DNA of 64,000 nucleotides from Rhodanobacteraceae bacterium (GTDB lineage: Bacteria; Pseudomonadota; Gammaproteobacteria; Xanthomonadales; Rhodanobacteraceae). The notes below the pieces were generated by a model. It did not search any database. It was not told the DNA's origin and saw only the letters and a program-made list of their open reading frames with translations. Position 1 is the stretch's first letter; every line of letters begins with the position of its first letter. Made by a program: the position numbers and the translations under genes. Below, one piece after another: positions 1 to 64,000 of the stretch. The DNA lies in assembly GCA_016790075.1 (NCBI GenBank), contig JAEUPP010000018.1:1-64000 (forward strand), read 5' to 3'.

Positions 1-469
1 CCCCGGCGACGGGTTCGAACTCGCCATAGACCGAGCCCTTGTCCCCGTAACGATCCACGAGATACAGCATGCAGTCGCCTATGCCCTTGATGACCGGTGT
101 ATCCACTGCACGCGTAGCCGCCTTGTGGTCCACGAGTGCGCCGCCGTTGGCGACTGCCTGCTCGGCCACCCAGTGGGCCGGCTTCTGCACGCGGATGGCG
201 AAACCGCAGGCACAGGGGCCGTGCGCCCTGGCGAAATCAGCGGCGAAGGAATCCGGGTCTTCGTTGACCAGGAAATTCACGCCGCCCTGGCGATAAAGGG
301 TGATGGCACGATTGCGGTGGCGTGCCACCGCGGTAAAGCCCATGCGCAGGAACAGCGCGTGCAGCAAAGCAGGATCGGCTGCGGCAAACTCGACGAACTC
401 GAAACCGTCGATGCCCATGGGATTCTCAAACTGGGTCGGCTTCATACCGAGGTTGGGCTGCGCGCTCAT
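1..469 (-). CDS. hpd: 4-hydroxyphenylpyruvate dioxygenase, N-terminal part (runs off the left edge)
   Basis: The gene reads leftwards from an ATG at 469 and stays open to the window edge, showing 156 codons. The visible protein contains GIDGFEFVEFAA near residue 19 and GGVNFLVNEDP near residue 63, typical of the first vicinal-oxygen-chelate domain of bacterial HPPD. The enzyme uses Fe(II) and O2 to turn 4-hydroxyphenylpyruvate into homogentisate in tyrosine breakdown. The iron-binding residues lie in the C-terminal domain outside the window, so activity cannot be judged. A CGGAG ribosome site lies about 5 nt before the start. The gene is divergent from a MarR regulator, and the shared gap holds a palindrome, which suggests local control by that regulator. 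Confidence 0.93.
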   Translation of the reverse strand, partial: MSAQPNLGMKPTQFENPMGIDGFEFVEFAAADPALLHALFLRMGFTAVARHRNRAITLYRQGGVNFLVNEDPDSFAADFARAHGPCACGFAIRVQKPAHWVAEQAVANGGALVDHKAATRAVDTPVIKGIGDCMLYLVDRYGDKGSVYGEFEPVAG

Positions 470-515
470 GGCTGACTCCGGTAGCAGGTGCGGACGGCGG
501 TGGGGCGCTGTTATA

Positions 516-529
516 GTTTCAATTGAAAC
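516..529. promoter_or_regulatory. perfect 14-bp palindrome, candidate MarR operator
   Basis: GTTTCAATTGAAAC is a perfect inverted repeat between the divergent starts of hpd (469) and the marR gene (552). MarR dimers usually bind palindromes of this kind in such shared promoters. Binding by the neighbouring regulator is inferred, not shown. Confidence 0.6.
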
Positions 530-551
530 CATTTGCAAGGGACGCCGCCGC

Positions 552-1001
552 ATGGCCGGTAACACACCGCTGGAACTCGAGAAGTTTCTGCCCTACCGCT
601 TGTCGGTACTGTCCAATACGGTAAGCCAGGCGATCGCACGCGAGTATGAAACGCGCTTCCAGCTCTCGATCACCGGATGGCGTGTGCTTGCCGTACTCGG
701 CCGTTACGAAGGCATTTCGGCACGCGAAGTCGCCGAACGCACGGCCATGGACAAGGTCGCCGTCAGCCGCGCCGTCGCCGAACTCGAAAAGGACGGCCGC
801 GTACGCCGCGCCACCGCCGACCACGACAAGCGCCAGTCCGTGCTCAGCCTTACCGCCAAAGGCCGCAAGGTCTATGCGGAAGTCGCACCACTCGCGCTGG
901 AACACGAACGCCGCCTGCTGGCGCATCTTGATGAGCAAGAACAGCAGTGGCTGGGGCGCATCATCGACAAGCTGCTGCTGGCGGAAAAAACGTTGGCCTG
1001 A
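552..1001 (+). CDS. MarR-family transcriptional regulator
   Basis: A 149-residue protein with the usual MarR layout: an N-terminal dimerisation helix (EKFLPYRLSVLSNTVSQAI), a winged helix-turn-helix at about residues 45-100 (ISAREVAERTAMDKVAVSRAVAELEKDGRV), and C-terminal helices that complete the dimer interface. The DHDKRQS stretch just after the recognition helix is typical of the MarR wing. The ATG at 552 is preceded by AAGGGA about 11 nt upstream. The gene is divergent from hpd across a 14-bp palindrome. In related bacteria such regulators beside hpd control tyrosine/homogentisate catabolism; applying that here is inference from position. Confidence 0.88.
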   Translation: MAGNTPLELEKFLPYRLSVLSNTVSQAIAREYETRFQLSITGWRVLAVLGRYEGISAREVAERTAMDKVAVSRAVAELEKDGRVRRATADHDKRQSVLSLTAKGRKVYAEVAPLALEHERRLLAHLDEQEQQWLGRIIDKLLLAEKTLA

Positions 1002-1322
1002 ACCAGCACAGCTGGCGATACGGCAACCGCATTCCATACAGGCCTCCTCAGCCCCTCATGGCGCACACACGCTGGAGGCAGAGGCGATCAAATTTCCTCG
1101 GCGGCTGACGCCGCCAGCCTACGTGCCGGACCCGTTCGAGCAGCAAGCTCGTGGTGATACATAGCGGAAAGACCGATCTTCTTTCTCTTGATAGCGGCCA
1201 TCGACCCGAATCAGGCACTGCGCCGTTTGTTCGGTCTGTCAACGATTGCGCGTTCGCGTTTTCATGCGGGGCCATTCGCCCCGCAGTACGCCCCGTGCCG
1301 ATACCCGTTGCCCCAAGAGGAC
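1002..1322. other. intergenic region with a 5'-UTR hairpin and a repeated motif
   Basis: No gene is supported here. An 8-bp perfect hairpin (arms TGCGGGGC and GCCCCGCA, 1265-1285) lies about 40 nt before the start of the next gene. A 27-nt stretch at 1195-1221 (core ATCGACCCGAATCAGGC) recurs in imperfect form just after that gene at 3023-3060. A smaller stem, GGCGGC/GCCGCC, sits at 1100-1115. No promoter boxes could be assigned with confidence. Confidence 0.4.
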
Positions 1323-3002
1323 ATGATGACACTGGTTACCCGCCTTTTGCGTGCGTGCGAGCTGCGCGCACTGTTCACCGTATGCGCCGCCGTCTGCGGC
1401 GGCGCTGACGCCATGGCCGCCAGTTTTGTCGGCACCGGCGGCGGCGCAATTCCGGACAATGCGCCCGCGGTAGGTGTGTCGACCAATTTCGCCGTGACCG
1501 GCCTGACGGGGCAGATCGACACCGTTTCCATCTCGGTGGATATCTCACATACCTATGTCGGCGACTTGACCGCGACGTTGATCGCGCCGAATAACATCGC
1601 GCGATTGAAGCTTTTCGGCCGGGTCGGCCGCAACTTAACCTCCGGTGCCGGCGACAACAGCAACTTGGGCGCCGTCTACAGCTTTGCCGACAGCGGCAAT
1701 CTCAATCTCTGGTCGGCCGTGGCGGCCCTCGACACCACGCAGGCACCACCGGCCGGGGTATACAGGACCAGCACCGGCGGTCAGGCAGGGCGTTCCAACG
1801 CGGGCGGCTGTTCCTCGTTCCTCAATCTGGCCTTCGGTGGTTTGACCGCCGCCCAGGCCAACGGCACCTGGACCTTGCTGGTCACCGATTCAGCCGCGTC
1901 TGACACGGGAAGCGTCAACGCCGCCGGCTCGACGCTGAACATCACGACCGAGCCACTGGCGGATATCACTTTGTTCAAATCAGGATTCGAGCTCGTCGAC
2001 GTTCAGAATCCACCGGTGGATCCGGGTCCGGTGGTAGCGTCCTTGACCAGAGGAACGTGCACGCCGGTCATCAATTCGCCCACGGACAGCGGGTTTACTG
2101 ACTTCACGCTGGTACGGACTTCGGGTCCGTCTGTCATTTGGTCCACAAAGATCAATGACGCTACTGCAGCCGGACCAGTAGTGCCCGATATCACCTTTGG
2201 CGGTTCCAATGATTTCTTCCTGATGGGCGACTACGACGGCGACGGAATTTCGGATCGCACGGTCTGGTCACCCGGGACAACAGGCAAATTCCGGGTGATG
2301 CGATCGAGCCGGCCTACCGATGTTCCGCTTGAAGTCGCACTCGGTACCAGCGGCGATTCTCCGGACCTCGGCGGGGATTTCGACGGCGATAACATTGCTG
2401 ATTTCGCCGTCTACCGCGACGGCAGCCCCAGCAACACGACAGCTCACTTCTACATACGGCTTTCGAGTACGGGCGCCGTTCGCGACATACCGGTAGCCAA
2501 TACGGACGGTGGCATTGGCTTCGTACTCAAAGACGCCAGTGGTGACGGCCTGGCGGACGTGGCGATACAGCGCAACGGTGGTGGTGGCGTGGGGCGCTAT
2601 CAGTTTTTCAACGGCACCACTGGCGTCCTGATCGGCAACGAATTTGATTTCGAGCAGAGCAGCGACTTCGTGATACCAGGCCAGGTACTGGGAAGTTCGC
2701 TGACCGACATTACCGCTTCGCGCAACGTCAACCCTGGCACCGGTTCAGTCAAGCGCTTCTTTCCCCGTGACACCGCAACTGGCATCGCCGGTGCAGTGGT
2801 CGACGTAGGCATACCGGGTGATTTCATTTGCCCAGGCGACTACGACGGTGACGGTATTCTCGACTATGCCATTTGGCGCAGCAGCACGACGGCCGGAACC
2901 TCAAAATTCATAGTCCGGAAATCGCTGTCGCCAGCGACTCTGCTCGATGTGTTCTTCGGTGCTTCGGGTGATTATCCGGTCAACAACTGGGACGTTCACT
3001 GA
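1323..3002 (+). CDS. secreted P-domain protein with FG-GAP/VCBS-type calcium-site repeats
   Basis: A 559-residue protein. Residues 1-33 form a signal peptide ending near GADAMA-A. Residues 33-190 match the P/Homo B domain found C-terminal to subtilisin-like convertases (DTVSISVDISHTYVGDLTATL, then a closing NGTWTLLVTDSA block). No protease domain is present. A short linker holds DITLFKSGFEL. The C-terminal half has four aspartate-rich blade motifs, DYDGDGISD, DFDGDNIAD, DASGDGLAD and DYDGDGILD, as in FG-GAP/VCBS propellers that bind calcium. The function is probably extracellular adhesion or ligand binding, but no substrate can be named. AAGAGG at 1315-1320 serves the paired ATGs at 1323 and 1326; spacing slightly favours 1326. 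Confidence 0.75.
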   Translation: MMTLVTRLLRACELRALFTVCAAVCGGADAMAASFVGTGGGAIPDNAPAVGVSTNFAVTGLTGQIDTVSISVDISHTYVGDLTATLIAPNNIARLKLFGRVGRNLTSGAGDNSNLGAVYSFADSGNLNLWSAVAALDTTQAPPAGVYRTSTGGQAGRSNAGGCSSFLNLAFGGLTAAQANGTWTLLVTDSAASDTGSVNAAGSTLNITTEPLADITLFKSGFELVDVQNPPVDPGPVVASLTRGTCTPVINSPTDSGFTDFTLVRTSGPSVIWSTKINDATAAGPVVPDITFGGSNDFFLMGDYDGDGISDRTVWSPGTTGKFRVMRSSRPTDVPLEVALGTSGDSPDLGGDFDGDNIADFAVYRDGSPSNTTAHFYIRLSSTGAVRDIPVANTDGGIGFVLKDASGDGLADVAIQRNGGGGVGRYQFFNGTTGVLIGNEFDFEQSSDFVIPGQVLGSSLTDITASRNVNPGTGSVKRFFPRDTATGIAGAVVDVGIPGDFICPGDYDGDGILDYAIWRSSTTAGTSKFIVRKSLSPATLLDVFFGASGDYPVNNWDVH

Positions 3003-3074
3003 CGGCCTTGAACCTGGCATAACGGCCGCCATCGACCGCTGACCCGGATCAGGCCACTGCTCCAGAGCAAGCTT

Positions 3075-3120
3075 CCGAATCGCCGGATGCACAGGTGTCA
3101 TTGTGCATCCGGCGATTCGG
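3075..3120 (+). terminator. strong 19-bp perfect hairpin downstream of the P-domain gene
   Basis: Arms CCGAATCGCCGGATGCACA (3075-3093) and TGTGCATCCGGCGATTCGG (3102-3120) pair perfectly around an 8-nt loop, 73 nt after the stop at 3002. No U-run follows, so this is either a non-canonical terminator or a 3'-end stabilising stem. Confidence 0.5.
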
Positions 3121-3908
3121 CAATTGCCGACGGGAAGGATTCCCGGCATGCGCACAACCACGCCCCCCAATGCCCCGGACCAACGAAAATCCCGGTAAGT
3201 GATATCCGGGCGGCAGCAACCGTGGACCACCGCCCAAACGGCGGCGAACGGCCTTTGGAATGAACATGTGGGAAAGACACTCCCACTTCGTGTTACCTAA
3301 GCTCGGTACTTCTCCATAAGTGTTTCTCCGTTCGTGTGCTTGGCGGCTCACAAACGGAGTCTCACTGATGGACTTCCGGATCTGTAAAACTTCTACTGCC
3401 TCCCCGGCAAAGCCGGGGGGACTCCCGACTTTGTCTAGGGCGCACATCGGCGACGATGAGGGGACGGCACCACCGTCTCAAACGGCGAATTGAAGCTGCC
3501 ACACCCGGCAAGGGCGGGTATGCATTTGAACAAGTAGTACCGCAATTCTCGCTCAGCCCTCTCCAACGCGCTGTCGCACACGTGCGGGGCCAACGTGCGG
3601 ACGATGCGAAACGGCGGTTCAAGCGCCGCCGCATAGGCTCCACGCGATTGCGCCGCATACAGAAGTCCTTCGCACGCGCACAGCTGGCGCTCGATGCCAT
3701 AGCCCCCTGATGACTGCGACGGGTGCGAGAGGCCAAGCGCCAATAGTCGTAGACCTGCAGTTGATCCTTGCGGGCTGTCAGGGGCGGTGCGCGCACCTCA
3801 GCCATCCCACCCGTATTCCGTTCCACTGCTTCGTGGATTCGTCGCATGGGCTATACAGGAGCCGTCGCGGGTGCCGGAAGATCGCCAGACCCATTGGAGA
3901 CGCTCCTC
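3121..3908. other. 0.8-kb region with no convincing gene
   Basis: Open frames exist on both strands (for example 3435-3743 minus), but none has a ribosome site, recognisable domain or family-like composition. Two structures were noted: an 11-bp inverted repeat with one mismatch (arms CTCCGTTCGTG 3326-3336 and CACAAACGGAG 3349-3359), and a CCCCGGC/GCCGGGG stem at 3402-3418 without a U-run. The region may be decayed coding sequence or may hold an unrecognised small RNA; nothing decides between these. Confidence 0.3.
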
Positions 3909-4634
3909 ATGATGTGCAGGAAGACGCTTGGCAGAACCCTCGGACTTTCAATGCTGGCAACATTCGCTGTTGGCTTGATCTCCAACTTCAAGCTGCAGGA
4001 CGGCCTGTTCGCAGACGGCGGCCTAATGGCTAACGCCGCAGCTCACCCAGCGAAGATTGGGCTTATCACCGTGTTAGGGCTGGCCACAAGCTTGCTGTCG
4101 CTCGGGATAGCCAACCTGCTGTCCTACCGTTTCCGGAACGAGTTCCCCGCGCTGTTGCGGTTCTATGTCGCCATCCTTACGGCGGGTCTGGCGCTGACCC
4201 TGATTGAGTTCTCTACGCTGATAGCATTTCGGGAACTCAGCGAGGCGAATCGCGCGGGCGCCGAATCCGGCACCTATGCAGCGGCGGGTGTGGCACTCGG
4301 CGGCTTGCGCAACGGTGTCCACTTTCTGGACAAGCTCCTCGGCGGGTTGAGCGTCGTGACGCTCTTCTGGTTTCTCTTCTCGTCCCGCCTTTTGCCGCGC
4401 TGGATAGCTAGCTTCGGGATGTTGGGCGCAGCTCTTCAAATGATGGCTGTCGGTCGCGCCGTGTTCGGCCTCGATGTCGCCTTTAGTCTGCTGGCCCCGC
4501 TGTCGTTGGCGTTCCTGCTGACCATGGGCTGGCTCCTGGCTTTCGGTTTTGCGGCAGCCAGCGAAGAACGCACATCGAGTACTGCGGCCGCCCTTTCACC
4601 TGACCAGCCGCATCAGTCGAAATGGGCGCGGTAG
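3909..4634 (+). CDS. DUF4386-like integral membrane protein
   Basis: A 241-residue hydrophobic protein with six or seven predicted membrane segments, among them LGLSMLATFAVGLISNF, IGLITVLGLATSLLSLGIA, VVTLFWFLFSSRLLPRW and SLLAPLSLAFLLTMGWLLAF. The arrangement, with FWFLFSSRLLPRWIASFGMLGA in the fourth hairpin, resembles the DUF4386 family, whose function is unknown. The tail is short, polar and Ser/Thr-rich. I chose the paired ATGs at 3909/3912 because GGAG lies about 9 nt upstream and the first membrane helix follows at once; an upstream in-frame ATG at 3846 would add a poorly composed leader. It stands alone, with no operon partner. Confidence 0.7.
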   Translation: MMCRKTLGRTLGLSMLATFAVGLISNFKLQDGLFADGGLMANAAAHPAKIGLITVLGLATSLLSLGIANLLSYRFRNEFPALLRFYVAILTAGLALTLIEFSTLIAFRELSEANRAGAESGTYAAAGVALGGLRNGVHFLDKLLGGLSVVTLFWFLFSSRLLPRWIASFGMLGAALQMMAVGRAVFGLDVAFSLLAPLSLAFLLTMGWLLAFGFAAASEERTSSTAAALSPDQPHQSKWAR

Positions 4635-4782
4635 CGGAGTAGCCGCTATCGCAGCGAACTCCAACGGATTCAGCAGACCGGAGACAGACTTCGAACGACG
4701 TAGCGGAAATGGAGCGGGCGACCGAACAAGCACACACGGACAGAAAACGCGCAACCGAATCGAGCCGGCCAACCGCAAGCGA

Positions 4783-4958
4783 CGCATGCACGCGCCGATG
4801 ACGACACCGGCGCCAAGCACACGGCTCGGGTCGTAGCTTGCCAGCGTTGCGACCCACTTGCCCGTGCCGTTGTGTGCATTACCGTCGTAGGGGGCGACGC
4901 CGACGGTGTTTGGCTTGTAGTTTCTGTCCTCGCGGCCTTCGCCTACCGCTGTCCAGAA
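4783..4958 (-). pseudogene. possible coding remnant at the distal end of the CRISPR array
   Basis: Leftwards from a stop near 4958, the frame reads through GREDRNYKPNTVGVAPYDGN and GKWVATLASYDPSRVLGAG before turning into low-quality Arg-rich sequence. The first part has ordinary protein-like composition, but there is no start codon or ribosome site. It may be a truncated gene fragment left beside the array. No family was recognised and chance cannot be excluded. Confidence 0.22.
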
Positions 4959-5000
4959 TCAACTACATCTACAACATGCGACATCAGCGGCGACGCCGGG

Positions 5001-8000
5001 TTTCTGAACTGACTACAAGACAGTGAACCTGCTGGCCGGCCGTCATGTGCCGCTGGTGCACTTCTGAGCTGCCTACACGGCAGTGAACCATGAACGGATG
5101 ATCGTTCACGTTACCGTTTTTTCTGAGCTGCCTACACGGCAGTGAACTCAAACAAGTCGCTGCAATTCTGTCGTCGGCATTTCTGAGCTGCCTACACGGC
5201 AGTGAACGCGCATCGTCCGCAATCCACGCCTGCTGATACTTTCTGAGCTGCCTACACGGCAGTGAACCGATCGCAACACGTCCGCGGTACTGCGTTGTTT
5301 TTCTGAGCTGCCTACACGGCAGTGAACCTGGGCATTGGCGCGCAGGTCTACGGCGCGAATTTCTGAGCTGCCTACACGACAGTGAACACGGGCTGCGGCG
5401 CGAATCGCTGGCGCGCGCATTTCTGAGCTGCCTACACGGCAGTGAACGAGAGACGGCACGTCAGCAGCCCGGGCGAAGCTTTCTGAGCTGCCTACACGGC
5501 AGTGAACGCCTCAGCACGGCGTTTGATCGCGCCGAATTCTTTCTGAGCTGCCTACACGGCAGTGAACAGCGGATATTGCGGCGATAACTTCCTTGCTGAT
5601 TTCTGAGCTGCCTACACGGCAGTGAACGAGAGACAATGAATTGCTCGAACTGCTTCCACTTTCTGAGCTGCCTACACGGCAGTGAACCGTTTCGGCAGCA
5701 GTGCGCCGGGCTGCCGATTTTTCTGAGCTGCCTACACGGCAGTGAACGGCCGGTGAGGTCGTGAATGGTGGTCACGCGTTTTCTGAGCTGCCTACACGGC
5801 AGTGAACAGGCCAGCAGCGTGTAATGAGACTCCGGCGCATTTCTGAGCTGCCTACACGGCAGTGAACGCGAGATCGTACTTGATCTTGATAGCCCTGGTT
5901 TTCTGAGCTGCCTACACGGCAGTGAACTCCGGAGGTAAACGTCACCGGCGCACTGTTCGATTTCTGAGCTGCCTACACGGCAGTGAACCTCTTGTCCTGG
6001 GCCATCACAAACGGCCACATTTTCTGAGCTGCCTACACGGCAGTGAACCCGACAATATGCGTCGGGCATACCGGGCCGGATTTCTGAGCTGCCTACACGG
6101 CAGTGAACCTGTTGCACAACTCAGCAAATTCGCGCGTGCTTTTCTGAGCTGCCTACACGGCAGTGAACTTCCCTGGCGACCGCATCATGACGATCGCGCT
6201 TTTCTGAGCTGCCTACACGGCAGTGAACGGCTGGAGGCTGGAACAGATCCATCTTTGCGATTTCTGAGCTGCCTACACGGCAGTGAACCCATGTATATCT
6301 CAGGCTCGCCACCGCAGAATTTTCTGAGCTGCCTACACGGCAGTGAACGCGGATTCGTCATGACAGATGACCGCGCATTCTTTCTGAGCTGCCTACACGG
6401 CAGTGAACTCTGATGCGTGTCCCGTGACGAACTCATTGCTTTTCTGAGCTGCCTACACGGCAGTGAACGATGCCGCCGACCGGCGTGCAATACACGCAGC
6501 TTTCTGAGCTGCCTACACGGCAGTGAACGTGACTAGTTGGATACCGCATGAAATATCGTTTTTCTGAGCTGCCTACACGGCAGTGAACTACTTCAACAGG
6601 CCCGCCAACTGCTGCTGTGCTTTCTGAGCTGCCTACACGGCAGTGAACACGGCGCAGCAGATGGGCCGATAACGACGATTTTTCTGAGCTGCCTACACGG
6701 CAGTGAACAAGGCGCTGCGCGAGCGGCACGGGCTCACTCATTTCTGAGCTGCCTACACGGCAGTGAACCGGCGACAGTGGCGACAATCGTGTGCGCGCCA
6801 TTTCTGAGCTGCCTACACGGCAGTGAACGTCGTGGTCGGCTGGCGCGAACGTCACCGTTGTTTCTGAGCTGCCTACACGGCAGTGAACATCGTTGGCTTG
6901 CCGGTGCTCGGCTTCGCGCTTTTCTGAGCTGCCTACACGGCAGTGAACCGGCACAATTCCGAAGCGTCGCTGATCGTCACTTTCTGAGCTGCCTACACGG
7001 CAGTGAACGCATGGGGTTGCTGCCGATTGTGCGCGCAGATTTTCTGAGCTGCCTACACGGCAGTGAACGCGACTACGCCGAAATCTACTGCCGCTCTTAC
7101 TTTCTGAGCTGCCTACACGGCAGTGAACGGCGCCGCTAACCCGCTGTTTTGCTTTGTTTCTTTCTGAGCTGCCTACACGGCAGTGAACGGGGTCAGCGCT
7201 TTCGGGCTTGTCGGCGGGAATTTCTGAGCTGCCTACACGGCAGTGAACTAGGCGGGCCTTCTGCTTTATGGGCTACATGTTTTCTGAGCTGCCTACACGG
7301 CAGTGAACGCGTGGGTGTATCGTCGCCGAACTGACTAGGATTTCTGAGCTGCCTACACGGCAGTGAACGCCGTACTGAATCAGCCCGGTTTCGCGATCGA
7401 TTTCTGAGCTGCCTACACGGCAGTGAACAAGCCGCCGCGCACGGAAGGCAGCGCACGACAGTTTCTGAGCTGCCTACACGGCAGTGAACTAGCACCTCGG
7501 GTGCGATCGAAGGTCGCTTCTTTTCTGAGCTGCCTACACGGCAGTGAACGCGATACGAAGTACCTGCACATGATCGGCACGTTTCTGAGCTGCCTACACG
7601 GCAGTGAACCAACACAGCAGTAGCCTCGCCGTCTGCATTGCTTTCTGAGCTGCCTACACGGCAGTGAACAGCGTTATCGCGACAGCGCCGCCCTTGTACT
7701 TTTTCTGAGCTGCCTACACGGCAGTGAACGATTAAGCTCCTGCGGACGCGTGCTCGCGTGCTTTCTGAGCTGCCTACACGGCAGTGAACTTAGCCTGAAT
7801 CATCCGCTGCTGCCGGTATCATTTCTGAGCTGCCTACACGGCAGTGAACTGCGATACCAATTCGAGGCCGGCAATCCGCGAGTTTCTGAGCTGCCTACAC
7901 GGCAGTGAACTTTGCGGTCAGACTCCATCCACATTACCCATGTTTTCTGAGCTGCCTACACGGCAGTGAACCGTCGTTGCGCTCTACCCGCGCATCGAAT

Positions 8001-10254
8001 GTTTTTCTGAGCTGCCTACACGGCAGTGAACCGTAGAGATGGAAGACGAGCACGGCACGACTTTTTCTGAGCTGCCTACACGGCAGTGAACGTCTTCGGC
8101 ATACAGCAAGAACCCGCCTTCGTTTTCTGAGCTGCCTACACGGCAGTGAACCCGCTGCAGTGGAATGGTCACTTTCCGCTGGCTTTCTGAGCTGCCTACA
8201 CGGCAGTGAACGAATGGTCACTTTCCGCTGGCGGGGAATTTGTTTTCTGAGCTGCCTACACGGCAGTGAACACTTGCAGGCGGCGATGAAGCACGTTCGT
8301 GATTTTCTGAGCTGCCTACACGGCAGTGAACAAGCTCAGCACCTTCCAGCAGTTGCGGGAATGTTTCTGAGCTGCCTACACGGCAGTGAACCAAGTATCT
8401 GTCTGCGACTTTGCACGCTTCGTTTTCTGAGCTGCCTACACGGCAGTGAACTACCGGAAGTGCACAGTTATGTTCATCACAGATTTCTGAGCTGCCTACA
8501 CGGCAGTGAACCGGCCACATTAGGCTCTTCCGCATATCTGCTATTTCTGAGCTGCCTACACGGCAGTGAACGTGATCCGGTGCAACCCGATCCACGCCGA
8601 GATTTTCTGAGCTGCCTACACGGCAGTGAACGAGACGCACGCTGATGGCGCGATGCTCTTCCTTTTCTGAGCTGCCTACACGGCAGTGAACGCATGCACG
8701 TGCGAAAAATCGCGTGGGCGCAGTTTTCTGAGCTGCCTACACGGCAGTGAACTGAATTCTCCGCAGTGCCCGATGATCCGCACTTTTCTGAGCTGCCTAC
8801 ACGGCAGTGAACGTCCAGGTGCCGGAAAGGCCAAGCGGTGGTGATTTCTGAGCTGCCTACACGGCAGTGAACCGCAGGACCGTATGCGCATTGCCTTCCA
8901 TGATTTTCTGAGCTGCCTACACGGCAGTGAACTGCTGGTGTTGAGCTGCTTGACGACGATGACTTTTCTGAGCTGCCTACACGGCAGTGAACAGGTCATA
9001 CAACGCCGATACGAGCTGTCTGACTTTCTGAGCTGCCTACACGGCAGTGAACTGCCTTTTCTTGGAGATTGGTGTCTGGTGTATTTTCTGAGCTGCCTAC
9101 ACGGCAGTGAACCTCTGTCTAGCTGGTAGATAGCGATTGCGTATTTTCTGAGCTGCCTACACGGCAGTGAACCTGCTTCGTCGAGCACGCGGAGCACACC
9201 AGCATTTCTGAGCTGCCTACACGGCAGTGAACACATCGGCGGGCAGCGCACTTCGGCATTCTCCTTTTCTGAGCTGCCTACACGGCAGTGAACACCGCTC
9301 GAAACTGAGACTGAGCGGAAGCTGCTTTCTGAGCTGCCTACACGGCAGTGAACGTAGCCAAACCGCGGAGCAGGGATTGACCATTTTTCTGAGCTGCCTA
9401 CACGGCAGTGAACATCGGCAGCCCGGCGCACTGTTGCCGGAACGCTTTCTGAGCTGCCTACACGGCAGTGAACACGAAAACACAGAAATAGGGCGGTGGT
9501 GCTTTTTTCTGAGCTGCCTACACGGCAGTGAACCTCGGACATCGCGAGAAAGGGACGCTGGCCACTTTCTGAGCTGCCTACACGGCAGTGAACCACCGAT
9601 AAACCGCCGTCGCGGGGTTTGAGTCTTTCTGAGCTGCCTACACGGCAGTGAACCAGCGCACCGGACGCTGGGCTTGCATTGTCGATTTCTGAGCTGCCTA
9701 CACGGCAGTGAACGCCTCCTATTAGTCCGGCAGACCATCCGAGCATTTCTGAGCTGCCTACACGGCAGTGAACACGAGCACAACCACCACATGCAGACAA
9801 TCAATTTTCTGAGCTGCCTACACGGCAGTGAACGGAACTGACCGGCTCGCCCTTCATCGACGACTTTTCTGAGCTGCCTACACGGCAGTGAACGGGATTC
9901 AGGCCAAACAGGCTTGGGGCACAAATTTCTGAGCTGCCTACACGGCAGTGAACAGGCTCTTTGATACCGTTCTGCATTTCAAGTTTTTCTGAGCTGCCTA
10001 CACGGCAGTGAACCCGCCGGGGATCTGGCTCGGCGTCAGCGTAGATTTCTGAGCTGCCTACACGGCAGTGAACTGCTACTTCGGCCGACCTGACGTCGAC
10101 CCTTGTTTCTGAGCTGCCTACACGGCAGTGAACAAGCGGCTTGCTGATGCGAACGTAGCGCCGTCATTTCTGAGCTGCCTACACGGCAGTGAACCTTTCC
10201 AGCCAACGGCACGCGGCGCGCGCTCTTTTCTGAGCTGCCTACACGGCAGTGAAC
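5001..10254 (-). CRISPR. type I-F CRISPR array, 88 repeats and 87 spacers
   Basis: A 28-nt repeat recurs every 60 nt (spacers 32 nt, with single exceptions of 31 and 33). The repeat read on the minus strand begins GTTCACTGCCGTGTAGGCAG, with the CTGCCGTGTAGGCAG hairpin that Cas6f cleaves in type I-F. Transcription is therefore leftwards, away from the cas genes, and newest spacers should be at the right end. Repeats are nearly identical. Exceptions: the distal copy at 5001-5028 has several substitutions, the next at 5061-5088 differs at one end base, and one near 5360-5387 has one change inside the stem. Spacers 8152-8183 and 8212-8243 overlap by 21 nt. The uniform repeats and length point to a system that has been active in adaptation. 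Confidence 0.98.
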
Positions 10255-10335
10255 CAGAGCCAAGCTTACCCAAGTTGTTGAGGCGTGGTGCAAAAAGGGT
10301 AGCTCTGGGAGCCAGACCCTTTGCCAGCGAAGGGT
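10255..10335 (-). promoter_or_regulatory. CRISPR leader with an IHF-like site
   Basis: This sequence adjoins the newest repeat on the cas side, where the leader belongs. CAAGTTGTTGAGG at 10271-10283 fits the IHF pattern YAANNNNTTGAT except for its last bases, about 17 nt from the first repeat. Type I-F adaptation is known to use IHF. No clear promoter hexamers were identified. Confidence 0.5.
10292..10319 (-). terminator. candidate terminator of the cas operon inside the leader
   Basis: On the minus strand a two-part stem (GGGT/ACCC outside, GCTC/GAGC inside) is followed directly by five T residues. It lies 250 nt beyond the cas6f stop and 38 nt before the first repeat. The stem is short and interrupted, so confidence is moderate. 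Confidence 0.4.
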
Positions 10336-10517
10336 TCGCAAGCCGTTGATTGTATGGGGCTGCGCGACAGCGGCGGAAAAAAGGGTCGCCGATGGGGATT
10401 GGCCGAGGGCGCGCGGCGTAGTGCCTGCCGCCGGCAGTGGCGCTCAGGCGGGCTTGGGCCACATGCGGTCCGTGCAGGCTGCGGCGGAATTGTGGGGCCG
10501 GGGGCTGGCGCAATACC

Positions 10518-10545
10518 GCGCCGCCGTTTGCACGGCGGCGCTTTT
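10518..10545. terminator. 10-bp perfect GC hairpin downstream of cas6f
   Basis: Arms GCGCCGCCGT (10518-10527) and ACGGCGGCGC (10532-10541) pair around TTGC and are followed by TTTT on the plus strand, so the U-tract favours rightward transcripts. It also lies 20 nt after the cas6f stop and may end or protect the leftward cas mRNA. Confidence 0.5.
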
Positions 10546-10565
10546 CGACGGGCGCGATCCGCAGC

Positions 10566-11132
10566 TCAGAACCAGGGAACGGTGGCGCCGTGACTGAGCC
10601 CGTAGCTGTTGAAGTCCCCTGCGACTGCCTGGGGTTGTGCAACCTCCTGCCGAATGAACAGTGGAAACGCCGGCTGGGCGGTGCTGCGGCTGCCGATGAC
10701 GACGAAGGGAAGTTTCAGGTGTTCGGCCGCTGCATCGGGAATACGCTGCGTGGCGGTTTCGGCATCGATACCGTGCCGCCGCATCGCGCGGCGGCGCAGA
10801 CGCTCCGGGCTGCTTTTTGCCTGCACGCGCATGACGCGGCAGCAGGCCGCGTCGGCGGGAGCAATGGCAAGCGGCGTCACCATGGCATGGTCGCGCATCC
10901 CGGCCAGCCAGGCCGATGACGACAGGCGCTGCAGCGCGGCGGCGCTGCCGTGCAGGCGCAGACGTGTCCCTAGCGTGATACGTCCCAAGTCGTAGCCCGG
11001 AAAACTCACGCCGATATCGCGGCTGCCGAGTTGGACCAGCGCCCGGTGCAACCGCGCGTACAGCGCCGCGAAAAGCTGATTCGCCGCGATTTCCGGGTCG
11101 GGGCGCAACTGGATCTCAAGGTAGTGATCCAT
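10566..11132 (-). CDS. cas6f: CRISPR endoribonuclease Cas6f (Csy4)
   Basis: A 188-residue protein, the normal Csy4 length. It opens with MDHYLEIQLRPDPE, nearly the same as the Pseudomonas aeruginosa enzyme. The catalytic histidine falls at position 29 (ARLHRALVQL), as in that enzyme. The arginine-rich helix that reads the repeat stem is present (RVQAKSSPERLRRRAMRRH, about residues 101-119). The C-terminus has the conserved GSRST, LFIRQ and YGLSHG segments and ends in PWF. It cuts the array transcript 3' of the repeat hairpin and stays bound to the crRNA in the Csy complex. It starts 4 nt after the csy3 stop and is the last gene of the cas operon, next to the leader. Confidence 0.97.
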   Translation of the reverse strand: MDHYLEIQLRPDPEIAANQLFAALYARLHRALVQLGSRDIGVSFPGYDLGRITLGTRLRLHGSAAALQRLSSSAWLAGMRDHAMVTPLAIAPADAACCRVMRVQAKSSPERLRRRAMRRHGIDAETATQRIPDAAAEHLKLPFVVIGSRSTAQPAFPLFIRQEVAQPQAVAGDFNSYGLSHGATVPWF

Positions 11133-11136
11133 AAGC

Positions 11137-12168
11137 TCAGTCCGTATCGCCGAATACGCCGCCGCGGATCAGCGTCGCGATCACGAAATGCTGCTGCTCC
11201 GGCGGGGGCACGGCGTCCTTGATGACCCAGGCATCCAGCAAGTTATAAAAATCCTGTTTGTCTCGCGGCTGCCGGTAGGCCTTTCCCTGCGTGGTCACCG
11301 AACCATAGGGCTCGACGGCGATGGGCCCGTTGTCAGCGGCACCGTCGTACCAGGTATCCACCGTACGCAGGGCATTGCCGATCTTCTGGGAATGAATTGC
11401 CGCCACGCCGTCAACGTCGTACAGCGTCTTGCTCTTGTCGCCACGGCCGCGCTCGAGAATCAGTTCCTGTGACGGAAAGACTTCCTGCCCGACGCCGATA
11501 CGCAAGAAGGCGGTGACCTGAAGCAGCAGCGGTGTCGTGCCGGACAGGCCGGAATGGATCAGCGCTGCCACCGCCTGCACGTTATCGGCTTCGCTCTCCG
11601 GTGCCGACAGCTCGCGCAGCGAATGCTGATGTGCGCTGAACGTCCATTGCGCGGCCGCGTTGCCGTCCCGCCAATGGGCAATGCGGATTTCGACCTGCTC
11701 GGCGCCGGCGCGGTTACGCCACAGGAAACGGCCATTGGCCAGATTGGCGGCATAGCGGCGCGACAGTTCAGCAAGCCCGTGCTGGTGCAAGTAGCCATCT
11801 ACCGTAGCACGCAATTTTTCGCGGTAGGCAGCATCGTTGCAGGCCGCGGGCACACCGACGCCGCCAATCACACGCAGGGTGAACTGGACCTTGAGCGTGT
11901 CGGCATCATGCGGCAGGGCTGCGACATCGACGGTCTGCAGGTTGGGGTTCTGGATCGCGGCGTCGAGCTTGGCCGGATCGTTCTGCTCCTTGCTCTTGAG
12001 CCGGTTGGAGATGGTCCCTCGCACCGATTTTTCGCGCACCGCGACGGGCTTCCAGGCCGATGCCTGCTCGCGCGCCGACCAGTCGCCGGCGAAGAACACC
12101 GCATCGGAGGGATCGAGCTTGCGCTCGAAGGCAAGAACGGAAGCGGTCTTCAGCGTTTCTTTGGCCAT
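11137..12168 (-). CDS. csy3: Cascade backbone subunit Csy3 (Cas7f)
   Basis: A 343-residue protein matching Csy3 throughout. Recognisable segments include [20 protein letters not shown] at the start, [12 protein letters not shown] (about residues 47-58) and [16 protein letters not shown] near the middle. Six copies form the filament that holds the spacer part of the crRNA in the type I-F surveillance complex. The ATG at 12168 is preceded by AGGAG about 7 nt upstream; upstream in-frame sequence has no good start. It lies 28 nt after csy2 and 4 nt before cas6f, so the three are surely one transcript. Confidence 0.97.
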
Positions 12169-12196
12169 GACAGAACTCCTGGTTCGTTGCTTAAGG

Positions 12197-13207
12197 TCAG
12201 TCAGATTCCGCAATGGGTGCCGCCGTGTCCGGCGGCTGGTAGTCGTTGCGGCAGCGATAGGCGCCGTCCTGCGGCCGGCTGTCGGCATACCACAGCAGCT
12301 GCTCAGGCGATTTCAGCCGGTGTGGACTCAGCCATTCACCGACGGAATACACACTTTCCACAAAGCGAAAATCAGTAGTCGCGTCGCGTGCGTTGGCGAC
12401 CTGGCCGGCCGGCTGCAGCGGCCCCAGCGCGCCATAACCCACCGGGATGGGCACGATCCAGCCAGCGCCGCGCTTGTCGTTGATCCATTCGCCCCTGCCC
12501 GCACCAGCTGTGCTCTCACCGGCCGCGGGCCGGTAGGACCAGTTGATGCGGGCGAAGGACAGCCAGGCGTCCAGCCGGGCGGATGCACCACCCACTGTCG
12601 GCGCCGCGGCGGCACGCGCCTGGAGCAGATCGTCACGTGCAACCAGGGCATATCCGGGCAGCCAGCGCAAACGTGCCCGGGCAAAGGTCCTGAGGCGGTC
12701 TTCCTCGCTGCCGCTGAGGTCAACCAGATAGGGCCGGTAGCGCGCCCAGGCCGGCTGCGCCGGCGGCAACACGCTGCCGCCCGCCACCCGCAGGCCGGCC
12801 ACCAGGGCGGCGACGGTGGCCACATCGGTTTCACGCGCGTCCGGCTCGCGGTACCAGTGCTGGCTGCTGACGGCGAATACGAGGCTGATCTCCAGGTGGA
12901 TACGCCCCTCTTCGACGATAGCCGCGGTGCTGCCGTCCTTGTCGACAGGATTGCGCGTCAGCCGGAACGTATGCACAAAACCGTCGTGGTTGACTTGCTC
13001 TTCATGGCCGTGGCAGATCACACCGACCGCATCGAAGCTGAGGTCGAGCCCCAGCTGATGAGTCTTGCGCTGCAGCGCCCACATCAGGCCGAGGAAAGCC
13101 GTCATGGACGGAAATCCATGCGTCAGCGGACTCGATACGGCATTGGCGTTCTGCACGCGCAAACGCGGCAGCACGATGAAGTGATCAAACGCCGGACAGG
13201 TGTTCAT
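12197..13207 (-). CDS. csy2: Cascade subunit Csy2 (Cas5f)
   Basis: A 336-residue protein of the Csy2 family. The N-terminus [20 protein letters not shown] and the following [15 protein letters not shown] match the RAMP-fold start of Cas5f, and [15 protein letters not shown] with [16 protein letters not shown] in the C-terminal third are characteristic. It pairs with Csy1 to cap the 5' handle of the crRNA. Its ATG overlaps the csy1 stop by 4 nt (ATGA, 13204-13207), showing translational coupling and the 1:1 stoichiometry expected. Confidence 0.95.
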
Positions 13208-14538
13208 GGTTCACCCCGCACACGGCGCTGCCGCGGCACCGGCCAGGCTGCCTCCACGATGGCCTGCTGTGCCCAGTGCCGCTGCTGTGTTTCGCCCAGA
13301 CTCACGACACCGGCGTCCTGCAGGCGCTGATTGAGCCAGTTGCCGAAACGGGCGGCGACCTGATCGGGCCAATCGCCCCGGTCATAGTCGGCATTGAACG
13401 CGGCGTCTTCCGCCATCTGGTCCTCGCGCGGAGACAGGGTCGTACGTTCCGGGTCCAGCCACAGCTGTTCGCAACGCGGCAGGCAGCAATCAGGGTCGCG
13501 TGTCCAGCCGGGCGCCCGGCTTGCGCGCTGGGTCGCGGCAAATACCAGCAGTTGCGCACCCAGTGCCTGTTCCAGCATCTCGCGATGGTTGCGTGTCCCG
13601 GCATTCGGCTGCGGATCACTCCGTAGAAATTTCGCAAGATCCTTCAACAGAGCCTGCACGCCATCGAACCAGGTGAAGCGGTCCAGGGCCGACTCGGTCT
13701 GCAGCAGCGGCGGCAGGCGCTCGCGATCCCAGTGCGGCGGCAGTGAGGCCAGCAGGTAATTCACGCCGCCGCGTTCGCTGTTGAGCTGGGAAATATTCTG
13801 CGGTTTGGTGCCACCGAGCTTGCGCGCGGCCAGTTGCCGGTAGTCGCGATACGGGATGTCCGACGCGCGTTTCTCGCGAAACGCCTGCCGCGCCGCCTTG
13901 TTGACCTCGCCGAAACGCGCCTCCTGCACTTCGGCGTGTACGGCATGAGCCAGGCTGCTGGAAAACAGCGGCTGCAGCAGATGGTAGCCCGCGTCGTCCT
14001 CGGGCCTGCCGCCGACCAGCCAGTAAACCTGCTTGGCCGCCTGATGCGAAACCGGCTCGGCCGCGGTGCGTACCAGCCCGCTGAAGGCGGCAGCCCATCC
14101 GGCCGCAACTGCGGCATCTTCATGCAGGGCCTGCAGCAGGTCCGGATCCGCGACCTGCATATGGTCGAGCAGACGGCGCCCGTCGACCTCGATCTTGAGG
14201 AACTTGAACACATCCAGCGCGGCGGCATTGCCAACGACATCCTCGGCAAAGTCATCACCGAGCACATGGCTGCCAATCTCTGCGTGGGCAGGCAACTGGC
14301 CCGGCGCCACATGCATGCTGCTGCCGCGGGCATCCGGATGCGTGGCCTTGAGCACGTGCGTAACCGCCTGGATCTGCCCTACCCGCCGCGCCGCATCCGC
14401 CAGCCAGGCGCTGTATTCGTATTTCGGCGCCGCGCCTGTCTCGCTACCCTTGCTCTTGAGCTTGGCTTCGCGCCGGGCTTCGATAAAGACGGTTATGGCG
14501 CTGCGGAAGCGCTGACTGCGTTCATTCGCGACTGGCAT
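13204..14538 (-). CDS. csy1: Cascade large subunit Csy1 (Cas8f)
   Basis: A 444-residue Csy1 homologue. Matching family features include the Lys-rich N-terminal region (RREAKLKSK), VYWLVGGRPEDDAGYHLLQP (about residues 175-195), and the central GGTKPQNISQLNSERGG block, the most conserved Csy1 stretch. It recognises the CC PAM and, with Csy2, forms the tail of the complex. I chose the ATG at 14538 because GGGAGG lies about 6 nt upstream; an in-frame ATG at 14553 has no such site. A 111-nt gap separates it from cas2-3, the widest in the operon, so an internal promoter is possible. Confidence 0.95.
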   Translation of the reverse strand: MPVANERSQRFRSAITVFIEARREAKLKSKGSETGAAPKYEYSAWLADAARRVGQIQAVTHVLKATHPDARGSSMHVAPGQLPAHAEIGSHVLGDDFAEDVVGNAAALDVFKFLKIEVDGRRLLDHMQVADPDLLQALHEDAAVAAGWAAAFSGLVRTAAEPVSHQAAKQVYWLVGGRPEDDAGYHLLQPLFSSSLAHAVHAEVQEARFGEVNKAARQAFREKRASDIPYRDYRQLAARKLGGTKPQNISQLNSERGGVNYLLASLPPHWDRERLPPLLQTESALDRFTWFDGVQALLKDLAKFLRSDPQPNAGTRNHREMLEQALGAQLLVFAATQRASRAPGWTRDPDCCLPRCEQLWLDPERTTLSPREDQMAEDAAFNADYDRGDWPDQVAARFGNWLNQRLQDAGVVSLGETQQRHWAQQAIVEAAWPVPRQRRVRGEP

Positions 14539-14649
14539 CGACACCTCCCGCAACTCTTGCTGAAGAAGACAAAGTTGCTATGTCCATAGTCATCACTCCT
14601 GACAGCTCTCATGCACAACATGCCAGCGCATCATTGAATGCCAATGCCG

Positions 14650-17600
14650 CTAGACCTTCGTAAATCCCAGCCACGGGTGATACCGCCATCCCTGCTCACT
14701 GCCCGGTACCGTCACGGTGGCCAGCCGTTGCGCACAGTCGCGCAGCGGCCGCTCCAGGTAGTCGGCCTGTTCGGCCAGCAGGGTCATCAGGTCGAAGCCA
14801 CCCCAGTAACCCATACGCGCGCCCAGCGGCAGGCCGACGTCGTGGCGCAGGTTGCCGATAGGGGTATACAGCGACTTGCTGCGCTGCCTGGGGTCGCTCT
14901 CCACGCGGTGCAGCAGCAGGCATTCCTCGTCGTCATCCGGCACCAGCACCAGGGCCGTGGTTGGTGCCGAGTCGTCGCGGAACGGCTGCTGCTGTTGCAG
15001 CACGCCGGTCAGTGCCGCCTGTGGATACCGCCAGGCGGCGCTTGATTCGTCGCGCTGCAGCGGCTCGCGCGGTGCCGCCGCAAGGGAAGCCGGCAATTGC
15101 TCCCGCGGCAACATGCAGGCTGCGATACGCGCCTGCTCCAGATCGACCAGACGGCGCCGGCTCTGCCATTCCGCCATGGGCCGCGGACGGATTCGCGGCA
15201 ATGCAGAAATCGCCGCGTAGTCATTTTTGTCCACGAGCTTTCCTAGCCGGTGATCCTCCAGCCGGAAGCGGTTTCCGCCGAGCACGCCGGCCTTTTCAAA
15301 ACCGGGATAGATGAAAGCCGGCTTGTCCCGGTCACCCGCCCGGCGGAAATGCCGCAGGTTGGTGTCGAAGATCAGCACATTGGGATGTTCGCTGCGTTTG
15401 CCGCGATGGCGCTGTACGCGCCCGGCGAGCTGGATCAGCGCACGCAGGGACGAGGGTTCGGCCACGGCCCAGTCGGCGTCCCAGTCGCGGCCGACTTCAC
15501 ACACCGGAGAAGCGAGGACGACAAACAGATGGTCGCGCTCCGGATACGCCTCGAGCCGGTCGCGGACTGAGGGCAAGGCATAGACCGCCGCCGCGTCGCC
15601 GCGCCGCTGGAAAGCAGCATCGAGCTGGTGTTCGATAGCCGAGCGCTGCAGCAACGGGAATCGGGCGTGATAGACGCACAGGTGCACGCGCACATCGTCG
15701 GGCGCGTCGAGCGCGAACCAGGCCCGCGCCACATCGAACAGGGGCGCGATATTGGCCATGCGCACGATGCCGAAACTCACGCGCTTTCCGCTGCGCGGGC
15801 AGGTTTCGGCATGGTGCGCATGCAAGCGCAGGCTGGCCTCGGCCGCCTGGCGCGCAAACTGTGCGGCGTGTTCGCTTTCACGCCCGGTGAGCTGCAGCGG
15901 AATCAGTTCGCCGCGGCGCAGCGGTGCCGCATTGGCCTCAGCGAGCCTGGCGGCGCGGCGTTCAACAAAGTGCGCATGCTGCGCCGCGTAGCTGGCTGCA
16001 TCCGCGCAGACCGCATCGTGCACACCGAACTCATCGGCCCAGAGGCAAGGTATCTGCGGCGCCGCCGCCGTATTGCCGCCGTCCGCGCCGCGATTGCGCC
16101 GGTAATGCCGGCGCCCGGCGCAATAGGCCAGAAACATGCCTTCCACCAGCGCCGGCGGCAGGGTCGCCGAGGACAGCACCACGCGTGTCCCCAGCAGACC
16201 GGCCCAGTGCACAAGCCGGGTCAGCGCTGGCAGATCATCGAGATCGTAGTCGTCGAGCTCATCCAGCACGAGGTCGGCACTGAGCAGGCGCAGCATGGGC
16301 GCGATCTGCCGCCCGGCCCGCGTCGATTCCGTGGCCGGCGCAAGATGATCGACCGTGCAGACCAGCAGCGGCGCTGACAGCAGCTTGCGGATTTCCGGAT
16401 CGGCCAGCGCGACCGACAGCAGCGGATGATCCGCGGTCGTTCCCTCGTAGCGCACATGGCTGTCTTCCTCGATCAGCGACTGGACCGAGGCCGAGCCGCG
16501 CGTTTCGGCCTGTTCCTCGTAGTACTCAAACAAGGCGCGGCTGGCCGAACCGCCGACGCGTATCGCGAGATCGTCATCCGTCAGATGCAGGTCATTGCGA
16601 TAGCTGCGGCCGGTCTGCAAGGTCAGGGTGCGCAGGCCCAGCGCATAGGTCGCGCGCATGCCGCGCTGCGGGTCCGCCAGCGCATACAGCACGCGCGCAT
16701 TTGCCAGCGTCTTGCCGCAACCGGTCGAGGCCATGTTGATCACAAACGCGCCATGTTCACGCGCGCTGCTGCGCAGCGCCGCCGCGGCGTCGAAGGCCTT
16801 GTCCTGCCAGGCGAAACGCGGATCGGCGCTGCGCTTGCGCAGGCCGCGGTGATTTACCAGCCGCGGCAGATACTGCTCGAACCCCGGCAGCGCATGCGCG
16901 ATCTGGCCGGCGTCGCGTGCTACGCCGAGCAAGTGCTCGTCCAGCGGCTGCTTGAGGCCTCCACCGGAATCGGTGTTGGCAAAGAGTTTCGTTGTACCGC
17001 CGCCACTCACACGCTGCGGCGAGTTTTTCGGCAGGCCCGAATAGTGATGATCGGCCAGCATCAGGCAAAGACGCGCCAGATGCATGACATAGGGATCGTC
17101 GAGCCAGCGGCAGTCTGCCGCCGCGCGCCGCTGCTGCAGGCGCCGTGCGATGCGTGCGGCCTGCGCGCGCCATTTGGCCTCAACGACGGGCAAAGCACCG
17201 GCCGGCGTCCAGTACGCTTCTATACGTTCACGCTCGGCTTGCACGCGGACTTCATTCCAGTCGTGTGCAACCAGATCCAATGGGGTTTCCAGGTAGAGCG
17301 GATTCGATCTTTCGCTGCGGCAGCCAAGCGGACGCTGGCCACCTTTGCCCTCGACCGGAACCAGTGGCAAGCGGTGATGTGTAACGACCAGCCAGGCGAC
17401 CGCAGCGGCCAGCGGCGGCAAGGAACGGAACGGGTACTTCTGGGCCGCATCGATTCCGTCGCGCTGATAGCGCGGCGCCGCAATCCAGTCCTGCTCGCGG
17501 TGATGTTCGCTGTCGGCCAGCCGGGCCAGCCACGCCGCATCGTCGTCCTCGCCGACGAAGGCCGCAAACAGCCGCAGCGATACCCATTCGTGCCGGTACA

Positions 17601-18033
17601 GGTTGCGCTCGGTCAGCTTGCCGCGCAGCCGCGCCTGGAATGCCACGCTGGCCTTGCCCAGATCGTGCAGCAGTGCGGCGAGCTGCGCCAGCAGGCGAAT
17701 GTCCTCACCGGTATGCCAGTCGTTCTCGCGCTCACCACGCAGTACGTTGCGTGTGGTGGTGTTGGTGGGGACCGTTCCCTGCGCATTGAAACGGCTGGCG
17801 TCGCCGACGATCCACAGCAGTTCGCTGTGATCAAGGCCGCGTATCCAGTGACAGGCCACGGCGGTGTTCTTGCGTGCGGTCTTGCGCAGCAGACGGCGCA
17901 GCGTATCCAGCCCGGCCTGGGTGATCGGCGTCTGCCAGGTACGGTCACCCCGGCGTTCGGCAAACTGATCAAGCAGGCGCCGGCTTTCCACCAATGCCCG
18001 TTTGTCGCATTGGGAAATCAGCAAGATATTCAT
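14650..18033 (-). CDS. cas3: Cas2-Cas3 fusion helicase-nuclease (type I-F)
   Basis: A 1127-residue protein. Residues 1-95 are the Cas2-like domain that fuses to Cas3 only in type I-F (starts MNILLISQCDKRALVESRRL). An HD nuclease follows, with LLHDLGK at about 121-127 and later histidines including ADHHYSGL near 327. The helicase part has Walker A STGCGKT at 436-442, motif II DELD at 591-594, SSAT at 621-624 and GRVQRHRG as motif VI. With Cas1 it inserts spacers; recruited by the Csy complex it unwinds and degrades target DNA. It begins 1 nt after the cas1 stop with no clear ribosome site of its own, so coupled translation is likely. All key motifs are intact. Confidence 0.97.
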   Translation of the reverse strand: MNILLISQCDKRALVESRRLLDQFAERRGDRTWQTPITQAGLDTLRRLLRKTARKNTAVACHWIRGLDHSELLWIVGDASRFNAQGTVPTNTTTRNVLRGERENDWHTGEDIRLLAQLAALLHDLGKASVAFQARLRGKLTERNLYRHEWVSLRLFAAFVGEDDDAAWLARLADSEHHREQDWIAAPRYQRDGIDAAQKYPFRSLPPLAAAVAWLVVTHHRLPLVPVEGKGGQRPLGCRSERSNPLYLETPLDLVAHDWNEVRVQAERERIEAYWTPAGALPVVEAKWRAQAARIARRLQQRRAAADCRWLDDPYVMHLARLCLMLADHHYSGLPKNSPQRVSGGGTTKLFANTDSGGGLKQPLDEHLLGVARDAGQIAHALPGFEQYLPRLVNHRGLRKRSADPRFAWQDKAFDAAAALRSSAREHGAFVINMASTGCGKTLANARVLYALADPQRGMRATYALGLRTLTLQTGRSYRNDLHLTDDDLAIRVGGSASRALFEYYEEQAETRGSASVQSLIEEDSHVRYEGTTADHPLLSVALADPEIRKLLSAPLLVCTVDHLAPATESTRAGRQIAPMLRLLSADLVLDELDDYDLDDLPALTRLVHWAGLLGTRVVLSSATLPPALVEGMFLAYCAGRRHYRRNRGADGGNTAAAPQIPCLWADEFGVHDAVCADAASYAAQHAHFVERRAARLAEANAAPLRRGELIPLQLTGRESEHAAQFARQAAEASLRLHAHHAETCPRSGKRVSFGIVRMANIAPLFDVARAWFALDAPDDVRVHLCVYHARFPLLQRSAIEHQLDAAFQRRGDAAAVYALPSVRDRLEAYPERDHLFVVLASPVCEVGRDWDADWAVAEPSSLRALIQLAGRVQRHRGKRSEHPNVLIFDTNLRHFRRAGDRDKPAFIYPGFEKAGVLGGNRFRLEDHRLGKLVDKNDYAAISALPRIRPRPMAEWQSRRRLVDLEQARIAACMLPREQLPASLAAAPREPLQRDESSAAWRYPQAALTGVLQQQQPFRDDSAPTTALVLVPDDDEECLLLHRVESDPRQRSKSLYTPIGNLRHDVGLPLGARMGYWGGFDLMTLLAEQADYLERPLRDCAQRLATVTVPGSEQGWRYHPWLGFTKV

Positions 18034-18034
18034 G

Positions 18035-19009
18035 TCATCGCGCCGACGCCGCCGACTGCGCAATCTGCTGCAGCGTCGCAATCATGAAATCGAGCGCTTC
18101 GGAACGGACCAGGTGATCAATGCAGGCCTGCCGGAACGCCTGTTCCTCATCTCCGTTGACCGCTGACAGAAAGGCCTGAGGCAGGATCACAGCATCCTTG
18201 ACCAGGTCGGCCACGTCGAACACGAGCCCACCACGGCGGGTCTTGCCATGCAGTACGGCCAGTCCGTGCGGCAGCCCCAGCACCCAGCAGGCGCTGGCGG
18301 CCAGTCCATAGGCCAGATAGTTGCCGTGGTCGAGAAAGCGATTGGCTGGATCGCTGCCGCTGCCGCGCTTGGCTCGCGTGAATTCGCCGTAGCGCGTCGC
18401 CTGCGCACAGAGCTTGAACAGTTGCTTGCTGAGCCGCGCTTCGCTGGCCAGCAGCGCGACATTGTCTGCTGCAACATCAACCTCGGAATGTGCCTGCGCG
18501 ATCAGTACCTGCACGCTTTCGGCTGGCATGCTGAAACCAGCCTGGCGCAGCGACCGGCTGCCTGTCCACTCCGCCGTTATCCGTTCCAGCCGCGCGTGCT
18601 GCAGCAGCTTGGCCGCTGCAAGCCGGCGCGGCTCATCAAACCAGAAACTGACCCACGCCTGCAGATATTCCGTCGGCCGGTATTCGCTCTGCGGACACAA
18701 CCAGGAGACGTCGACCTCCACTTCGTTGGCGCAGAACAGCGGCGTTCCACCGCCTCCGGCAAAACCGACCAGCACGCCGGCCTTGGCCAGTTCGCGCATC
18801 GCCGCCTGCGTCACTGAGGTTCCGGTACCCAGCAGCAAGGTCGTCGTATTGGCGATGGGAATGTTCCAGTACAGCGACCGCCGGCCTTCATCGGTCACGT
18901 ATTCCACACGACCGCCATTGACCAGGACACGGCAGTGTTCGAGGTAATACAGGTTGGCGCGCTTGGAATGCAGGATGCTCTTGAGATCCGATGGCGAAAG
19001 ATCCTGCAT
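18035..19009 (-). CDS. cas1: CRISPR integrase Cas1 (type I-F)
   Basis: A 324-residue protein, the same length as P. aeruginosa Cas1. The N-terminal beta domain (ANLYYLEHCRVLVNGGRVEY) and type I-F insert (SEYRPTEYLQAWVSFWFDE) are followed by the helical catalytic domain, which contains HGNYLAYGLAASACWVLGLP and the downstream FDVADLVKDAVILP with the conserved aspartates. It integrates new spacers together with Cas2-3. The ATG at 19009 was chosen because AGGAGG lies 5 nt upstream and the protein then begins MQDLSPSDLKSILHSKRANL as in relatives. It is the first gene of the cas operon. Confidence 0.97.
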   Translation of the reverse strand: MQDLSPSDLKSILHSKRANLYYLEHCRVLVNGGRVEYVTDEGRRSLYWNIPIANTTTLLLGTGTSVTQAAMRELAKAGVLVGFAGGGGTPLFCANEVEVDVSWLCPQSEYRPTEYLQAWVSFWFDEPRRLAAAKLLQHARLERITAEWTGSRSLRQAGFSMPAESVQVLIAQAHSEVDVAADNVALLASEARLSKQLFKLCAQATRYGEFTRAKRGSGSDPANRFLDHGNYLAYGLAASACWVLGLPHGLAVLHGKTRRGGLVFDVADLVKDAVILPQAFLSAVNGDEEQAFRQACIDHLVRSEALDFMIATLQQIAQSAASAR

Positions 19010-19350
19010 CCGCGCCTCCTGACGGCATACCGGGATGCCGCGCATGTAACTTTGCCACTACATGACCATCCTGTAGTTGTGCACAGCGGCAACACCGCCA
19101 CGCAGCAGCAGGCCGACCGGGGCACGGCGCCAGTCACAGCCGCCAGCCCAGCCTTCTTGAGTAAAAAGAAAATTTTTTAATAAGTAAAGTTAAATATTAC
19201 GAACACACGAGAAAAGTTTGCCGAACGAAAGGCCTGGCGCGGAAAAAACAGGCAACGGCGCGAGGGTGGCAAGCTGCGCCGACCGACGCCACTATGACGG
19301 TGGGACCGTCCCAAAGGCGTTCGGGCTTCCGCCGCCGACGCCTCCAATGC
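19010..19350 (-). promoter_or_regulatory. cas operon upstream region: AT-rich island and two inverted repeats
   Basis: No gene lies here. A 39-bp stretch at 19161-19199 is about 85% A+T in a 65% GC genome, the sharpest composition change in the window. Nearer cas1 are two inverted repeats: CGGCAT/ATGCCG at 19023-19040 and ACTACA/TGTAGT with a 9-nt gap at 19057-19077, about 48 nt before the start codon. The arrangement suits a promoter with operator sites, possibly also silenced by an H-NS-like protein; both ideas are inference. Confidence 0.5.
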
Positions 19351-20139
19351 TCAGTCGTACTCACGCGGCAGAAACGCCGTATCCGCCACAGTCGCACGCT
19401 TACGTGCAATCGCCGCATTGCGCCCACGCAGCAGGCGCAGCTGCCAGCGCTTCTCCAGTCTTAGCGCATGCGCCGGCCGGTGCTGCATGGCGTCAAGTAC
19501 GCGCTTGGCGGCCAGCACCGCATCGGGCGAACGCTCTGCAATCTCCCCAGCCAACGCCAAGGCCGCGCCCAGGGGGTCTTCCGCAACATGCGTGACCAGG
19601 CCCAGGGATTGCGCCTCGTCGCCCCGTACGATACGCGCGGTGAAGGTCAGTTCCTTCGCGATATCGGCACGCACCAGACCACGCAGACTGCGGGTCAGTC
19701 CCATGTCCGGCACCAGCCCCCAGCGCGACTCCATGATGGAGAGCTGAGCATCTGCCTTGGCGAAGCGGATATCGGCCGCCAAAGCCAGCTGCAGGCCCGC
19801 GCCAAAGCAATGCCCGTGAACGGCTGCCAGTACCGGCACGGGCAGCGACTGCCATACGAGGAACGCTTGCTGGAACAGGCTGCGCCCCGGCTTGATCAGC
19901 TGCCAGGCCGCCCAGAGGCGGTGCCGCGGCGCGGCAAGATCGGTCAGGTCGATGCCTGAGGAGAACGACTCCCCTGCTCCGCACAAGACGACGGCACGTA
20001 CTGTGCGGTCGCGGCGCAGTGCACACGCTGCGCGGTGCAATTCGTGCAGCAGGGCAAAGCTGATCGCATTCCGCTTCTCAGGCCGGTTCAGCCGCACCAG
20101 GGCAATGCCGTCGCGGCGTTCTATCTGCAATAGGGTCAT
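19351..20139 (-). CDS. enoyl-CoA hydratase/isomerase (crotonase) family protein
   Basis: A 262-residue crotonase-fold protein. The N-terminus IALVRLNRPEKRNAIS, the oxyanion segment SFSSGIDLTDL (about residues 58-68), VHGHCFGAGLQLALAADIRF and SIMESRWGLVPDMGLTRSL are the usual landmarks. The glutamate in MESRWGLVPD sits where many family members carry a catalytic acid, with aspartate a few residues later, a pattern seen in hydratase/isomerase paralogues rather than FadB. The acyl-CoA substrate cannot be told. The ATG at 20139 has only a weak ribosome site; an ATG at 20163 is an alternative. The gene lies upstream of the cas operon on the same strand but is separated by 341 nt. Confidence 0.85.
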   Translation of the reverse strand: MTLLQIERRDGIALVRLNRPEKRNAISFALLHELHRAACALRRDRTVRAVVLCGAGESFSSGIDLTDLAAPRHRLWAAWQLIKPGRSLFQQAFLVWQSLPVPVLAAVHGHCFGAGLQLALAADIRFAKADAQLSIMESRWGLVPDMGLTRSLRGLVRADIAKELTFTARIVRGDEAQSLGLVTHVAEDPLGAALALAGEIAERSPDAVLAAKRVLDAMQHRPAHALRLEKRWQLRLLRGRNAAIARKRATVADTAFLPREYD

Positions 20140-20192
20140 GCGCTGACCGTAGCACGACGCCATGCGGACACGGCAAGCGGCCTGGCCCTGTA

Positions 20193-20432
20193 TCAGTCGA
20201 TTTCCTTGCCCCAGCCACGCGCTGCCGCCAGGCTGACCAAGGCCAGGATGACGGAGATCGCCAGCCAGGGAAGGGCAGGACCGACAGGCCCGAACTGGTA
20301 ATAAAGCTGTTCGTAGAACGCAGCGCCTCGCCCGCGAAAAGGCGGACCCGGCGAATTGAGGAAATACTGCAGACTGATCGCCGGCAGGACGAGAGCCAGT
20401 ATCCCTGCCCCCCCAGGCCATACGCACTTCAT
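20193..20432 (-). CDS. small two-helix membrane protein, unrecognised
   Basis: A 79-residue protein with two hydrophobic segments, GILALVLPAISLQYFL near the start and ALPWLAISVILALVSLAAA near the end, joined by a polar Gly/Pro/Tyr-rich loop. It ends in a charged RGWGKEID tail. No family is recognised. The ATG at 20432 was preferred to a TTG at 20465. It lies 53 nt upstream of the crotonase gene on the same strand and may share its transcript. Confidence 0.5.
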   Translation of the reverse strand: MKCVWPGGAGILALVLPAISLQYFLNSPGPPFRGRGAAFYEQLYYQFGPVGPALPWLAISVILALVSLAAARGWGKEID

Positions 20433-20788
20433 TGCGGCGTTTGTACGGCTGCGCTTGCGCCTCAACCCGCTGTTTCACACCGCACCGCTCGTTCGATCGG
20501 GATCGTCCGGACGAATGATTTCGTTTCATGGCTCAGCCTGCTATCGGCAGAACAACAATAGTCTTGCCGTCGTGCCAGCCCGCCAAGCGCGAACGGCGCC
20601 TCAGTTCAGGCCAACGCTCCGTAGTAGAAGCATAGGCCGGTGGTCTTGCCATCACCGCATTTTGGTGAACAGGGGGCCCAGGAAGGGCGCGGAAAATTGT
20701 GATGCTGGACCGTGTGGCGATCACCGCCGTACGGTCGGGCGCTGCTCTGTCACCGACTGCCGCCAGCCGCCAGACCGGGAGAGCAACC
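20433..20788. other. intergenic region upstream of the first metallopeptidase gene
   Basis: No gene is supported. A 12-bp perfect palindrome TCGTCCGGACGA lies at 20503-20514. The last 90 nt before 20789 resemble the sequence before the paralogous gene at 46005, including the ribosome-site stretch before ATGCCGCAA, so the duplication included the 5' end. Confidence 0.4.
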
Positions 20789-22669
20789 ATGCCGCAATAC
20801 TTCATCGGCATCCGTCGTGTATGCCGCTTCATGGCGTTGGGGCTGTCGCTGGTCTCGGTCTTTCCGCTACAGGCCGCAGCGCCGCTCAAGCTGGCAGTGC
20901 CGCCCGCGGCCGCAGCCCGGGACTACATCCTGCCGGGCCCTGGCGTGGACCTGAGCCCCCGCATCACGCCCTATTCCCCGAGTGAGGCCGAACAGACCGC
21001 ATTTGCTTGCAGTGATTATTGCGGCACGACGGTCAACTATACGGCCTGGAACGGCACAGCCTATGTGATGCAGGAGTTTGTCGGCCGCAAGATGCGCGTG
21101 CTGATTCCGCAGGCCTGGTTCGATGTGCCCAGTTTTACCGCCGACACGCGACGGCGTTTTGTGGACGCCATCGACCTGAACTATCAGTACGCAACAGAAG
21201 TGGCTGGTGGCGAGCCCAGTGGAACGGGGCTCAATACCATCGCCTTCGTCAACCCTACCGGTTGTGGCGGCTATCCGGTTATTGGCTGCGGCGGCGTCGG
21301 CGCCAAAGGAATCGAGATACTCAACGACGCGACACCCGGCAATAACGCGCACTACTGGCAAACCACCGACAACGATTCAGTGAGCGACAACATCTCGCAT
21401 GAGATGGGGCATAACTTCGACATTTATGGCTTCAGCACCAATGCAAACCTGGGCAGCAACTCGGACGCTGCACATTTTTACGTCTATATGCTGGGCCATG
21501 CCGCAACCTACGACTATTCGCACGATGCCGGGGAATCCGCCGCGCTGAGTTCGCGCGAATTTGCGCTGCAGCAGGAAAGCCAGACTTTTTACGCCTATCG
21601 CGGCGTGGCCGGCGCAACCTGGCAGGCCTGCGGCGCAAACGGCACCTGCGGCATGGAGGCCAACCGTGTACTTGCCGCTCCGCTATACCGTGCCCGCCAG
21701 CTATACGGCCGCGCCGCCTATGCCCGCTTCCTGAACTTTTACAAGGCGCGTCTGGCCAGCACTCCGCCCGCGACGATGCAGGACAGAATGGATCTGCTGT
21801 TCGAGGCCTATTCGGCTGCCGCCAATCGAAACCTGCTCTGCCTGCTGGATACGTTTCAATGGCCGATTTCCGCTGCTGCGCGAGCCCGCGTCAACACCGC
21901 CTATCCCCAGGCCAATCCGGACTGCACACAGCCAGGCGCCAACGGTCAGCCGGTGATACTGGGAGACCCGCTATACAGCGGTATCACCGGCGCAGCGCCA
22001 TACGACAACTCCGCCGCTACCGAATGGCTTTACGTCAATGCACCCGCCAGGATCACCGGGCGCACGCTGGCAGGCCGTGACTCGTTTTTTGAAGTTCCCA
22101 ATTTGACCAATTCCCATGTTCGCGTCTTTTACTGTTCCGCAGCGGGGACCGGCACAACAGCCCACGTGCTGTATTGGGTCGGCGGTACCACGTTGTATGG
22201 GTCGTCGTTCGTGACGCCGGTACGCGGCGCGTGCACCCTGGGCTTCTATCATCAGAAGCCAGTGAATTCTGACCCCTTCATGCTGGGCGCCACCGGTGTC
22301 ACTGCGGCAAACGAAGGCGCCTATACCGTAAGCATTGCAAAGGAGCCCTATTCACCTCGGCGCTGGGCCGATTTGGTCGTCTCACGAAATCCGGCAACGG
22401 GTGCGCTTACCTTTTCCGTCGCCAATGTGGATGAAACCCTGGTGGAAAGCGGTGCCCAGGCGGTGCGCTACTGGGTGCAAGGGCGCGGCTGGGTAGCCAG
22501 CGCCAGCTGGAGTGGTAATCGCATGGCAAGCTGGCAGCCCGCTGCGAACGAAGACGTGTCCGGACTCGTCATGCGCGCCCAGGTCTACGGCATCGACGGC
22601 CCTGTCAGCAATCGCAGCAAACCCGTCGTATATCGCCTGGACAGAATTTTTGGCAATGGCTACGAATAA
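20789..22669 (+). CDS. secreted HExxH zinc metallopeptidase, copy 1
   Basis: A 626-residue protein with a signal peptide (RFMALGLSLVSVFPLQAA, cleaved near residue 30). The zinc motif is HEMGH at residues 204-208, in the context ISHEMGHNFDIYGF; the residues after it do not follow the HExxHxxGxxD of metzincins, so the peptidase family is unassigned. A Cys-rich stretch precedes it (TGCGGYPVIGCGGVG). The C-terminal 200 residues form a beta-rich region holding the WVQGRGWVAS motif, and the protein ends RIFGNGYE, a tail shared with other secreted proteins here. The start at 20789 has GGGAGAG about 6 nt upstream. The product is close to that of the gene at 46005-47900. The substrate is unknown. Confidence 0.78.
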   Translation: MPQYFIGIRRVCRFMALGLSLVSVFPLQAAAPLKLAVPPAAAARDYILPGPGVDLSPRITPYSPSEAEQTAFACSDYCGTTVNYTAWNGTAYVMQEFVGRKMRVLIPQAWFDVPSFTADTRRRFVDAIDLNYQYATEVAGGEPSGTGLNTIAFVNPTGCGGYPVIGCGGVGAKGIEILNDATPGNNAHYWQTTDNDSVSDNISHEMGHNFDIYGFSTNANLGSNSDAAHFYVYMLGHAATYDYSHDAGESAALSSREFALQQESQTFYAYRGVAGATWQACGANGTCGMEANRVLAAPLYRARQLYGRAAYARFLNFYKARLASTPPATMQDRMDLLFEAYSAAANRNLLCLLDTFQWPISAAARARVNTAYPQANPDCTQPGANGQPVILGDPLYSGITGAAPYDNSAATEWLYVNAPARITGRTLAGRDSFFEVPNLTNSHVRVFYCSAAGTGTTAHVLYWVGGTTLYGSSFVTPVRGACTLGFYHQKPVNSDPFMLGATGVTAANEGAYTVSIAKEPYSPRRWADLVVSRNPATGALTFSVANVDETLVESGAQAVRYWVQGRGWVASASWSGNRMASWQPAANEDVSGLVMRAQVYGIDGPVSNRSKPVVYRLDRIFGNGYE

Positions 22670-22711
22670 TCGGCCACACTTCCGCTACACGACAGCAACC
22701 CGCCGCCACGC

Positions 22712-24187
22712 TCAACGCACACCATGCATCAGCTTGTTGATCATTGGTGAGAACAACAAAAACGCCGCGCCCATGCCAAAACCCGCATAGGCGATAAAGG
22801 TATACGTTCCTACATAGCCGGTGATCCCCGCATCCGCCGCAACGGCGATCGACGCCGCCTTGCCGGCCACCCAGTTGCCCATGGCCGAGCAGAGGAACCA
22901 GGCGCCCATGGCCATGCCGGTTTCCTTGGGCGCGGCGAGCTTGGACACCATCGACAGACCGATAGGCGAGAGGCAGAGCTCACCCATGGTATTGAGCGCG
23001 TAGACAAGGGCCAGCATGATCCACGGAATGCGCTGGTTCGCGTCGGCCATGAACTGGATGCTGAGCACCAGTGTGGTGAAGCCGATCGCGACGAAGATCA
23101 GCGCGATCGCAAACTTGCGCGGCACGGACGGATTCAGGTTGCTTGCTTCCAGCCGCGGCCAAAGCCAGGCGAAAAGCGGCCCCAGCAGAATGATGAACAC
23201 CGGGTTGAACGACTGGAACAGGGTGAAGTTGAACGGCGCGTCGACGTGATCTTTGGCGAAGAAGTTGAGGCTCGATCCGGCCTGTTCAAACATGCCCCAG
23301 AACAGGATCTTGGCGAGAAACAGCAGCAGCATCGCGGTATAGCGGTGCAACTGCACGCGATCGCCGCTCTGGATGCTGCCGCCAATGAAATAGACGGTCA
23401 GCACAGCGAACATCAGCAGCAGGATGTAACCAACCAGATCGGCCTTGCTCAACAGCAGGTAGGCCAGCGGCACACAGGCGATGCAGCCGACCGCCACCTT
23501 GAGCGTACGCACGACGTTCTGTGCCGGGACTGGCGCCTCACCAATGTGCCCCAGCCAGCCACGCAGCCACTGGAACATGATCAGCCCCAAGATCATGCCG
23601 ATCGCCGCGCAGAAGAATCCCCAGCGAAAGCCAAAGTAGTGACCGACGATGGCACCGCAGATCAGTGGCGCCAGCGCGCCGCCGGCATTGATGCCCATGT
23701 AGAAGATCGTGAAGCCGGAGTCACGCCGTGCATCACCCGGAGCGTAGAGCTTGCCGACCATGGTGGAAATATTCGGCTTGAACAGGCCATTGCCGACAAC
23801 GATGGTCGCCAGCCCGAGCAAGAACCAGGACAGCTGCGGAATCATCAGCAGGAACAGCCCCACCGCCATGATGGCGCCGCCCAGCATGATCGAGGGCCTG
23901 TAGCCAAGATAGCGATCGGCGACAAAGCCGCCGAACAGGCCGGTCGCATAGATCAGCGCGGTATAGGCGCCGTAGGTCAGGCTTGCCGTCGACTTCGCCT
24001 CGCCGGGCGGCAGATGGCTGAAAAACGTGGCGGCGACATAGGCCGCGAGCAACGCACGCATACCGTAGTAGGCAAAGCGCTCCCAGAACTCCGCACCGAA
24101 CAGCATCCACAGCGCGCGCGGATGACCAAGGAATTCACCTGGCGGCGGCGGCAGGAAGGCATCCCGTGTCGAGGGCGTTGCAGTCAT
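22712..24187 (-). CDS. POT-family proton-coupled oligopeptide transporter
   Basis: A 491-residue major-facilitator protein of the POT/PTR group with about 14 membrane helices. The proton-coupling signature EFWERFAYYG is in helix 1 (about residues 33-42), and GNGLFKPNISTMVGKLY with DSGFTIFYMGINAGG forms the second POT signature. FEQAGSSLNFF in the second half is also conserved. It imports di- or tripeptides with protons. It is convergent with the metallopeptidase gene at 43 nt and lies downstream of a second POT gene with which it shares much sequence, so the pair is an old tandem duplication. Confidence 0.9.
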   Translation of the reverse strand: MTATPSTRDAFLPPPPGEFLGHPRALWMLFGAEFWERFAYYGMRALLAAYVAATFFSHLPPGEAKSTASLTYGAYTALIYATGLFGGFVADRYLGYRPSIMLGGAIMAVGLFLLMIPQLSWFLLGLATIVVGNGLFKPNISTMVGKLYAPGDARRDSGFTIFYMGINAGGALAPLICGAIVGHYFGFRWGFFCAAIGMILGLIMFQWLRGWLGHIGEAPVPAQNVVRTLKVAVGCIACVPLAYLLLSKADLVGYILLLMFAVLTVYFIGGSIQSGDRVQLHRYTAMLLLFLAKILFWGMFEQAGSSLNFFAKDHVDAPFNFTLFQSFNPVFIILLGPLFAWLWPRLEASNLNPSVPRKFAIALIFVAIGFTTLVLSIQFMADANQRIPWIMLALVYALNTMGELCLSPIGLSMVSKLAAPKETGMAMGAWFLCSAMGNWVAGKAASIAVAADAGITGYVGTYTFIAYAGFGMGAAFLLFSPMINKLMHGVR

Positions 24188-24208
24188 GGCAAAGGGTCCG
24201 TCGTGAAA

Positions 24209-24238
24209 CGCAGCGGCCCGGGTTCCCGGGCCGCTGCG
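24209..24238. terminator. 14-bp perfect hairpin between the two POT genes
   Basis: Arms CGCAGCGGCCCGGG and CCCGGGCCGCTGCG are separated by 2 nt; on the minus strand the stem is followed by TTTC. It could end part of the transcript from the upstream POT gene or set unequal expression of the pair. Confidence 0.5.
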
Positions 24239-24271
24239 CAGAATGGTGCGAGGATGGCAGCCGAAGCGCCG

Positions 24272-25810
24272 TTACTTGACGCCGTGCATCAGCTTCTGGA
24301 TCAGCGGCGCGATCAGGAACAGCAGCACGCCCGGAATGACCAGGGCCCAGAAGCCAAAGGTATAGCCGGCGTAGGCGGACTGCACGGTCATGCCGCCCTC
24401 ACCGCTGACGTAGCTGGCGAAAATGCCGGAAAGATTGTTGCCGATGCCGGTGGAAAGAAACCAGCCGCCCATGCCAAAACCAACTAGGCGCACCGGCGCC
24501 AGCTTGGTCACCATCGACAAGCCAATCGGCGACAGGCACAGCTCGCCAACGGACTGGATCACGTACACCATGAACAACGTCCAGAAAGGGATTTTCCCAG
24601 AAGTATCAACAAGACTGGACAAGGCGAACATCAGCAGCAAAAAGGCCAGGCCATTGAAGATCAGGCCCAGGCCGAACTTGCGCGGGATCGACGGGTTGGC
24701 GCGGCGCATGCTCAACCAGATCCAGGCCACGACCGGCGCCAGCACGATGATCGCCAGCGAATTTACCGACTGGAACCAGGCGTTGGGAAATACCGTGTCA
24801 CCCGTGATGCCTTTGATAAAATCCGCCATGCCGCCGCTGAAAATCCCGCGATCAACGATCTTGTCCGCGAGGAACGTGAACGAGCTGCCAGCCTGTTCAA
24901 AGAACATCCAGAACAGCACGTTGAACGCAAAGATCAGCAACATCGCGATGACCCGGTCGCGCTGTACGGTCCCCTCCCGGATGCCTTCAGCCAGCAGCAG
25001 TGCGCACAATGCGACGAACAACAGGCCAAGCACCCAGGCCAGCGCATTGGCTCCCATCGCGAGCAGCAGGTAGGTCAACGGAATCGCGACGACGATACCG
25101 CCGAGCACATAGAACACATTGCGGTGTCCTTTGGCATCCGGCGGCGGGTGGCCGACGTCGAGCAACTGGCGACGCCCGAGCCAGAACCACACCAGACTGA
25201 TCAGCATGCCGATGCCCGATGCGATAAACACGATCTTGTAAGAGGGCATACCCTCGCTACCGAACACTCGCTGTGCGAGGGCCTGGGTCAACAGAGGCGC
25301 GACAAAGCCACCGAGATTGATGCCCATGTAGAAAATCGTGAACCCCGAATCGCGGCGTTCGTCACCGACCCCATAGAGCTTGCCGACCATGGTGGAAATG
25401 TTCGGCTTGAACAGCCCGTTACCACAAATGATCGTCGCCAGGCCTAGCTGGAAAATCTGCTCGTTTGGCAGCGAGATCATAAACAGGCCACTGGCCATGA
25501 CTGCCGCGCCGACGAGAATCGAGCGCTGATACCCCAGTACCCTGTCCGCAACATAGCCGCCGAAAATTGCCGCGGCGTAAACCAGCGCCAGATAGGCTCC
25601 GTAGGTGCGGTTGGCCGAAGCCTCGCCAGCGGCATCGCCACCGTGGAACTGCGCGACTATGTAAAGCACCAGCGCCCAGCGAATGCCGTAGAACGCGAAG
25701 CGCTCCCAGAATTCGGTCATGAACAGCATCCACAGCGGACGTGGATGGCCCATGGTCTGTGGATAGTCAGGCGGCGCGCTGGGCGCAGTCGTTTCGGCGG
25801 TACCGCTCAT
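24272..25810 (-). CDS. POT-family proton-coupled oligopeptide transporter, second copy
   Basis: A 512-residue POT transporter with the same signatures as its neighbour: EFWERFAFYG in helix 1, GNGLFKPNISTMVGKLYGVG and FTIFYMGINLGG, and FEQAGSSFTF in the second half. Both copies end in a KLMHGV tail. It is longer by an insert near residues 340-360 (GIFSGGMADFIKGITG). The ATG at 25810 is set by GGGGAGAG about 5 nt upstream; an in-frame start at 25873 lacks this. It probably imports small peptides across the inner membrane. The next gene upstream is kynA on the same strand, 158 nt away. Confidence 0.9.
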   Translation of the reverse strand: MSGTAETTAPSAPPDYPQTMGHPRPLWMLFMTEFWERFAFYGIRWALVLYIVAQFHGGDAAGEASANRTYGAYLALVYAAAIFGGYVADRVLGYQRSILVGAAVMASGLFMISLPNEQIFQLGLATIICGNGLFKPNISTMVGKLYGVGDERRDSGFTIFYMGINLGGFVAPLLTQALAQRVFGSEGMPSYKIVFIASGIGMLISLVWFWLGRRQLLDVGHPPPDAKGHRNVFYVLGGIVVAIPLTYLLLAMGANALAWVLGLLFVALCALLLAEGIREGTVQRDRVIAMLLIFAFNVLFWMFFEQAGSSFTFLADKIVDRGIFSGGMADFIKGITGDTVFPNAWFQSVNSLAIIVLAPVVAWIWLSMRRANPSIPRKFGLGLIFNGLAFLLLMFALSSLVDTSGKIPFWTLFMVYVIQSVGELCLSPIGLSMVTKLAPVRLVGFGMGGWFLSTGIGNNLSGIFASYVSGEGGMTVQSAYAGYTFGFWALVIPGVLLFLIAPLIQKLMHGVK

Positions 25811-25968
25811 GCGGCTCTCCCCTGTGGGTTTTTTTGGCTGGATTGGATGAGCCGCTTCCGCCCTGGCCGGCAAGCAGCCGCCAAGCTTTAACCGGAGCAG
25901 CCGGTTCAGTCAAACGCGGACGATGCTGCGATGCGCAACTCGGCGAATCGCATCGCAAGCGCGCCGGA

Positions 25969-26820
25969 TCAGGTACCGATCACGGTCCGCACTTCAAACA
26001 GTTCCGGGAAGAAAGTCAGCTCCAACGCGCGTTTGAGAAACGCCACGCCAGACGATCCGCCCGTGCCACGGCGGAAACCGATAATGCGCTCCACGGTTTT
26101 CATGTGCCTGAAACGCCAGAGCTGGAAACTTTCCTCGACATCTACCAGCTGTTCGCAGAGGTGATAAGCCGACCAGTACTGCTCGGTGTTCTCGTAGATG
26201 CGCCGGTACACCTCGACCAGCTCCACGCGACGTTCATAAGGCTGCGACCAGTCACGCTCCGTGCAGGCCTGCGGTACCGCATGCCCCTGACGCGCGAGAT
26301 GACGCAGGAATTCGTCGTAGAGGCTGGGTGCATGAAGCACACGGGCGAGCTCCGCCTGCAGCACGGGCGCATGGGCGAACACCGCAAGCATGTCGGCGTT
26401 CTTGTTGCCGAGCAGGAATTCGATGGTGCGGTATTGGTGGGACTGAAATCCGGAAGCCGGCCCCAGCACATGGCGGAATTGCAGGTACTCCGACGGCGTC
26501 AGGGTCTCCAGCACTGCCCATTGCTCAAACAGCTGGCGCTGGATTTGCTTGACGCGCGCAAGGATCTTGAGACAAGGCCCGACGTCATCGTCGGCCAGGT
26601 GCGCAATCGCGGATTTCAGCTCATGAATGATGAGCTTCATCCAGAGTTCCGACGTCTGGTGCTGGATGATGAACAGCAGTTCGTCATGGTGCACTGGCTG
26701 CGACAAGGGCAGTTGCGCCGACAGCAAGGTATCCAGTTGCAGATAGCCGCCATAACTCACGCGATCTTTCAGATCGGTCGTGATGCTGGCTTCGAGTTCA
26801 CGCTTGATCGTATCTGTCAC
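25969..26820 (-). CDS. kynA: tryptophan 2,3-dioxygenase
   Basis: A 283-residue haem enzyme, close throughout to the Xanthomonas campestris protein. Conserved blocks are [33 protein letters not shown] (substrate pocket, about residues 44-62), [18 protein letters not shown], and [19 protein letters not shown], where the haem-binding histidine is residue 239. The protein ends [14 protein letters not shown]. It opens the indole ring of tryptophan to N-formylkynurenine, the first step of the kynurenine route. The start is a GTG at 26820 with a weak ribosome site; no better in-frame ATG exists. Other kynurenine-pathway genes are not in the window. Confidence 0.95.
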
Positions 26821-27104
26821 GGTCGCTTCGTCCGCAGGGAAACCTGAGCAGCATACGCGATCGCGGCGGCGGGACAGACCACGACCACACCGTGGGGCAA
26901 GCGGCGGACCGGCTGGATTTGCTGCGCCTGATCTTGCCTAGCCGCGTCCGCCTTGCTATCAAGGCCACCCCTCGACCGGCGCGGTCCGCTGCAGCACTGG
27001 ATCTGCGCACGCACCGGTCACCAACGCCCTAGCCCGGCATCGCCGCTGTCCACATCGGCTTGCCAGGCCGGTGTCTGTTTCGGCTCCACTCTGCGGAGGC
27101 TTAC

Positions 27105-28187
27105 GTGTCCATTGCCGCCAGCTTTGAAATCGAATACCTGCAGTACCTCGACCCTGAAGGCCGCCTGGTCCGCAACGACCTGCCCGAATTCGCGCGTGAC
27201 GCGAAGCAGCTGGTCGAGCTCTACAAGACCATGAGCTTCGTGCGTGTGTTCGACAGCAAATCGGTCGCCCTGCAGCGCACTGGCAAGCTGGGCACCTACG
27301 CCTCCTGCCTCGGCCATGAAGCCGCACATGTCGCCATTGGCTCGGCCATGCATGTCGATGATGTGTTCGCCCCCATGTACCGCGAATACGGCGCCCAGTT
27401 CGTGCGCGGCGTGAAACCGCGCGAAGTGCTGATGTACTGGGGCGGCGATGAACGCGGCAACGACTTTTCCGGCCCGGCGCATGATTTCCCCTGGTGCGTG
27501 CCGATCGCAACCCAATGCCTGCACGCAGCCGGTGCCGCGATGGCGTTCAAGATCCGCAAGGAGCCGCGCGTCGCCGTCAGTGTCGTCGGTGACGGCGGCT
27601 CGTCCAAGGCCGACTTCTATGCGGCAATCAACATGGCCGGCGCGCAGACCCTGCCGTATATCAGCGTGATCGTGAACAACCAGTGGGCGATCTCGGTGCC
27701 TCGTTCCAGCCAGACCGGCGCCAAGACGCTGGCGCAGAAGGGCATAGCGGCGGGCCTGGAATGCCTGCAGGTCGACGGCAATGATCTGATCGCCATGCGC
27801 ACGGCCATGGACTACGCGATCAAGCGCGCGCGCCATGGCCACGGCGGCATGGTGATCGAAGCGGTGACCTATCGCCTGTCCGACCACACCACGGCCGACG
27901 ATGCGCGCCGCTATCGCCGCGACGATGAAGTCAAGGCGGCCTGGGAACGCGAGCCGCTGAAGCGGCTGCGTACCTATCTCGTCGCGCAGAAAGCCTGGAG
28001 CGACAAGCACGAGGAAGCCTGGAAGATCGAGTGCGAGCGAATCGTCGACATTGAAGTCAACGCCTATCTCGAAACCAAGGTACAGCCGGTCGAGGCCATG
28101 TTCGACTATGTCTACGCCGAACTGCCGGCCGACCTCGCGCAGCAACGCGCGCAGGTACTCGCCCTGGAACAGACGCGCAAACACTGA
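27105..28187 (+). CDS. pdhA: pyruvate dehydrogenase E1 component, alpha subunit
   Basis: A 360-residue E1-alpha of the two-subunit (alpha2beta2) type. The thiamine-diphosphate motif runs from GDGGSSKADFYAA to NNQWAIS (about residues 165-195), and the regulatory-loop region YRLSDHTTADDARRYR is typical of PDH or branched-chain E1-alpha. With E1-beta it decarboxylates a 2-oxo acid and passes the acyl group to the lipoyl arm of E2. The start is GTG at 27105, chosen because CGGAGG lies about 5 nt upstream; a TTG at 27060 has no ribosome site. It begins the operon E1-alpha, E1-beta, SH3 protein, E2. Pyruvate is the likely substrate, but branched-chain 2-oxo acids cannot be ruled out. Confidence 0.88.
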   Translation: MSIAASFEIEYLQYLDPEGRLVRNDLPEFARDAKQLVELYKTMSFVRVFDSKSVALQRTGKLGTYASCLGHEAAHVAIGSAMHVDDVFAPMYREYGAQFVRGVKPREVLMYWGGDERGNDFSGPAHDFPWCVPIATQCLHAAGAAMAFKIRKEPRVAVSVVGDGGSSKADFYAAINMAGAQTLPYISVIVNNQWAISVPRSSQTGAKTLAQKGIAAGLECLQVDGNDLIAMRTAMDYAIKRARHGHGGMVIEAVTYRLSDHTTADDARRYRRDDEVKAAWEREPLKRLRTYLVAQKAWSDKHEEAWKIECERIVDIEVNAYLETKVQPVEAMFDYVYAELPADLAQQRAQVLALEQTRKH

Positions 28188-28256
28188 CGCAACCCACTCC
28201 CTCCTCCTCGCGGCCACGCAGGAAAGGGATCAAAAGTATCATTTGGAGCGTTTCGC

Positions 28257-29237
28257 ATGGCGCAAGTCACCCTGATCGAAGCCCTGACCATGGCCATGGC
28301 CCATGAGATGGCCAAGGATCCCTCCGTCGTCGTGCTCGGCGAGGACGTGGGCATCAACGGCGGCGTATTCCGCGCGACCGCGGGGCTCAGCGAGAAGTTC
28401 GGCCCAGTGCGGGTGCTCGACACGCCGCTGGACGAGACCACGATTGCCGGCATCGCCGTCGGCATGGCCGCGCAGGGCATGAAGCCTGTCGCCGAGGCGC
28501 AGTTCGACGGCTTCGTCTATCCCATGGTCGATCACATCGTCTGCCATGCGGCGCGGTTTCGCACGCGGACGCGCGGACGTCTGACCTGCCCACTGGTACT
28601 GCGTGTGCCCTGGGGCGGCGGCATCCGTGCGCCGGAGCATCATTCCGAAGCGAACGAATCCACGTTTACCAATGTGCCGGGACTGCGCGTCGTGATGCCG
28701 TCCTCGCCATCGCGCGCCTACGGCCTGCTGCTCGCAGCGATCCGTGATCCGGACCCTGTCATTTTCTTTGAACCCAAGCGCATCTATCGCCAGTACAAGG
28801 AAGAGGTCGCTGACGACGGCGAGGCGCTGCCGCTCGATGTCTGTTTCGTGCTGCGCGACGGCAGTGATGTCACCCTGGTTACCTGGGGCGCACAGGTCAA
28901 GGAAACGCTGGAGGCCGCCGATGCATTGGCCCGGGACGGCATCAGTGCGGAAGTCATCGACATAGCGACGCTGAAACCGCTGGATTTCGACACCATCCAC
29001 GAATCGGTGAAAAAGACCGGCCGCTGCGTGATCGTGCATGAAGCGCCGCGCACCGCAGGTTTCGGTGCCGAAGTGGCCGCGCGCCTGGCCGAGCACGCGA
29101 TGTACGACCTGGTTGCGCCGGTCGAGCGCGTCACCGGCTACGACACACACATTCCGCTGTTCCGCCTGGAGATGAAATACCTGCCCAGCGTCGAGCGCAT
29201 CGTCGCGGCAGCCAGACGTACCCTGGCGGCAAGCTGA
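28257..29237 (+). CDS. pdhB: pyruvate dehydrogenase E1 component, beta subunit
   Basis: A 326-residue E1-beta subunit. Family marks include VVVLGEDVGINGGVFRAT near the start, DTPLDETTIAGIAVGMA (contains the catalytic-site glutamate), VLRVPWGGGIRAPEHHSE and EAPRTAGFGAEVAARLAE in the C-terminal transketolase domain. It joins E1-alpha in the thiamine-dependent decarboxylase heterotetramer. TTGGAG precedes the ATG at 28257. It lies 69 nt after pdhA and 1 nt before the small SH3-like gene. Confidence 0.9.
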   Translation: MAQVTLIEALTMAMAHEMAKDPSVVVLGEDVGINGGVFRATAGLSEKFGPVRVLDTPLDETTIAGIAVGMAAQGMKPVAEAQFDGFVYPMVDHIVCHAARFRTRTRGRLTCPLVLRVPWGGGIRAPEHHSEANESTFTNVPGLRVVMPSSPSRAYGLLLAAIRDPDPVIFFEPKRIYRQYKEEVADDGEALPLDVCFVLRDGSDVTLVTWGAQVKETLEAADALARDGISAEVIDIATLKPLDFDTIHESVKKTGRCVIVHEAPRTAGFGAEVAARLAEHAMYDLVAPVERVTGYDTHIPLFRLEMKYLPSVERIVAAARRTLAAS

Positions 29238-29238
29238 C

Positions 29239-29592
29239 ATGTGGGCAGTGCTGCTGCGCGACTACCACACGCAGTACCCCGATCCCGTGTGTTTCGTGCG
29301 CGGTGATGCCATTGTGGCCGGCGCCCGCGACACCGAGTGGCCCGAATTCATCTGGGCCACCGACCCGGCCGGACGCAGCGGCTGGGTACACCAGAGCTAT
29401 CTCAGCGCGGATCGCGGCAGCGTCTTGGGTCTGCGCGACTACAGCGCGCGCGAACTCGACGCCAGCGCGGGTGAGCGCGTGCGCCTGATCGAACAAGCCG
29501 GCGGCTGGTGGTGGGCTGAAAACGAGCGTGGCGTGCAGGGCTGGCTGCCCGCACGCGATCTGTCTATGGAACTGGAACGAGGCGACGCATGA
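29239..29592 (+). CDS. small SH3-like domain protein inside the pyruvate dehydrogenase operon
   Basis: A 117-residue soluble protein with two bacterial SH3-like halves: WAVLLRDYHTQYPDPVCFVR with RSGWVHQSYL, and GLRDYSARELDASAGERVRL with GGWWWAENERGVQGWLPA. The second half has the ALYDY-like start and the WW...GW...P pattern of SH3 folds. There is no signal peptide, so it should be cytosolic. It starts 1 nt after the pdhB stop and its stop overlaps the pdhC start (ATGA), so its amount is tied to the complex. A scaffolding or regulatory role is possible, but no function is established from sequence. Confidence 0.72.
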   Translation: MWAVLLRDYHTQYPDPVCFVRGDAIVAGARDTEWPEFIWATDPAGRSGWVHQSYLSADRGSVLGLRDYSARELDASAGERVRLIEQAGGWWWAENERGVQGWLPARDLSMELERGDA

Positions 29593-30929
29593 GCACGATC
29601 AAGACATTTTTCCTGCCCGATCTCGGCGAAGGCCTGCCGGACGCGACCATCGTCGAGTGGGCGGTCAAGGAAGGCGAGATTGTGCGCCTCGACGCACCGC
29701 TGGTGTCGATGGAAACCGCCAAGGCGGTGGTTGAAGTGCCCTCTCCTTTCTCAGGCAAAGTGGTGAAGCGGCACGGTGACAACGGCGCGATCATTATCAC
29801 CGGCGCGGCCCTGATCGACATTGAACTCGACCCTAGCCTGCCGCAGCGTGCGGAAGCACAGGACACCGGCCATCATCACGGCCCGCCGCCAGCAGCGCAG
29901 GCGGCGACTGCCACATCCAATGCAAGCAGCGAAGCCGCGCCACGCGCCGATGCCGGTACCGTGGTCGGCGCCATGGAAGCCAGTGATCGCGTCGTCGCCG
30001 AACAGGCCGTATCCGTCGGCGGGGTCAAGGCCATGCCGGCCGTGCGCGCGCTGGCCAAGAAACTCGGCGTCGACCTCGGCCGCGTGGTGCCTAGCGGTGC
30101 CGGTGGCGTAGTAACCATGAACGACGTCAAGGATGCCGCGAACAAAAGCAGCGCGGCCACTGTGCCTGCGCCCACCCCCGCGCCTGCCATTGCCGCTGCG
30201 GCACCCGCAACGAGCACCGCACCACAACGTACGGCTGTTTCCGCAGCAGGCCAACCCATGCGCACCGCGCCGCCGAGCGCAACCGCCGCACTCGGCCAGC
30301 CTGAACCACTCAAGGGTGTGCGCCGCAACATGGCACGCGTGATGGCCGATGCACACGCCAAAGTCGTGCCGACCACGCTGTGCGACGATGCCGACCTGCA
30401 CGCCTGGCTGCCCGGCAACGACATTACCGTGCGCCTGCTGCGCGCGCTGGTGCGCGCCTGCAAGGCCGTGCCGGCGCTCAATGCCTGGTTCGACGGCGAC
30501 AATCTGACACGCACCTTGCATCCACACGTCGACGTCGGTATCGCGGTTGATACCGAAGACGGCCTGTTCGTACCGGCACTGCGCAATGCCGACGTGCTCG
30601 ACGCAGCCGGCCTGCGCCAGGCCGTCAACCGTCTGCGCGACTCCGTGCGCAACCGCTCCATACCCGCCGAGGAACTGAAAGGTTATACAATTTCCCTTTC
30701 CAACTTCGGCGTGTTCGCCGGCCGCTATGCGACCCCGGTCGTGGTACCACCCTGTGTCGCCATCGTCGCCGCCGGCAAGCTGCGCCACGAACTCGTGCCG
30801 GTGATGGGCGGCGTCGAGACACATCGCCTGATGCCGCTGTCGCTGACCTTCGATCACCGCGCCGCGACCGGCGGCGAGGCCGCGCGTTTCCTCAAGGCCC
30901 TGCTGGACGATCTCGGTCTGGCTTCGTGA
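29589..30929 (+). CDS. pdhC: dihydrolipoamide acyltransferase (E2) of the pyruvate dehydrogenase complex
   Basis: A 446-residue E2. Residues 1-80 are a single lipoyl domain with the modified lysine at position 45 (METAKAVVE). After an Ala/Pro linker, the E3-binding domain lies at about 148-182 (MPAVRALAKKLGVDLGRVVPSG). A second Ala/Pro-rich linker leads to the catalytic domain from about 235. The active-site motif reads FDHRAATGGEAARF: the histidine is kept, but the aspartate of the usual HRxxDG is threonine. It moves the acyl group from lipoamide to CoA and forms the complex core. No E3 gene follows, so E3 must come from elsewhere in the genome. Confidence 0.9.
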   Translation: MSTIKTFFLPDLGEGLPDATIVEWAVKEGEIVRLDAPLVSMETAKAVVEVPSPFSGKVVKRHGDNGAIIITGAALIDIELDPSLPQRAEAQDTGHHHGPPPAAQAATATSNASSEAAPRADAGTVVGAMEASDRVVAEQAVSVGGVKAMPAVRALAKKLGVDLGRVVPSGAGGVVTMNDVKDAANKSSAATVPAPTPAPAIAAAAPATSTAPQRTAVSAAGQPMRTAPPSATAALGQPEPLKGVRRNMARVMADAHAKVVPTTLCDDADLHAWLPGNDITVRLLRALVRACKAVPALNAWFDGDNLTRTLHPHVDVGIAVDTEDGLFVPALRNADVLDAAGLRQAVNRLRDSVRNRSIPAEELKGYTISLSNFGVFAGRYATPVVVPPCVAIVAAGKLRHELVPVMGGVETHRLMPLSLTFDHRAATGGEAARFLKALLDDLGLAS

Positions 30930-31251
30930 TGCGGCGTGATGGCTGACAAAGACCGGGTAGCGGCCGTTCGCCATCGCTGCGCAACACGATAGCAATAAGC
31001 CGCGAGATGTCCGCGCCCAGGATCTGTTTTCGGGATGCTGAGTGCTACCGCGGCGAAACCGGGAGTTGAGGGGGGCGGCTATCCGTCCGCCCCCAAGCAC
31101 CCGGAGAAAAAACCGATGCCCAAACAAGGCCGATGGCGGCACCGACTTCACCGCAACGAGACGCCCTGCCAGGCGGCAGCACCGCCCAGCCCCTACTCCG
31201 CGGAACGGCCTTTGCTAAGCTGCGCCGCTCAACCGAATCAGGGGACTCGGC
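30930..31251 (+). other. intergenic region after pdhC with a GC hairpin
   Basis: No gene is supported. A hairpin with arms GGGGGCGG and CCGCCCCC (31071-31094) around an 8-nt loop lies about 140 nt after the pdhC stop and may end the pdh transcript, though no U-run follows. An AGGGGA ribosome site just before 31252 serves the next gene. Confidence 0.4.
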
Positions 31252-31797
31252 ATGCACCACAATCCTTACGCGCCGCCGCGGGCGCGCCTGTCGACACGCA
31301 CGCCGGCGATGAACGAATCCCAGGCCTGGCGCGAGGGCGACCTCGCCGTTCTTGCACCACTGGGGCAGCTGCCGCCGCATTGCATCCGCTGCGCTGCGGA
31401 CGCGGAACAACCCATCAAGGAACGCACGGTCTACTGGCATACGCCGTGGCTTTATCTGCTGATCCTGATCAGTCCACTGATCTACCTGATCGTCGCACTG
31501 ATTGCGCGCAAGCGCGCGCGCGTCAGTCCGGGGCTTTGCAGCGAGCATCGCACGCAACGCCATCACGTGGTCGTCGGCTGCCTGCTCGCATCGCTGGCCG
31601 GGATCGGCCTGCTCGTCTCGGGCATTTCGGCCTCGAACAGCGGTATCGGTCTACTCGGCGGTTTTACCTTGCTGGCGGCGATCATCTTCTTCCTGGTCAA
31701 GGGGCGCCTCGTCTACGCCACGCGCATCGACGCAAACCGGATCGAGCTCAAGGGCTGCAGCGAAGCCTTTCTTGCTTCACTGCCGCGGCGTCGCTAG
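31252..31797 (+). CDS. membrane protein with a CxxC motif, unknown function
   Basis: A 181-residue protein. The first 60 residues are polar and contain HCIRCAADAE, a CxxC that could bind zinc, followed later by a single Cys in GLCSEHRTQRHH, so four Cys/His ligands may come together. Three hydrophobic helices follow (YLLILISPLIYLIVALIA, VVVGCLLASLAGIGLLVSGI, IGLLGGFTLLAAIIFFLV). The protein ends in a basic soluble tail. It is a single gene between the pdh operon and the propeller gene. No family with known function was recognised. Confidence 0.65.
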   Translation: MHHNPYAPPRARLSTRTPAMNESQAWREGDLAVLAPLGQLPPHCIRCAADAEQPIKERTVYWHTPWLYLLILISPLIYLIVALIARKRARVSPGLCSEHRTQRHHVVVGCLLASLAGIGLLVSGISASNSGIGLLGGFTLLAAIIFFLVKGRLVYATRIDANRIELKGCSEAFLASLPRRR

Positions 31798-31851
31798 CGC
31801 CACATGCGTCGCCTGAAGTTTTTTCCAAATTTCCATTGTGAACAACACTCT

Positions 31852-34404
31852 ATGAAGATCATCGGCCCCATCCGTTTTCTGTTCGCTGGCGTCACACTGG
31901 CGCCCATCGCCGCCGACGCGCTTGAGATCGAACTGGTAAACCGCACATCGCTGGCCTCGCCGATCGACAGCAATGGCCCCACTGATCGCGCCGCCGCCAT
32001 CACCCCGGATGGGCGCTTCACACTGTTTCGCTCCGCTGCCAGCAATCTGGTCGCCGGCGATACGAATCGCGTTGCCGACCTGTTCGTGCACGATGCGAGC
32101 ACGGGCGGCATCGAGCGCGTCAATCTCAGCTCTTCCGGGGCGCAGGCCGACGACAGCGTCGGCGAGATCTCCGGCATCAGCGACAACGGCCGCTACGTCG
32201 TGTTCGACAGCGCCGCGCGCAACCTTGTCGCCACACCGACCTTTGGCCGTCGCCAGGTCTATTTGCGCGATCGCGTCGCTGGCACGACCACACTGCTATC
32301 GGGAAATGGCGGTGGCGCGGCGCAGGCCGACAGCCGTAACCCGCAACTCAGTGCAGACGGCCGTTACGTGGTCTTCGACAGCGATGCTGCTTTCATCAGC
32401 AGCGAAGATACGAACGGCCTGCGCGACATCTATCAGCTCGACCGCCAGACCAGCACATACACGCTGATCTCGGTGTCTGCCGACGGCCGCCTCGGCAATG
32501 GTGAGAGTTACGAGGCGCAGATTTCCGCTGACGGCAGCAGCGTGGTGTTCAATACCCGGGCGACAAACCTGACAGCCGGCGACACCAACGGCTTTGCGGA
32601 TTTGCTGCTGCGCAAGCCTGCCGCGGGGACTTTGCAGCGCGTCAGCGTCAAAGCTGACGGCAGCCAGCTCCAATTCAGTTCCTATCTGTCGCCGATGAAT
32701 GCGCTCAGCGCCGATGGCCGTTTCGTTCTGATGACCGCGTATGAAGCGCTGGAGCCCGCCGATACCAACGATGCGACTGACGGCTATCTCTACGACAGCC
32801 AGGACGGCAGCGTACGCCGCGTGACCCTGGGGGTGAGCGATGCACAGATCAATGGATTCTCGTCCGCGCACGGTTTGTCGCGCGATGCGGCGCGCATCGT
32901 GTTTCAGTCGGACGGACCCAATGTGGCGCCGGGGCAAGGTAGCGGCAACAGCCGTGTTTTTGTACGTGATCTGAACACTGCAACAAATACACAAATTACC
33001 TTCCGCAACGGTGGCGAGGAAGCCGGAGACTCTGTCTACGCACCGGCCATGTCCAGTGACGGCGTTACCGTGGTTGCGATCACGACCAACAGCAACTTCG
33101 TTGCCGGTGACAATAATCTGATGAACGACCTGATCCGCCAGGCCGGCCGCGGCAGTGCCGCGCAGCGCCTGTCGTCACCCGCGGCCGGACCAGGCATCGC
33201 TGCGGCCAACCACGACAGCGGCGCGGTATTTCAGCGCTTTTCCGCCAGCGAGGACGGGCGTTTCGTCGCATTCGCCTCGTTCGCGAGCAACCTCGTGCCG
33301 GGCGATCTCAACGGCACCAACGATGTGTTCGTGCGTGATCGCCTGCTGGGCACAACCGAACGCGTCAGCGTGTATTCGAACGGCAGCGAGGGCAATTGCG
33401 GCAGTTTGGGCGCCGACATCAGCAGCGACGGGCGGTATGTCGTGTTCTACAGCTGCACGCCATTCGATACGGCGACACCGTCACCATACACGGACGTCTA
33501 CCGCCACGACCGCCTTATGGACACCACGACGCTGGTCGCCCGTACGCCATCGAACACCCACGCCAACTCACACAGCAGCCTGCCGTCGCTGTCAGGCGAC
33601 GGGCGTTTCGTTGCCTTTCGATCCTGCGCTTCGAACCTCGTCGCCGGCGACAGCAACGGGTTCTGCGATATCTTCGTACGCGATATGGACACGGGCACGA
33701 CGGCGCTCGCGACCCCCTCTGTCACACCCGGCGGCGCCAACACGACGACGGACTACGCCGAAATCTCCGGCAACGGCCGGTATGTGTTCTATATGTCGGA
33801 GGCGACGAACCTCGTAGCAAACGACAGCAATGCGGCATTCGATGCATTTCGCTTTGACCGCATCACTCAGACGGTTGAACTCATCAGCAGAAATACCCAG
33901 GGCGTTCAGTCCGACGCCACCAGTTCTTTCGAGGGCACATCGCATGACGGCGAGCAGGCACTGTTCTGGAGCGTCGGCAGCAATCTTTCGCCGGGCAGCG
34001 CAACGACTGCCTACTATGTACGCAATATCGCTGCCGGCACGACCGAGCTCGTAAGCCGTACCAGCAGCGGCGAACGTCTAGCCAGCGTGCTGTTTAGTGC
34101 TGCTATCTCTGCGGATGGCAAGCGCGTCGCTTTCACAACCTCAGCCAGCGGCCCCGGACTAGGCAGCGGAAACAAACTGGTACTGTTCGAACGCGACTTT
34201 GCAAGACTCAGCCAGATACGCGAGCTGGACCCGATCTTCGGCCTCAGCGAGGATCTGCAGTTGCTCGACACCGGGCGCAAACTGCTGGCATCCAGCGCCG
34301 ACAACGACCTCGTTGCCGACGACGGCAACAATCATTTTTCCGATGTGTTCCTGTTCGACAAGATCGAAGACTATCTTTTTGTAGACGGCTTCCAGCCGCA
34401 GTAG
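31852..34404 (+). CDS. secreted TolB-like beta-propeller protein with C-terminal VDGFQPQ tail
   Basis: An 850-residue exported protein. The signal peptide is KIIGPIRFLFAGVTLAPIAADA. The rest is a long series of about 14 to 16 repeats of the form DGRYVVFxSxASNLVxGDTNGxxDxFVRD followed by TGTTERVS, the WD40-like/PD40 blades of TolB-type propellers. This would make two side-by-side propellers. It ends YLFVDGFQPQ, matching the short tail of other secreted proteins in the window. Probable role is extracellular or periplasmic binding; no ligand can be named. I chose the ATG at 31852, which puts the signal peptide at the N-terminus; an ATG at 31804 is in frame. Neither has a good ribosome site. Confidence 0.75.
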   Translation: MKIIGPIRFLFAGVTLAPIAADALEIELVNRTSLASPIDSNGPTDRAAAITPDGRFTLFRSAASNLVAGDTNRVADLFVHDASTGGIERVNLSSSGAQADDSVGEISGISDNGRYVVFDSAARNLVATPTFGRRQVYLRDRVAGTTTLLSGNGGGAAQADSRNPQLSADGRYVVFDSDAAFISSEDTNGLRDIYQLDRQTSTYTLISVSADGRLGNGESYEAQISADGSSVVFNTRATNLTAGDTNGFADLLLRKPAAGTLQRVSVKADGSQLQFSSYLSPMNALSADGRFVLMTAYEALEPADTNDATDGYLYDSQDGSVRRVTLGVSDAQINGFSSAHGLSRDAARIVFQSDGPNVAPGQGSGNSRVFVRDLNTATNTQITFRNGGEEAGDSVYAPAMSSDGVTVVAITTNSNFVAGDNNLMNDLIRQAGRGSAAQRLSSPAAGPGIAAANHDSGAVFQRFSASEDGRFVAFASFASNLVPGDLNGTNDVFVRDRLLGTTERVSVYSNGSEGNCGSLGADISSDGRYVVFYSCTPFDTATPSPYTDVYRHDRLMDTTTLVARTPSNTHANSHSSLPSLSGDGRFVAFRSCASNLVAGDSNGFCDIFVRDMDTGTTALATPSVTPGGANTTTDYAEISGNGRYVFYMSEATNLVANDSNAAFDAFRFDRITQTVELISRNTQGVQSDATSSFEGTSHDGEQALFWSVGSNLSPGSATTAYYVRNIAAGTTELVSRTSSGERLASVLFSAAISADGKRVAFTTSASGPGLGSGNKLVLFERDFARLSQIRELDPIFGLSEDLQLLDTGRKLLASSADNDLVADDGNNHFSDVFLFDKIEDYLFVDGFQPQ

Positions 34405-34412
34405 TCATCCAG

Positions 34413-34440
34413 GCTGCGCTGCGCCGATCGGCAGCGCAGC
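34413..34440 (+). terminator. 10-bp perfect hairpin after the propeller gene
   Basis: Arms GCTGCGCTGC (34413-34422) and GCAGCGCAGC (34431-34440) enclose 8 nt and start 8 nt after the stop at 34404. There is no U-run directly after it. Confidence 0.5.
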
Positions 34441-34478
34441 GGCTCTGCCTTGTGTTTCCGCCTGACGCAACAGAACGT

Positions 34479-34511
34479 TATCTACTTGTGGACGGCTTTC
34501 AGTCCCAGTAG
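34479..34511 (+). pseudogene. duplicated remnant of the VDGFQ C-terminal tail
   Basis: The codons here read YLLVDGFQSQ-stop, almost the same as the YLFVDGFQPQ-stop end of the preceding gene, 107 nt earlier. There is no start or long frame upstream. It looks like the leftover end of a second, lost gene or a small duplication of the gene end. Confidence 0.6.
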
Positions 34512-34514
34512 TGC

Positions 34515-37500
34515 TCAATCGTGCGCATCCCAGGTCGCACCGCGACAGAACGCGTCGCGGTGCTGTTCAAATTGATGCAGATCGACCGCAGCCGTGTTCG
34601 CGCGCTGGGCGTCAGCAACAATCCGGCGCTGCAACACACAGGCTTCGTCAGAGCGGCCAGCACGTGCGAGCAGCGCGGCCCAGGTGTCGCGATCGGCAAG
34701 TTCATCGCGCAAGCCGTAGCGCGCCTGCGGGATCAATGCGACCAGCCGCTGGGCTTGTGCCGCCGTCGCCAGCGGGTCAGTGGCCAGCGCCCAGGCAACT
34801 TCGTTGAGGATCTCGCCACTCCGGTATTCGCCGCGGCGTTCGAGATTCGCCAGCCACGCTGCCGCCGTCGGTGCATCGCTGCCGCAATCCATTCCGGGTA
34901 GCTGACACAGATCCAGCAGCAGCAGCTGCGCATAGGCATTACCGCCTCGCATTGCGCGAATCAGCCGCTCTTTCGCGAGAGCCGTATCACCTGCTGCCAG
35001 ATCAAGCCGCGCCAGCAACACGCCTTCCAGCGCCGGCGTATCCGCCTGTGTCAGCCAGCGGCGCGCTACCGTTGTATCCCGCGTGCGCCCGTAGCCGTAG
35101 TACGCCGCGATACCGAGTACGCGCGCGGTCGCCTTGTCGCCCTGTTTCGCCGCGCTTTCGAGCCAGTTCAGCGCGCGCGCGTGATCGTCCGGGTTCGCGC
35201 GGCGCAGCAGCAGACGGCCCGCTGCGGCGATACAGGGATAAGCTCCGTCACTGACGCACTGCTCGGCGTAAGCCATGCCAGCGGACTCGTCGTGCAGCGG
35301 CGAGTCCTGCTGCAACAGGACAACAGCAATGTCGGCACAGGCGTGCAGATCACCGGCGGCATCGGCTTTCTTCAGCCAGTCCAGCGCGGCAGCTGCCTGC
35401 GTCGCATCACCTGTTTCCAGTAGCAGCCCGGCGTACTTTCGCATGCAGAGTGCATTTCCTGCGGCGGCGGATTCGGCGAAGAGCCGCTTCGTCTCCTGCT
35501 GATTGCCGTCCTCGTGCGCCATGTCACCCAGTGCACATATCGCATCCGAGGAGCCGAGGTCGCGGCCGCGCTGCAGAAGCGCCGCTGCATGCTCACGGTT
35601 CACTTCAACGCTCCAGCCGAACCGGTAGGCCGCGCCAAGTAGCGCCAGACAGTCACCCGCGCCCTCGCCAAGCAGGCCATCGCAACGCTGGAGGTAGCCG
35701 GATGCGCGGCCGTGGTCGGCTGCAACCCAGCGGCCTTCCTGATAGATCTCATGGAGTTCCATCAGTGCACGGGCATCACCAGCCGCCGCCGCGTGCTCAA
35801 GCAAGGCCAGCGCTCGCGGAATATCCTGCAGCGGTTCCGGCGCCACCATCAGCGCGCCGGCAAGCCCGCGCCGGCATGCCGCTGCTCCCGTTTCCGCACA
35901 CGCGGCCAGCCGCTCAATACCCGCCTTCGGATTCGATCCGGCAAAGTCGGCCCGCGCGAGCGCTAGCGTCGCCTCGGCGCTGCCCTGCGCCGCCGCACGT
36001 TCATACCAGCTGAGCGCTGCAGCCCGGTCCTCTGCAACACCGTCGCCAAGATAGAGCGCGAGCCCGTAGAGGTACTGGCTGCGCCGGTCGCCGCCACGCG
36101 CTGCCGCAGCGTAGTAGCGCACAGCGCGGGCCGCGTCAGCGGCGACACCGCGACCTGTTGCATAGAGGTCGCCGAGTGCGCGCAGACTGCGCACCTGCCC
36201 TTGCATGGCGCTGCGCATGAACCACTGGCGTGCCGCTGTCTCGTCGACGGCTACACCGATACCGTTGAGCAGTACCGTCGCATAGTTGTACTGCCCCAGT
36301 GCCTCGCCGCGTTCCGCCGCGAGGTGGTGCCATTCCAGCGCACGTTGCGGATCGTCGTCCTCGCCGCCCAGGAAACTCGCACCAAGCTGGGTCGCCGCGA
36401 TTCCGCTGCCAAGCTGTGCGGCGCGCTGCAGAGTCACGCGCGCCGCCGCACGTGTTTCCCGCGTCGTTGCCAGCCCGTATGTGGTGAGCCCGCGCACCAC
36501 CAGCGCATATGCCAGGCCGATGTCCGCTCCGTGCGCAACCAGGGCGGCGTGCTCGCGCGCGGCACGCTTGTCCGACCGCACCGACTCCGCCAGCTGATGG
36601 ATACGCACGGCTATCGCCCGCACGCTGCCCTTGTCCAGGGCACGCCGCAGATCACGCTGGCCGTCGCCGAGGGCGAACCGGCGCGCCATCTCGTAACGCA
36701 GCAGGAACACTTCGGCTTCGCCGTAAGCACGCACTGCCGCAGCCCGCGCCGCGGCCGCCTCAGCACGCGCACACCCCTTGCGGACTTCGCACCAGAGTGC
36801 GAGCAGCACCTGGGCTTCGGGCAACTGCTGCTGCGCCGCACCGCGCAGCAAGGCCAGCGCACGCGCGCTATCCCCGTTGCCGGCGGTAAGCAGCCATTCG
36901 GCATAGGCGTAGCGTGCGAACGCGTCGTCTTGTGCGACCGCCCGCTCCAGATCCTTGCGCGCCTGCTCCTCGCCTCCGAACAGTCCCGTGCGCAGCGCAA
37001 TGCGCGCGCGGCCGGCCAGCGCCTGCGCTTGTGCCGCAAGCTGTCCGGCACGCACGTTGACACTCATGGCACCGGGCAGCGCCGCATACACGTCGCGTGT
37101 CTGCACATCGTCGATCGTGCTGGCGACATACCGCATCACCCGCTCCGCGCTCGGGGTCACGTCGACGCGTACGCGGCGAATCCGGCCATCAGCCTGCCGC
37201 AGCCAGAACACTTCGTGCACGCGATAACCACCGCCCGACACCTCCAGCGCGGTGGCGATCACCGTCGACTCGCCGGCCGGATCCAGCGCCATAGCGACGG
37301 CGGCTACATCGAGCGTGCCGACGCCGTAGTAGTAAGCATCGCCCTCCCACACACCCGGTGGCGCCAGGCTTGCCTCAACCCGCTCGCGCATGCGGCTGAA
37401 GGCTTCGGCCGCGCCTACGTCGTCACCCGAGGCCCGCGCACAGAGGCCAACCAAGAGCAGCGGCCCGGGGCGCTGCGGTTCGTCCTGCGCGGCGGCACGC

Positions 37501-37760
37501 GCCAGCGGTGCGAGTTCGCCACAGCGCTGCATCGCGTCGTCAATGCGTGAGAGCAGGCCGTCGAGCCGCAGCGAACCGAGTTCAGGCGGCAGCCGGGAAA
37601 GGTCGAGCTCCTTTGGCCCGGCCAGCGGTGGCTCGACCAGCGGCGCCAGCAGGTTGCTGCCGATCGGCGCGGGCGCGCTGCTGATCGCTAGCGCTGCCGC
37701 GCCGGGCAGCACAGCCAATACGATGGCCATGGCCAGGCGCAACGTCGGGTACTTGCTCAT
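34515..37760 (-). CDS. exported Sel1-repeat (TPR-like) protein
   Basis: A 1081-residue protein with an N-terminal signal peptide (AMAIVLAVLPGAAALA). From about residue 290 it consists of Sel1-type helical repeats of about 36 residues, for example AARVTLQRAAQLGSGIAATQ, LGQYNYATVLLNGIGVAVDE and RRSQYLYGLALYLGDGVAED, carrying the A-x-x-Y/W-Y...G...A pattern. Paired cysteines recur in the C-terminal third and may form disulphides, fitting periplasmic location. Residues 30-280 are of an unassigned type. Sel1 proteins are usually protein-binding scaffolds; the partner is unknown. It lies 50 nt downstream of trpS on the same strand. Confidence 0.8.
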   Translation of the reverse strand: MSKYPTLRLAMAIVLAVLPGAAALAISSAPAPIGSNLLAPLVEPPLAGPKELDLSRLPPELGSLRLDGLLSRIDDAMQRCGELAPLARAAAQDEPQRPGPLLLVGLCARASGDDVGAAEAFSRMRERVEASLAPPGVWEGDAYYYGVGTLDVAAVAMALDPAGESTVIATALEVSGGGYRVHEVFWLRQADGRIRRVRVDVTPSAERVMRYVASTIDDVQTRDVYAALPGAMSVNVRAGQLAAQAQALAGRARIALRTGLFGGEEQARKDLERAVAQDDAFARYAYAEWLLTAGNGDSARALALLRGAAQQQLPEAQVLLALWCEVRKGCARAEAAAARAAAVRAYGEAEVFLLRYEMARRFALGDGQRDLRRALDKGSVRAIAVRIHQLAESVRSDKRAAREHAALVAHGADIGLAYALVVRGLTTYGLATTRETRAAARVTLQRAAQLGSGIAATQLGASFLGGEDDDPQRALEWHHLAAERGEALGQYNYATVLLNGIGVAVDETAARQWFMRSAMQGQVRSLRALGDLYATGRGVAADAARAVRYYAAAARGGDRRSQYLYGLALYLGDGVAEDRAAALSWYERAAAQGSAEATLALARADFAGSNPKAGIERLAACAETGAAACRRGLAGALMVAPEPLQDIPRALALLEHAAAAGDARALMELHEIYQEGRWVAADHGRASGYLQRCDGLLGEGAGDCLALLGAAYRFGWSVEVNREHAAALLQRGRDLGSSDAICALGDMAHEDGNQQETKRLFAESAAAGNALCMRKYAGLLLETGDATQAAAALDWLKKADAAGDLHACADIAVVLLQQDSPLHDESAGMAYAEQCVSDGAYPCIAAAGRLLLRRANPDDHARALNWLESAAKQGDKATARVLGIAAYYGYGRTRDTTVARRWLTQADTPALEGVLLARLDLAAGDTALAKERLIRAMRGGNAYAQLLLLDLCQLPGMDCGSDAPTAAAWLANLERRGEYRSGEILNEVAWALATDPLATAAQAQRLVALIPQARYGLRDELADRDTWAALLARAGRSDEACVLQRRIVADAQRANTAAVDLHQFEQHRDAFCRGATWDAHD

Positions 37761-37810
37761 TTCAGCCGCTCCGCAGCCATCACATCTGACGGGCCGTGAC
37801 CAGCCTTCGC

Positions 37811-39106
37811 CTACTCCGCCAGCGCGGCCAGCGCCCGTTCGACCTCGGCCATGTCCACACCTTCGCCAAGCAGATGACGGTCAGCCTCAGCCAGCCTCGC
37901 ATCCGCACGCAACGCTGCAATGCACTGCCCCGCCAACTTGGGTGAATCAAACGCCCCGCTTTGCAGCAGCAGGCGCTGCTCGGCATCGAGGAACTTGAAG
38001 TAGAACTTGCCGTCGGACTCACGGTATTGCTTGAACTGCGGCTTGCCGACCTTGAGTGCATCCGCCCCTTTTGCCTTGATGCCCTGCGCGCGGAAGTCGC
38101 GCAGACCGACAGCACTGCGTAGTTCGGCCAGGAACGGCGCAGCCATCGCGCGCGCGCGCGCCGCGCCGGCCTGCAGGATCTCTTCGATGTGGCCGGGTTG
38201 CGCAATGAGTTCCTCATAGCGCGCGCGCATGGGCGCGATATCGCGCTCCAGTCGCTCAAATACCCGCTGTTTGGCCTCGCCCCAGCCCAGACCGTCCGCC
38301 AGCGCGACGCGGAATTCAGCGGTTTCTGCAGCAGTGGCAAATGCCGTAAAGATCGGCATCAGCGCCGTGCTGTCGGGATCTTTCGCTTCGCCCGGCAAGC
38401 GGGAGTCGGTCACAATGCGGGCGATGCTTTCCTTGAGCTTCTTCGCCCCGCCTTCAAACAGCGGCACGGTGTTGTCATAGCTCTTTGACATCTTGCGGCC
38501 GTCGAGGCCGGGCAGAGTCGCCACACTGTCCTCGACAGCGGCTTCGGGCAAGGTGAAGTAGTCGCGCCCGGCACCGAACAGATGGTTGAACCGTGCCGCC
38601 ACGTCGCGCGCCATCTCAATGTGCTGGATCTGGTCGCGACCGACCGGCACCTTGTGCGCGTTGAACATCAGAATGTCAGCGGCCATCAGTATCGGATAAC
38701 TGTACAGCCCCATGGTGACGCCCGCGTCCGGATCTTCGCCGGCCGCCGCGTTTGCATCGACCGACGCCTTGTAGGCGTGCGCACGATTCATCAGCCCCTT
38801 GGCAGTGACGCAGGTCAGCAGCCAGGTAAGCTCGGGGATTTCTGGAATATCTGACTGACGATAAAAGTACACCTTGCCAGGATCGAGACCACACGCCAGC
38901 CAGGTGGCGGCAATCTCCAGGCGCGAGCGCGCGATGCGCGTGGGGTCGTCGCACTTGATCAGGGCATGGTAATCGGCCATGAAATAGTACGACTCCACAT
39001 TTTCGCCCCGGCTCGCGGCAATGGCAGGCCGGATTGCGCCGACGTAGTTACCCAGATGTGGAGTGCCCGTGGTGGTGATGCCGGTAAGGACGCGGGTCTT
39101 GCTCAT
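37811..39106 (-). CDS. trpS: tryptophanyl-tRNA synthetase with a YegP-like C-terminal domain
   Basis: A 431-residue class I synthetase. The HIGH-type motif is [12 protein letters not shown] (residues 13-24) and the KMSKS loop is [13 protein letters not shown] (about 200-212). Tryptophan-pocket and dimer segments ([31 protein letters not shown]) are standard. Short bacterial TrpRS proteins have about 330 residues; this one has about 95 more. Within the extension, [20 protein letters not shown] and a following S-P-K-L-A-G helix resemble one repeat of the YegP (DUF1508) domain. The next gene upstream, divergent, encodes a free YegP protein. It attaches tryptophan to its tRNA; the role of the extra domain is unknown. 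Confidence 0.95.
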
Positions 39107-39268
39107 GACGAAGCTGCAGCGATGGGGCCGGCCAGTTTACGGCAAGCCGCAGGCATCTGCGAAAGCCCGGCGGGCACGCCGGCGTGACGCAAGCAAAGCT
39201 GGCGAGTCCTGCGGCGCCGCGGGATACTCCGCCGCACAGGGGATCCAGCAACGAGTGAGGAGCTAGCA

Positions 39269-39598
39269 ATGGCCGGCAAGTTCACGATCTTCAGCGGCAA
39301 GAGTGGCAAGACCTATTTCAATCTCAAGGCCAGCAACGGCGAAATCATCCTGGCGAGCCAGGGGTACGTGGACAAGAGCGGCGCACGCAACGGCGTCGAT
39401 TCGGTCAAGTCCAACGCGGCCAATCCGGCCCGGTTTGAAAAGAAGACAGCTGCCAACGGCAAGTTCCACTTCAGCCTCAAGGCGGGCAACGGCCAGATCA
39501 TCGGCAACAGCGAGATGTACGACACCGAGAAAGCACGTGACGCCGGGATTGCATCGGTCGCCAACCACGCACCCGGCGCCAACCTGGTCGAGGAATAA
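39269..39598 (+). CDS. yegP: YegP family protein (two DUF1508 repeats)
   Basis: A 109-residue protein made of two tandem repeats of about 48 residues. The first contains KFTIFSGKSGKTYFNLKASN and GYVDKSGARNGVDSVKSNA; the second contains ANGKFHFSLKAGNGQIIGNS and YDTEKARDAGIASVANHA. This is the normal YegP form, whose function is unknown. No signal peptide is present. TGAGGAG lies about 6 nt before the ATG. It is divergent from trpS, whose product carries a similar repeat at its C-terminus. Confidence 0.88.
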   Translation: MAGKFTIFSGKSGKTYFNLKASNGEIILASQGYVDKSGARNGVDSVKSNAANPARFEKKTAANGKFHFSLKAGNGQIIGNSEMYDTEKARDAGIASVANHAPGANLVEE

Positions 39599-39723
39599 GG
39601 CGAACACAACACGGAACCGCGCCGGGCTGTCTCAATTGCGCAACGATCCTGCGGCGGCGCGGCACTAACCCCGCCGCTGCCAGGGCCCCGTTTGACCCGA
39701 CGCCTTCTCACTGGAGATCCACC

Positions 39724-40539
39724 ATGTCGCTGCGCCAACGGCTTGCCGCCTTAGTCCCGCTGATCCTTGCCGCTACCATGGCCCAGGCCGGGCGTCTGGC
39801 GGATCTGCAGATCGTCGATCGCGAGTCCGGCGCGACGCTGCAACAGTACCCGCACCGCGGCGACTACTATGTCGCTGGCGCACCTGGACACCGCTACGCG
39901 GTGCGCATCGTCAATCGCAGCAACGAACGCGTGCTTGCCGTACTCTCCGTCGACGGCGTCAACGCAATCAGTGGCCAGACCGCGGCAACAGAACAGACCG
40001 GTTATGTGCTGGACCCGTACGAAAGCACCGAAATCGCCGGCTGGCGCAAGAACATGAACGAGATAGCAGCATTCGAGTTCACGACCTTGAGCGATTCCTA
40101 CGCCGCGCAGACTGGACGCCCGGGCAACGTAGGCGTCATCGGCCTCGCCGTATTCCGCGAACGCGCACCAAAGCCCATCTATCGCAACAAAGTGGACAAA
40201 GTAGGCCAGGCTGCCGAAGGCGAGGCCAAGCGCGCGCCAGAAATGCCGGCTGCTGCTGCAGCGCCTGCACCAACCGGCGCGGCAAGGGATGCGATGGCGC
40301 GCCGCGAATCCCCGCCCGTTCAGGAATCGCTAGGCACGGGTCATGGTGACCGCGAGTACAGCAACGCGACCTATACCTCGTTCCGGCGTGCAAGCCGCAG
40401 TCCCAGCGAAATCACGACGGTGCGTTACGACAGCTACCGCAACCTCGTCGCCATGGGCGTCATTCCGCGCAACCGCCCGCAGCCGGACCGCCCGAATCCG
40501 TTCCCGGGCGAATTCACGCCCGACCCGCCTTCGCGATAG
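39724..40539 (+). CDS. exported protein of unknown function
   Basis: A 271-residue protein with a clear signal peptide (LAALVPLILAATMAQA, cleaved before GRL). Residues 22-150 form a beta-rich domain with YAVRIVNRSNERVLAVLSVD and DPYESTEIAGWRKN, resembling a secreted beta-sandwich seen in hypothetical proteins of this order. The C-terminal 110 residues are low-complexity, rich in Ala, Pro and Arg, and end in a proline-rich tail (RPNPFPGEFTPDPPSR). No family with known function was recognised. GGAG precedes the ATG. It has no partner gene; a bidirectional terminator separates it from the convergent arginase gene. Confidence 0.7.
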   Translation: MSLRQRLAALVPLILAATMAQAGRLADLQIVDRESGATLQQYPHRGDYYVAGAPGHRYAVRIVNRSNERVLAVLSVDGVNAISGQTAATEQTGYVLDPYESTEIAGWRKNMNEIAAFEFTTLSDSYAAQTGRPGNVGVIGLAVFRERAPKPIYRNKVDKVGQAAEGEAKRAPEMPAAAAAPAPTGAARDAMARRESPPVQESLGTGHGDREYSNATYTSFRRASRSPSEITTVRYDSYRNLVAMGVIPRNRPQPDRPNPFPGEFTPDPPSR

Positions 40540-40558
40540 AGATCCGGCGACTGCATGA

Positions 40559-40588
40559 GCAGAAAACCCTGGAAACCGGGTTTTCTGC
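40559..40588. terminator. bidirectional intrinsic terminator
   Basis: Arms GCAGAAAACCC (40559-40569) and GGGTTTTCTGC (40578-40588) pair perfectly around 8 nt, between the convergent stops at 40539 and 40608. The A/T block of the stem gives a U-run in either direction. Confidence 0.75.
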
Positions 40589-40607
40589 GGCTTCCGCCAC
40601 GGCGAAG

Positions 40608-41528
40608 TCACTCGCGCATCAGGGTCGACTTGCCAAAGAGGCTTTCAACCAGGTCGACGGCGAGTTTCGCCGTCATATTGCGTTTGTCGAACGCCGGATT
40701 GAGCTCGACGATGTCGAGCGATCCGACACGCCCCGTGTCGGCGATCATTTCCATGACGAGCTGCGCCTCGCGATAGTTCGGGCCACCACGCACGCGCGTG
40801 CCAACTCCTGGAGCAATGGACGGGTCCAGGAAGTCCACATCAAAGCTCACGTGCAGATGCGTATCCGCGTCCACGCCTTCGAGTGCTTCTTCCATCGCAC
40901 GCTTGACGCCGATCTCGTCGATATAGCGCATGTCGTAGATGTCGAGTCCGACGTCATGAACCAGCTTTTTCTCGCCCGGATCGACCGAACGAATGCCGAT
41001 CTGGCGGATCTGCTCCGGCCTCAGCGCCGGCGCGCTACCGCCGAGCTCCGTCAGTTCACGCGGGCCGTAGCCGCAGAGGCAAGCCACCGGCATGCCGTGG
41101 ATATTGCCCGAAGGCGTAATCACGTGGGTGTTGAAATCCGCATGTGCGTCAAGCCAGAGGACACGCAGTTTCTTGCCATGCCCGGCGCACCAGCGCGCGG
41201 CAGCGGTTATCGACCCCATGGCCAGACAATGATCACCGCCCAGCATCACCGGCAGGCATCCGGCGGCGAGCTCGGCATAAACCGCGTCGAGCACACTGAG
41301 GTTCCAGGCGACGACTTCGGCCAGATGCCGATACCCGTCCCGCGGCGGCTGCCACGGATTCATCGGACCAGCCAGGTTGCCGCGATCCACGACGCGAAGG
41401 CCTCGTGCCTGAAGGGCCTGCGAAATACCGGCGACGCGCAGTGCCTCGGGGCCCATGGACGCACCACGGTGACCGGCACCGATGTCGGTCGGCACGCCGA
41501 TCAGGGAAACTGGAGGATAGGAATTCAT
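40608..41528 (-). CDS. rocF: arginase
   Basis: A 306-residue ureohydrolase. The manganese-binding segments are all present: GGDHCLAMGS (about residues 97-106), DAHADFN (about 127-133) and SFDVDFLDPS (about 230-239). The start LIGVPTDIGAGHRGASMGPE and the end LDIVELNPAFDKRN are typical of arginase rather than agmatinase. It splits arginine to ornithine and urea in the cytosol. The ATG at 41528 was chosen because the family begins just there; longer in-frame starts lie in poor sequence. It lies 94 nt downstream of an Hpt-domain gene on the same strand, with no clear link. Confidence 0.93.
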   Translation of the reverse strand: MNSYPPVSLIGVPTDIGAGHRGASMGPEALRVAGISQALQARGLRVVDRGNLAGPMNPWQPPRDGYRHLAEVVAWNLSVLDAVYAELAAGCLPVMLGGDHCLAMGSITAAARWCAGHGKKLRVLWLDAHADFNTHVITPSGNIHGMPVACLCGYGPRELTELGGSAPALRPEQIRQIGIRSVDPGEKKLVHDVGLDIYDMRYIDEIGVKRAMEEALEGVDADTHLHVSFDVDFLDPSIAPGVGTRVRGGPNYREAQLVMEMIADTGRVGSLDIVELNPAFDKRNMTAKLAVDLVESLFGKSTLMRE

Positions 41529-41622
41529 TTGGGCCTCGTTGCGCCGCGACTCGCAGCCGCGGCGGTCGGAAAACCACAAGGATACCGTTGCGCCGGCAAA
41601 TGCCGCCAGCAAGCACGCGGGC

Positions 41623-41973
41623 TCAGAGAGGTGGCAGCTCCTGGTCGGCTGCATTGCGCAGCGCATCAATCAGCGTGACGACTGGCCCGACCAGAGCCGC
41701 CATCATCGCGACGGCATCAGGCGGCAATTCGGCATCTTCGCCATGCAACCATAGGGCGAGCTGCTGGTCTATGGGCCGCGCCAGCGCACCTATCGTGTCG
41801 AAACCGTAGGCTGGTGCTGAACCGCTAAGCCGGTGCACCTGCATATGAAGCTCGGCGAGAAAAGTGCGCTCTTGGGGCTGCAGCTGTACTCGCTGCCACT
41901 GCCCCTGTAGATCCTCTGCTTTCCGCGGCAAAGAGCGCCAATAGCGCTGGCGCAGTTCTTCTAGCTTGTCCAT
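41623..41973 (-). CDS. stand-alone histidine phosphotransfer (Hpt) domain protein
   Basis: A 116-residue helical protein. The phosphoacceptor region LHMQVHRLSGSAPAYGFDTI matches the HRLxGSxxxxG pattern of Hpt domains, with the histidine near residue 44. Flanking helices give the expected four-helix bundle length. It would pass phosphate between a hybrid kinase and a response regulator, neither of which is in the window. The ATG at 41973 has only a weak ribosome site; an earlier in-frame ATG at 42012 is possible. Confidence 0.72.
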   Translation of the reverse strand: MDKLEELRQRYWRSLPRKAEDLQGQWQRVQLQPQERTFLAELHMQVHRLSGSAPAYGFDTIGALARPIDQQLALWLHGEDAELPPDAVAMMAALVGPVVTLIDALRNAADQELPPL

Positions 41974-42159
41974 AGGTGCCCGGTGGTTTTGGTGCCCAAT
42001 TGGCGAGATCACATGCTGGCGTTACTGCGTCGGCCAAAAGCTAACCGCTTCGCGCCTTGAGTTCCAGCACGAGGCCGCAAACTCAAGCCGGCCCGGTTGT
42101 TTGCAACGAGCGGCGCCCGCGGTGGTAGTGTTGGGCTCCCCTGCAACATGGAGATCGTC

Positions 42160-42864
42160 ATGAGCGGACTGGTCAACGCGGTAATGGCGCAGATCGGCGA
42201 CAACGAGATCGGCGCAATCGCAGAACGATTCGGAATGAGCCGGGATCAAGCCCAGGCGGCCATTGAACAGTCCCTTCCGCTGATGGTTGGCGCGATGGCA
42301 AAGAATGCTTCGACACCGCAGGGTGCGCAGGCGCTGCATTCTGCACTGGGCGATCATGCGGAAGCCGACCTTGGCGGTCTGCTGGGTGGATTGCTGGGCG
42401 GCAACGCCGGCAGCGGAGGCGGGCTTGGTGGACTTGGCTCATTGGCCGAAGCCGTGCTCGGCGGCATAGGCGGCAGCCCGTCTCCCGCGCCGCGCGGCGG
42501 AGCCGAGAGCGGACTAGGCGGCGTGGGCGGAGCAATCCTTGGCCATATTTTTGGTAACCGCCGCAGCCAGGCCGAGCAGGGCCTGGGTCAGACCACAGGC
42601 CTCGGTGGCGCCGGCGCGGGCCAGCTCATGGCCATGCTCGCCCCCATTGTCATGGCAGTGCTCGCACGCACCAATCGTCAGCAGAGCCTGAGCCCCGGCG
42701 ATCTCGGCGACATGCTCGGCAGCGAAACCCGGCGTACGCGCGAAGCAGGCGGTATCGGCGGCGGCCTGCTCGGTGCCGTACTCGACCGCGACGGTGATGG
42801 CGATGTGGATTTGTCCGATTTGCTGGCTGTGGGCAGCAGCGTTATCGCCGCCACGCGGCGTTGA
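42160..42864 (+). CDS. DUF937 (YidB-like) protein with an EF-hand-like loop
   Basis: A 234-residue protein. Residues 1-60 match the DUF937 start (ALGMSRDQ-like helix FGMSRDQAQAAIEQSLPLMV). The middle is very rich in glycine (GGLLGGLLGGNAGSGGGLGG), as usual in the family. Near the C-terminus is DRDGDGDVDLSDLL, a dockerin/EF-hand calcium loop. There is no signal peptide. YidB-type proteins have no settled function. The ATG at 42160 was chosen because GGAG lies 7 nt upstream; another ATG at 42148 is in frame. It is divergent from the Hpt gene. Confidence 0.82.
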   Translation: MSGLVNAVMAQIGDNEIGAIAERFGMSRDQAQAAIEQSLPLMVGAMAKNASTPQGAQALHSALGDHAEADLGGLLGGLLGGNAGSGGGLGGLGSLAEAVLGGIGGSPSPAPRGGAESGLGGVGGAILGHIFGNRRSQAEQGLGQTTGLGGAGAGQLMAMLAPIVMAVLARTNRQQSLSPGDLGDMLGSETRRTREAGGIGGGLLGAVLDRDGDGDVDLSDLLAVGSSVIAATRR

Positions 42865-42897
42865 CCGCCCCCGGAATGCAGGAACAGACGTCGCCCA

Positions 42898-42926
42898 TGG
42901 GGCTACACCGGGTTTGCTTAGCCCCA
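42898..42926 (+). terminator. hairpin after the DUF937 gene
   Basis: Arms TGGGGCTA (42898-42905) and TAGCCCCA (42919-42926) around 13 nt, 34 nt after the stop at 42864. There is no U-run, so its terminator role is uncertain. Confidence 0.35.
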
Positions 42927-42950
42927 CGGACGCCTGCAGCGACGCGTTTG

Positions 42951-42976
42951 GCAACCCTCTTGCGCAAGCGGGTTGC
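42951..42976. promoter_or_regulatory. 26-bp near-perfect palindrome upstream of the LysM gene
   Basis: Outer arms GCAACCC and GGGTTGC flank the inner palindrome CTTGCGCAAG; only one symmetric pair mismatches. It lies 53 nt before the start at 43030. It is an operator candidate or a 5'-leader hairpin; no matching regulator is nearby. Confidence 0.45.
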
Positions 42977-43029
42977 GACCAGCAGTAGCACCCTCAGCAA
43001 TTTCTAGAGAATTACCAAAGGAGCGGACC

Positions 43030-43458
43030 ATGGGACTGTTCGATTTCATGAAAGATGCAGGCGCCAAAGTGCTTGACGCGGTCGCCAATCCGGCCAAGGC
43101 GCCAGGGCAGATCAAGGAGCACATCGAAAAGGAACTCGGGGTCAAGGACGTCGACGTGCAATGGGTAGACGGTACCGTCAAGATCAGCGGCCAGGCGGCG
43201 ACCCAGGCCGACAAGGAACGACTGATCCTCGCTGCTGGCAACATCCAGGGTGTTGCAAAGATCGACGACAATATCAGCGTCACGGAAGCTGGATCCGAGG
43301 CGCGCCTGTATGCCGTCAAATCCGGCGACACGCTGGGCAAGATTGCCAAGCAGTTCTACGGCAACGCCAACGACTACGAAAAAATCTTCGAGGCCAACAA
43401 GCCCATGCTCAAGCATCCGGACAAGATCTATCCAGGACAGATGCTGCGCATTCCCTGA
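43030..43458 (+). CDS. kbp: BON-LysM protein (Kbp/YgaU-like)
   Basis: A 142-residue cytosolic protein without a signal peptide. Residues 20-90 form a BON domain (VQWVDGTVKISGQAATQADK) and residues 92-142 a LysM domain (YAVKSGDTLGKIAKQFYGNA, ending KIYPGQMLRIP). Length and order match E. coli Kbp (YgaU), a potassium-binding protein, and the family start MGLFDFMKDAGAK is present. AAGGAG lies about 7 nt before the ATG. An intrinsic terminator follows, so the transcript is monocistronic. The potassium role is known for the E. coli protein and inferred here. Confidence 0.88.
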   Translation: MGLFDFMKDAGAKVLDAVANPAKAPGQIKEHIEKELGVKDVDVQWVDGTVKISGQAATQADKERLILAAGNIQGVAKIDDNISVTEAGSEARLYAVKSGDTLGKIAKQFYGNANDYEKIFEANKPMLKHPDKIYPGQMLRIP

Positions 43459-43502
43459 CTTACGCGATTCGAATCATGCCTGCTTGAACAGGATTCTGTC
43501 TG

Positions 43503-43526
43503 GCGGCGGCCTCAGCCGCCGCTTTT
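43503..43526 (+). terminator. intrinsic terminator after the BON-LysM gene
   Basis: GCGGCGGC (43503-43510) and GCCGCCGC (43515-43522) pair around CTCA and are followed by TTTT, 44 nt after the stop at 43458. Confidence 0.8.
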
Positions 43527-43616
43527 GGCAAGCAGCGGGCGTGAGGTCAAAACTGTCCCCTTTCCCGCCTTCCCTGTCGCGGGGAAGGCCCGCCTTGCCC
43601 TGACGAGCACCGAGCC

Positions 43617-44576
43617 ATGGCCTACGAGCCGAATACATCCTGCTCAGTACCGACTCGCGCCGACATCGACCTGGCCGCCGAACGCATCCGCGACCATGTA
43701 CGCGTGACGCCAGTCTTGCATCCTGGCCGGCATTTCGCCGGCAGCAAGGCAAACGTCGTGCTCAAGCTCGAGTGTCTGCAGCACAGCGGCTCGTTCAAGC
43801 CACGTGGTGCGTTCAACCGCGTGCTGTCGCAGACGCAGCTGCCGGTCAGCGGCTTGATCGCCGCCTCCGGTGGCAATCATGGGGCTGCAGTTGCTTATGT
43901 CGCGCGCGAACTCGGTCTACGCGCCGAGATCTTCGTGCCCGAAATTGCAGCACCAGCGAAGATCGCACGGCTGCGGGACTACGGCGCCACGCTTCGTGTC
44001 GGCGGCCGCAACTATGCCGAAGCGTTCGCCGCCAGCCGCGAGCGGCAACGTGAAACCGGGGCGCTTGAGATTCACGCCTACGATGCACCCGAAGTCATCG
44101 CCGGTCAGGGCACGCTTGCGCGCGAGCTCGAACAGCAGGCGGGCGCACTCGACACCGTGCTCGTCGCCGTCGGCGGCGGCGGGCTCATGGCCGGGATCGC
44201 CGCATGGCAACCGGCCGGAACGCGTATCGTCGCCGTTGAGCCACAACGCAGTTGCGCGCTGCACGCGGCGCTGCAGCAGGGCAAACCCTGCGACGTGGAA
44301 GTCGGCGGCATTGCCGCCGACTCGCTGGGCGCACAACGCATCGGCAGCCTTGCGTTCACCCTGGCCCAGTCACGCCAGGTTCACAGCGTTCTGGTAAGCG
44401 ACGACGCCATACTGCGCGCGCAACGGCTGCTATGGACCGAGCTGCGTGTTGTCGCCGAACCAGGCGGAGCTACAGCACTCGCAGCCTTGCTCAGCGGCGC
44501 CTATTCGCCGCAACCCGATGAACGCCTGGGCATCATTGTCTGCGGCGCAAACACCGATCCAGGCCTGGTCGCGTAA
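43617..44576 (+). CDS. PLP-dependent threonine/serine dehydratase family protein
   Basis: A 319-residue fold-type II PLP enzyme. The cofactor lysine is in GSFKPRGAFN (about residues 58-67), the substrate loop is ASGGNHGAAVA, and the phosphate-binding glycine loop is VAVGGGGLMAG. It has no C-terminal ACT domain, so it resembles catabolic threonine dehydratase or serine/threonine racemase-like enzymes rather than IlvA. It should deaminate threonine or serine; which one is preferred cannot be read from the sequence. An 8-bp hairpin (43567-43589) lies in its 5' leader. Confidence 0.85.
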   Translation: MAYEPNTSCSVPTRADIDLAAERIRDHVRVTPVLHPGRHFAGSKANVVLKLECLQHSGSFKPRGAFNRVLSQTQLPVSGLIAASGGNHGAAVAYVARELGLRAEIFVPEIAAPAKIARLRDYGATLRVGGRNYAEAFAASRERQRETGALEIHAYDAPEVIAGQGTLARELEQQAGALDTVLVAVGGGGLMAGIAAWQPAGTRIVAVEPQRSCALHAALQQGKPCDVEVGGIAADSLGAQRIGSLAFTLAQSRQVHSVLVSDDAILRAQRLLWTELRVVAEPGGATALAALLSGAYSPQPDERLGIIVCGANTDPGLVA

Positions 44577-44716
44577 GGCATACCAGCAGCTTCGGCAACA
44601 CGCGCGCGCGGCGTCGACAGGTCTGCGCCACATGGTGCGGACATCGCGACAGAACGACATTCACGCGCAAGCCTGCGCGCTAGCATGAAGCCGCGCAGAC
44701 ACGACGAGGTGTTTCC

Positions 44717-45634
44717 ATGCATACCCTGACGCGCCGCGGCTTCATGGCCGCCGTCGGCAGCAGCCTCATGGCCCTGCACTATCCATCGGCTGCAGGCGCC
44801 GCCACGCTGCTGCAACGTCCGATACCACGGGACGGCAGCCTGTTGCCTGTTATCGGCCTTGGCACCTGGCAAGCCTTCGACTTCGACGCGAACGACAACA
44901 CTGCAAACACAGACGGCTTGGCCACGCTGCAACGCCTGCTGGAACAGCCGCGCAGCGTCATCGACACCTCGCCCATGTACGGTCGCGCCGAAGCGGCCCT
45001 AGGCCGATTGCTCGAAGTGGCCGATACGAAACAGCAAAGTTTTATCGCAACCAAGGTGTGGACCAACGGCCAACGGCAAGGGCGCGCACAAATCGACGCC
45101 TCGTTTCGTCAGCTCGGCCGCGATGTCATCGACCTACTCCAGGTCCATAACCTGCTCGACTACCCGACCCACCTGCCGACACTGCAGGCGCTCAAGCGCG
45201 AGGGCCGTATCCGCTACATCGGTGCCACCCACTACCTCAGTTCCGGCTATGCCAGTCTGGTACGCATCATCGAGAGTGGTGCCATCGACGCCGTGCAGGT
45301 CAACTACTCGCTGCTGGAACGCGATGCAGCGAGCCGCGTGTTTCCCGCAGCTGCAGCCAATCGGGTCGCCGTTCTCGTCAATCGTCCGTTCGCGGAAGGC
45401 GCCATATTTCAAAAAACCAAAAATAAACCGCTACCGGCCTGGGCGACCGCGCTGGGCTGCACCAGCTGGGCCCAGTTCGCGCTGAAATTCATACTCGCCC
45501 AGCCAGCGGTCACCTGTGTCATCCCCGGCACACGCAACCCAAAATATCTCGTCGATAACCTCGGTGCCGCGGCCAGCGCAGCACCCGACGCCGAAACGGC
45601 GCAACGCATGGCAGCGCATTTCGACCGCCTTTAA
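44717..45634 (+). CDS. Tat-exported aldo/keto reductase
   Basis: A 305-residue protein. The N-terminus MHTLTRRGFMAAVGSS carries a twin-arginine export signal ending near AGAA. The rest is an aldo/keto reductase barrel: GLGTWQAFD, VIDTSPMYGRAEAALG (the catalytic aspartate and tyrosine), VWTNGQRQ at the lysine strand (ATKVW), and LLQVHNL with histidine. The C-terminal cofactor segment PAVTCVIPGTRNPKYL is present. Tat export fits a protein that folds with NAD(P)H before crossing the membrane. The substrate is unknown. It stands alone, 140 nt after the dehydratase gene. Confidence 0.85.
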   Translation: MHTLTRRGFMAAVGSSLMALHYPSAAGAATLLQRPIPRDGSLLPVIGLGTWQAFDFDANDNTANTDGLATLQRLLEQPRSVIDTSPMYGRAEAALGRLLEVADTKQQSFIATKVWTNGQRQGRAQIDASFRQLGRDVIDLLQVHNLLDYPTHLPTLQALKREGRIRYIGATHYLSSGYASLVRIIESGAIDAVQVNYSLLERDAASRVFPAAAANRVAVLVNRPFAEGAIFQKTKNKPLPAWATALGCTSWAQFALKFILAQPAVTCVIPGTRNPKYLVDNLGAAASAAPDAETAQRMAAHFDRL

Positions 45635-46004
45635 GGCCGGCGGCACAGATCACCGGCACCGATGCAAAAAATCCGCGCGCCAATTGCCGATCGTTGCGCT
45701 ACCGGATTATCGGATCGAGCGCTCACGCTCGCGCTCCAAGCTCCCTGTTGCTCAGTCCGCTGTCAGAAACCCGTAGGATTTTTTCTGCCCGCGCATTAAA
45801 CGTGCACGGCATCTCGCCGGTGCCAACAGATCCACGTTAGGCTATGGCCCGTGATCTCAGCCATCTGTTTATTCGGGTTGGCAAACATCCCAGGGGATCA
45901 GGGGACACAATTGAAGACGCCTGGCCTTGCGACGATGGTCGACGCGTGGACGGGCTGTACCCTGTTGCCTACGGTTGCCAGGCCGCCTGACCAGGGGAAC
46001 CACC
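45635..46004. other. intergenic region upstream of the second metallopeptidase gene
   Basis: No gene is supported. A GATTTTTTCTG stretch near 45777-45787 is a local T-run without a clear stem before it. The last 90 nt resemble the region before the paralogue at 20789. Confidence 0.35.
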
Positions 46005-47900
46005 ATGCCGCAACAACCCACCGATTCGCATTTAATGCGCTACCTGGCCATAAGACTGGCAGCAACCTCGTTGCTCCTGGCCACATCAGCACAGGCAGAA
46101 ACACCTTTCACCCTAGTAGGACCGACGCCTGGTGCCGAGAACGACTACATCCTGCCCGGCCCCGGTGTCGACCTGACGCCACGCATTACGCCCTACCAGA
46201 TGAGCGAGGCCGAACACGCGGCTTTCGCGTGTACGGACTATTGCGGCACGACGGTCAACTATACGGCGTGGAATGGTACTGCTTACGTCATGCAGGAGTT
46301 TCTTGGCCGCAAGATGCGCGTATTGATTCCGCAAGCGTGGTTTGACGTGCCAAGTTTTACCGCCGACAGCCGGCGGCGCTTTGTAGACGCCATTGATCTG
46401 AACTATCAATACGCAACGGAAGTAGCAAGCGGTGAACCCCGCGGCTCCGGACTGAACACGATCGCTTTTGTCTATCCAACGGGCTGCGGTGGCTATCCGG
46501 TCATCGGCTGCGGCGGCGTCGGCAGCAAAGGAATCGAGATTGCCAACAACGAGACGCCGGGCAACAACGCACATCATTGGGAATCCACGGACAACGACTC
46601 GCTGAGTGATGTCATTTCGCATGAAATGGGGCACAACTTCGATATCTATGGGTTTGGCGGCAATGCGAACATGGGCAGCAATTCGGACGCTGGGCATTTC
46701 TATGTCTACATGCTCGGCCACGCAGCCAGCTACGACTATTCCCGTGACCCCGGTGAATCCTCCGCCCTGAGTTCTTCCGAATTCGCGGCCCAGCAGGAAA
46801 ACCAGACTTTTTACGCCTACCGCGGCGCCGCTGGTGCAACCTGGCAAGCCTGTGGGGCGAACGAAACCTGCGGCATGGGAGCGAATCGTGTTCTTGCCGG
46901 CCCGCTGTATCGTGCTCGTCAGTTATATGGCCGTGCTGCCTACAAGCGCTTCCTGGGCTTTTACAAGACACGCCTGGCCAGCGCACCGCCTGCGACAACA
47001 CAGGACAAGATGGATCTGATGTTCGAGGCCTACTCGGCCGCGGCCAACAGAAACCTGTTATGCCTGCTGGACACCCTGCAATGGCCGATTTCGACCGCCG
47101 CCCGCGCCCGGGTAAATGCTGCCTATCCCCAGGCCAATCCCGATTGCACCCAGCTTGGCAGCAACGGCCAGCCATTGATACTGGGCGATCCGCTATACAG
47201 CGGCATTACCGGCGAGACGCCCTACGACAACTCCGCGGGCAGCGAGTGGTTCTACGTCAACGCACCGGCCAAGATTACCGGCCGCACTGTCGCCGGGCGC
47301 GTCGCGTTTTTCAGGGCGTCCAATCTGACCAACTCGCATGTGCGTGTATTTTTCTGTTCGACCGCCGCAACAGGCACAACGGCACCCGTGCTCTACTGGA
47401 CTGAAACCCCAGGCAGCAACACCCTGTGGGGCTCTTCGTTCACCACACCGGTACGCGGCGCCTGCACGCTGGGGTTCTTCCACCAGAAACCAGTGAACTC
47501 GGGCCGGTTCTGGCTGGGCGCCGACAACGTAACTGCTGCTACAGAAGGTTCCTACACACTGAGCATTGCCAGGGAACCCTTCACGCCGCAGCGCTGGGCC
47601 GATCTGAACGTATCGCGCAATCCAGCAACGGGGGCATTCACGTTTTCCGTCTCCAATGTAGATACAGCGCAGGTGGACAGCGGTGCGCAAACGGTGCGCT
47701 ATTGGGTGCAGGGCCGCGGCTGGGTAGCCAGCGCCAACTGGAGCGGCGATCGTACGGCGAGCTGGCAGCCGGCTGCGAACGAAGACGTATACGGGCTGGT
47801 CATGCGCGCCCAGGTTTATGGCGCAGACGGCCCGGTCAGCAATCGCAGCAAGCCGGTCGTATACCGCCCGGACCGAATTTTTGGAAATGGATACCAATAG
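46005..47900 (+). CDS. secreted HExxH zinc metallopeptidase, copy 2
   Basis: A 631-residue paralogue of the product of 20789-22669. It has a signal peptide (LAATSLLLATSAQA), the same zinc site HEMGHNFDIYGF, the same conserved Cys segment (TGCGGYPVIGCGGVG), and ends RIFGNGYQ. Over most of the length the two proteins differ only at scattered positions, more so in the signal peptide and the domain around 470-540. AGGGGA lies about 7 nt before the ATG at 46005. An ATG at 46035 would also keep the signal peptide. Its family and substrate are unknown. Confidence 0.78.
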   Translation: MPQQPTDSHLMRYLAIRLAATSLLLATSAQAETPFTLVGPTPGAENDYILPGPGVDLTPRITPYQMSEAEHAAFACTDYCGTTVNYTAWNGTAYVMQEFLGRKMRVLIPQAWFDVPSFTADSRRRFVDAIDLNYQYATEVASGEPRGSGLNTIAFVYPTGCGGYPVIGCGGVGSKGIEIANNETPGNNAHHWESTDNDSLSDVISHEMGHNFDIYGFGGNANMGSNSDAGHFYVYMLGHAASYDYSRDPGESSALSSSEFAAQQENQTFYAYRGAAGATWQACGANETCGMGANRVLAGPLYRARQLYGRAAYKRFLGFYKTRLASAPPATTQDKMDLMFEAYSAAANRNLLCLLDTLQWPISTAARARVNAAYPQANPDCTQLGSNGQPLILGDPLYSGITGETPYDNSAGSEWFYVNAPAKITGRTVAGRVAFFRASNLTNSHVRVFFCSTAATGTTAPVLYWTETPGSNTLWGSSFTTPVRGACTLGFFHQKPVNSGRFWLGADNVTAATEGSYTLSIAREPFTPQRWADLNVSRNPATGAFTFSVSNVDTAQVDSGAQTVRYWVQGRGWVASANWSGDRTASWQPAANEDVYGLVMRAQVYGADGPVSNRSKPVVYRPDRIFGNGYQ

Positions 47901-48176
47901 ACGTTAACGCGGTGCGGCCGCGGATAGCACGCATGTCGCGGCGCAGCGGCAGGGCTTGTCGTTCCCCGGCAATGACGAATGTCGTGGTTCCGCGCTGGTG
48001 TCGGTCGTTCGGTATCAGCACAGGAGCTGCTGCAGGACCTTGATGCCAGCTACCGCGATACGTGCAGCAGTTTGTCCGCGTTCGCAGCAAGCCAGGATGG
48101 CATCTGCCCAGCCACCGGTGAGCAACGACGCCGTATTGGCTATGGTCGCGTGTCAGCACAAGGCGTCGATACCACC

Positions 48177-49700
48177 ATGCACGACACCGAAGATCCCTCA
48201 ACCATCTATTTCCGCCTGCTGCTGTTCGGCGAGGCGCCCTCGTCGCCGCTACGCGAACCTGGGCACGACCTGTCAGCGGCCGCGCAGGTCGTAGCGGCCA
48301 TGACCGAGTTGTTCGCACTGATCGAGATGACACAGTTCTACTGGGACGATCAGATAAGAGCAGCCCGCCTTGCCGAGATCAGTCCGCAACAGGTTTGCCG
48401 ATTTGATGCCGCGCTGGTCGCCATTGGCGCAATAGAGCAGCGGCGCCTGCTAGCCATCATCCAGCGGGAACTGATCGAACCGGTCGCCGCGCTGGAACTG
48501 GCAGCGCGCAGCTCGGCCATTGCCGCAAGGCTCGCAGTTAAGGGATCCGCATTGACTGGCGCGCAATACGGCGTGGACATAGAAATTCTGCAGCTCAAAC
48601 TCAGCCGCTATCTCGACGCCGTGAAAAGCCCGGCGCCGGAACTGCCGCCAGCGGAAATGCCCCGGCTCCTGCCTATCGAGCCGGAAGCACCCAGGTCAAC
48701 CTGGAGCACGCAAGCAAGCACAGGATCACGCCACGTTTTTCTGCTCCGCGACGAACCTGCCACGGCCTCGCTGCTGGACACCTGGCTGCAAAACTGCGCG
48801 GTAGCGCGATATGTCGACGTGCGTGGAAGTACCCTGGTCGCTCGCTATGACGAAGCCGCCCAGCTGACCCAGGTCGCGATGTGGGGTCCTTTGGCCTGCG
48901 GTATTGTCGGAGAGCCACGCGACGCGACGTCGGCGCCCTATCGCGTACCGCGCTACTGGCTATTTGGCAGGGAACGCCCGCAGGCCGAGGAACTCGATCA
49001 CATCGCAGCGAGCTTTCGCTGGTCGTTGTTCCCCTGGGGCTCTGTTGCCAGGCAACATCTGCTCGCTTTCGTCACCGATGACGGCTCCCTTGCCACTGAC
49101 TTTAGCCAACGTATGCGCCGGGCCAGCGTTTCGCCCATCAGCGCGTTCTCGGGTGTCGACGCGCTCGCCGGCATCGCTGGCGGGGTTTCATTCGGCGAGG
49201 ACGACGCATTCGGTGAAGCCGCGCTGGCCGCTGCCGAGCGCGATGGCTGCGCGCCCTGGCTAGTGCTGGCGGCTTACGACCATTCCGGCCACTGGTGGCG
49301 CACGACGACAGCACGGCTGCAACCGGAGCTCTGCCACTGGACTTATCTGCTAGGCCGCAACGTGATGTTCCTCGCCTACCGTGGCATCGACACAACCGCC
49401 TGGCGCACACTCTGGAGCCGCCTCAGCTACGACAACAACGTCGCCGTCGCCGCCGTAAGTGGCCACGTTCCGACTGCTGCGCTGCGCGAGCGCCTTGTAC
49501 ATATCAAGAACTCCGCCTCCATCGACAGCCTGCGCTATCTCGCGGCGGACAAGGGCTGGGCTTACGCCCACAGCTGGGGCGGTGGCTCCGATGAACACTA
49601 CGCGCTCTTCTTCAGCCATGATCCAGCGGTCACGACCCGCGTCGCCAACTTTGCGCAACAGCAGTGGCCGCAGCTTTGGCCCTATCACGGCTACTGGTAG
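48177..49700 (+). CDS. unrecognised 507-residue protein
   Basis: A long frame with normal protein composition but no family that I recognise. Residues 1-150 look all-helical (LVAIGAIEQRRLLAIIQREL and similar). A Pro-rich linker (about 158-180) follows, then a mixed alpha/beta domain of about 320 residues rich in Trp, with ASFRWSLFPWGS, SGHWWRTTTARL and CHWTYLLGRNVMFLAYRG. It ends WPQLWPYHGYW. There are no membrane helices and no signal peptide. I chose the ATG at 48177, but the frame stays open to an ATG at 47979, so the N-terminus is uncertain. No neighbour suggests a role. Confidence 0.6.
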   Translation: MHDTEDPSTIYFRLLLFGEAPSSPLREPGHDLSAAAQVVAAMTELFALIEMTQFYWDDQIRAARLAEISPQQVCRFDAALVAIGAIEQRRLLAIIQRELIEPVAALELAARSSAIAARLAVKGSALTGAQYGVDIEILQLKLSRYLDAVKSPAPELPPAEMPRLLPIEPEAPRSTWSTQASTGSRHVFLLRDEPATASLLDTWLQNCAVARYVDVRGSTLVARYDEAAQLTQVAMWGPLACGIVGEPRDATSAPYRVPRYWLFGRERPQAEELDHIAASFRWSLFPWGSVARQHLLAFVTDDGSLATDFSQRMRRASVSPISAFSGVDALAGIAGGVSFGEDDAFGEAALAAAERDGCAPWLVLAAYDHSGHWWRTTTARLQPELCHWTYLLGRNVMFLAYRGIDTTAWRTLWSRLSYDNNVAVAAVSGHVPTAALRERLVHIKNSASIDSLRYLAADKGWAYAHSWGGGSDEHYALFFSHDPAVTTRVANFAQQQWPQLWPYHGYW

Positions 49701-49952
49701 CGTTGCTCGGGGGAACAGTAGCTGCGGTATCTCGTACTGCATTCCCGGTCTTTCGCTTTTTGAAGAGTCCACTTCCCGGAATGGAGGTAGGCTCCGCTGC
49801 ACAGTAGCGCCAGCACCGGCCGTATTTCGTCAGCTGCTGTAACCCAGCAATCGCAACAACACTGGTCGCCGTGCGCAGTCGTCAGATACAGGCATGGGCC
49901 GCGGGCAATCCATAGGCCAAGGATTTCGACGCGTCACGCCGGACTGCTATGT

Positions 49953-50028
49953 GGTGGGCCGTGATGGACTCGAACCATCGACCAACGGATTAAAAGTCCG
50001 CTGCTCTACCAACTGAGCTAACGGCCCA
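49953..50028 (-). tRNA. tRNA-Lys (anticodon UUU)
   Basis: The minus strand folds as a full cloverleaf of 76 nt: acceptor GGGCCGT pairing with ACGGCCC, D-arm TAGCTCAGTTGGTAGAGC, anticodon loop CTTTTAA, T-arm GGTTCGAGTCC, and an encoded CCA end at 49953-49955. Anticodon TTT reads AAA/AAG lysine codons. Confidence 0.97.
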
Positions 50029-50078
50029 CGGAGGGTGTTGCGTGGCGTCGGCGGAGGGCCGGCGCGCGAGGGACGCGA

Positions 50079-50107
50079 AGTTTAGAGCCTGGACAGGGGC
50101 CAAACAA
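50079..50107 (-). promoter_or_regulatory. candidate promoter of the tRNA-Lys gene
   Basis: On the minus strand TTGTTT (50102-50107) and TAAACT (50079-50084) are separated by 17 nt. A GC-rich discriminator follows, as is common at stably expressed RNA promoters under stringent control. Transcription would begin about 45 nt before the tRNA. Confidence 0.5.
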
Positions 50108-50124
50108 GCCTGCTGTTGTGAATC

Positions 50125-50793
50125 TCAGCGATAACGCGTGGGGTCGACGAGTCCCGCGTCGCGGAAACCTTCGGCGCGCAGGCGGCAGGCGTCGCAGTGA
50201 GCACAGGCACGGCCGCTCTCGTCAGCCTGATAGCAGGACACGGTGGCGGCAAAGTCGACCCCTAGCCGTATTCCCTCACGTGCGATCTCGGCCTTGCTCA
50301 GGCGCATCAGCGGAGCGTGCACGCGGATCTGCGCCCCTTCCACGCCAGCCTTGGTCGCCAGGTTCGCGAGCTGCTGGAAGCCTTCGATAAAGGCAGGGCG
50401 GCAGTCGGGGTAGCCGGAATAGTCGACCGCATTGACGCCGCAGAAGATATCGCTGGCGCCCAGCACTTCGGCCCAGCCCAGTGCGATCGACAGCATGATG
50501 GTGTTGCGCGCCGGCACATAGGTCACAGGAATGCCGGTACCGCCTTGTTCCGGCACGTCGATATCGGCCGTGAGTGCCGAGCCGCCTATGCTGCGCAGGT
50601 CGACAGTGACCGTCTTGTGTGCGGCCGCCCCCAGCATGGCGCAGACCCGGTCGGAAGCATCGAGCTCGGAGACATGGCGCTGCCCGTACGCGACGCTGAG
50701 TGCATGGCAGGCAAAACCCTGTTCGCGCGCTATCGCGAGCACTACAGCGGAATCCATTCCGCCAGAAACCAGAACGACAGCGGGTTTGCTCAT
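50125..50793 (-). CDS. queC: 7-cyano-7-deazaguanine synthase
   Basis: A 222-residue enzyme. The ATP-binding PP-loop is [11 protein letters not shown] (about residues 7-17) and the zinc site is formed by the cysteines in [20 protein letters not shown] near the C-terminus. [18 protein letters not shown] and [15 protein letters not shown] are family marks. It converts 7-carboxy-7-deazaguanine, made by QueE, to preQ0 in queuosine synthesis. The ATG at 50793 lies 11 nt after the queE stop; an in-frame ATG at 50820 would overlap queE. Confidence 0.95.
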
Positions 50794-50803
50794 CGATTCA
50801 CCA

Positions 50804-51511
50804 TCAATGCCCAGGCTCATCGCCCCAGAGCAGCTTGTGCAATTGCAGCTGCAGGCGCACGGGCAAGCGATCGGCCAGTATCCATTCGGCGAGCTCGCGC
50901 GGTTTCAGGCTGCCATGTACCGGCGAGAACAGCAGCTGGCAGCGCTCAGCCAGGGCTTGTGTCCGCACGGTGTCGCGTGCCCACTCGTAGTCAGCGCGAT
51001 CCGCGAGCACGAACTTGATCTGATCCTGCGCGCGCAGATGTTCGATATTGCTCCAGCGGTTGCGCTTGAACTCACCAGAGCCTGGTGCCTTCAGATCGAC
51101 GACCTTGCGTACGCGCGGATCTACCGCCGACACATCCAGGGCGCCCGAGGTTTCCAGGGACACTTCAAGGCCGGCGTCGCAAAGGCGGCGCAGCAGGACC
51201 AGGCAACGTTTCTGCGACAGGGGTTCACCCCCCGTCACACAGACATGGCGTGTAGCGTAACCGGTGACCTCGCGCACGATGTCGTCGATCTCGCGCCACT
51301 GTCCACCATGGAACGAATACGTGGTATCGCACCAGGTGCAGCGCAACGGGCAACCGGTCAGGCGCACGAAGACCGTAGGCCAGCCGACGGCGTCGGCCTC
51401 ACCCTGGATCGAATGGAAGATCTCGGTGATGCGCAGGCGCGCAGCCGAAGCCACTGCGGGCTGCGCAGGCATCTGCGGGGATTCGCTGCCAGGGGCGGCT
51501 TCAGCCGACAT
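50804..51511 (-). CDS. queE: 7-carboxy-7-deazaguanine synthase
   Basis: A 235-residue radical-SAM enzyme. The iron-sulphur motif is [15 protein letters not shown] (CxxxCxxC, about residues 54-63), preceded by [20 protein letters not shown], and VTGGEPL lies in the SAM site. The long N-terminal stretch of about 25 residues is Ala/Pro-rich and may not belong; another start inside it is possible. It contracts 6-carboxytetrahydropterin to the 7-deazaguanine ring, feeding QueC, the next gene. Confidence 0.93.
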
Positions 51512-51543
51512 GGCCGTAGCCGCCGGTATTCATCAGCAGGCGC

Positions 51544-52488
51544 TTACTGCGCGCCTTCGGACTGCAGGGCGCGTAGACGGCCCTGGGCAAGCCGCGCGAC
51601 CGTTGTATCCGGGTATTTCTGCACGACCCGCGACAGCGTGGCCTTGGCCGGCTCCCACTGCTTGAGCTCGTACTGGCAATAGCCTGTCTTGAGCAGCGCA
51701 TCCGGCGCCTTCTGGCTGTCCGGATAGGACTTGAGCAGGGTCTGGAAGGTGTCGAGCGAGACGCGATAGTTCTGCGTCACGTAGTAGGACTCGCCTAGCC
51801 AGTAATAGGCATTGGCGGTCAGTTCGCTATTCGGATAGGCGTCGATAAAAGCCTGGAAGCGCCGCGCCGATTCGGCATAGCGGCCTTCCTTGAGAGCGGC
51901 GAACGCTTCGTCATAGCCCGCCTTCTCGGCGGCAGGATCAAAGCGCGCGCCCGCTGGCGGTGGCGTCGGCGCAGGCGCCGGATTCGCGCTCGCCGTAGCC
52001 GGACTGGCAGCCGCCGGGTCTGGCGTACGCGGCGCCGCAGCGCCGGGCATGGTGTTGGGAGTATCAAGCGCCAGCGCCGGATCCGTCGATGGCGCGGGCG
52101 TCGCGCTATTCGCCCCGTTTGGCGCGCCTAGCTGAATGTCTTCGAGTCGGCCATTGCTCGCCGGCGCCGCGGCGGCACCACCACCTTCGAGGCGGCCCAG
52201 GCGGGAGTCCAGATCGATGTATTGCTGCTTGCTGCGTTCTTTCTGCTCGTCGAGCTGATGCCGCAGCTGCTCTACCAGGCCGTTGAGCTGCTGCACTTCG
52301 GTTTGCAGTGCCTGCAACTGATTGACGAGGTCGACATTGCCTTGGCCAGCTTGCGCTTGGGCTTCCAGCGCGGCGACGCGCTCGGCAAGGCTCAGGCGTT
52401 CCGCGGCGGCCGGCATGGAAACGATCGCGGCGGCCAAGGCCGCCGCGATCGTGATGCGGGCACCGAACAGGTTCGTGATCGCGCGCAT
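51544..52488 (-). CDS. cpoB: cell division coordinator CpoB (YbgF)
   Basis: A 314-residue periplasmic protein. A signal peptide (ITIAAALAAAIVSMPAAA) is followed by a trimerising coiled coil (ERVAALEAQAQAGQGNVDLV through VEQLRHQLDEQKERS), an Ala/Pro linker at about 100-185, and TPR repeats at about 190-310 (GYDEAFAALKEGRYAESARR and two more). In E. coli it links the Tol machine with PBP1B during septation. I chose the ATG at 52488, which has AAGGAA about 6 nt upstream and lies 15 nt after the pal stop. Confidence 0.93.
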   Translation of the reverse strand: MRAITNLFGARITIAAALAAAIVSMPAAAERLSLAERVAALEAQAQAGQGNVDLVNQLQALQTEVQQLNGLVEQLRHQLDEQKERSKQQYIDLDSRLGRLEGGGAAAAPASNGRLEDIQLGAPNGANSATPAPSTDPALALDTPNTMPGAAAPRTPDPAAASPATASANPAPAPTPPPAGARFDPAAEKAGYDEAFAALKEGRYAESARRFQAFIDAYPNSELTANAYYWLGESYYVTQNYRVSLDTFQTLLKSYPDSQKAPDALLKTGYCQYELKQWEPAKATLSRVVQKYPDTTVARLAQGRLRALQSEGAQ

Positions 52489-52503
52489 CGCTTTCCTTAT
52501 CAC

Positions 52504-53019
52504 TTAGTTCTTGGTGTAGACGATTTCGACGCGGCGGTTCTTGGACCAGCAATCTTCGCTGTGATCCTTGCAGGTCGGGCGCTCTTCGCCGTAGGACACG
52601 ACATTGAGCTGATTGCCCGGAGCGCCGGCCGAGGACAGAGCGCTCTGCACGGCGTTGCCGCGGCGCTCGCCCAGACCCAGGTTGTATTCACGCGAGCCGC
52701 GCTCGTCGGCATTGCCTTCGAGGGTCACGGCGAAGTCCGGGAACTGGCGGATGAACTTGGAATGGCAGGCGATCTGGGCCTGGAACTCGCTCTTGATCTC
52801 GGTGCGGTCCAGATCGAAGTAGATGACGCGCTGGCGCAGGCAGCTGTCGGTGTTCAGGGAGTCACGCGTGTAGCCGCCGGATTCGGTGCCACCGCCCGCC
52901 GTACTAGACGAGTCCGTACCGCCACCCGACGACGGCGGCTGCTTGACGGCCTTCTTGGCGCAACCAACAGCGGTCACGCAGAGCAGAGCGGCGATAGCGA
53001 GGCGAAGCGAAGTGTTCAT
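52504..53019 (-). CDS. pal: peptidoglycan-associated lipoprotein Pal
   Basis: A 171-residue outer-membrane lipoprotein. The lipobox is VTAVGC with the acylated cysteine at residue 20. A Gly/Ser linker follows, then an OmpA-like peptidoglycan-binding domain with VIYFDLDRTEI, GNADERGSREYNLGLGERR and the closing NRRVEIVYTKN. It anchors the outer membrane to the cell wall and binds TolB. AAGGA lies about 8 nt before the ATG. Confidence 0.97.
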   Translation of the reverse strand: MNTSLRLAIAALLCVTAVGCAKKAVKQPPSSGGGTDSSSTAGGGTESGGYTRDSLNTDSCLRQRVIYFDLDRTEIKSEFQAQIACHSKFIRQFPDFAVTLEGNADERGSREYNLGLGERRGNAVQSALSSAGAPGNQLNVVSYGEERPTCKDHSEDCWSKNRRVEIVYTKN

Positions 53020-53095
53020 TGTGTAGTCCTTAAGGAGGTCAGGTCAGATTGCAAAAGGTCAGTAGCTCTTCGCGCCGGTCACCCGGCGTCTTGAT

Positions 53096-54442
53096 TTATC
53101 GCTGGCGGAATGGACCCCACGACGGCTCACGCACGTCCCCGTCGGCCAGAACCAGACGCTGACGAACGCGTCCGTCGGCGGACACCGCGTACAGCACACC
53201 GCGCGGTCCGTCGGTCGCGGCGTACAGCAGCATGCTTCCATTCGGGGCGAAGCTCGGCGACTCGTCCACGCTGCCCGGGGAGATGCTGCGCATCACGCCC
53301 GAACCCGTGCTCCGGTCCAAAACCGCAATACGATACACATTTCCAGTGCCTTGCGCCATAGCAAACGACTTGCCGTCGTAGGAGACCGAGGGCCGGGCAT
53401 TGTATTCGCCCTGGAAGGTCAGACGCGTCGCGTCGCCACCTGCGGCGGAGACCTGGTAGAGCTGGGGTTTGCCCGAGCGGTCCGAGGTGAACACCAGGGT
53501 CTGGCCGTCCGGCATCCACTGGGCCTCGGTGTCGATGGAGAAATGGTTGGTGATCCGCTGGGTCTCGCGGCTGGCCAGGTCCATGATGAAAATGTCCGGA
53601 TTGCCGAGGTAGGACAGGGTCAGCGCGAGCTTGCTGCCGTCGGGAGAAAACGCCGGCGCGCCGTTGATGCCCTTCTTGTTGGAGAGGACCTGACGCGAAC
53701 CGGTCGCAATTTCCTGCAAGTAGATGGCAGAGTCACCCCGCTCGAACGAGACATAGGCGAGTTTCTTGCCGTCGGGCGACCAGGCCGGCGACAGCAGCGG
53801 CTCGCGCGAGCGGACCAGCACCTGCGGGTTGTAGCCGTCGGAATCGGCGACCATCAGCGCGTAGTTGATATTCGGACTGACGCCGGATGCGGTCACATAG
53901 GCGATACGGGTCCAGAACGCCCCGCGCACCCCGATGATCTTTTCGTAGATCAGATCGGCGATCTGATGGCCGACACCGCGCAGGTCGCTGCGCTGGCCAG
54001 TGATCGCCAGGCCGAGCAGGCGTTCCTGCTTGGGCACGTCGAAGAGCTCGAATTCGACCCGCATGGCGCCGCCTTCGGCATCACTCATGCGCCCGACAAC
54101 GATATAGGTCTGCTTGAGCAGGTTCCAGGTCGGAAACTTGATATCGCCGCCGCGGGATGGAAATTCGACGACATCCTTCTTGTCCAGCGTCCTGAATTTG
54201 CCGGAGCGGGCGAGGTCCATGCGCACTACATCGCCGACGTCGGTGTCGCCCGGTGCGCCGGCGGCCTCGAAGGCAAATGGCACGACGGTGATCGGCAGCG
54301 CCGAAGCGCGTCCCTCGTTGATCACAATGGTGGGTACGTCGCTGCTGAGGCCCGGACCGGGCGCCGGATTCTGCGCCTGCGCGGCAGTGCCGAGCAGGCA
54401 AAGCAACAAACTGGCGATGCGGATTACGGAATTGGCTGGCAT
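53096..54442 (-). CDS. tolB: Tol-Pal translocation protein TolB
   Basis: A 448-residue periplasmic protein. A signal peptide (IASLLLCLLGTAAQA) is followed by the alpha/beta N-terminal domain (ITVVPFAFEAAGAPGDTDVG) and a six-bladed propeller with repeats such as SPAWSPDGKKLAYVSFERGD, SPDGSKLALTLSYLGNPDIF and MPDGQTLVFTSDRSGKPQLY. It couples inner-membrane TolA to Pal. It starts 12 nt after the small TolA-domain gene and ends 76 nt before pal. Confidence 0.96.
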   Translation of the reverse strand: MPANSVIRIASLLLCLLGTAAQAQNPAPGPGLSSDVPTIVINEGRASALPITVVPFAFEAAGAPGDTDVGDVVRMDLARSGKFRTLDKKDVVEFPSRGGDIKFPTWNLLKQTYIVVGRMSDAEGGAMRVEFELFDVPKQERLLGLAITGQRSDLRGVGHQIADLIYEKIIGVRGAFWTRIAYVTASGVSPNINYALMVADSDGYNPQVLVRSREPLLSPAWSPDGKKLAYVSFERGDSAIYLQEIATGSRQVLSNKKGINGAPAFSPDGSKLALTLSYLGNPDIFIMDLASRETQRITNHFSIDTEAQWMPDGQTLVFTSDRSGKPQLYQVSAAGGDATRLTFQGEYNARPSVSYDGKSFAMAQGTGNVYRIAVLDRSTGSGVMRSISPGSVDESPSFAPNGSMLLYAATDGPRGVLYAVSADGRVRQRLVLADGDVREPSWGPFRQR

Positions 54443-54454
54443 ATCAGTCCTGCT

Positions 54455-54817
54455 CTAGTGACCGCTGTGTTTGAAAACGAGGTGTATGCGGCGCTGAAAA
54501 ACGGTTTCAAAGCCGGCATACGGTAACGGGGAGGCCTTGCGTACCGCCTGTTCCAGGGCTGCACGCGTGGCTGCATCAGCATTGCAATCGTTCCCGAAGC
54601 TAGCCTGAACGACTTCGCCACCGTCGCGCTGTTCGATATCGACAGGACAGTGCAGATCGGTGCGCGTCGGTTCCGGCTGTGCCCAGGCGCGCTGGATGGC
54701 CGCGTGCACGGCCGCGATATACGCCTCGATCGGAGCCGGTGATTCGGCCCGGGCAGCAGCAGCGGCCATCAGCATCCCGCCGGCAAGCACGGAGGCGCCG
54801 ACGAATCTAGCCGTCAT
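54455..54817 (-). CDS. free periplasmic TolA C-terminal (domain III) protein
   Basis: A 120-residue protein with a cleavable signal peptide (MTARFVGASVLAGGMLMAAA, cut near ARA-ES) and then only a TolA domain III. The match to the C-terminus of TolA next door is plain: both have the CNADAATR segment, LEQA, ASPLPY-x-G-[YF]-E-[ST]-V-F-[KQ]-R, and both cysteines that bridge in TolA. It lacks the membrane helix and the long helical domain II. Its ATG overlaps the tolA 3' end by 11 nt and its stop is 12 nt before tolB, so it is made with the Tol machine. It is a partial tandem duplication of tolA. The role is unknown; it might bind TolB, Pal or incoming toxins. Confidence 0.82.
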   Translation of the reverse strand: MTARFVGASVLAGGMLMAAAAARAESPAPIEAYIAAVHAAIQRAWAQPEPTRTDLHCPVDIEQRDGGEVVQASFGNDCNADAATRAALEQAVRKASPLPYAGFETVFQRRIHLVFKHSGH

Positions 54818-55610
54818 AGCGAAACTCGAAGCGGATCTTGCGCTTGAACACGGATTCATAGCCTTTGTACGGCAGCGGCGAGGCGCGCCCCGAAGCCTGT
54901 TCCAAGGTAGTGCGCGTGGCGGCGTCGGCATTGCAGGGACTGACTACGGTAGCCTGGATCACGTCGCCACCGATGATCTGCGTGATTTCCAGCGTGCACT
55001 TTACCCCCGGCGGAGTCGTTTCAGGGCGCAGCCAGGCGTTCGTGACGGCGCTCTGGATCGCCGCGTAGTACTCGGCTTCGAGGCTGCTGTCGGTGCCTTC
55101 CTGGCCGGTCCTGGCCTCCTCGGCGATCATCGCCGCCATATGTTCTGCCTCGGCCTTTGCCGCGAGTTCGCGCGCCTTCTTTGCCTTTTCCTCTTCGAGT
55201 TTTTTCTTTTTCTCGGCCTCGGCGGCTTGTTTCTCGGCCAGCTCGATCTGCTCCCTCTTGCGCAGCTCTTCCTGCAGCCTGGCGTTTTCATCTGCCTTTT
55301 GCTGCGTGATCTGATCCGTGATCTTTTCCTGATCCTTCTTGTCTTCCTTGGGTTTTTCCTGCACCGGCTCCTCTGGCTTGGGCGTAATTTCCTCGGGCTT
55401 GGGCGGCTGCTTCTTGGGCTGCGGCTTCACCTTCTTCGGAGCTGGCGCCTGGGCCGGGCCTACCAGGGTGGCCTCGATGATGGGGCCGGGAATGCTGACG
55501 ACCACGGTGCTATGCGTCCACCACAGGCTCACGCTGACGATCGCGAGCACCGCGAGGTGCACGGCCAGCGAGTAGAACCAAGGGCGCAGGGTATTGTCGT
55601 CGCCGGCCAT
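54807..55610 (-). CDS. tolA: Tol-Pal inner-membrane protein TolA
   Basis: A 267-residue protein with three domains: a single membrane helix (YSLAVHLAVLAIVSVSLWW, residues 14-32), a Lys/Glu/Ala/Pro-rich helical domain II (about 55-165, for example AEKKKKLEEEKAKKARELAA), and the globular domain III (about 172-267) with two cysteines. The helix carries the SHLS-like motif that contacts TolQR. It spans the periplasm and contacts TolB and Pal. Domain II is shorter than in E. coli. It starts 9 nt after tolR. Confidence 0.95.
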   Translation of the reverse strand: MAGDDNTLRPWFYSLAVHLAVLAIVSVSLWWTHSTVVVSIPGPIIEATLVGPAQAPAPKKVKPQPKKQPPKPEEITPKPEEPVQEKPKEDKKDQEKITDQITQQKADENARLQEELRKREQIELAEKQAAEAEKKKKLEEEKAKKARELAAKAEAEHMAAMIAEEARTGQEGTDSSLEAEYYAAIQSAVTNAWLRPETTPPGVKCTLEITQIIGGDVIQATVVSPCNADAATRTTLEQASGRASPLPYKGYESVFKRKIRFEFRYDG

Positions 55611-55619
55611 ATCGAACGA

Positions 55620-56060
55620 TCAGTTGGCCTTGTCCTGAGGCGGCTGCCCCATTAGCCCGACTTTTGCGACACCGGCACTCTGCAACAGCGCCATGGCGCC
55701 GTAGACCTTGCCGTACTCGGTCTTCTGGTCACCGGCCACGTAGACAGGACTTTTGGGGTGCTGATTCATGTACGCACGAATCATGGTATCGAGACGCTCC
55801 GGCGTGACCTCTTCGCGCGCGGCCTCGGGAATCGTCAGGAACAGCTTGCCGTCCACATCCACGGTCACGACCACCGGATCCTTGTCGACGTTGAGGCTCT
55901 TGGCGACCGCAGATTCGGGCAGTTCGATGTCGACGCCCAGATTGAGCAGGGGCGCGGTCACCATGAAAATGATGAGCAGCACCAGCATCACGTCGATGTA
56001 GGGCACGACGTTGATGTCGGCCTTGAGCTTCTTGCGTTTGCGGCGATGGTGAGTTTGCAT
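55620..56060 (-). CDS. tolR: Tol-Pal proton-channel protein TolR
   Basis: A 146-residue ExbD/TolR protein with one membrane helix (NVVPYIDVMLVLLIIFMVTA) containing the aspartate of the proton path in PYIDVMLVLL. The periplasmic part, with VYVAGDQKTEYGKVYGAMAL, ends the protein. With TolQ it uses the proton gradient to move TolA. The ATG at 56060 has GGAG about 8 nt upstream and keeps the usual basic start (HHRRKRKKLKADIN). Confidence 0.95.
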   Translation of the reverse strand: MQTHHRRKRKKLKADINVVPYIDVMLVLLIIFMVTAPLLNLGVDIELPESAVAKSLNVDKDPVVVTVDVDGKLFLTIPEAAREEVTPERLDTMIRAYMNQHPKSPVYVAGDQKTEYGKVYGAMALLQSAGVAKVGLMGQPPQDKAN

Positions 56061-56100
56061 GGGCGACTCCAACGGTCGGGGAGAGAACGCAGGGTCGCGC

Positions 56101-56784
56101 TCAGTCCTCGATGTGCGCCTGGCGCTGCAGGATGGATGAGAACTCCTCGGTGAACGTGTCAAAGCGCGTCGCGACACGCTCGACCTTGTTGGAATAGCGG
56201 TTGTAAGCCCAGGAAGCCGGTATCGCCGCAATCAACCCCATGGCCGTTGCCACCAGCGCTTCTGAAATGCCCGGTGCGACACTGGCGATCGTGGCCTCCT
56301 TCACGTTGGCCAGCCCCTGGAACGAAATCATGATGCCGTAGACCGTGCCGAGCAGCCCTACGTAAGGACTGATGGAGCCGACGTTGGCGAGGAACTCCAG
56401 ATTGCCTTCAAGGCGGTCGATCTCGCGGGTCTGCGCGACACGCATTGCGCGCTGCGCCCCCTCAAGCAGAGTGCGCGGATCGACGCCACGGCGCTGACGC
56501 AGCCGGGCAAACTCGCGGAAGCCGGCCTCGAAGATGCTCTCAATGCCGCTGATCTGGTCGCCACGGCCGCCGACTTCGCGAAACAGCGCGGCAAGATCAG
56601 CCCCGGACCAGAAGCGCTCCTCGAACTCATTCGCGCTGCCCAGCGCGGTCTTGAGCATGGAGTGCTTGCGGAAAATGATCATCCACGACACGAACGAGAA
56701 CGCCAGCAGCACCAGCATCACGAACTTGACGAACAGGCTCGCATGCAGCACCAGCTGCCACAGATTCAGGTCACCAGCGTTCAT
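56101..56784 (-). CDS. tolQ: Tol-Pal proton-channel protein TolQ
   Basis: A 227-residue ExbB/TolQ protein with three membrane helices (VKFVMLVLLAFSFVSWMII, then SISPYVGLLGTVYGIMISF and ISEALVATAMGLIAAIPASW). The cytosolic loop between helices 1 and 2 has RGVDPRTLLEGAQRAMRVAQ. Together with TolR it forms the motor. Its ATG overlaps the ybgC stop by 4 nt. Confidence 0.96.
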   Translation of the reverse strand: MNAGDLNLWQLVLHASLFVKFVMLVLLAFSFVSWMIIFRKHSMLKTALGSANEFEERFWSGADLAALFREVGGRGDQISGIESIFEAGFREFARLRQRRGVDPRTLLEGAQRAMRVAQTREIDRLEGNLEFLANVGSISPYVGLLGTVYGIMISFQGLANVKEATIASVAPGISEALVATAMGLIAAIPASWAYNRYSNKVERVATRFDTFTEEFSSILQRQAHIED

Positions 56785-57194
56785 GCCTTGGCAATCTCCA
56801 CAAACAGGTCGTTGGGAATGGGACGTGGACGGAAACCAGCAGCATCGACACAGGCCGCTCGCACGCGCGCCTCGGACAACAGCACACCGTCGGCCGTACG
56901 CAATATCTGTTGGTGAAACACCAGACTAGCCGGACGTCGCTCGGCCAGGGCCACGGTAACGTCCAGCAGGTCGTCGAGCCGCGCCGGCCTGGTAAAGCCG
57001 ATCGCGATGTCGCGCACGACGAAAACAAGGTTATTGTCGTTGCGCAGACGCGCCTGCTCAATACCGAGATGACGCAGATACTCGCTGCGCGCACGCTCAA
57101 GGAAACGCAGGTAGCTTGCGTGATAGACGACTCCACCCGCATCCGTGTCTTCCCAGTAGACCCGGATCGGCCAGCAGAACGGAGCTAGGTCCAT
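56781..57194 (-). CDS. ybgC: acyl-CoA thioesterase YbgC
   Basis: A 137-residue hot-dog fold thioesterase. The family motif VYWEDTDAGGVVYHASYLRF (about residues 12-31) contains the catalytic aspartate, and ERARSEYLRHLG follows. It cleaves acyl-CoA thioesters and is normally the first gene of the tol-pal operon, as here. The ATG at 57194 has AGGAAG about 6 nt upstream. Confidence 0.93.
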   Translation of the reverse strand: MDLAPFCWPIRVYWEDTDAGGVVYHASYLRFLERARSEYLRHLGIEQARLRNDNNLVFVVRDIAIGFTRPARLDDLLDVTVALAERRPASLVFHQQILRTADGVLLSEARVRAACVDAAGFRPRPIPNDLFVEIAKA

Positions 57195-57293
57195 AGTTTC
57201 TTCCTTGACAGCGACCAACTTCTGGCGCGATTTCGACACACGCAGTGACGCGGCGAGCATAGCTGCCCCGGGCTGAACGCGGCTGCACCCGGT

Positions 57294-58328
57294 TCAGCCC
57301 GGATCAAACAGATCCGGCGCCGACTCGGCACGCCGCGGTGGCTTCAGGCCGAAATGCTGGTAGGCGCGCGAAGTCACCATGCGACCACGCGCGGTGCGAA
57401 TGAGAAATCCCTGCTGGATCAGATAGGGCTCCAGTACGTCTTCAATGGTGCCGCGCTCCTCTGACAATGCCGCCGCCAACGATTCCGCACCTACCGGCCC
57501 GCCGTCGAAACTCTCCATGATGGTCTTGAGCAGACGCCGGTCCAGAGCGTCAAACCCCTCGGGATCGACCTTGAGCATGTCCATCGCCGCTCTGGCCGCA
57601 TCCAGCGTGATCGTGCCCCCGGCGCGAACCTCGGCATAGTCCCGCGCGCGGCGCAACAGGCGATTGGCGATACGCGGCGTGCCGCGCGAACGCCGCGCAA
57701 TCTCAGCCGCGCCGACCGGATCGCAGGCGATGCCCAGTATGCGCGCCGAACGGCGCACGATCGCGGTGAGTTCCTCGGGCGTATAGAACTCCAGCCGCTG
57801 CACGATGCCGAAGCGGTCCCGCAAGGGGCTGGTCAGAAGTCCGGCGCGTGTCGTCGCACCGATCAGCGTGAACGGCGGCAGGTCCAGCTTGATCGAGCGC
57901 GCCGCCGGCCCTTCACCGATCATGATGTCGATCTGGAAGTCTTCCATCGCCGGATACAGCACTTCCTCGACCACCGGCGACAGACGATGGATCTCGTCGA
58001 CGAACAGCACGTCACGTGGCTGCAGATTGGTCAGCAGCGCGGCGAGATCACCGGCACGCTCAATCACCGGCCCCGATGTCGTGCGCAGGTTCACCCCAAG
58101 TTCGTTTGCGATCACGTGCGACAGCGTGGTCTTGCCCAGCCCCGGGGGGCCGAAGATCAACACATGGTCCAGCGCCTCGCCGCGCCGTTTCGCCGCCTCG
58201 ATATAGATACCAAGCTGCTCGCGCGCCGCCTGTTGCCCCAGGTATTCGGCCAGCCGCTGCGGACGTATCGACGCCTCGAGCAGTTCGTCCTCGCGCGTGG
58301 AAGCGCTCGAGGTGACGCGATCATTCAT
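57294..58328 (-). CDS. ruvB: Holliday junction helicase motor RuvB
   Basis: A 344-residue AAA+ ATPase. Walker A is [11 protein letters not shown] (about residues 59-69), Walker [12 protein letters not shown], the sensor segment [19 protein letters not shown], and the C-terminal winged helix has [16 protein letters not shown]. It drives branch migration with RuvA. Its ATG overlaps the kup stop by 4 nt, so it is translated from the same message as kup. Confidence 0.97.
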
Positions 58329-60202
58329 ATTTCCACCTGTGTACCGAGCTCGATCAATCGGTTGCCCGGAATCTGGAAGAACGCCGTAGCGGGCAACGCG
58401 TTGCGCTGCATGAACGCAAACAGCTTGTCACGCCACTTGGGCATGCCGCGATTGTCGGTGGCGACTATGCTCTCGCGGCTCAGGAAAAAGGTCGTGTCCA
58501 TCATGTCGAAGGCCAATCCGACCTTCTCGCACTTGGCCAGCATGTCGGGCACGTCAGGGTCTTCGGCAAAACCGTAGCGCAGGGTGAGCTGATAGAAATC
58601 GTGTCCCAGCGAAACGAGCTCTATGCGCTCTTCGGGTTCAGCGGTCGGCGTCTCCAGCCATTCGACTGTCAGCATGGTGTTCTGTTCGTGCAGCACCTTG
58701 TTGTGCTTCAGGTTGTGCAGCAGCGCATGGGGCACCGCCTCGGGCTGTGCGGTCAGGAATACCGCCTGACCGGGCACACGCAGCGGCGGATGCTCGGCGA
58801 TCGACTCGATGAACGGCTTCAGGGCGAGACCGGCCTGCTTGAGCTCGCGAATCACAAGCTCGCGGCCTCGGCGCCAGGTCGTCATCACTGTGAACACGAC
58901 GACACCAAGCACGAGCGGGAACCAGCCGCCGTGCTCCACTTTCTCGAGATTTGCGCCGAGGAAAGCCAGGTCAATAACGACAAACAGGCCACCCAGTGCG
59001 GCCACATGCCAGCGCTTCCAGGCCCAGATGCGGCGCGCGACGATGATGACGAGGAACGAATCGATCGTCATCGTGCCGACTACGGCGATACCGTAGGCCG
59101 CAGCCAGATTGGTCGAGCTATGGAAACCAATGACGACGGCCACAGTAAGCACCAGCAATACCCGGTTGAGCCAGGGCAAGTAAATCTGGCCCATGGTTTC
59201 GCGTGACGTATGCACGACTTCCATGCGGGGTAGATAGCCCAGCTGTATCGCTTGACGGGTAACGGAAAAAGCGCCGGAAATGACCGCCTGCGACGCGATC
59301 ACGGCGGCCAGGGTCGCGAGAATGATCATCGGATACAGCAGTACCGGCGGCACCAGCAGATAGAAGGGATTCGCTGCAGCAGCCGGATTTTCCAGCAGCA
59401 GTGCGCCCTGACCCAGGTAGTTGAGCATCAGCGCCGGCAGTACGAAAGCAAACCACGCGCGGCGAATCGGGCGCTTGCCAAAGTGCCCCATATCCGCATA
59501 CAGCGCCTCGGCCCCCGTCACCGCAAGAATCACTGAAGCCAGCACAAAAAAACCGATACGACCGTTTTCGAGGAAAAACTCGACAGCGTAATAGGGATTC
59601 AGCGCCTGGATTACTTGCGGAGACTGCACGATCTTTGCGACGCCCAGCACCGCAAGCGCCAGGAACCAGATCACCATGATGGGCGCGAACACGCGCGCGA
59701 CCCGCGCCGTGCCACTACGCTGCAGCGCAAACAGCGCAATCAGCACCAGCACGGCGATCGGAACCACATAGCGGTTGAGTGCCGGCGCAGCCACACCCAG
59801 CCCCTCGACCGCACTGAGCACCGATATCGCCGGTGTAATGACACTGTCGCCAAAGAACAACGCGGCGCCGAAAAGACCAAGCACCATGATGATCCAGCGC
59901 GCTCGTGCGCTCGAACGCACGCCGCGATGGGCGAGCGTGGTCAGCGCCATGATGCCGCCTTCGCCCTTGTTGTCGGCCGACATGATGAAGATCGCGTACT
60001 TGACCGACACGATCACGATCAGCGACCAGAAAATCAGCGAAAGCACGCCCAGTACATTGTCATGGCTGATGGCGACACCGTGAGGACCGAATGCCTCCTT
60101 CAGCGTGTAGAGCGGGCTGGTGCCGATGTCGCCGTAGACCACGCCAATTGCGCCGAGCGCAAGAGCGTAAAGGTTCTTGTTGCCGTGATCGTGATTGCTC
60201 AT
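58325..60202 (-). CDS. kup: KUP-type potassium uptake protein
   Basis: A 625-residue transporter with about 12 membrane helices in the first 440 residues and a soluble C-terminal domain. The start [20 protein letters not shown] is the KUP signature, and [17 protein letters not shown] and [20 protein letters not shown] are highly conserved. It brings in potassium with protons. It lies 36 nt after ruvA and overlaps the ruvB start, so it sits inside the ruv gene set, where it is not functionally expected. Confidence 0.96.
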
Positions 60203-60238
60203 AGCGTCGCGAATCAGGAAAGAAAGGGAGGTCGTCGC

Positions 60239-60832
60239 TCAGCGCAAGGCTGCGCGCAACGCCTTGCGGATAATCGCTTCAGCGGTGTCACCCGGTGCGG
60301 CTGCATCCTTGACCAGCCGCGTGACTTCAGCCGGCTTGTAACCAAGCTGCTGCAGCGCGATGCCGGCTTCTGATGCAGGATCAAGCGCGGCGGCACCTCC
60401 AGGGCCTGGTGCCGGGGCACCGCCCCCGATCGTGTCAACGCGATCGCGCAACTCGACGATGATGCGTTCGGCAGTCTTCTTGCCGATGCCCGGAATCCGC
60501 GTCAACGCGGCGACATCACCGCCCTGCACCAGCCGCGAAAACTCATCGACTGAGGCGCCCGACAGGATCGCAAGCGCGATCTTTGCGCCGATGCCACTGA
60601 CTTTTTGCACATTGCGAAAAAGGCTCCGCTCCTGCTCGCGCAGGAAGCCGTACAGGGCGACCGAGTCCTCTTTCACCGCATAGTGCGTGCACAGGCTGAC
60701 CTCGCGGCCGACCTCGGGCAGGTCATAGAACGTCGACATCGGCGCTTCAAGTTCGTAGCCCACGCCATTGACATCGATCAGCAGCCACGGCGGCTGCTTT
60801 GACACCAACACGCCCTTCAACCGACCTATCAT
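60239..60832 (-). CDS. ruvA: Holliday junction recognition protein RuvA
   Basis: A 197-residue protein. It begins [20 protein letters not shown] (OB fold), contains two helix-hairpin-helix motifs ([13 protein letters not shown] and [18 protein letters not shown]), and ends with the RuvB-binding domain ([18 protein letters not shown]). The ATG at 60832 has GGAGG about 7 nt upstream and overlaps the ruvC stop (ATGA). Confidence 0.97.
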
Positions 60833-61350
60833 CGCCTGCGCCTCCATGCGGTACGCGGTATGCCGATGCGCTGCGTCGTGGCGCGCGTATGCGCGTGGGT
60901 CAGCGCGACAGCTAGCGCGTCGGCCGCATCGGCCTGCAGTTTACCCGGCAATTGCAGCAGCACGCCGACCATGTGCTGGATCTGGGTCTTGTCCGCAGCG
61001 CCGCCACCGACTACGGCCTGCTTGACTTCCTTGGCCGCGTATTCGGCTACCGTCAGGTTGCGCGTTACTACCGCGCAGATCGCCGCGCCACGTGCCTGGC
61101 CGAGTTTCAGGGCCGAATCCGGGTTCTTGGCCATGAACACGCGCTCGATGGCGACCTCGTCCGGCCGGAACTCCGTAATGATTGCGCTCAGCTCGCCGAA
61201 AAGCTGCTTGAGCCGCTGGGAAAATTCCTCGTTGCCGAGCAAATTGAGTGCCACATGATGCACATGGACAGCTTTGCCGGTCGCATCCGCATCAATGATG
61301 CCGACCCCGGTACGCTGTGACCCCGGGTCGATGCCGAGTATGCGAATCAT
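60829..61350 (-). CDS. ruvC: Holliday junction resolvase RuvC
   Basis: A 173-residue nuclease. The catalytic acids are in [12 protein letters not shown] (Asp7), [12 protein letters not shown] (Glu), and [13 protein letters not shown] (two Asp near the C-terminus). It cuts Holliday junctions brought by RuvAB. It is the first gene of the ruv-kup-tol run on this strand. Confidence 0.97.
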
Positions 61351-61873
61351 CGCTGCGCTACAAACCCGCGAACAGCGCTACGGATCAGACCGGCATTGTC
61401 AGCAACCACGCAGTGGCAGCTCATTGCTCTACCGTCGAGGGGCACAGCTTGGCAGATGTCCGCGTCACCCCTGGCGCAGTAGATGGAACCCTCGATCATC
61501 GTGTTTCACGCCACCCGCCCCGGAGCGCGCGAGTCTAGCAAGAGCTTCGCTGCAGTGCAGCGCAAATCCGTAACGCACTTGACGCCTGCGTATGGTCGCC
61601 CCCCCCCCTTACTATGGCTCGCTTCCGCTTAAATCCGCCCGCGGGATCATCGCAGAAAGCCCGCCGAGCGCCGCACCACCACCTCGTCTGCAGCGCTTCT
61701 AGCAATCGGTCCGCCTGTCGGAATCGGCAGCTATCTCGCCTGGCACTTGCACCGCCGCGGAACCGGTGAATCCGATACGAGCGCCACGGCAGTGCCGTCT
61801 GACCCGCAACGCTTGCCGTTGCGTGAAACCCCATGCCAGCATGCCGGGCTGACACTGCCCAACTGCCATTGCA
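61351..61873. other. divergent intergenic region with a ten-cytosine tract
   Basis: No gene is supported in the 0.5 kb between ruvC and the sulfotransferase gene. A run of 10 C lies at 61599-61608, about 265 nt before the sulfotransferase start. An in-frame stop lies about 21 nt before that start, so the tract is not part of its coding sequence. A 29-codon frame from 61613 is too short and featureless to call. Confidence 0.45.
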
Positions 61874-63478
61874 ATGCCGAAAAAATCCATCTCCACCCCC
61901 AAATCGGCAACACCGGCAGTGCGCCGCCTGGTACGCGAAGCCGAGCTCAAGCTTGCCGCCCACCAGGCGGCAGCGGCGGAAGAGGCCTTGATCTGCGCAC
62001 TCGCCATGGAACCCGATGATCCACAGGCGCTGCGGACCTTTGCCCGTGTACAGCGGCTGCTCAATCGCCCGACCGACGCCATCAATGCCTTGCGGCGCGC
62101 ACTGGTGCCTACGCCCGACGATGCAGGCCTGCTGGGCGAACTCGCTCAGGCACTTGCGCAAGCCGGTGACCTGGAGGAGGCAATCTCAGCCCAGCAGCGC
62201 GTGGTCGAGCACAAACCCGAAGTGGCAAACTGGCTTGAGCTAGGCCTGCTGCTCGACCGCAACGCCAACTGTGCTGCGACGCTGGACGTGGCGCGGCGCA
62301 TCGTAAAGCTGGCACCCACCTGTCACACCGCGCGCCTTCTCGAGGCGCGGGCCTTGACCGGACTAGGCCGCATCGACGAGGCCTCTGCGGTATATCGGCA
62401 GCTCACCTCGGTCGCAGGTGTTGCCGCGAAAGCATGGTTCGGGCTGGCAGACCTGAAGACGGTCAAGTTCAGCAGCAACGACATTGAAGCGATGCAACGC
62501 CTGGTCACATCACGCGGCAGCGACGAGGAACACGTCCTGATCAGCTTCGCCCTGGGACTGGCGTGTGAGGCCCACGGCCGCTTTGCCGACGCAATGACAT
62601 ATTTTCAACGCGGCAATCGCATGCGCCGCAAGACGGTCACCTGGGATGCCGCTGCTCACACCCGTTACTGCGCAAACATTCGCGACGCATTCTCAACGCC
62701 ACTGGAACAGGCGCCGCAGGAACTTGGCCGGGAAGTCGTCTTTATCGTAGGGCTGCCACGTTCGGGCACCACCCTGGTTGAGCAAATGCTCGCCGCACAC
62801 CCGGATCTCGTCGGTGCCAGCGAGCTGCCACACCTGGAAACCGTCATCCAGCAAGAGTCGGCGCGGCGTGGACAACCGTTTCCTCGCTGGGTAAAGAGCG
62901 CCACCTCCGCAGACTGGGAGCGCCTGGGCCGGCGCTACCTGCAACTAGCATCGCAATGGCAGACAGCAAGCCGCTTCACGGACAAACTTCCGGAAAACTG
63001 GCCCTATGTAGGTGCTGCGCTCGCCATGCTGCCCGGGGCACGCGTGATCGGCTGCGAACGTGATCTGATCGAAACCTGCTGGTCCTGCTACAAACAGCTA
63101 TTCGCGCCACACCGCGTTGCCTATAGCTATGATTTCGATGAACTTGCCGCCTACGCTCACGACTGCCGCCGCCTGTGGCAATGGTGGCAACTTCGTGACC
63201 CGCAACGCTGCCGCACACTGGTCTATGAAGATCTGCTCGACGACCCGGAGCACCAGATCCGTGCTCTGCTTGAGTTTTGCGAACTACCGTTCGACCCGGC
63301 CTGCCTTACAACACAACAAACACAGCGTGTCACACGCACGGCCAGCGCCGCACAGGTACGCCAGCCGCTGCAGCGCACAACCGCGCGCAGCAACGCTTAC
63401 GACACTCTGTTCGCTCCCCTAAGGCAGGCACTGGAGCGCGCCGAGGCCGCAGGCAGATCGAGCGCCACCATGGATTGA
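61874..63478 (+). CDS. TPR-repeat sulfotransferase
   Basis: A 534-residue protein. Residues 15-250 form six or so TPR helices (AAHQAAAAEEALICALAMEP, INALRRALVPTPDDAGLLGE and others). Residues 275-520 form a sulfotransferase domain: the PAPS phosphate loop is VGLPRSGTTLVEQML (about 291-305), SRFTDKLPENWPYVG is the second conserved region, and VYEDLLDDPEHQIRALLEFC is the C-terminal mark. It would move sulphate from PAPS to a protein, sugar or lipid hydroxyl; the acceptor is unknown. No clear ribosome site precedes the ATG. Confidence 0.85.
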   Translation: MPKKSISTPKSATPAVRRLVREAELKLAAHQAAAAEEALICALAMEPDDPQALRTFARVQRLLNRPTDAINALRRALVPTPDDAGLLGELAQALAQAGDLEEAISAQQRVVEHKPEVANWLELGLLLDRNANCAATLDVARRIVKLAPTCHTARLLEARALTGLGRIDEASAVYRQLTSVAGVAAKAWFGLADLKTVKFSSNDIEAMQRLVTSRGSDEEHVLISFALGLACEAHGRFADAMTYFQRGNRMRRKTVTWDAAAHTRYCANIRDAFSTPLEQAPQELGREVVFIVGLPRSGTTLVEQMLAAHPDLVGASELPHLETVIQQESARRGQPFPRWVKSATSADWERLGRRYLQLASQWQTASRFTDKLPENWPYVGAALAMLPGARVIGCERDLIETCWSCYKQLFAPHRVAYSYDFDELAAYAHDCRRLWQWWQLRDPQRCRTLVYEDLLDDPEHQIRALLEFCELPFDPACLTTQQTQRVTRTASAAQVRQPLQRTTARSNAYDTLFAPLRQALERAEAAGRSSATMD

Positions 63479-63547
63479 CGCTGGCAACCCGGCGCGATGA
63501 TTCGGTACCCCTTGTTGATCTACGCCCCTGCGCCGCAGCGCACCAAC

Positions 63548-63576
63548 AAAAAGGGCGCAATCCAAGATTGCGCCCT
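63548..63576 (-). terminator. intrinsic terminator of the right-edge gene
   Basis: AGGGCGCAATC (63552-63562) and GATTGCGCCCT (63566-63576) pair perfectly around CAA; on the minus strand a run of five T (63548-63552, its first base within the stem) ends it. It lies 50 nt after the stop at 63627. Confidence 0.85.
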
Positions 63577-63626
63577 GAAAAGCTACCCCTGGCCCTCAAG
63601 AATCGGAGAGCGCTGTTTCGGGGTTC

Positions 63627-64000
63627 TCAATCAATCGAGAACCGCTGCAATGCAACCGGTGTCGTACCCGCCGTGATGGTCGCGCCGGTATTGTCATAGC
63701 AATACTGGTTGATCGTAGCCGGGAACCCGCCAGTCGCTCCGGTGTCGAGCTGCAACCAGCCAAAGTTGATCGCCGACGTCGCCTCATTGAAGAAACGGAC
63801 ACCGAGGAAACGACCGGTAGAGGCCACCTGCCAGTTGACAAAATTCGCCGCACCGCCGCCGCCAGAGGCAACGCTATAGCTTTGCGCCGCGCCTATGGTT
63901 GCTCCGCTGGTAAGCGAATCGTAAACGGTGCCGGTCGCCACGCCACCAAAGCTAGTCGCCGGGGTCGCTGGCCAGAAGAAGTACAGCGCCGCCGGCGTGC
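63627..64000 (-). CDS. C-terminal part of an unidentified, probably secreted protein (runs off the right edge)
   Basis: The minus-strand frame is open from the window edge to a stop at 63627, giving 124 codons. The sequence is rich in Gly, Ala, Thr and Ser with short hydrophobic strands (VNWQVASTGRFLGVRFFNEA, SAINFGWLQLDTGATGGF) and a single Cys in QYCYDNTGATITAG, as in extracellular beta-sandwich proteins. No family is recognised. It ends LQRFSID, so it lacks the GFE-type tail seen in other secreted proteins here. The start lies outside the window. Confidence 0.6.
   Translation of the reverse strand, partial: TPAALYFFWPATPATSFGGVATGTVYDSLTSGATIGAAQSYSVASGGGGAANFVNWQVASTGRFLGVRFFNEATSAINFGWLQLDTGATGGFPATINQYCYDNTGATITAGTTPVALQRFSID

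Follow-up and report, generated by a model that had tools for sequence, protein, structure and literature searches.

The 64,000-nucleotide stretch of Rhodanobacteraceae DNA analysed here (the window) carries, between tolA and tolB, a separate gene for a free TolA domain III, which is kept in related genomes and whose product is predicted to fold as that domain does; we are highly confident of its identity, place, conservation and fold. The function of the protein is judged with far more reserve. The most likely reading, to which we give somewhat short of even confidence, is that it would act as an untethered competitor for the N-terminus of TolB and thereby damp the pulling by TolA.

The free gene (54455..54817, minus strand) encodes 120 residues, with a signal-like stretch at residues 1-24, the domain at about residues 29-120 and two cysteines, Cys57 and Cys78. 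It belongs to a minus-strand cluster in the order ruvB-ybgC-tolQ-tolR-tolA-free gene-tolB-pal-cpoB-queE-queC, in which the genes were named by position and sequence; this applies to tolQ (56101..56784), to tolR (55620..56231, the open reading frame as listed, with a true start that is probably internal) and to pal (52504..53019, with a lipobox-like AVGC), all on the minus strand. The tolA gene (54807..55610, minus strand) encodes 267 residues comprising a membrane helix, a stalk and domain III, and its product scores 78.6 bits against TIGR02794, with a cut-off of 59.45. The ATG of the free gene lies within the Tyr-Asp-Gly-stop end of tolA, giving an 11-nt overlap (ATGACGGCTAG, 54807..54817, minus strand) through which we infer translational coupling of the two genes, and its stop is located 12 nt upstream of the tolB ATG. 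TolB (53096..54442, minus strand, 448 residues) has an N-terminal segment (PTIVIN...) that is presumed to bind TolA by analogy with the accessible part of PMC7066135. Its mature N-terminus, of the GLSSDVPTIVIN type, is longer in the window genus than in the other genera read. A coupling of the free gene to this longer N-terminus was considered and rejected, as genome G007 has the longer form without having the free gene. Third-position GC is low at 54500-54649 (minus strand), where the lowest 50-codon window of the free gene has a value of 0.56; in windows of seven neighbouring genes the mean is 0.79 and the lowest value 0.58.

In a search of the whole genome (5,624,045 bases, 95.65% complete), tolA was the sole other match to the free-gene protein, with 46% identity across residues 23-119 (E 3.1e-25). 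The domain matches the last ~90 residues of this TolA, and the two proteins have in common the cysteines and the segments CNADAATR and ASPLPY, as the first-pass annotation of this DNA had read from the sequence. The free-gene protein passes the cut-off of Pfam TonB_2 (PF13103; 24.8 versus 22 bits, E 2.3e-5) and does not reach that of the NCBIfam model of full TolA, TIGR02794 (32.9 versus 59.45 bits). The membrane helix of TolA domain I is absent, its place being taken by a short hydrophobic N-terminus that ends in AAARA (MTARFVGASVLAGGMLMAAAAARA), and so is the helical stalk (domain II), the domain starting at about residue 29 directly after the signal-like stretch. The same annotation had proposed a domain-III-only TolA paralogue between tolA and tolB, a description borne out by the identity to TolA, the missing anchor and stalk, the overlap and the short gap to tolB.

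Its further claim of an exported protein bearing a signal peptide stands in part: the N-terminus is signal-like, and export to the periplasm by this signal peptide is graded as probable only, because the grading is based on a hydrophobicity heuristic. According to this heuristic, the best 10-residue mean of the free-gene protein is 2.02. The products of tolB, pal and cpoB have means of 2.66-2.78, the cytoplasmic QueC has 1.97, and a mean of 2.0 is reached by 23% of the 44 long open reading frames in the window. The copies of the genus have means of 1.97-2.70 in five genomes, the lower end again equalling cytoplasmic QueC, and of 1.46 in G003, which is a weak stretch. The hydrophobic N-terminus may also be an uncleaved helix.

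A search of the PDB with phmmer yielded an E value of 0.22 at best, so that a fold search was needed. The AlphaFold prediction was made from a shallow alignment of five sequences, two from the window and three from two loci of named records, and the five resulting models disagree (mean pLDDT 80.6, 72.6, 67.5, 66.3 and 65.6). Taken per ten residues, pLDDT rises from 42, 40 and 59 over the three N-terminal blocks to 86-95 from residue 31 on; the secondary structure runs as helix 29-44, strand 55-63, strand 69-74, helix 82-95 and strand 110-117. The best Foldseek match in the PDB was 6S3W, a TolAIII with a TolB peptide (E 9.1e-5), followed by 1LR0, these being the sole two matches with E up to 0.001. 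All ten matches with E < 0.04 are TolA III or Helicobacter TonB-CTD, and their TM-scores of 0.43-0.69 refer to a query length that includes the low-confidence N-terminus. The structure prediction called for at first pass thus points to a TolA III fold for the free-gene protein.

The gene lies directly after tolA, with tolB next, in six of the eight genomes of the window genus (g1); in the other two, G004 and G007, tolB follows straight after tolA. As the six carriers form one clade in the TolB tree (98/96), with G004 and G007 outside it, a single gain accounts for them. In the short domain tree (93 rows, few columns at 91), the TolA of G004 instead groups with that of four of the six carriers, and with this placement a loss would be needed. 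The six copies themselves are one clade in the domain tree (100/93); they are 51-88% identical to each other among the best matches listed, and 38-49% identical to their own TolA. Over 15 pairs of these genomes (dS 0.27-1.44), dN/dS was 0.27-0.50 for the free domain, 0.12-0.31 for tolA domain III and 0.07-0.29 for tolB, and far looser values of 0.39-1.78 were obtained for the signal region of the free gene. Judged by these ratios, the free domain is under purifying selection and changes faster in amino acids than TolA domain III. An alternative reading frame, which is open across the 3' part of the gene in several genomes and has an early stop in G005, was rejected.

Beyond the genus, the search of relatives for a second TolA_C gene between tolA and tolB, also suggested at first pass, revealed this arrangement in three families; the family and class counts given here are lower bounds, as the first-look step limited scoring to the best candidates in each genome. 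At least 19 of the 233 genomes of family f1 have two or more domain matches, the second of which adjoins tolA, by coordinates and among the matches listed, only in the six genomes of the window genus. The sample of 395 genomes of family f2 includes at least 61 with two or more matches, at least 25 of them with the second directly after tolA, and one genome of family f9 (G317) has a free gene in the same slot. In a genus of f2, g86, the gene is present in at least 15 of 20 genomes. All 26 loci read (25 of f2 and G317) have tolB downstream of the extra domain, and in each of them a start with a hydrophobic N-terminal stretch could be selected, the candidate starts having been ranked by hydrophobicity in a way that favours signal-like ones. 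The copy of G751 (f2) is frame-broken and the others, 31 in all, are intact. A lipobox is clear in the G317 copy, and lipobox-like patterns occur in those of G510, G593 and G636. A related-locus search of named genomes gave two loci, one of them (L033) with the free gene. The class-wide sample of 369 genomes contained no further adjacent case among the matches listed; outside the order, at least eight genomes gave two or more matches, which lie on different contigs or at long distances, and the profile has little power at this range, with at least 305 of the 369 genomes having been matched at all. The diverged copies in six genomes rule out a sequencing artefact at 54455-54817, and with 26 carriers from two further families (one of them with a broken copy) in addition to six of the eight genomes in the genus, neither of the two grounds named at first pass for dismissing the gene, an artefact or a lack of homologues, applies.

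Several further TolA_C genes were observed alongside. At L084:1896-2162 (minus strand), a copy between tolA and tolB has a lipobox (LSGC) and is probably a lipoprotein form. A single open reading frame at L085:2976-3617 (minus strand), away from the tol genes, combines a signal-like start with two tandem TolA_C domains. Four g86 genomes (L086, L087, L125, L126) have a signal-bearing TolA_C gene that is distant from the tol genes and has flanking genes in common among them; in L087 it adjoins alpha/beta hydrolases and a MerR regulator. At L097:3010-3276 and L098:3071-3337 (minus strand), a signal-like start and a TolA_C domain are followed by ~128 further residues.

The proposed mechanism starts from a free domain III that would be made together with TolA and TolB and would reach the periplasm through a signal peptide of its own. 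According to the accessible parts of PMC4339652, PMC7066135 and PMC7391070, the last strand of TolA is the binding place of TolB, g3p and colicin N. The C-terminal beta strand of the free domain would take the kind of peptide that TolA takes, the TolB N-terminus. Being uncoupled from the TolQ-TolR motor, the domain would occupy TolB without pulling, and the release of Pal would be damped or timed; since it cannot pull, damping is what should be expected. The available portion of PMC7391070 describes TolB-TolAIII binding by strand augmentation with a Kd of about 40-200 uM, an affinity at which the free domain could compete and which is low enough that large amounts of protein would be required to do so. 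That the free domain binds TolB and damps Tol action is a possibility that we would sooner doubt than assert. The gene is dispensable, given the weak signal stretch in G003, the broken frame in G751 and the absence of the gene from G004 and G007.

The residues of the domain bear on the choice of partner. Both cysteines and the Trp are kept in all 31 intact copies. The Arg of W-x-R-P, present in 48 of 49 TolA rows, is found in one of six g1 copies, none of the 15 g86 copies and seven of ten others, and the Gly three residues before the first Cys (47 of 49 TolA rows) is Asp in five of six g1 copies, in 15 of 15 from g86 and in one of ten others; the window protein has Gln47 and Asp54 at these positions. 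Of the 49 TolA rows, 48 have an Arg opening the last strand, a residue that five of six g1 copies retain; 12 of 15 g86 copies have Pro there instead. A proline within the last strand of E. coli TolA abolishes TolB binding, as reported in the accessible text of PMC4339652, and the window copy has no proline in this strand. With two near-invariant TolA residues mostly lost, and Pro at the strand start in most g86 copies, binding may have been altered in the g1 and g86 copies, and the changes would allow a different partner, most of all in g86. Convergence in the loss of Arg and Gly is not established, as a single clade of g1 and g86 copies is unrejected and the pairs were too few for a paired test.

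These changes would suit a free domain that binds another periplasmic or outer-membrane peptide, for instance of a lipoprotein, CpoB or a cell-wall enzyme, and links it to the Tol site, and the faster amino-acid change, the lipobox of G317 and the additional TolA_C genes with a signal that f1 and f2 genomes carry outside the tol region agree with this. However, a place between tolA and tolB suggests TolB as the partner, the nearest solved fold is a TolB-bound form, and the copies of G653, G559 and G549, which are close to their own TolA, keep both Arg and Gly, so that we regard such a change of partner as unlikely but not negligible.

The history of the gene was assessed in the domain tree, in which the g86 copies are one clade (100/100) and the G317 copy groups with its own TolA (100/94); the copies of G653, G559 and G549 likewise have their own TolA as best match (83, 71 and 66%). 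More than one origin is supported because the AU test rejects a single clade of all 31 intact copies (p 0.0014). One clade of the f2 copies was barely rejected (p 0.043), and was not rejected without G653 and G559 (p 0.115). A common clade of the g1 and g86 copies was not rejected (p 0.466), which is compatible with an old shared copy ancestral to both. Gene conversion between neighbours could make copies resemble their own TolA. In G653, a tandem duplication (L103:2142-3308) extends from TolA domain III as far as the TolB signal peptide, with repeats of 281 nt (86%) and 232 nt (91%) at spacings of 566 and 589, and the copy opens with a sequence nearly identical to the TolB signal peptide, to which TolA domain III is joined. 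The comparison made for a signal peptide derived from TolB gave 261 identical columns of 299 aligned in this genome and a score of 402, with shuffles reaching at most 28. A TolB-derived signal peptide in every lineage was rejected: of the 30 genomes compared (G593 and the broken G751 were outside the comparison), it is clear only in G653, and among the other 29 only G559 and G764 lie slightly above their own shuffles.

A broader proposal is that, within this order, tol-pal operons have time and again given rise to an untethered TolA domain III that serves as an inbuilt brake of the Tol motor, that such a gene is born in one step when a tandem duplication places the TolB signal peptide in front of TolA domain III, and that the brake gains its own specificity in old lineages; taken as a whole, we consider this rather doubtful. 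Occasional duplications between tolA and tolB might also leave copies that are tolerated relics without a task, as suggested by the directly visible event in G653, the broken G751 copy, the weak G003 signal stretch and the lack of the gene in most genomes among the matches listed. The dN/dS of 0.27-0.50 in the genus, the two cysteines retained throughout the intact copies and the wide presence in g86 argue against relics and make this improbable. A decoy that captures the coat proteins of phages or the translocation domains of bacteriocins targeting TolA domain III appears more improbable still: colicin N and phage g3p bind TolAIII where TolB does, on the same strand (PMC4339652, accessible part), and fast divergence with patchy presence could fit an arms race, but dN/dS is at most 0.50 and a decoy would have no need of this place in the operon. 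It is very improbable that the DNA rather than the protein is kept, with the 3' half serving as a regulatory element of tolB and the frame being incidental, since the low third-position GC of this part and the excess in same-codon identity over tolB in four close genomes (0.82 versus 0.72) are offset by the disappearance of the excess with six genomes (0.72 versus 0.71), by windows inside tolB that reach 0.96-0.98, by a reading frame open in six of six genomes and by a search for promoter or terminator patterns that found none. A tolB promoter inside the free gene was rejected on the same missing pattern and same-codon values.

The Tol-Pal machine, which keeps the outer membrane of bacteria together, has been studied as an unvarying set of parts, to which a natural free domain III recurring in the operon would add one that could regulate force transfer to TolB-Pal. 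The gene offers a system for asking if bacteria naturally adjust the pulling by TolA, and G653 illustrates a one-step path from a domain to a separate secreted protein. Our literature searches, to which most subscription papers were not open, found no description of a natural free TolA domain III gene; the text of PMC12204202 (on TolA-TonB evolution) has no mention of standalone, soluble or Xanthomonad, and its mentions of duplication or paralogues concern TonB. The E. coli precedent for effects of free TolAIII that had been invoked at first pass does exist: secreted TolAIII makes E. coli release proteins and is used for this purpose (PMC6195910, accessible part, which cites the constructs of Levengood-Freyermuth 1993 and of Wan and Baneyx 1998), and the natural gene mirrors this laboratory construct.

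Compared with known systems, the free protein is predicted to be like TolA domain III of P. aeruginosa (1LR0/6S3W) and TolAIII of E. coli in its helix-strand-strand-helix-strand fold, and it has two cysteines and the operon in common with domain III of its own TolA. It differs from TolA in having neither membrane helix nor stalk, in its own signal-like N-terminus, in a domain of 46% identity and in its faster change. Its score also places it among the TonB_2 (PF13103) proteins, a family name without a function, whereas the nearest relatives found in sequence and fold are TolA. Like the secreted TolAIII of the laboratory, it is a free domain III, and it would probably be exported in a similar way through its signal-like N-terminus. 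The laboratory protein, however, is man-made and overproduced in E. coli, whereas the gene of the window is natural, lies in the operon and is kept across species.
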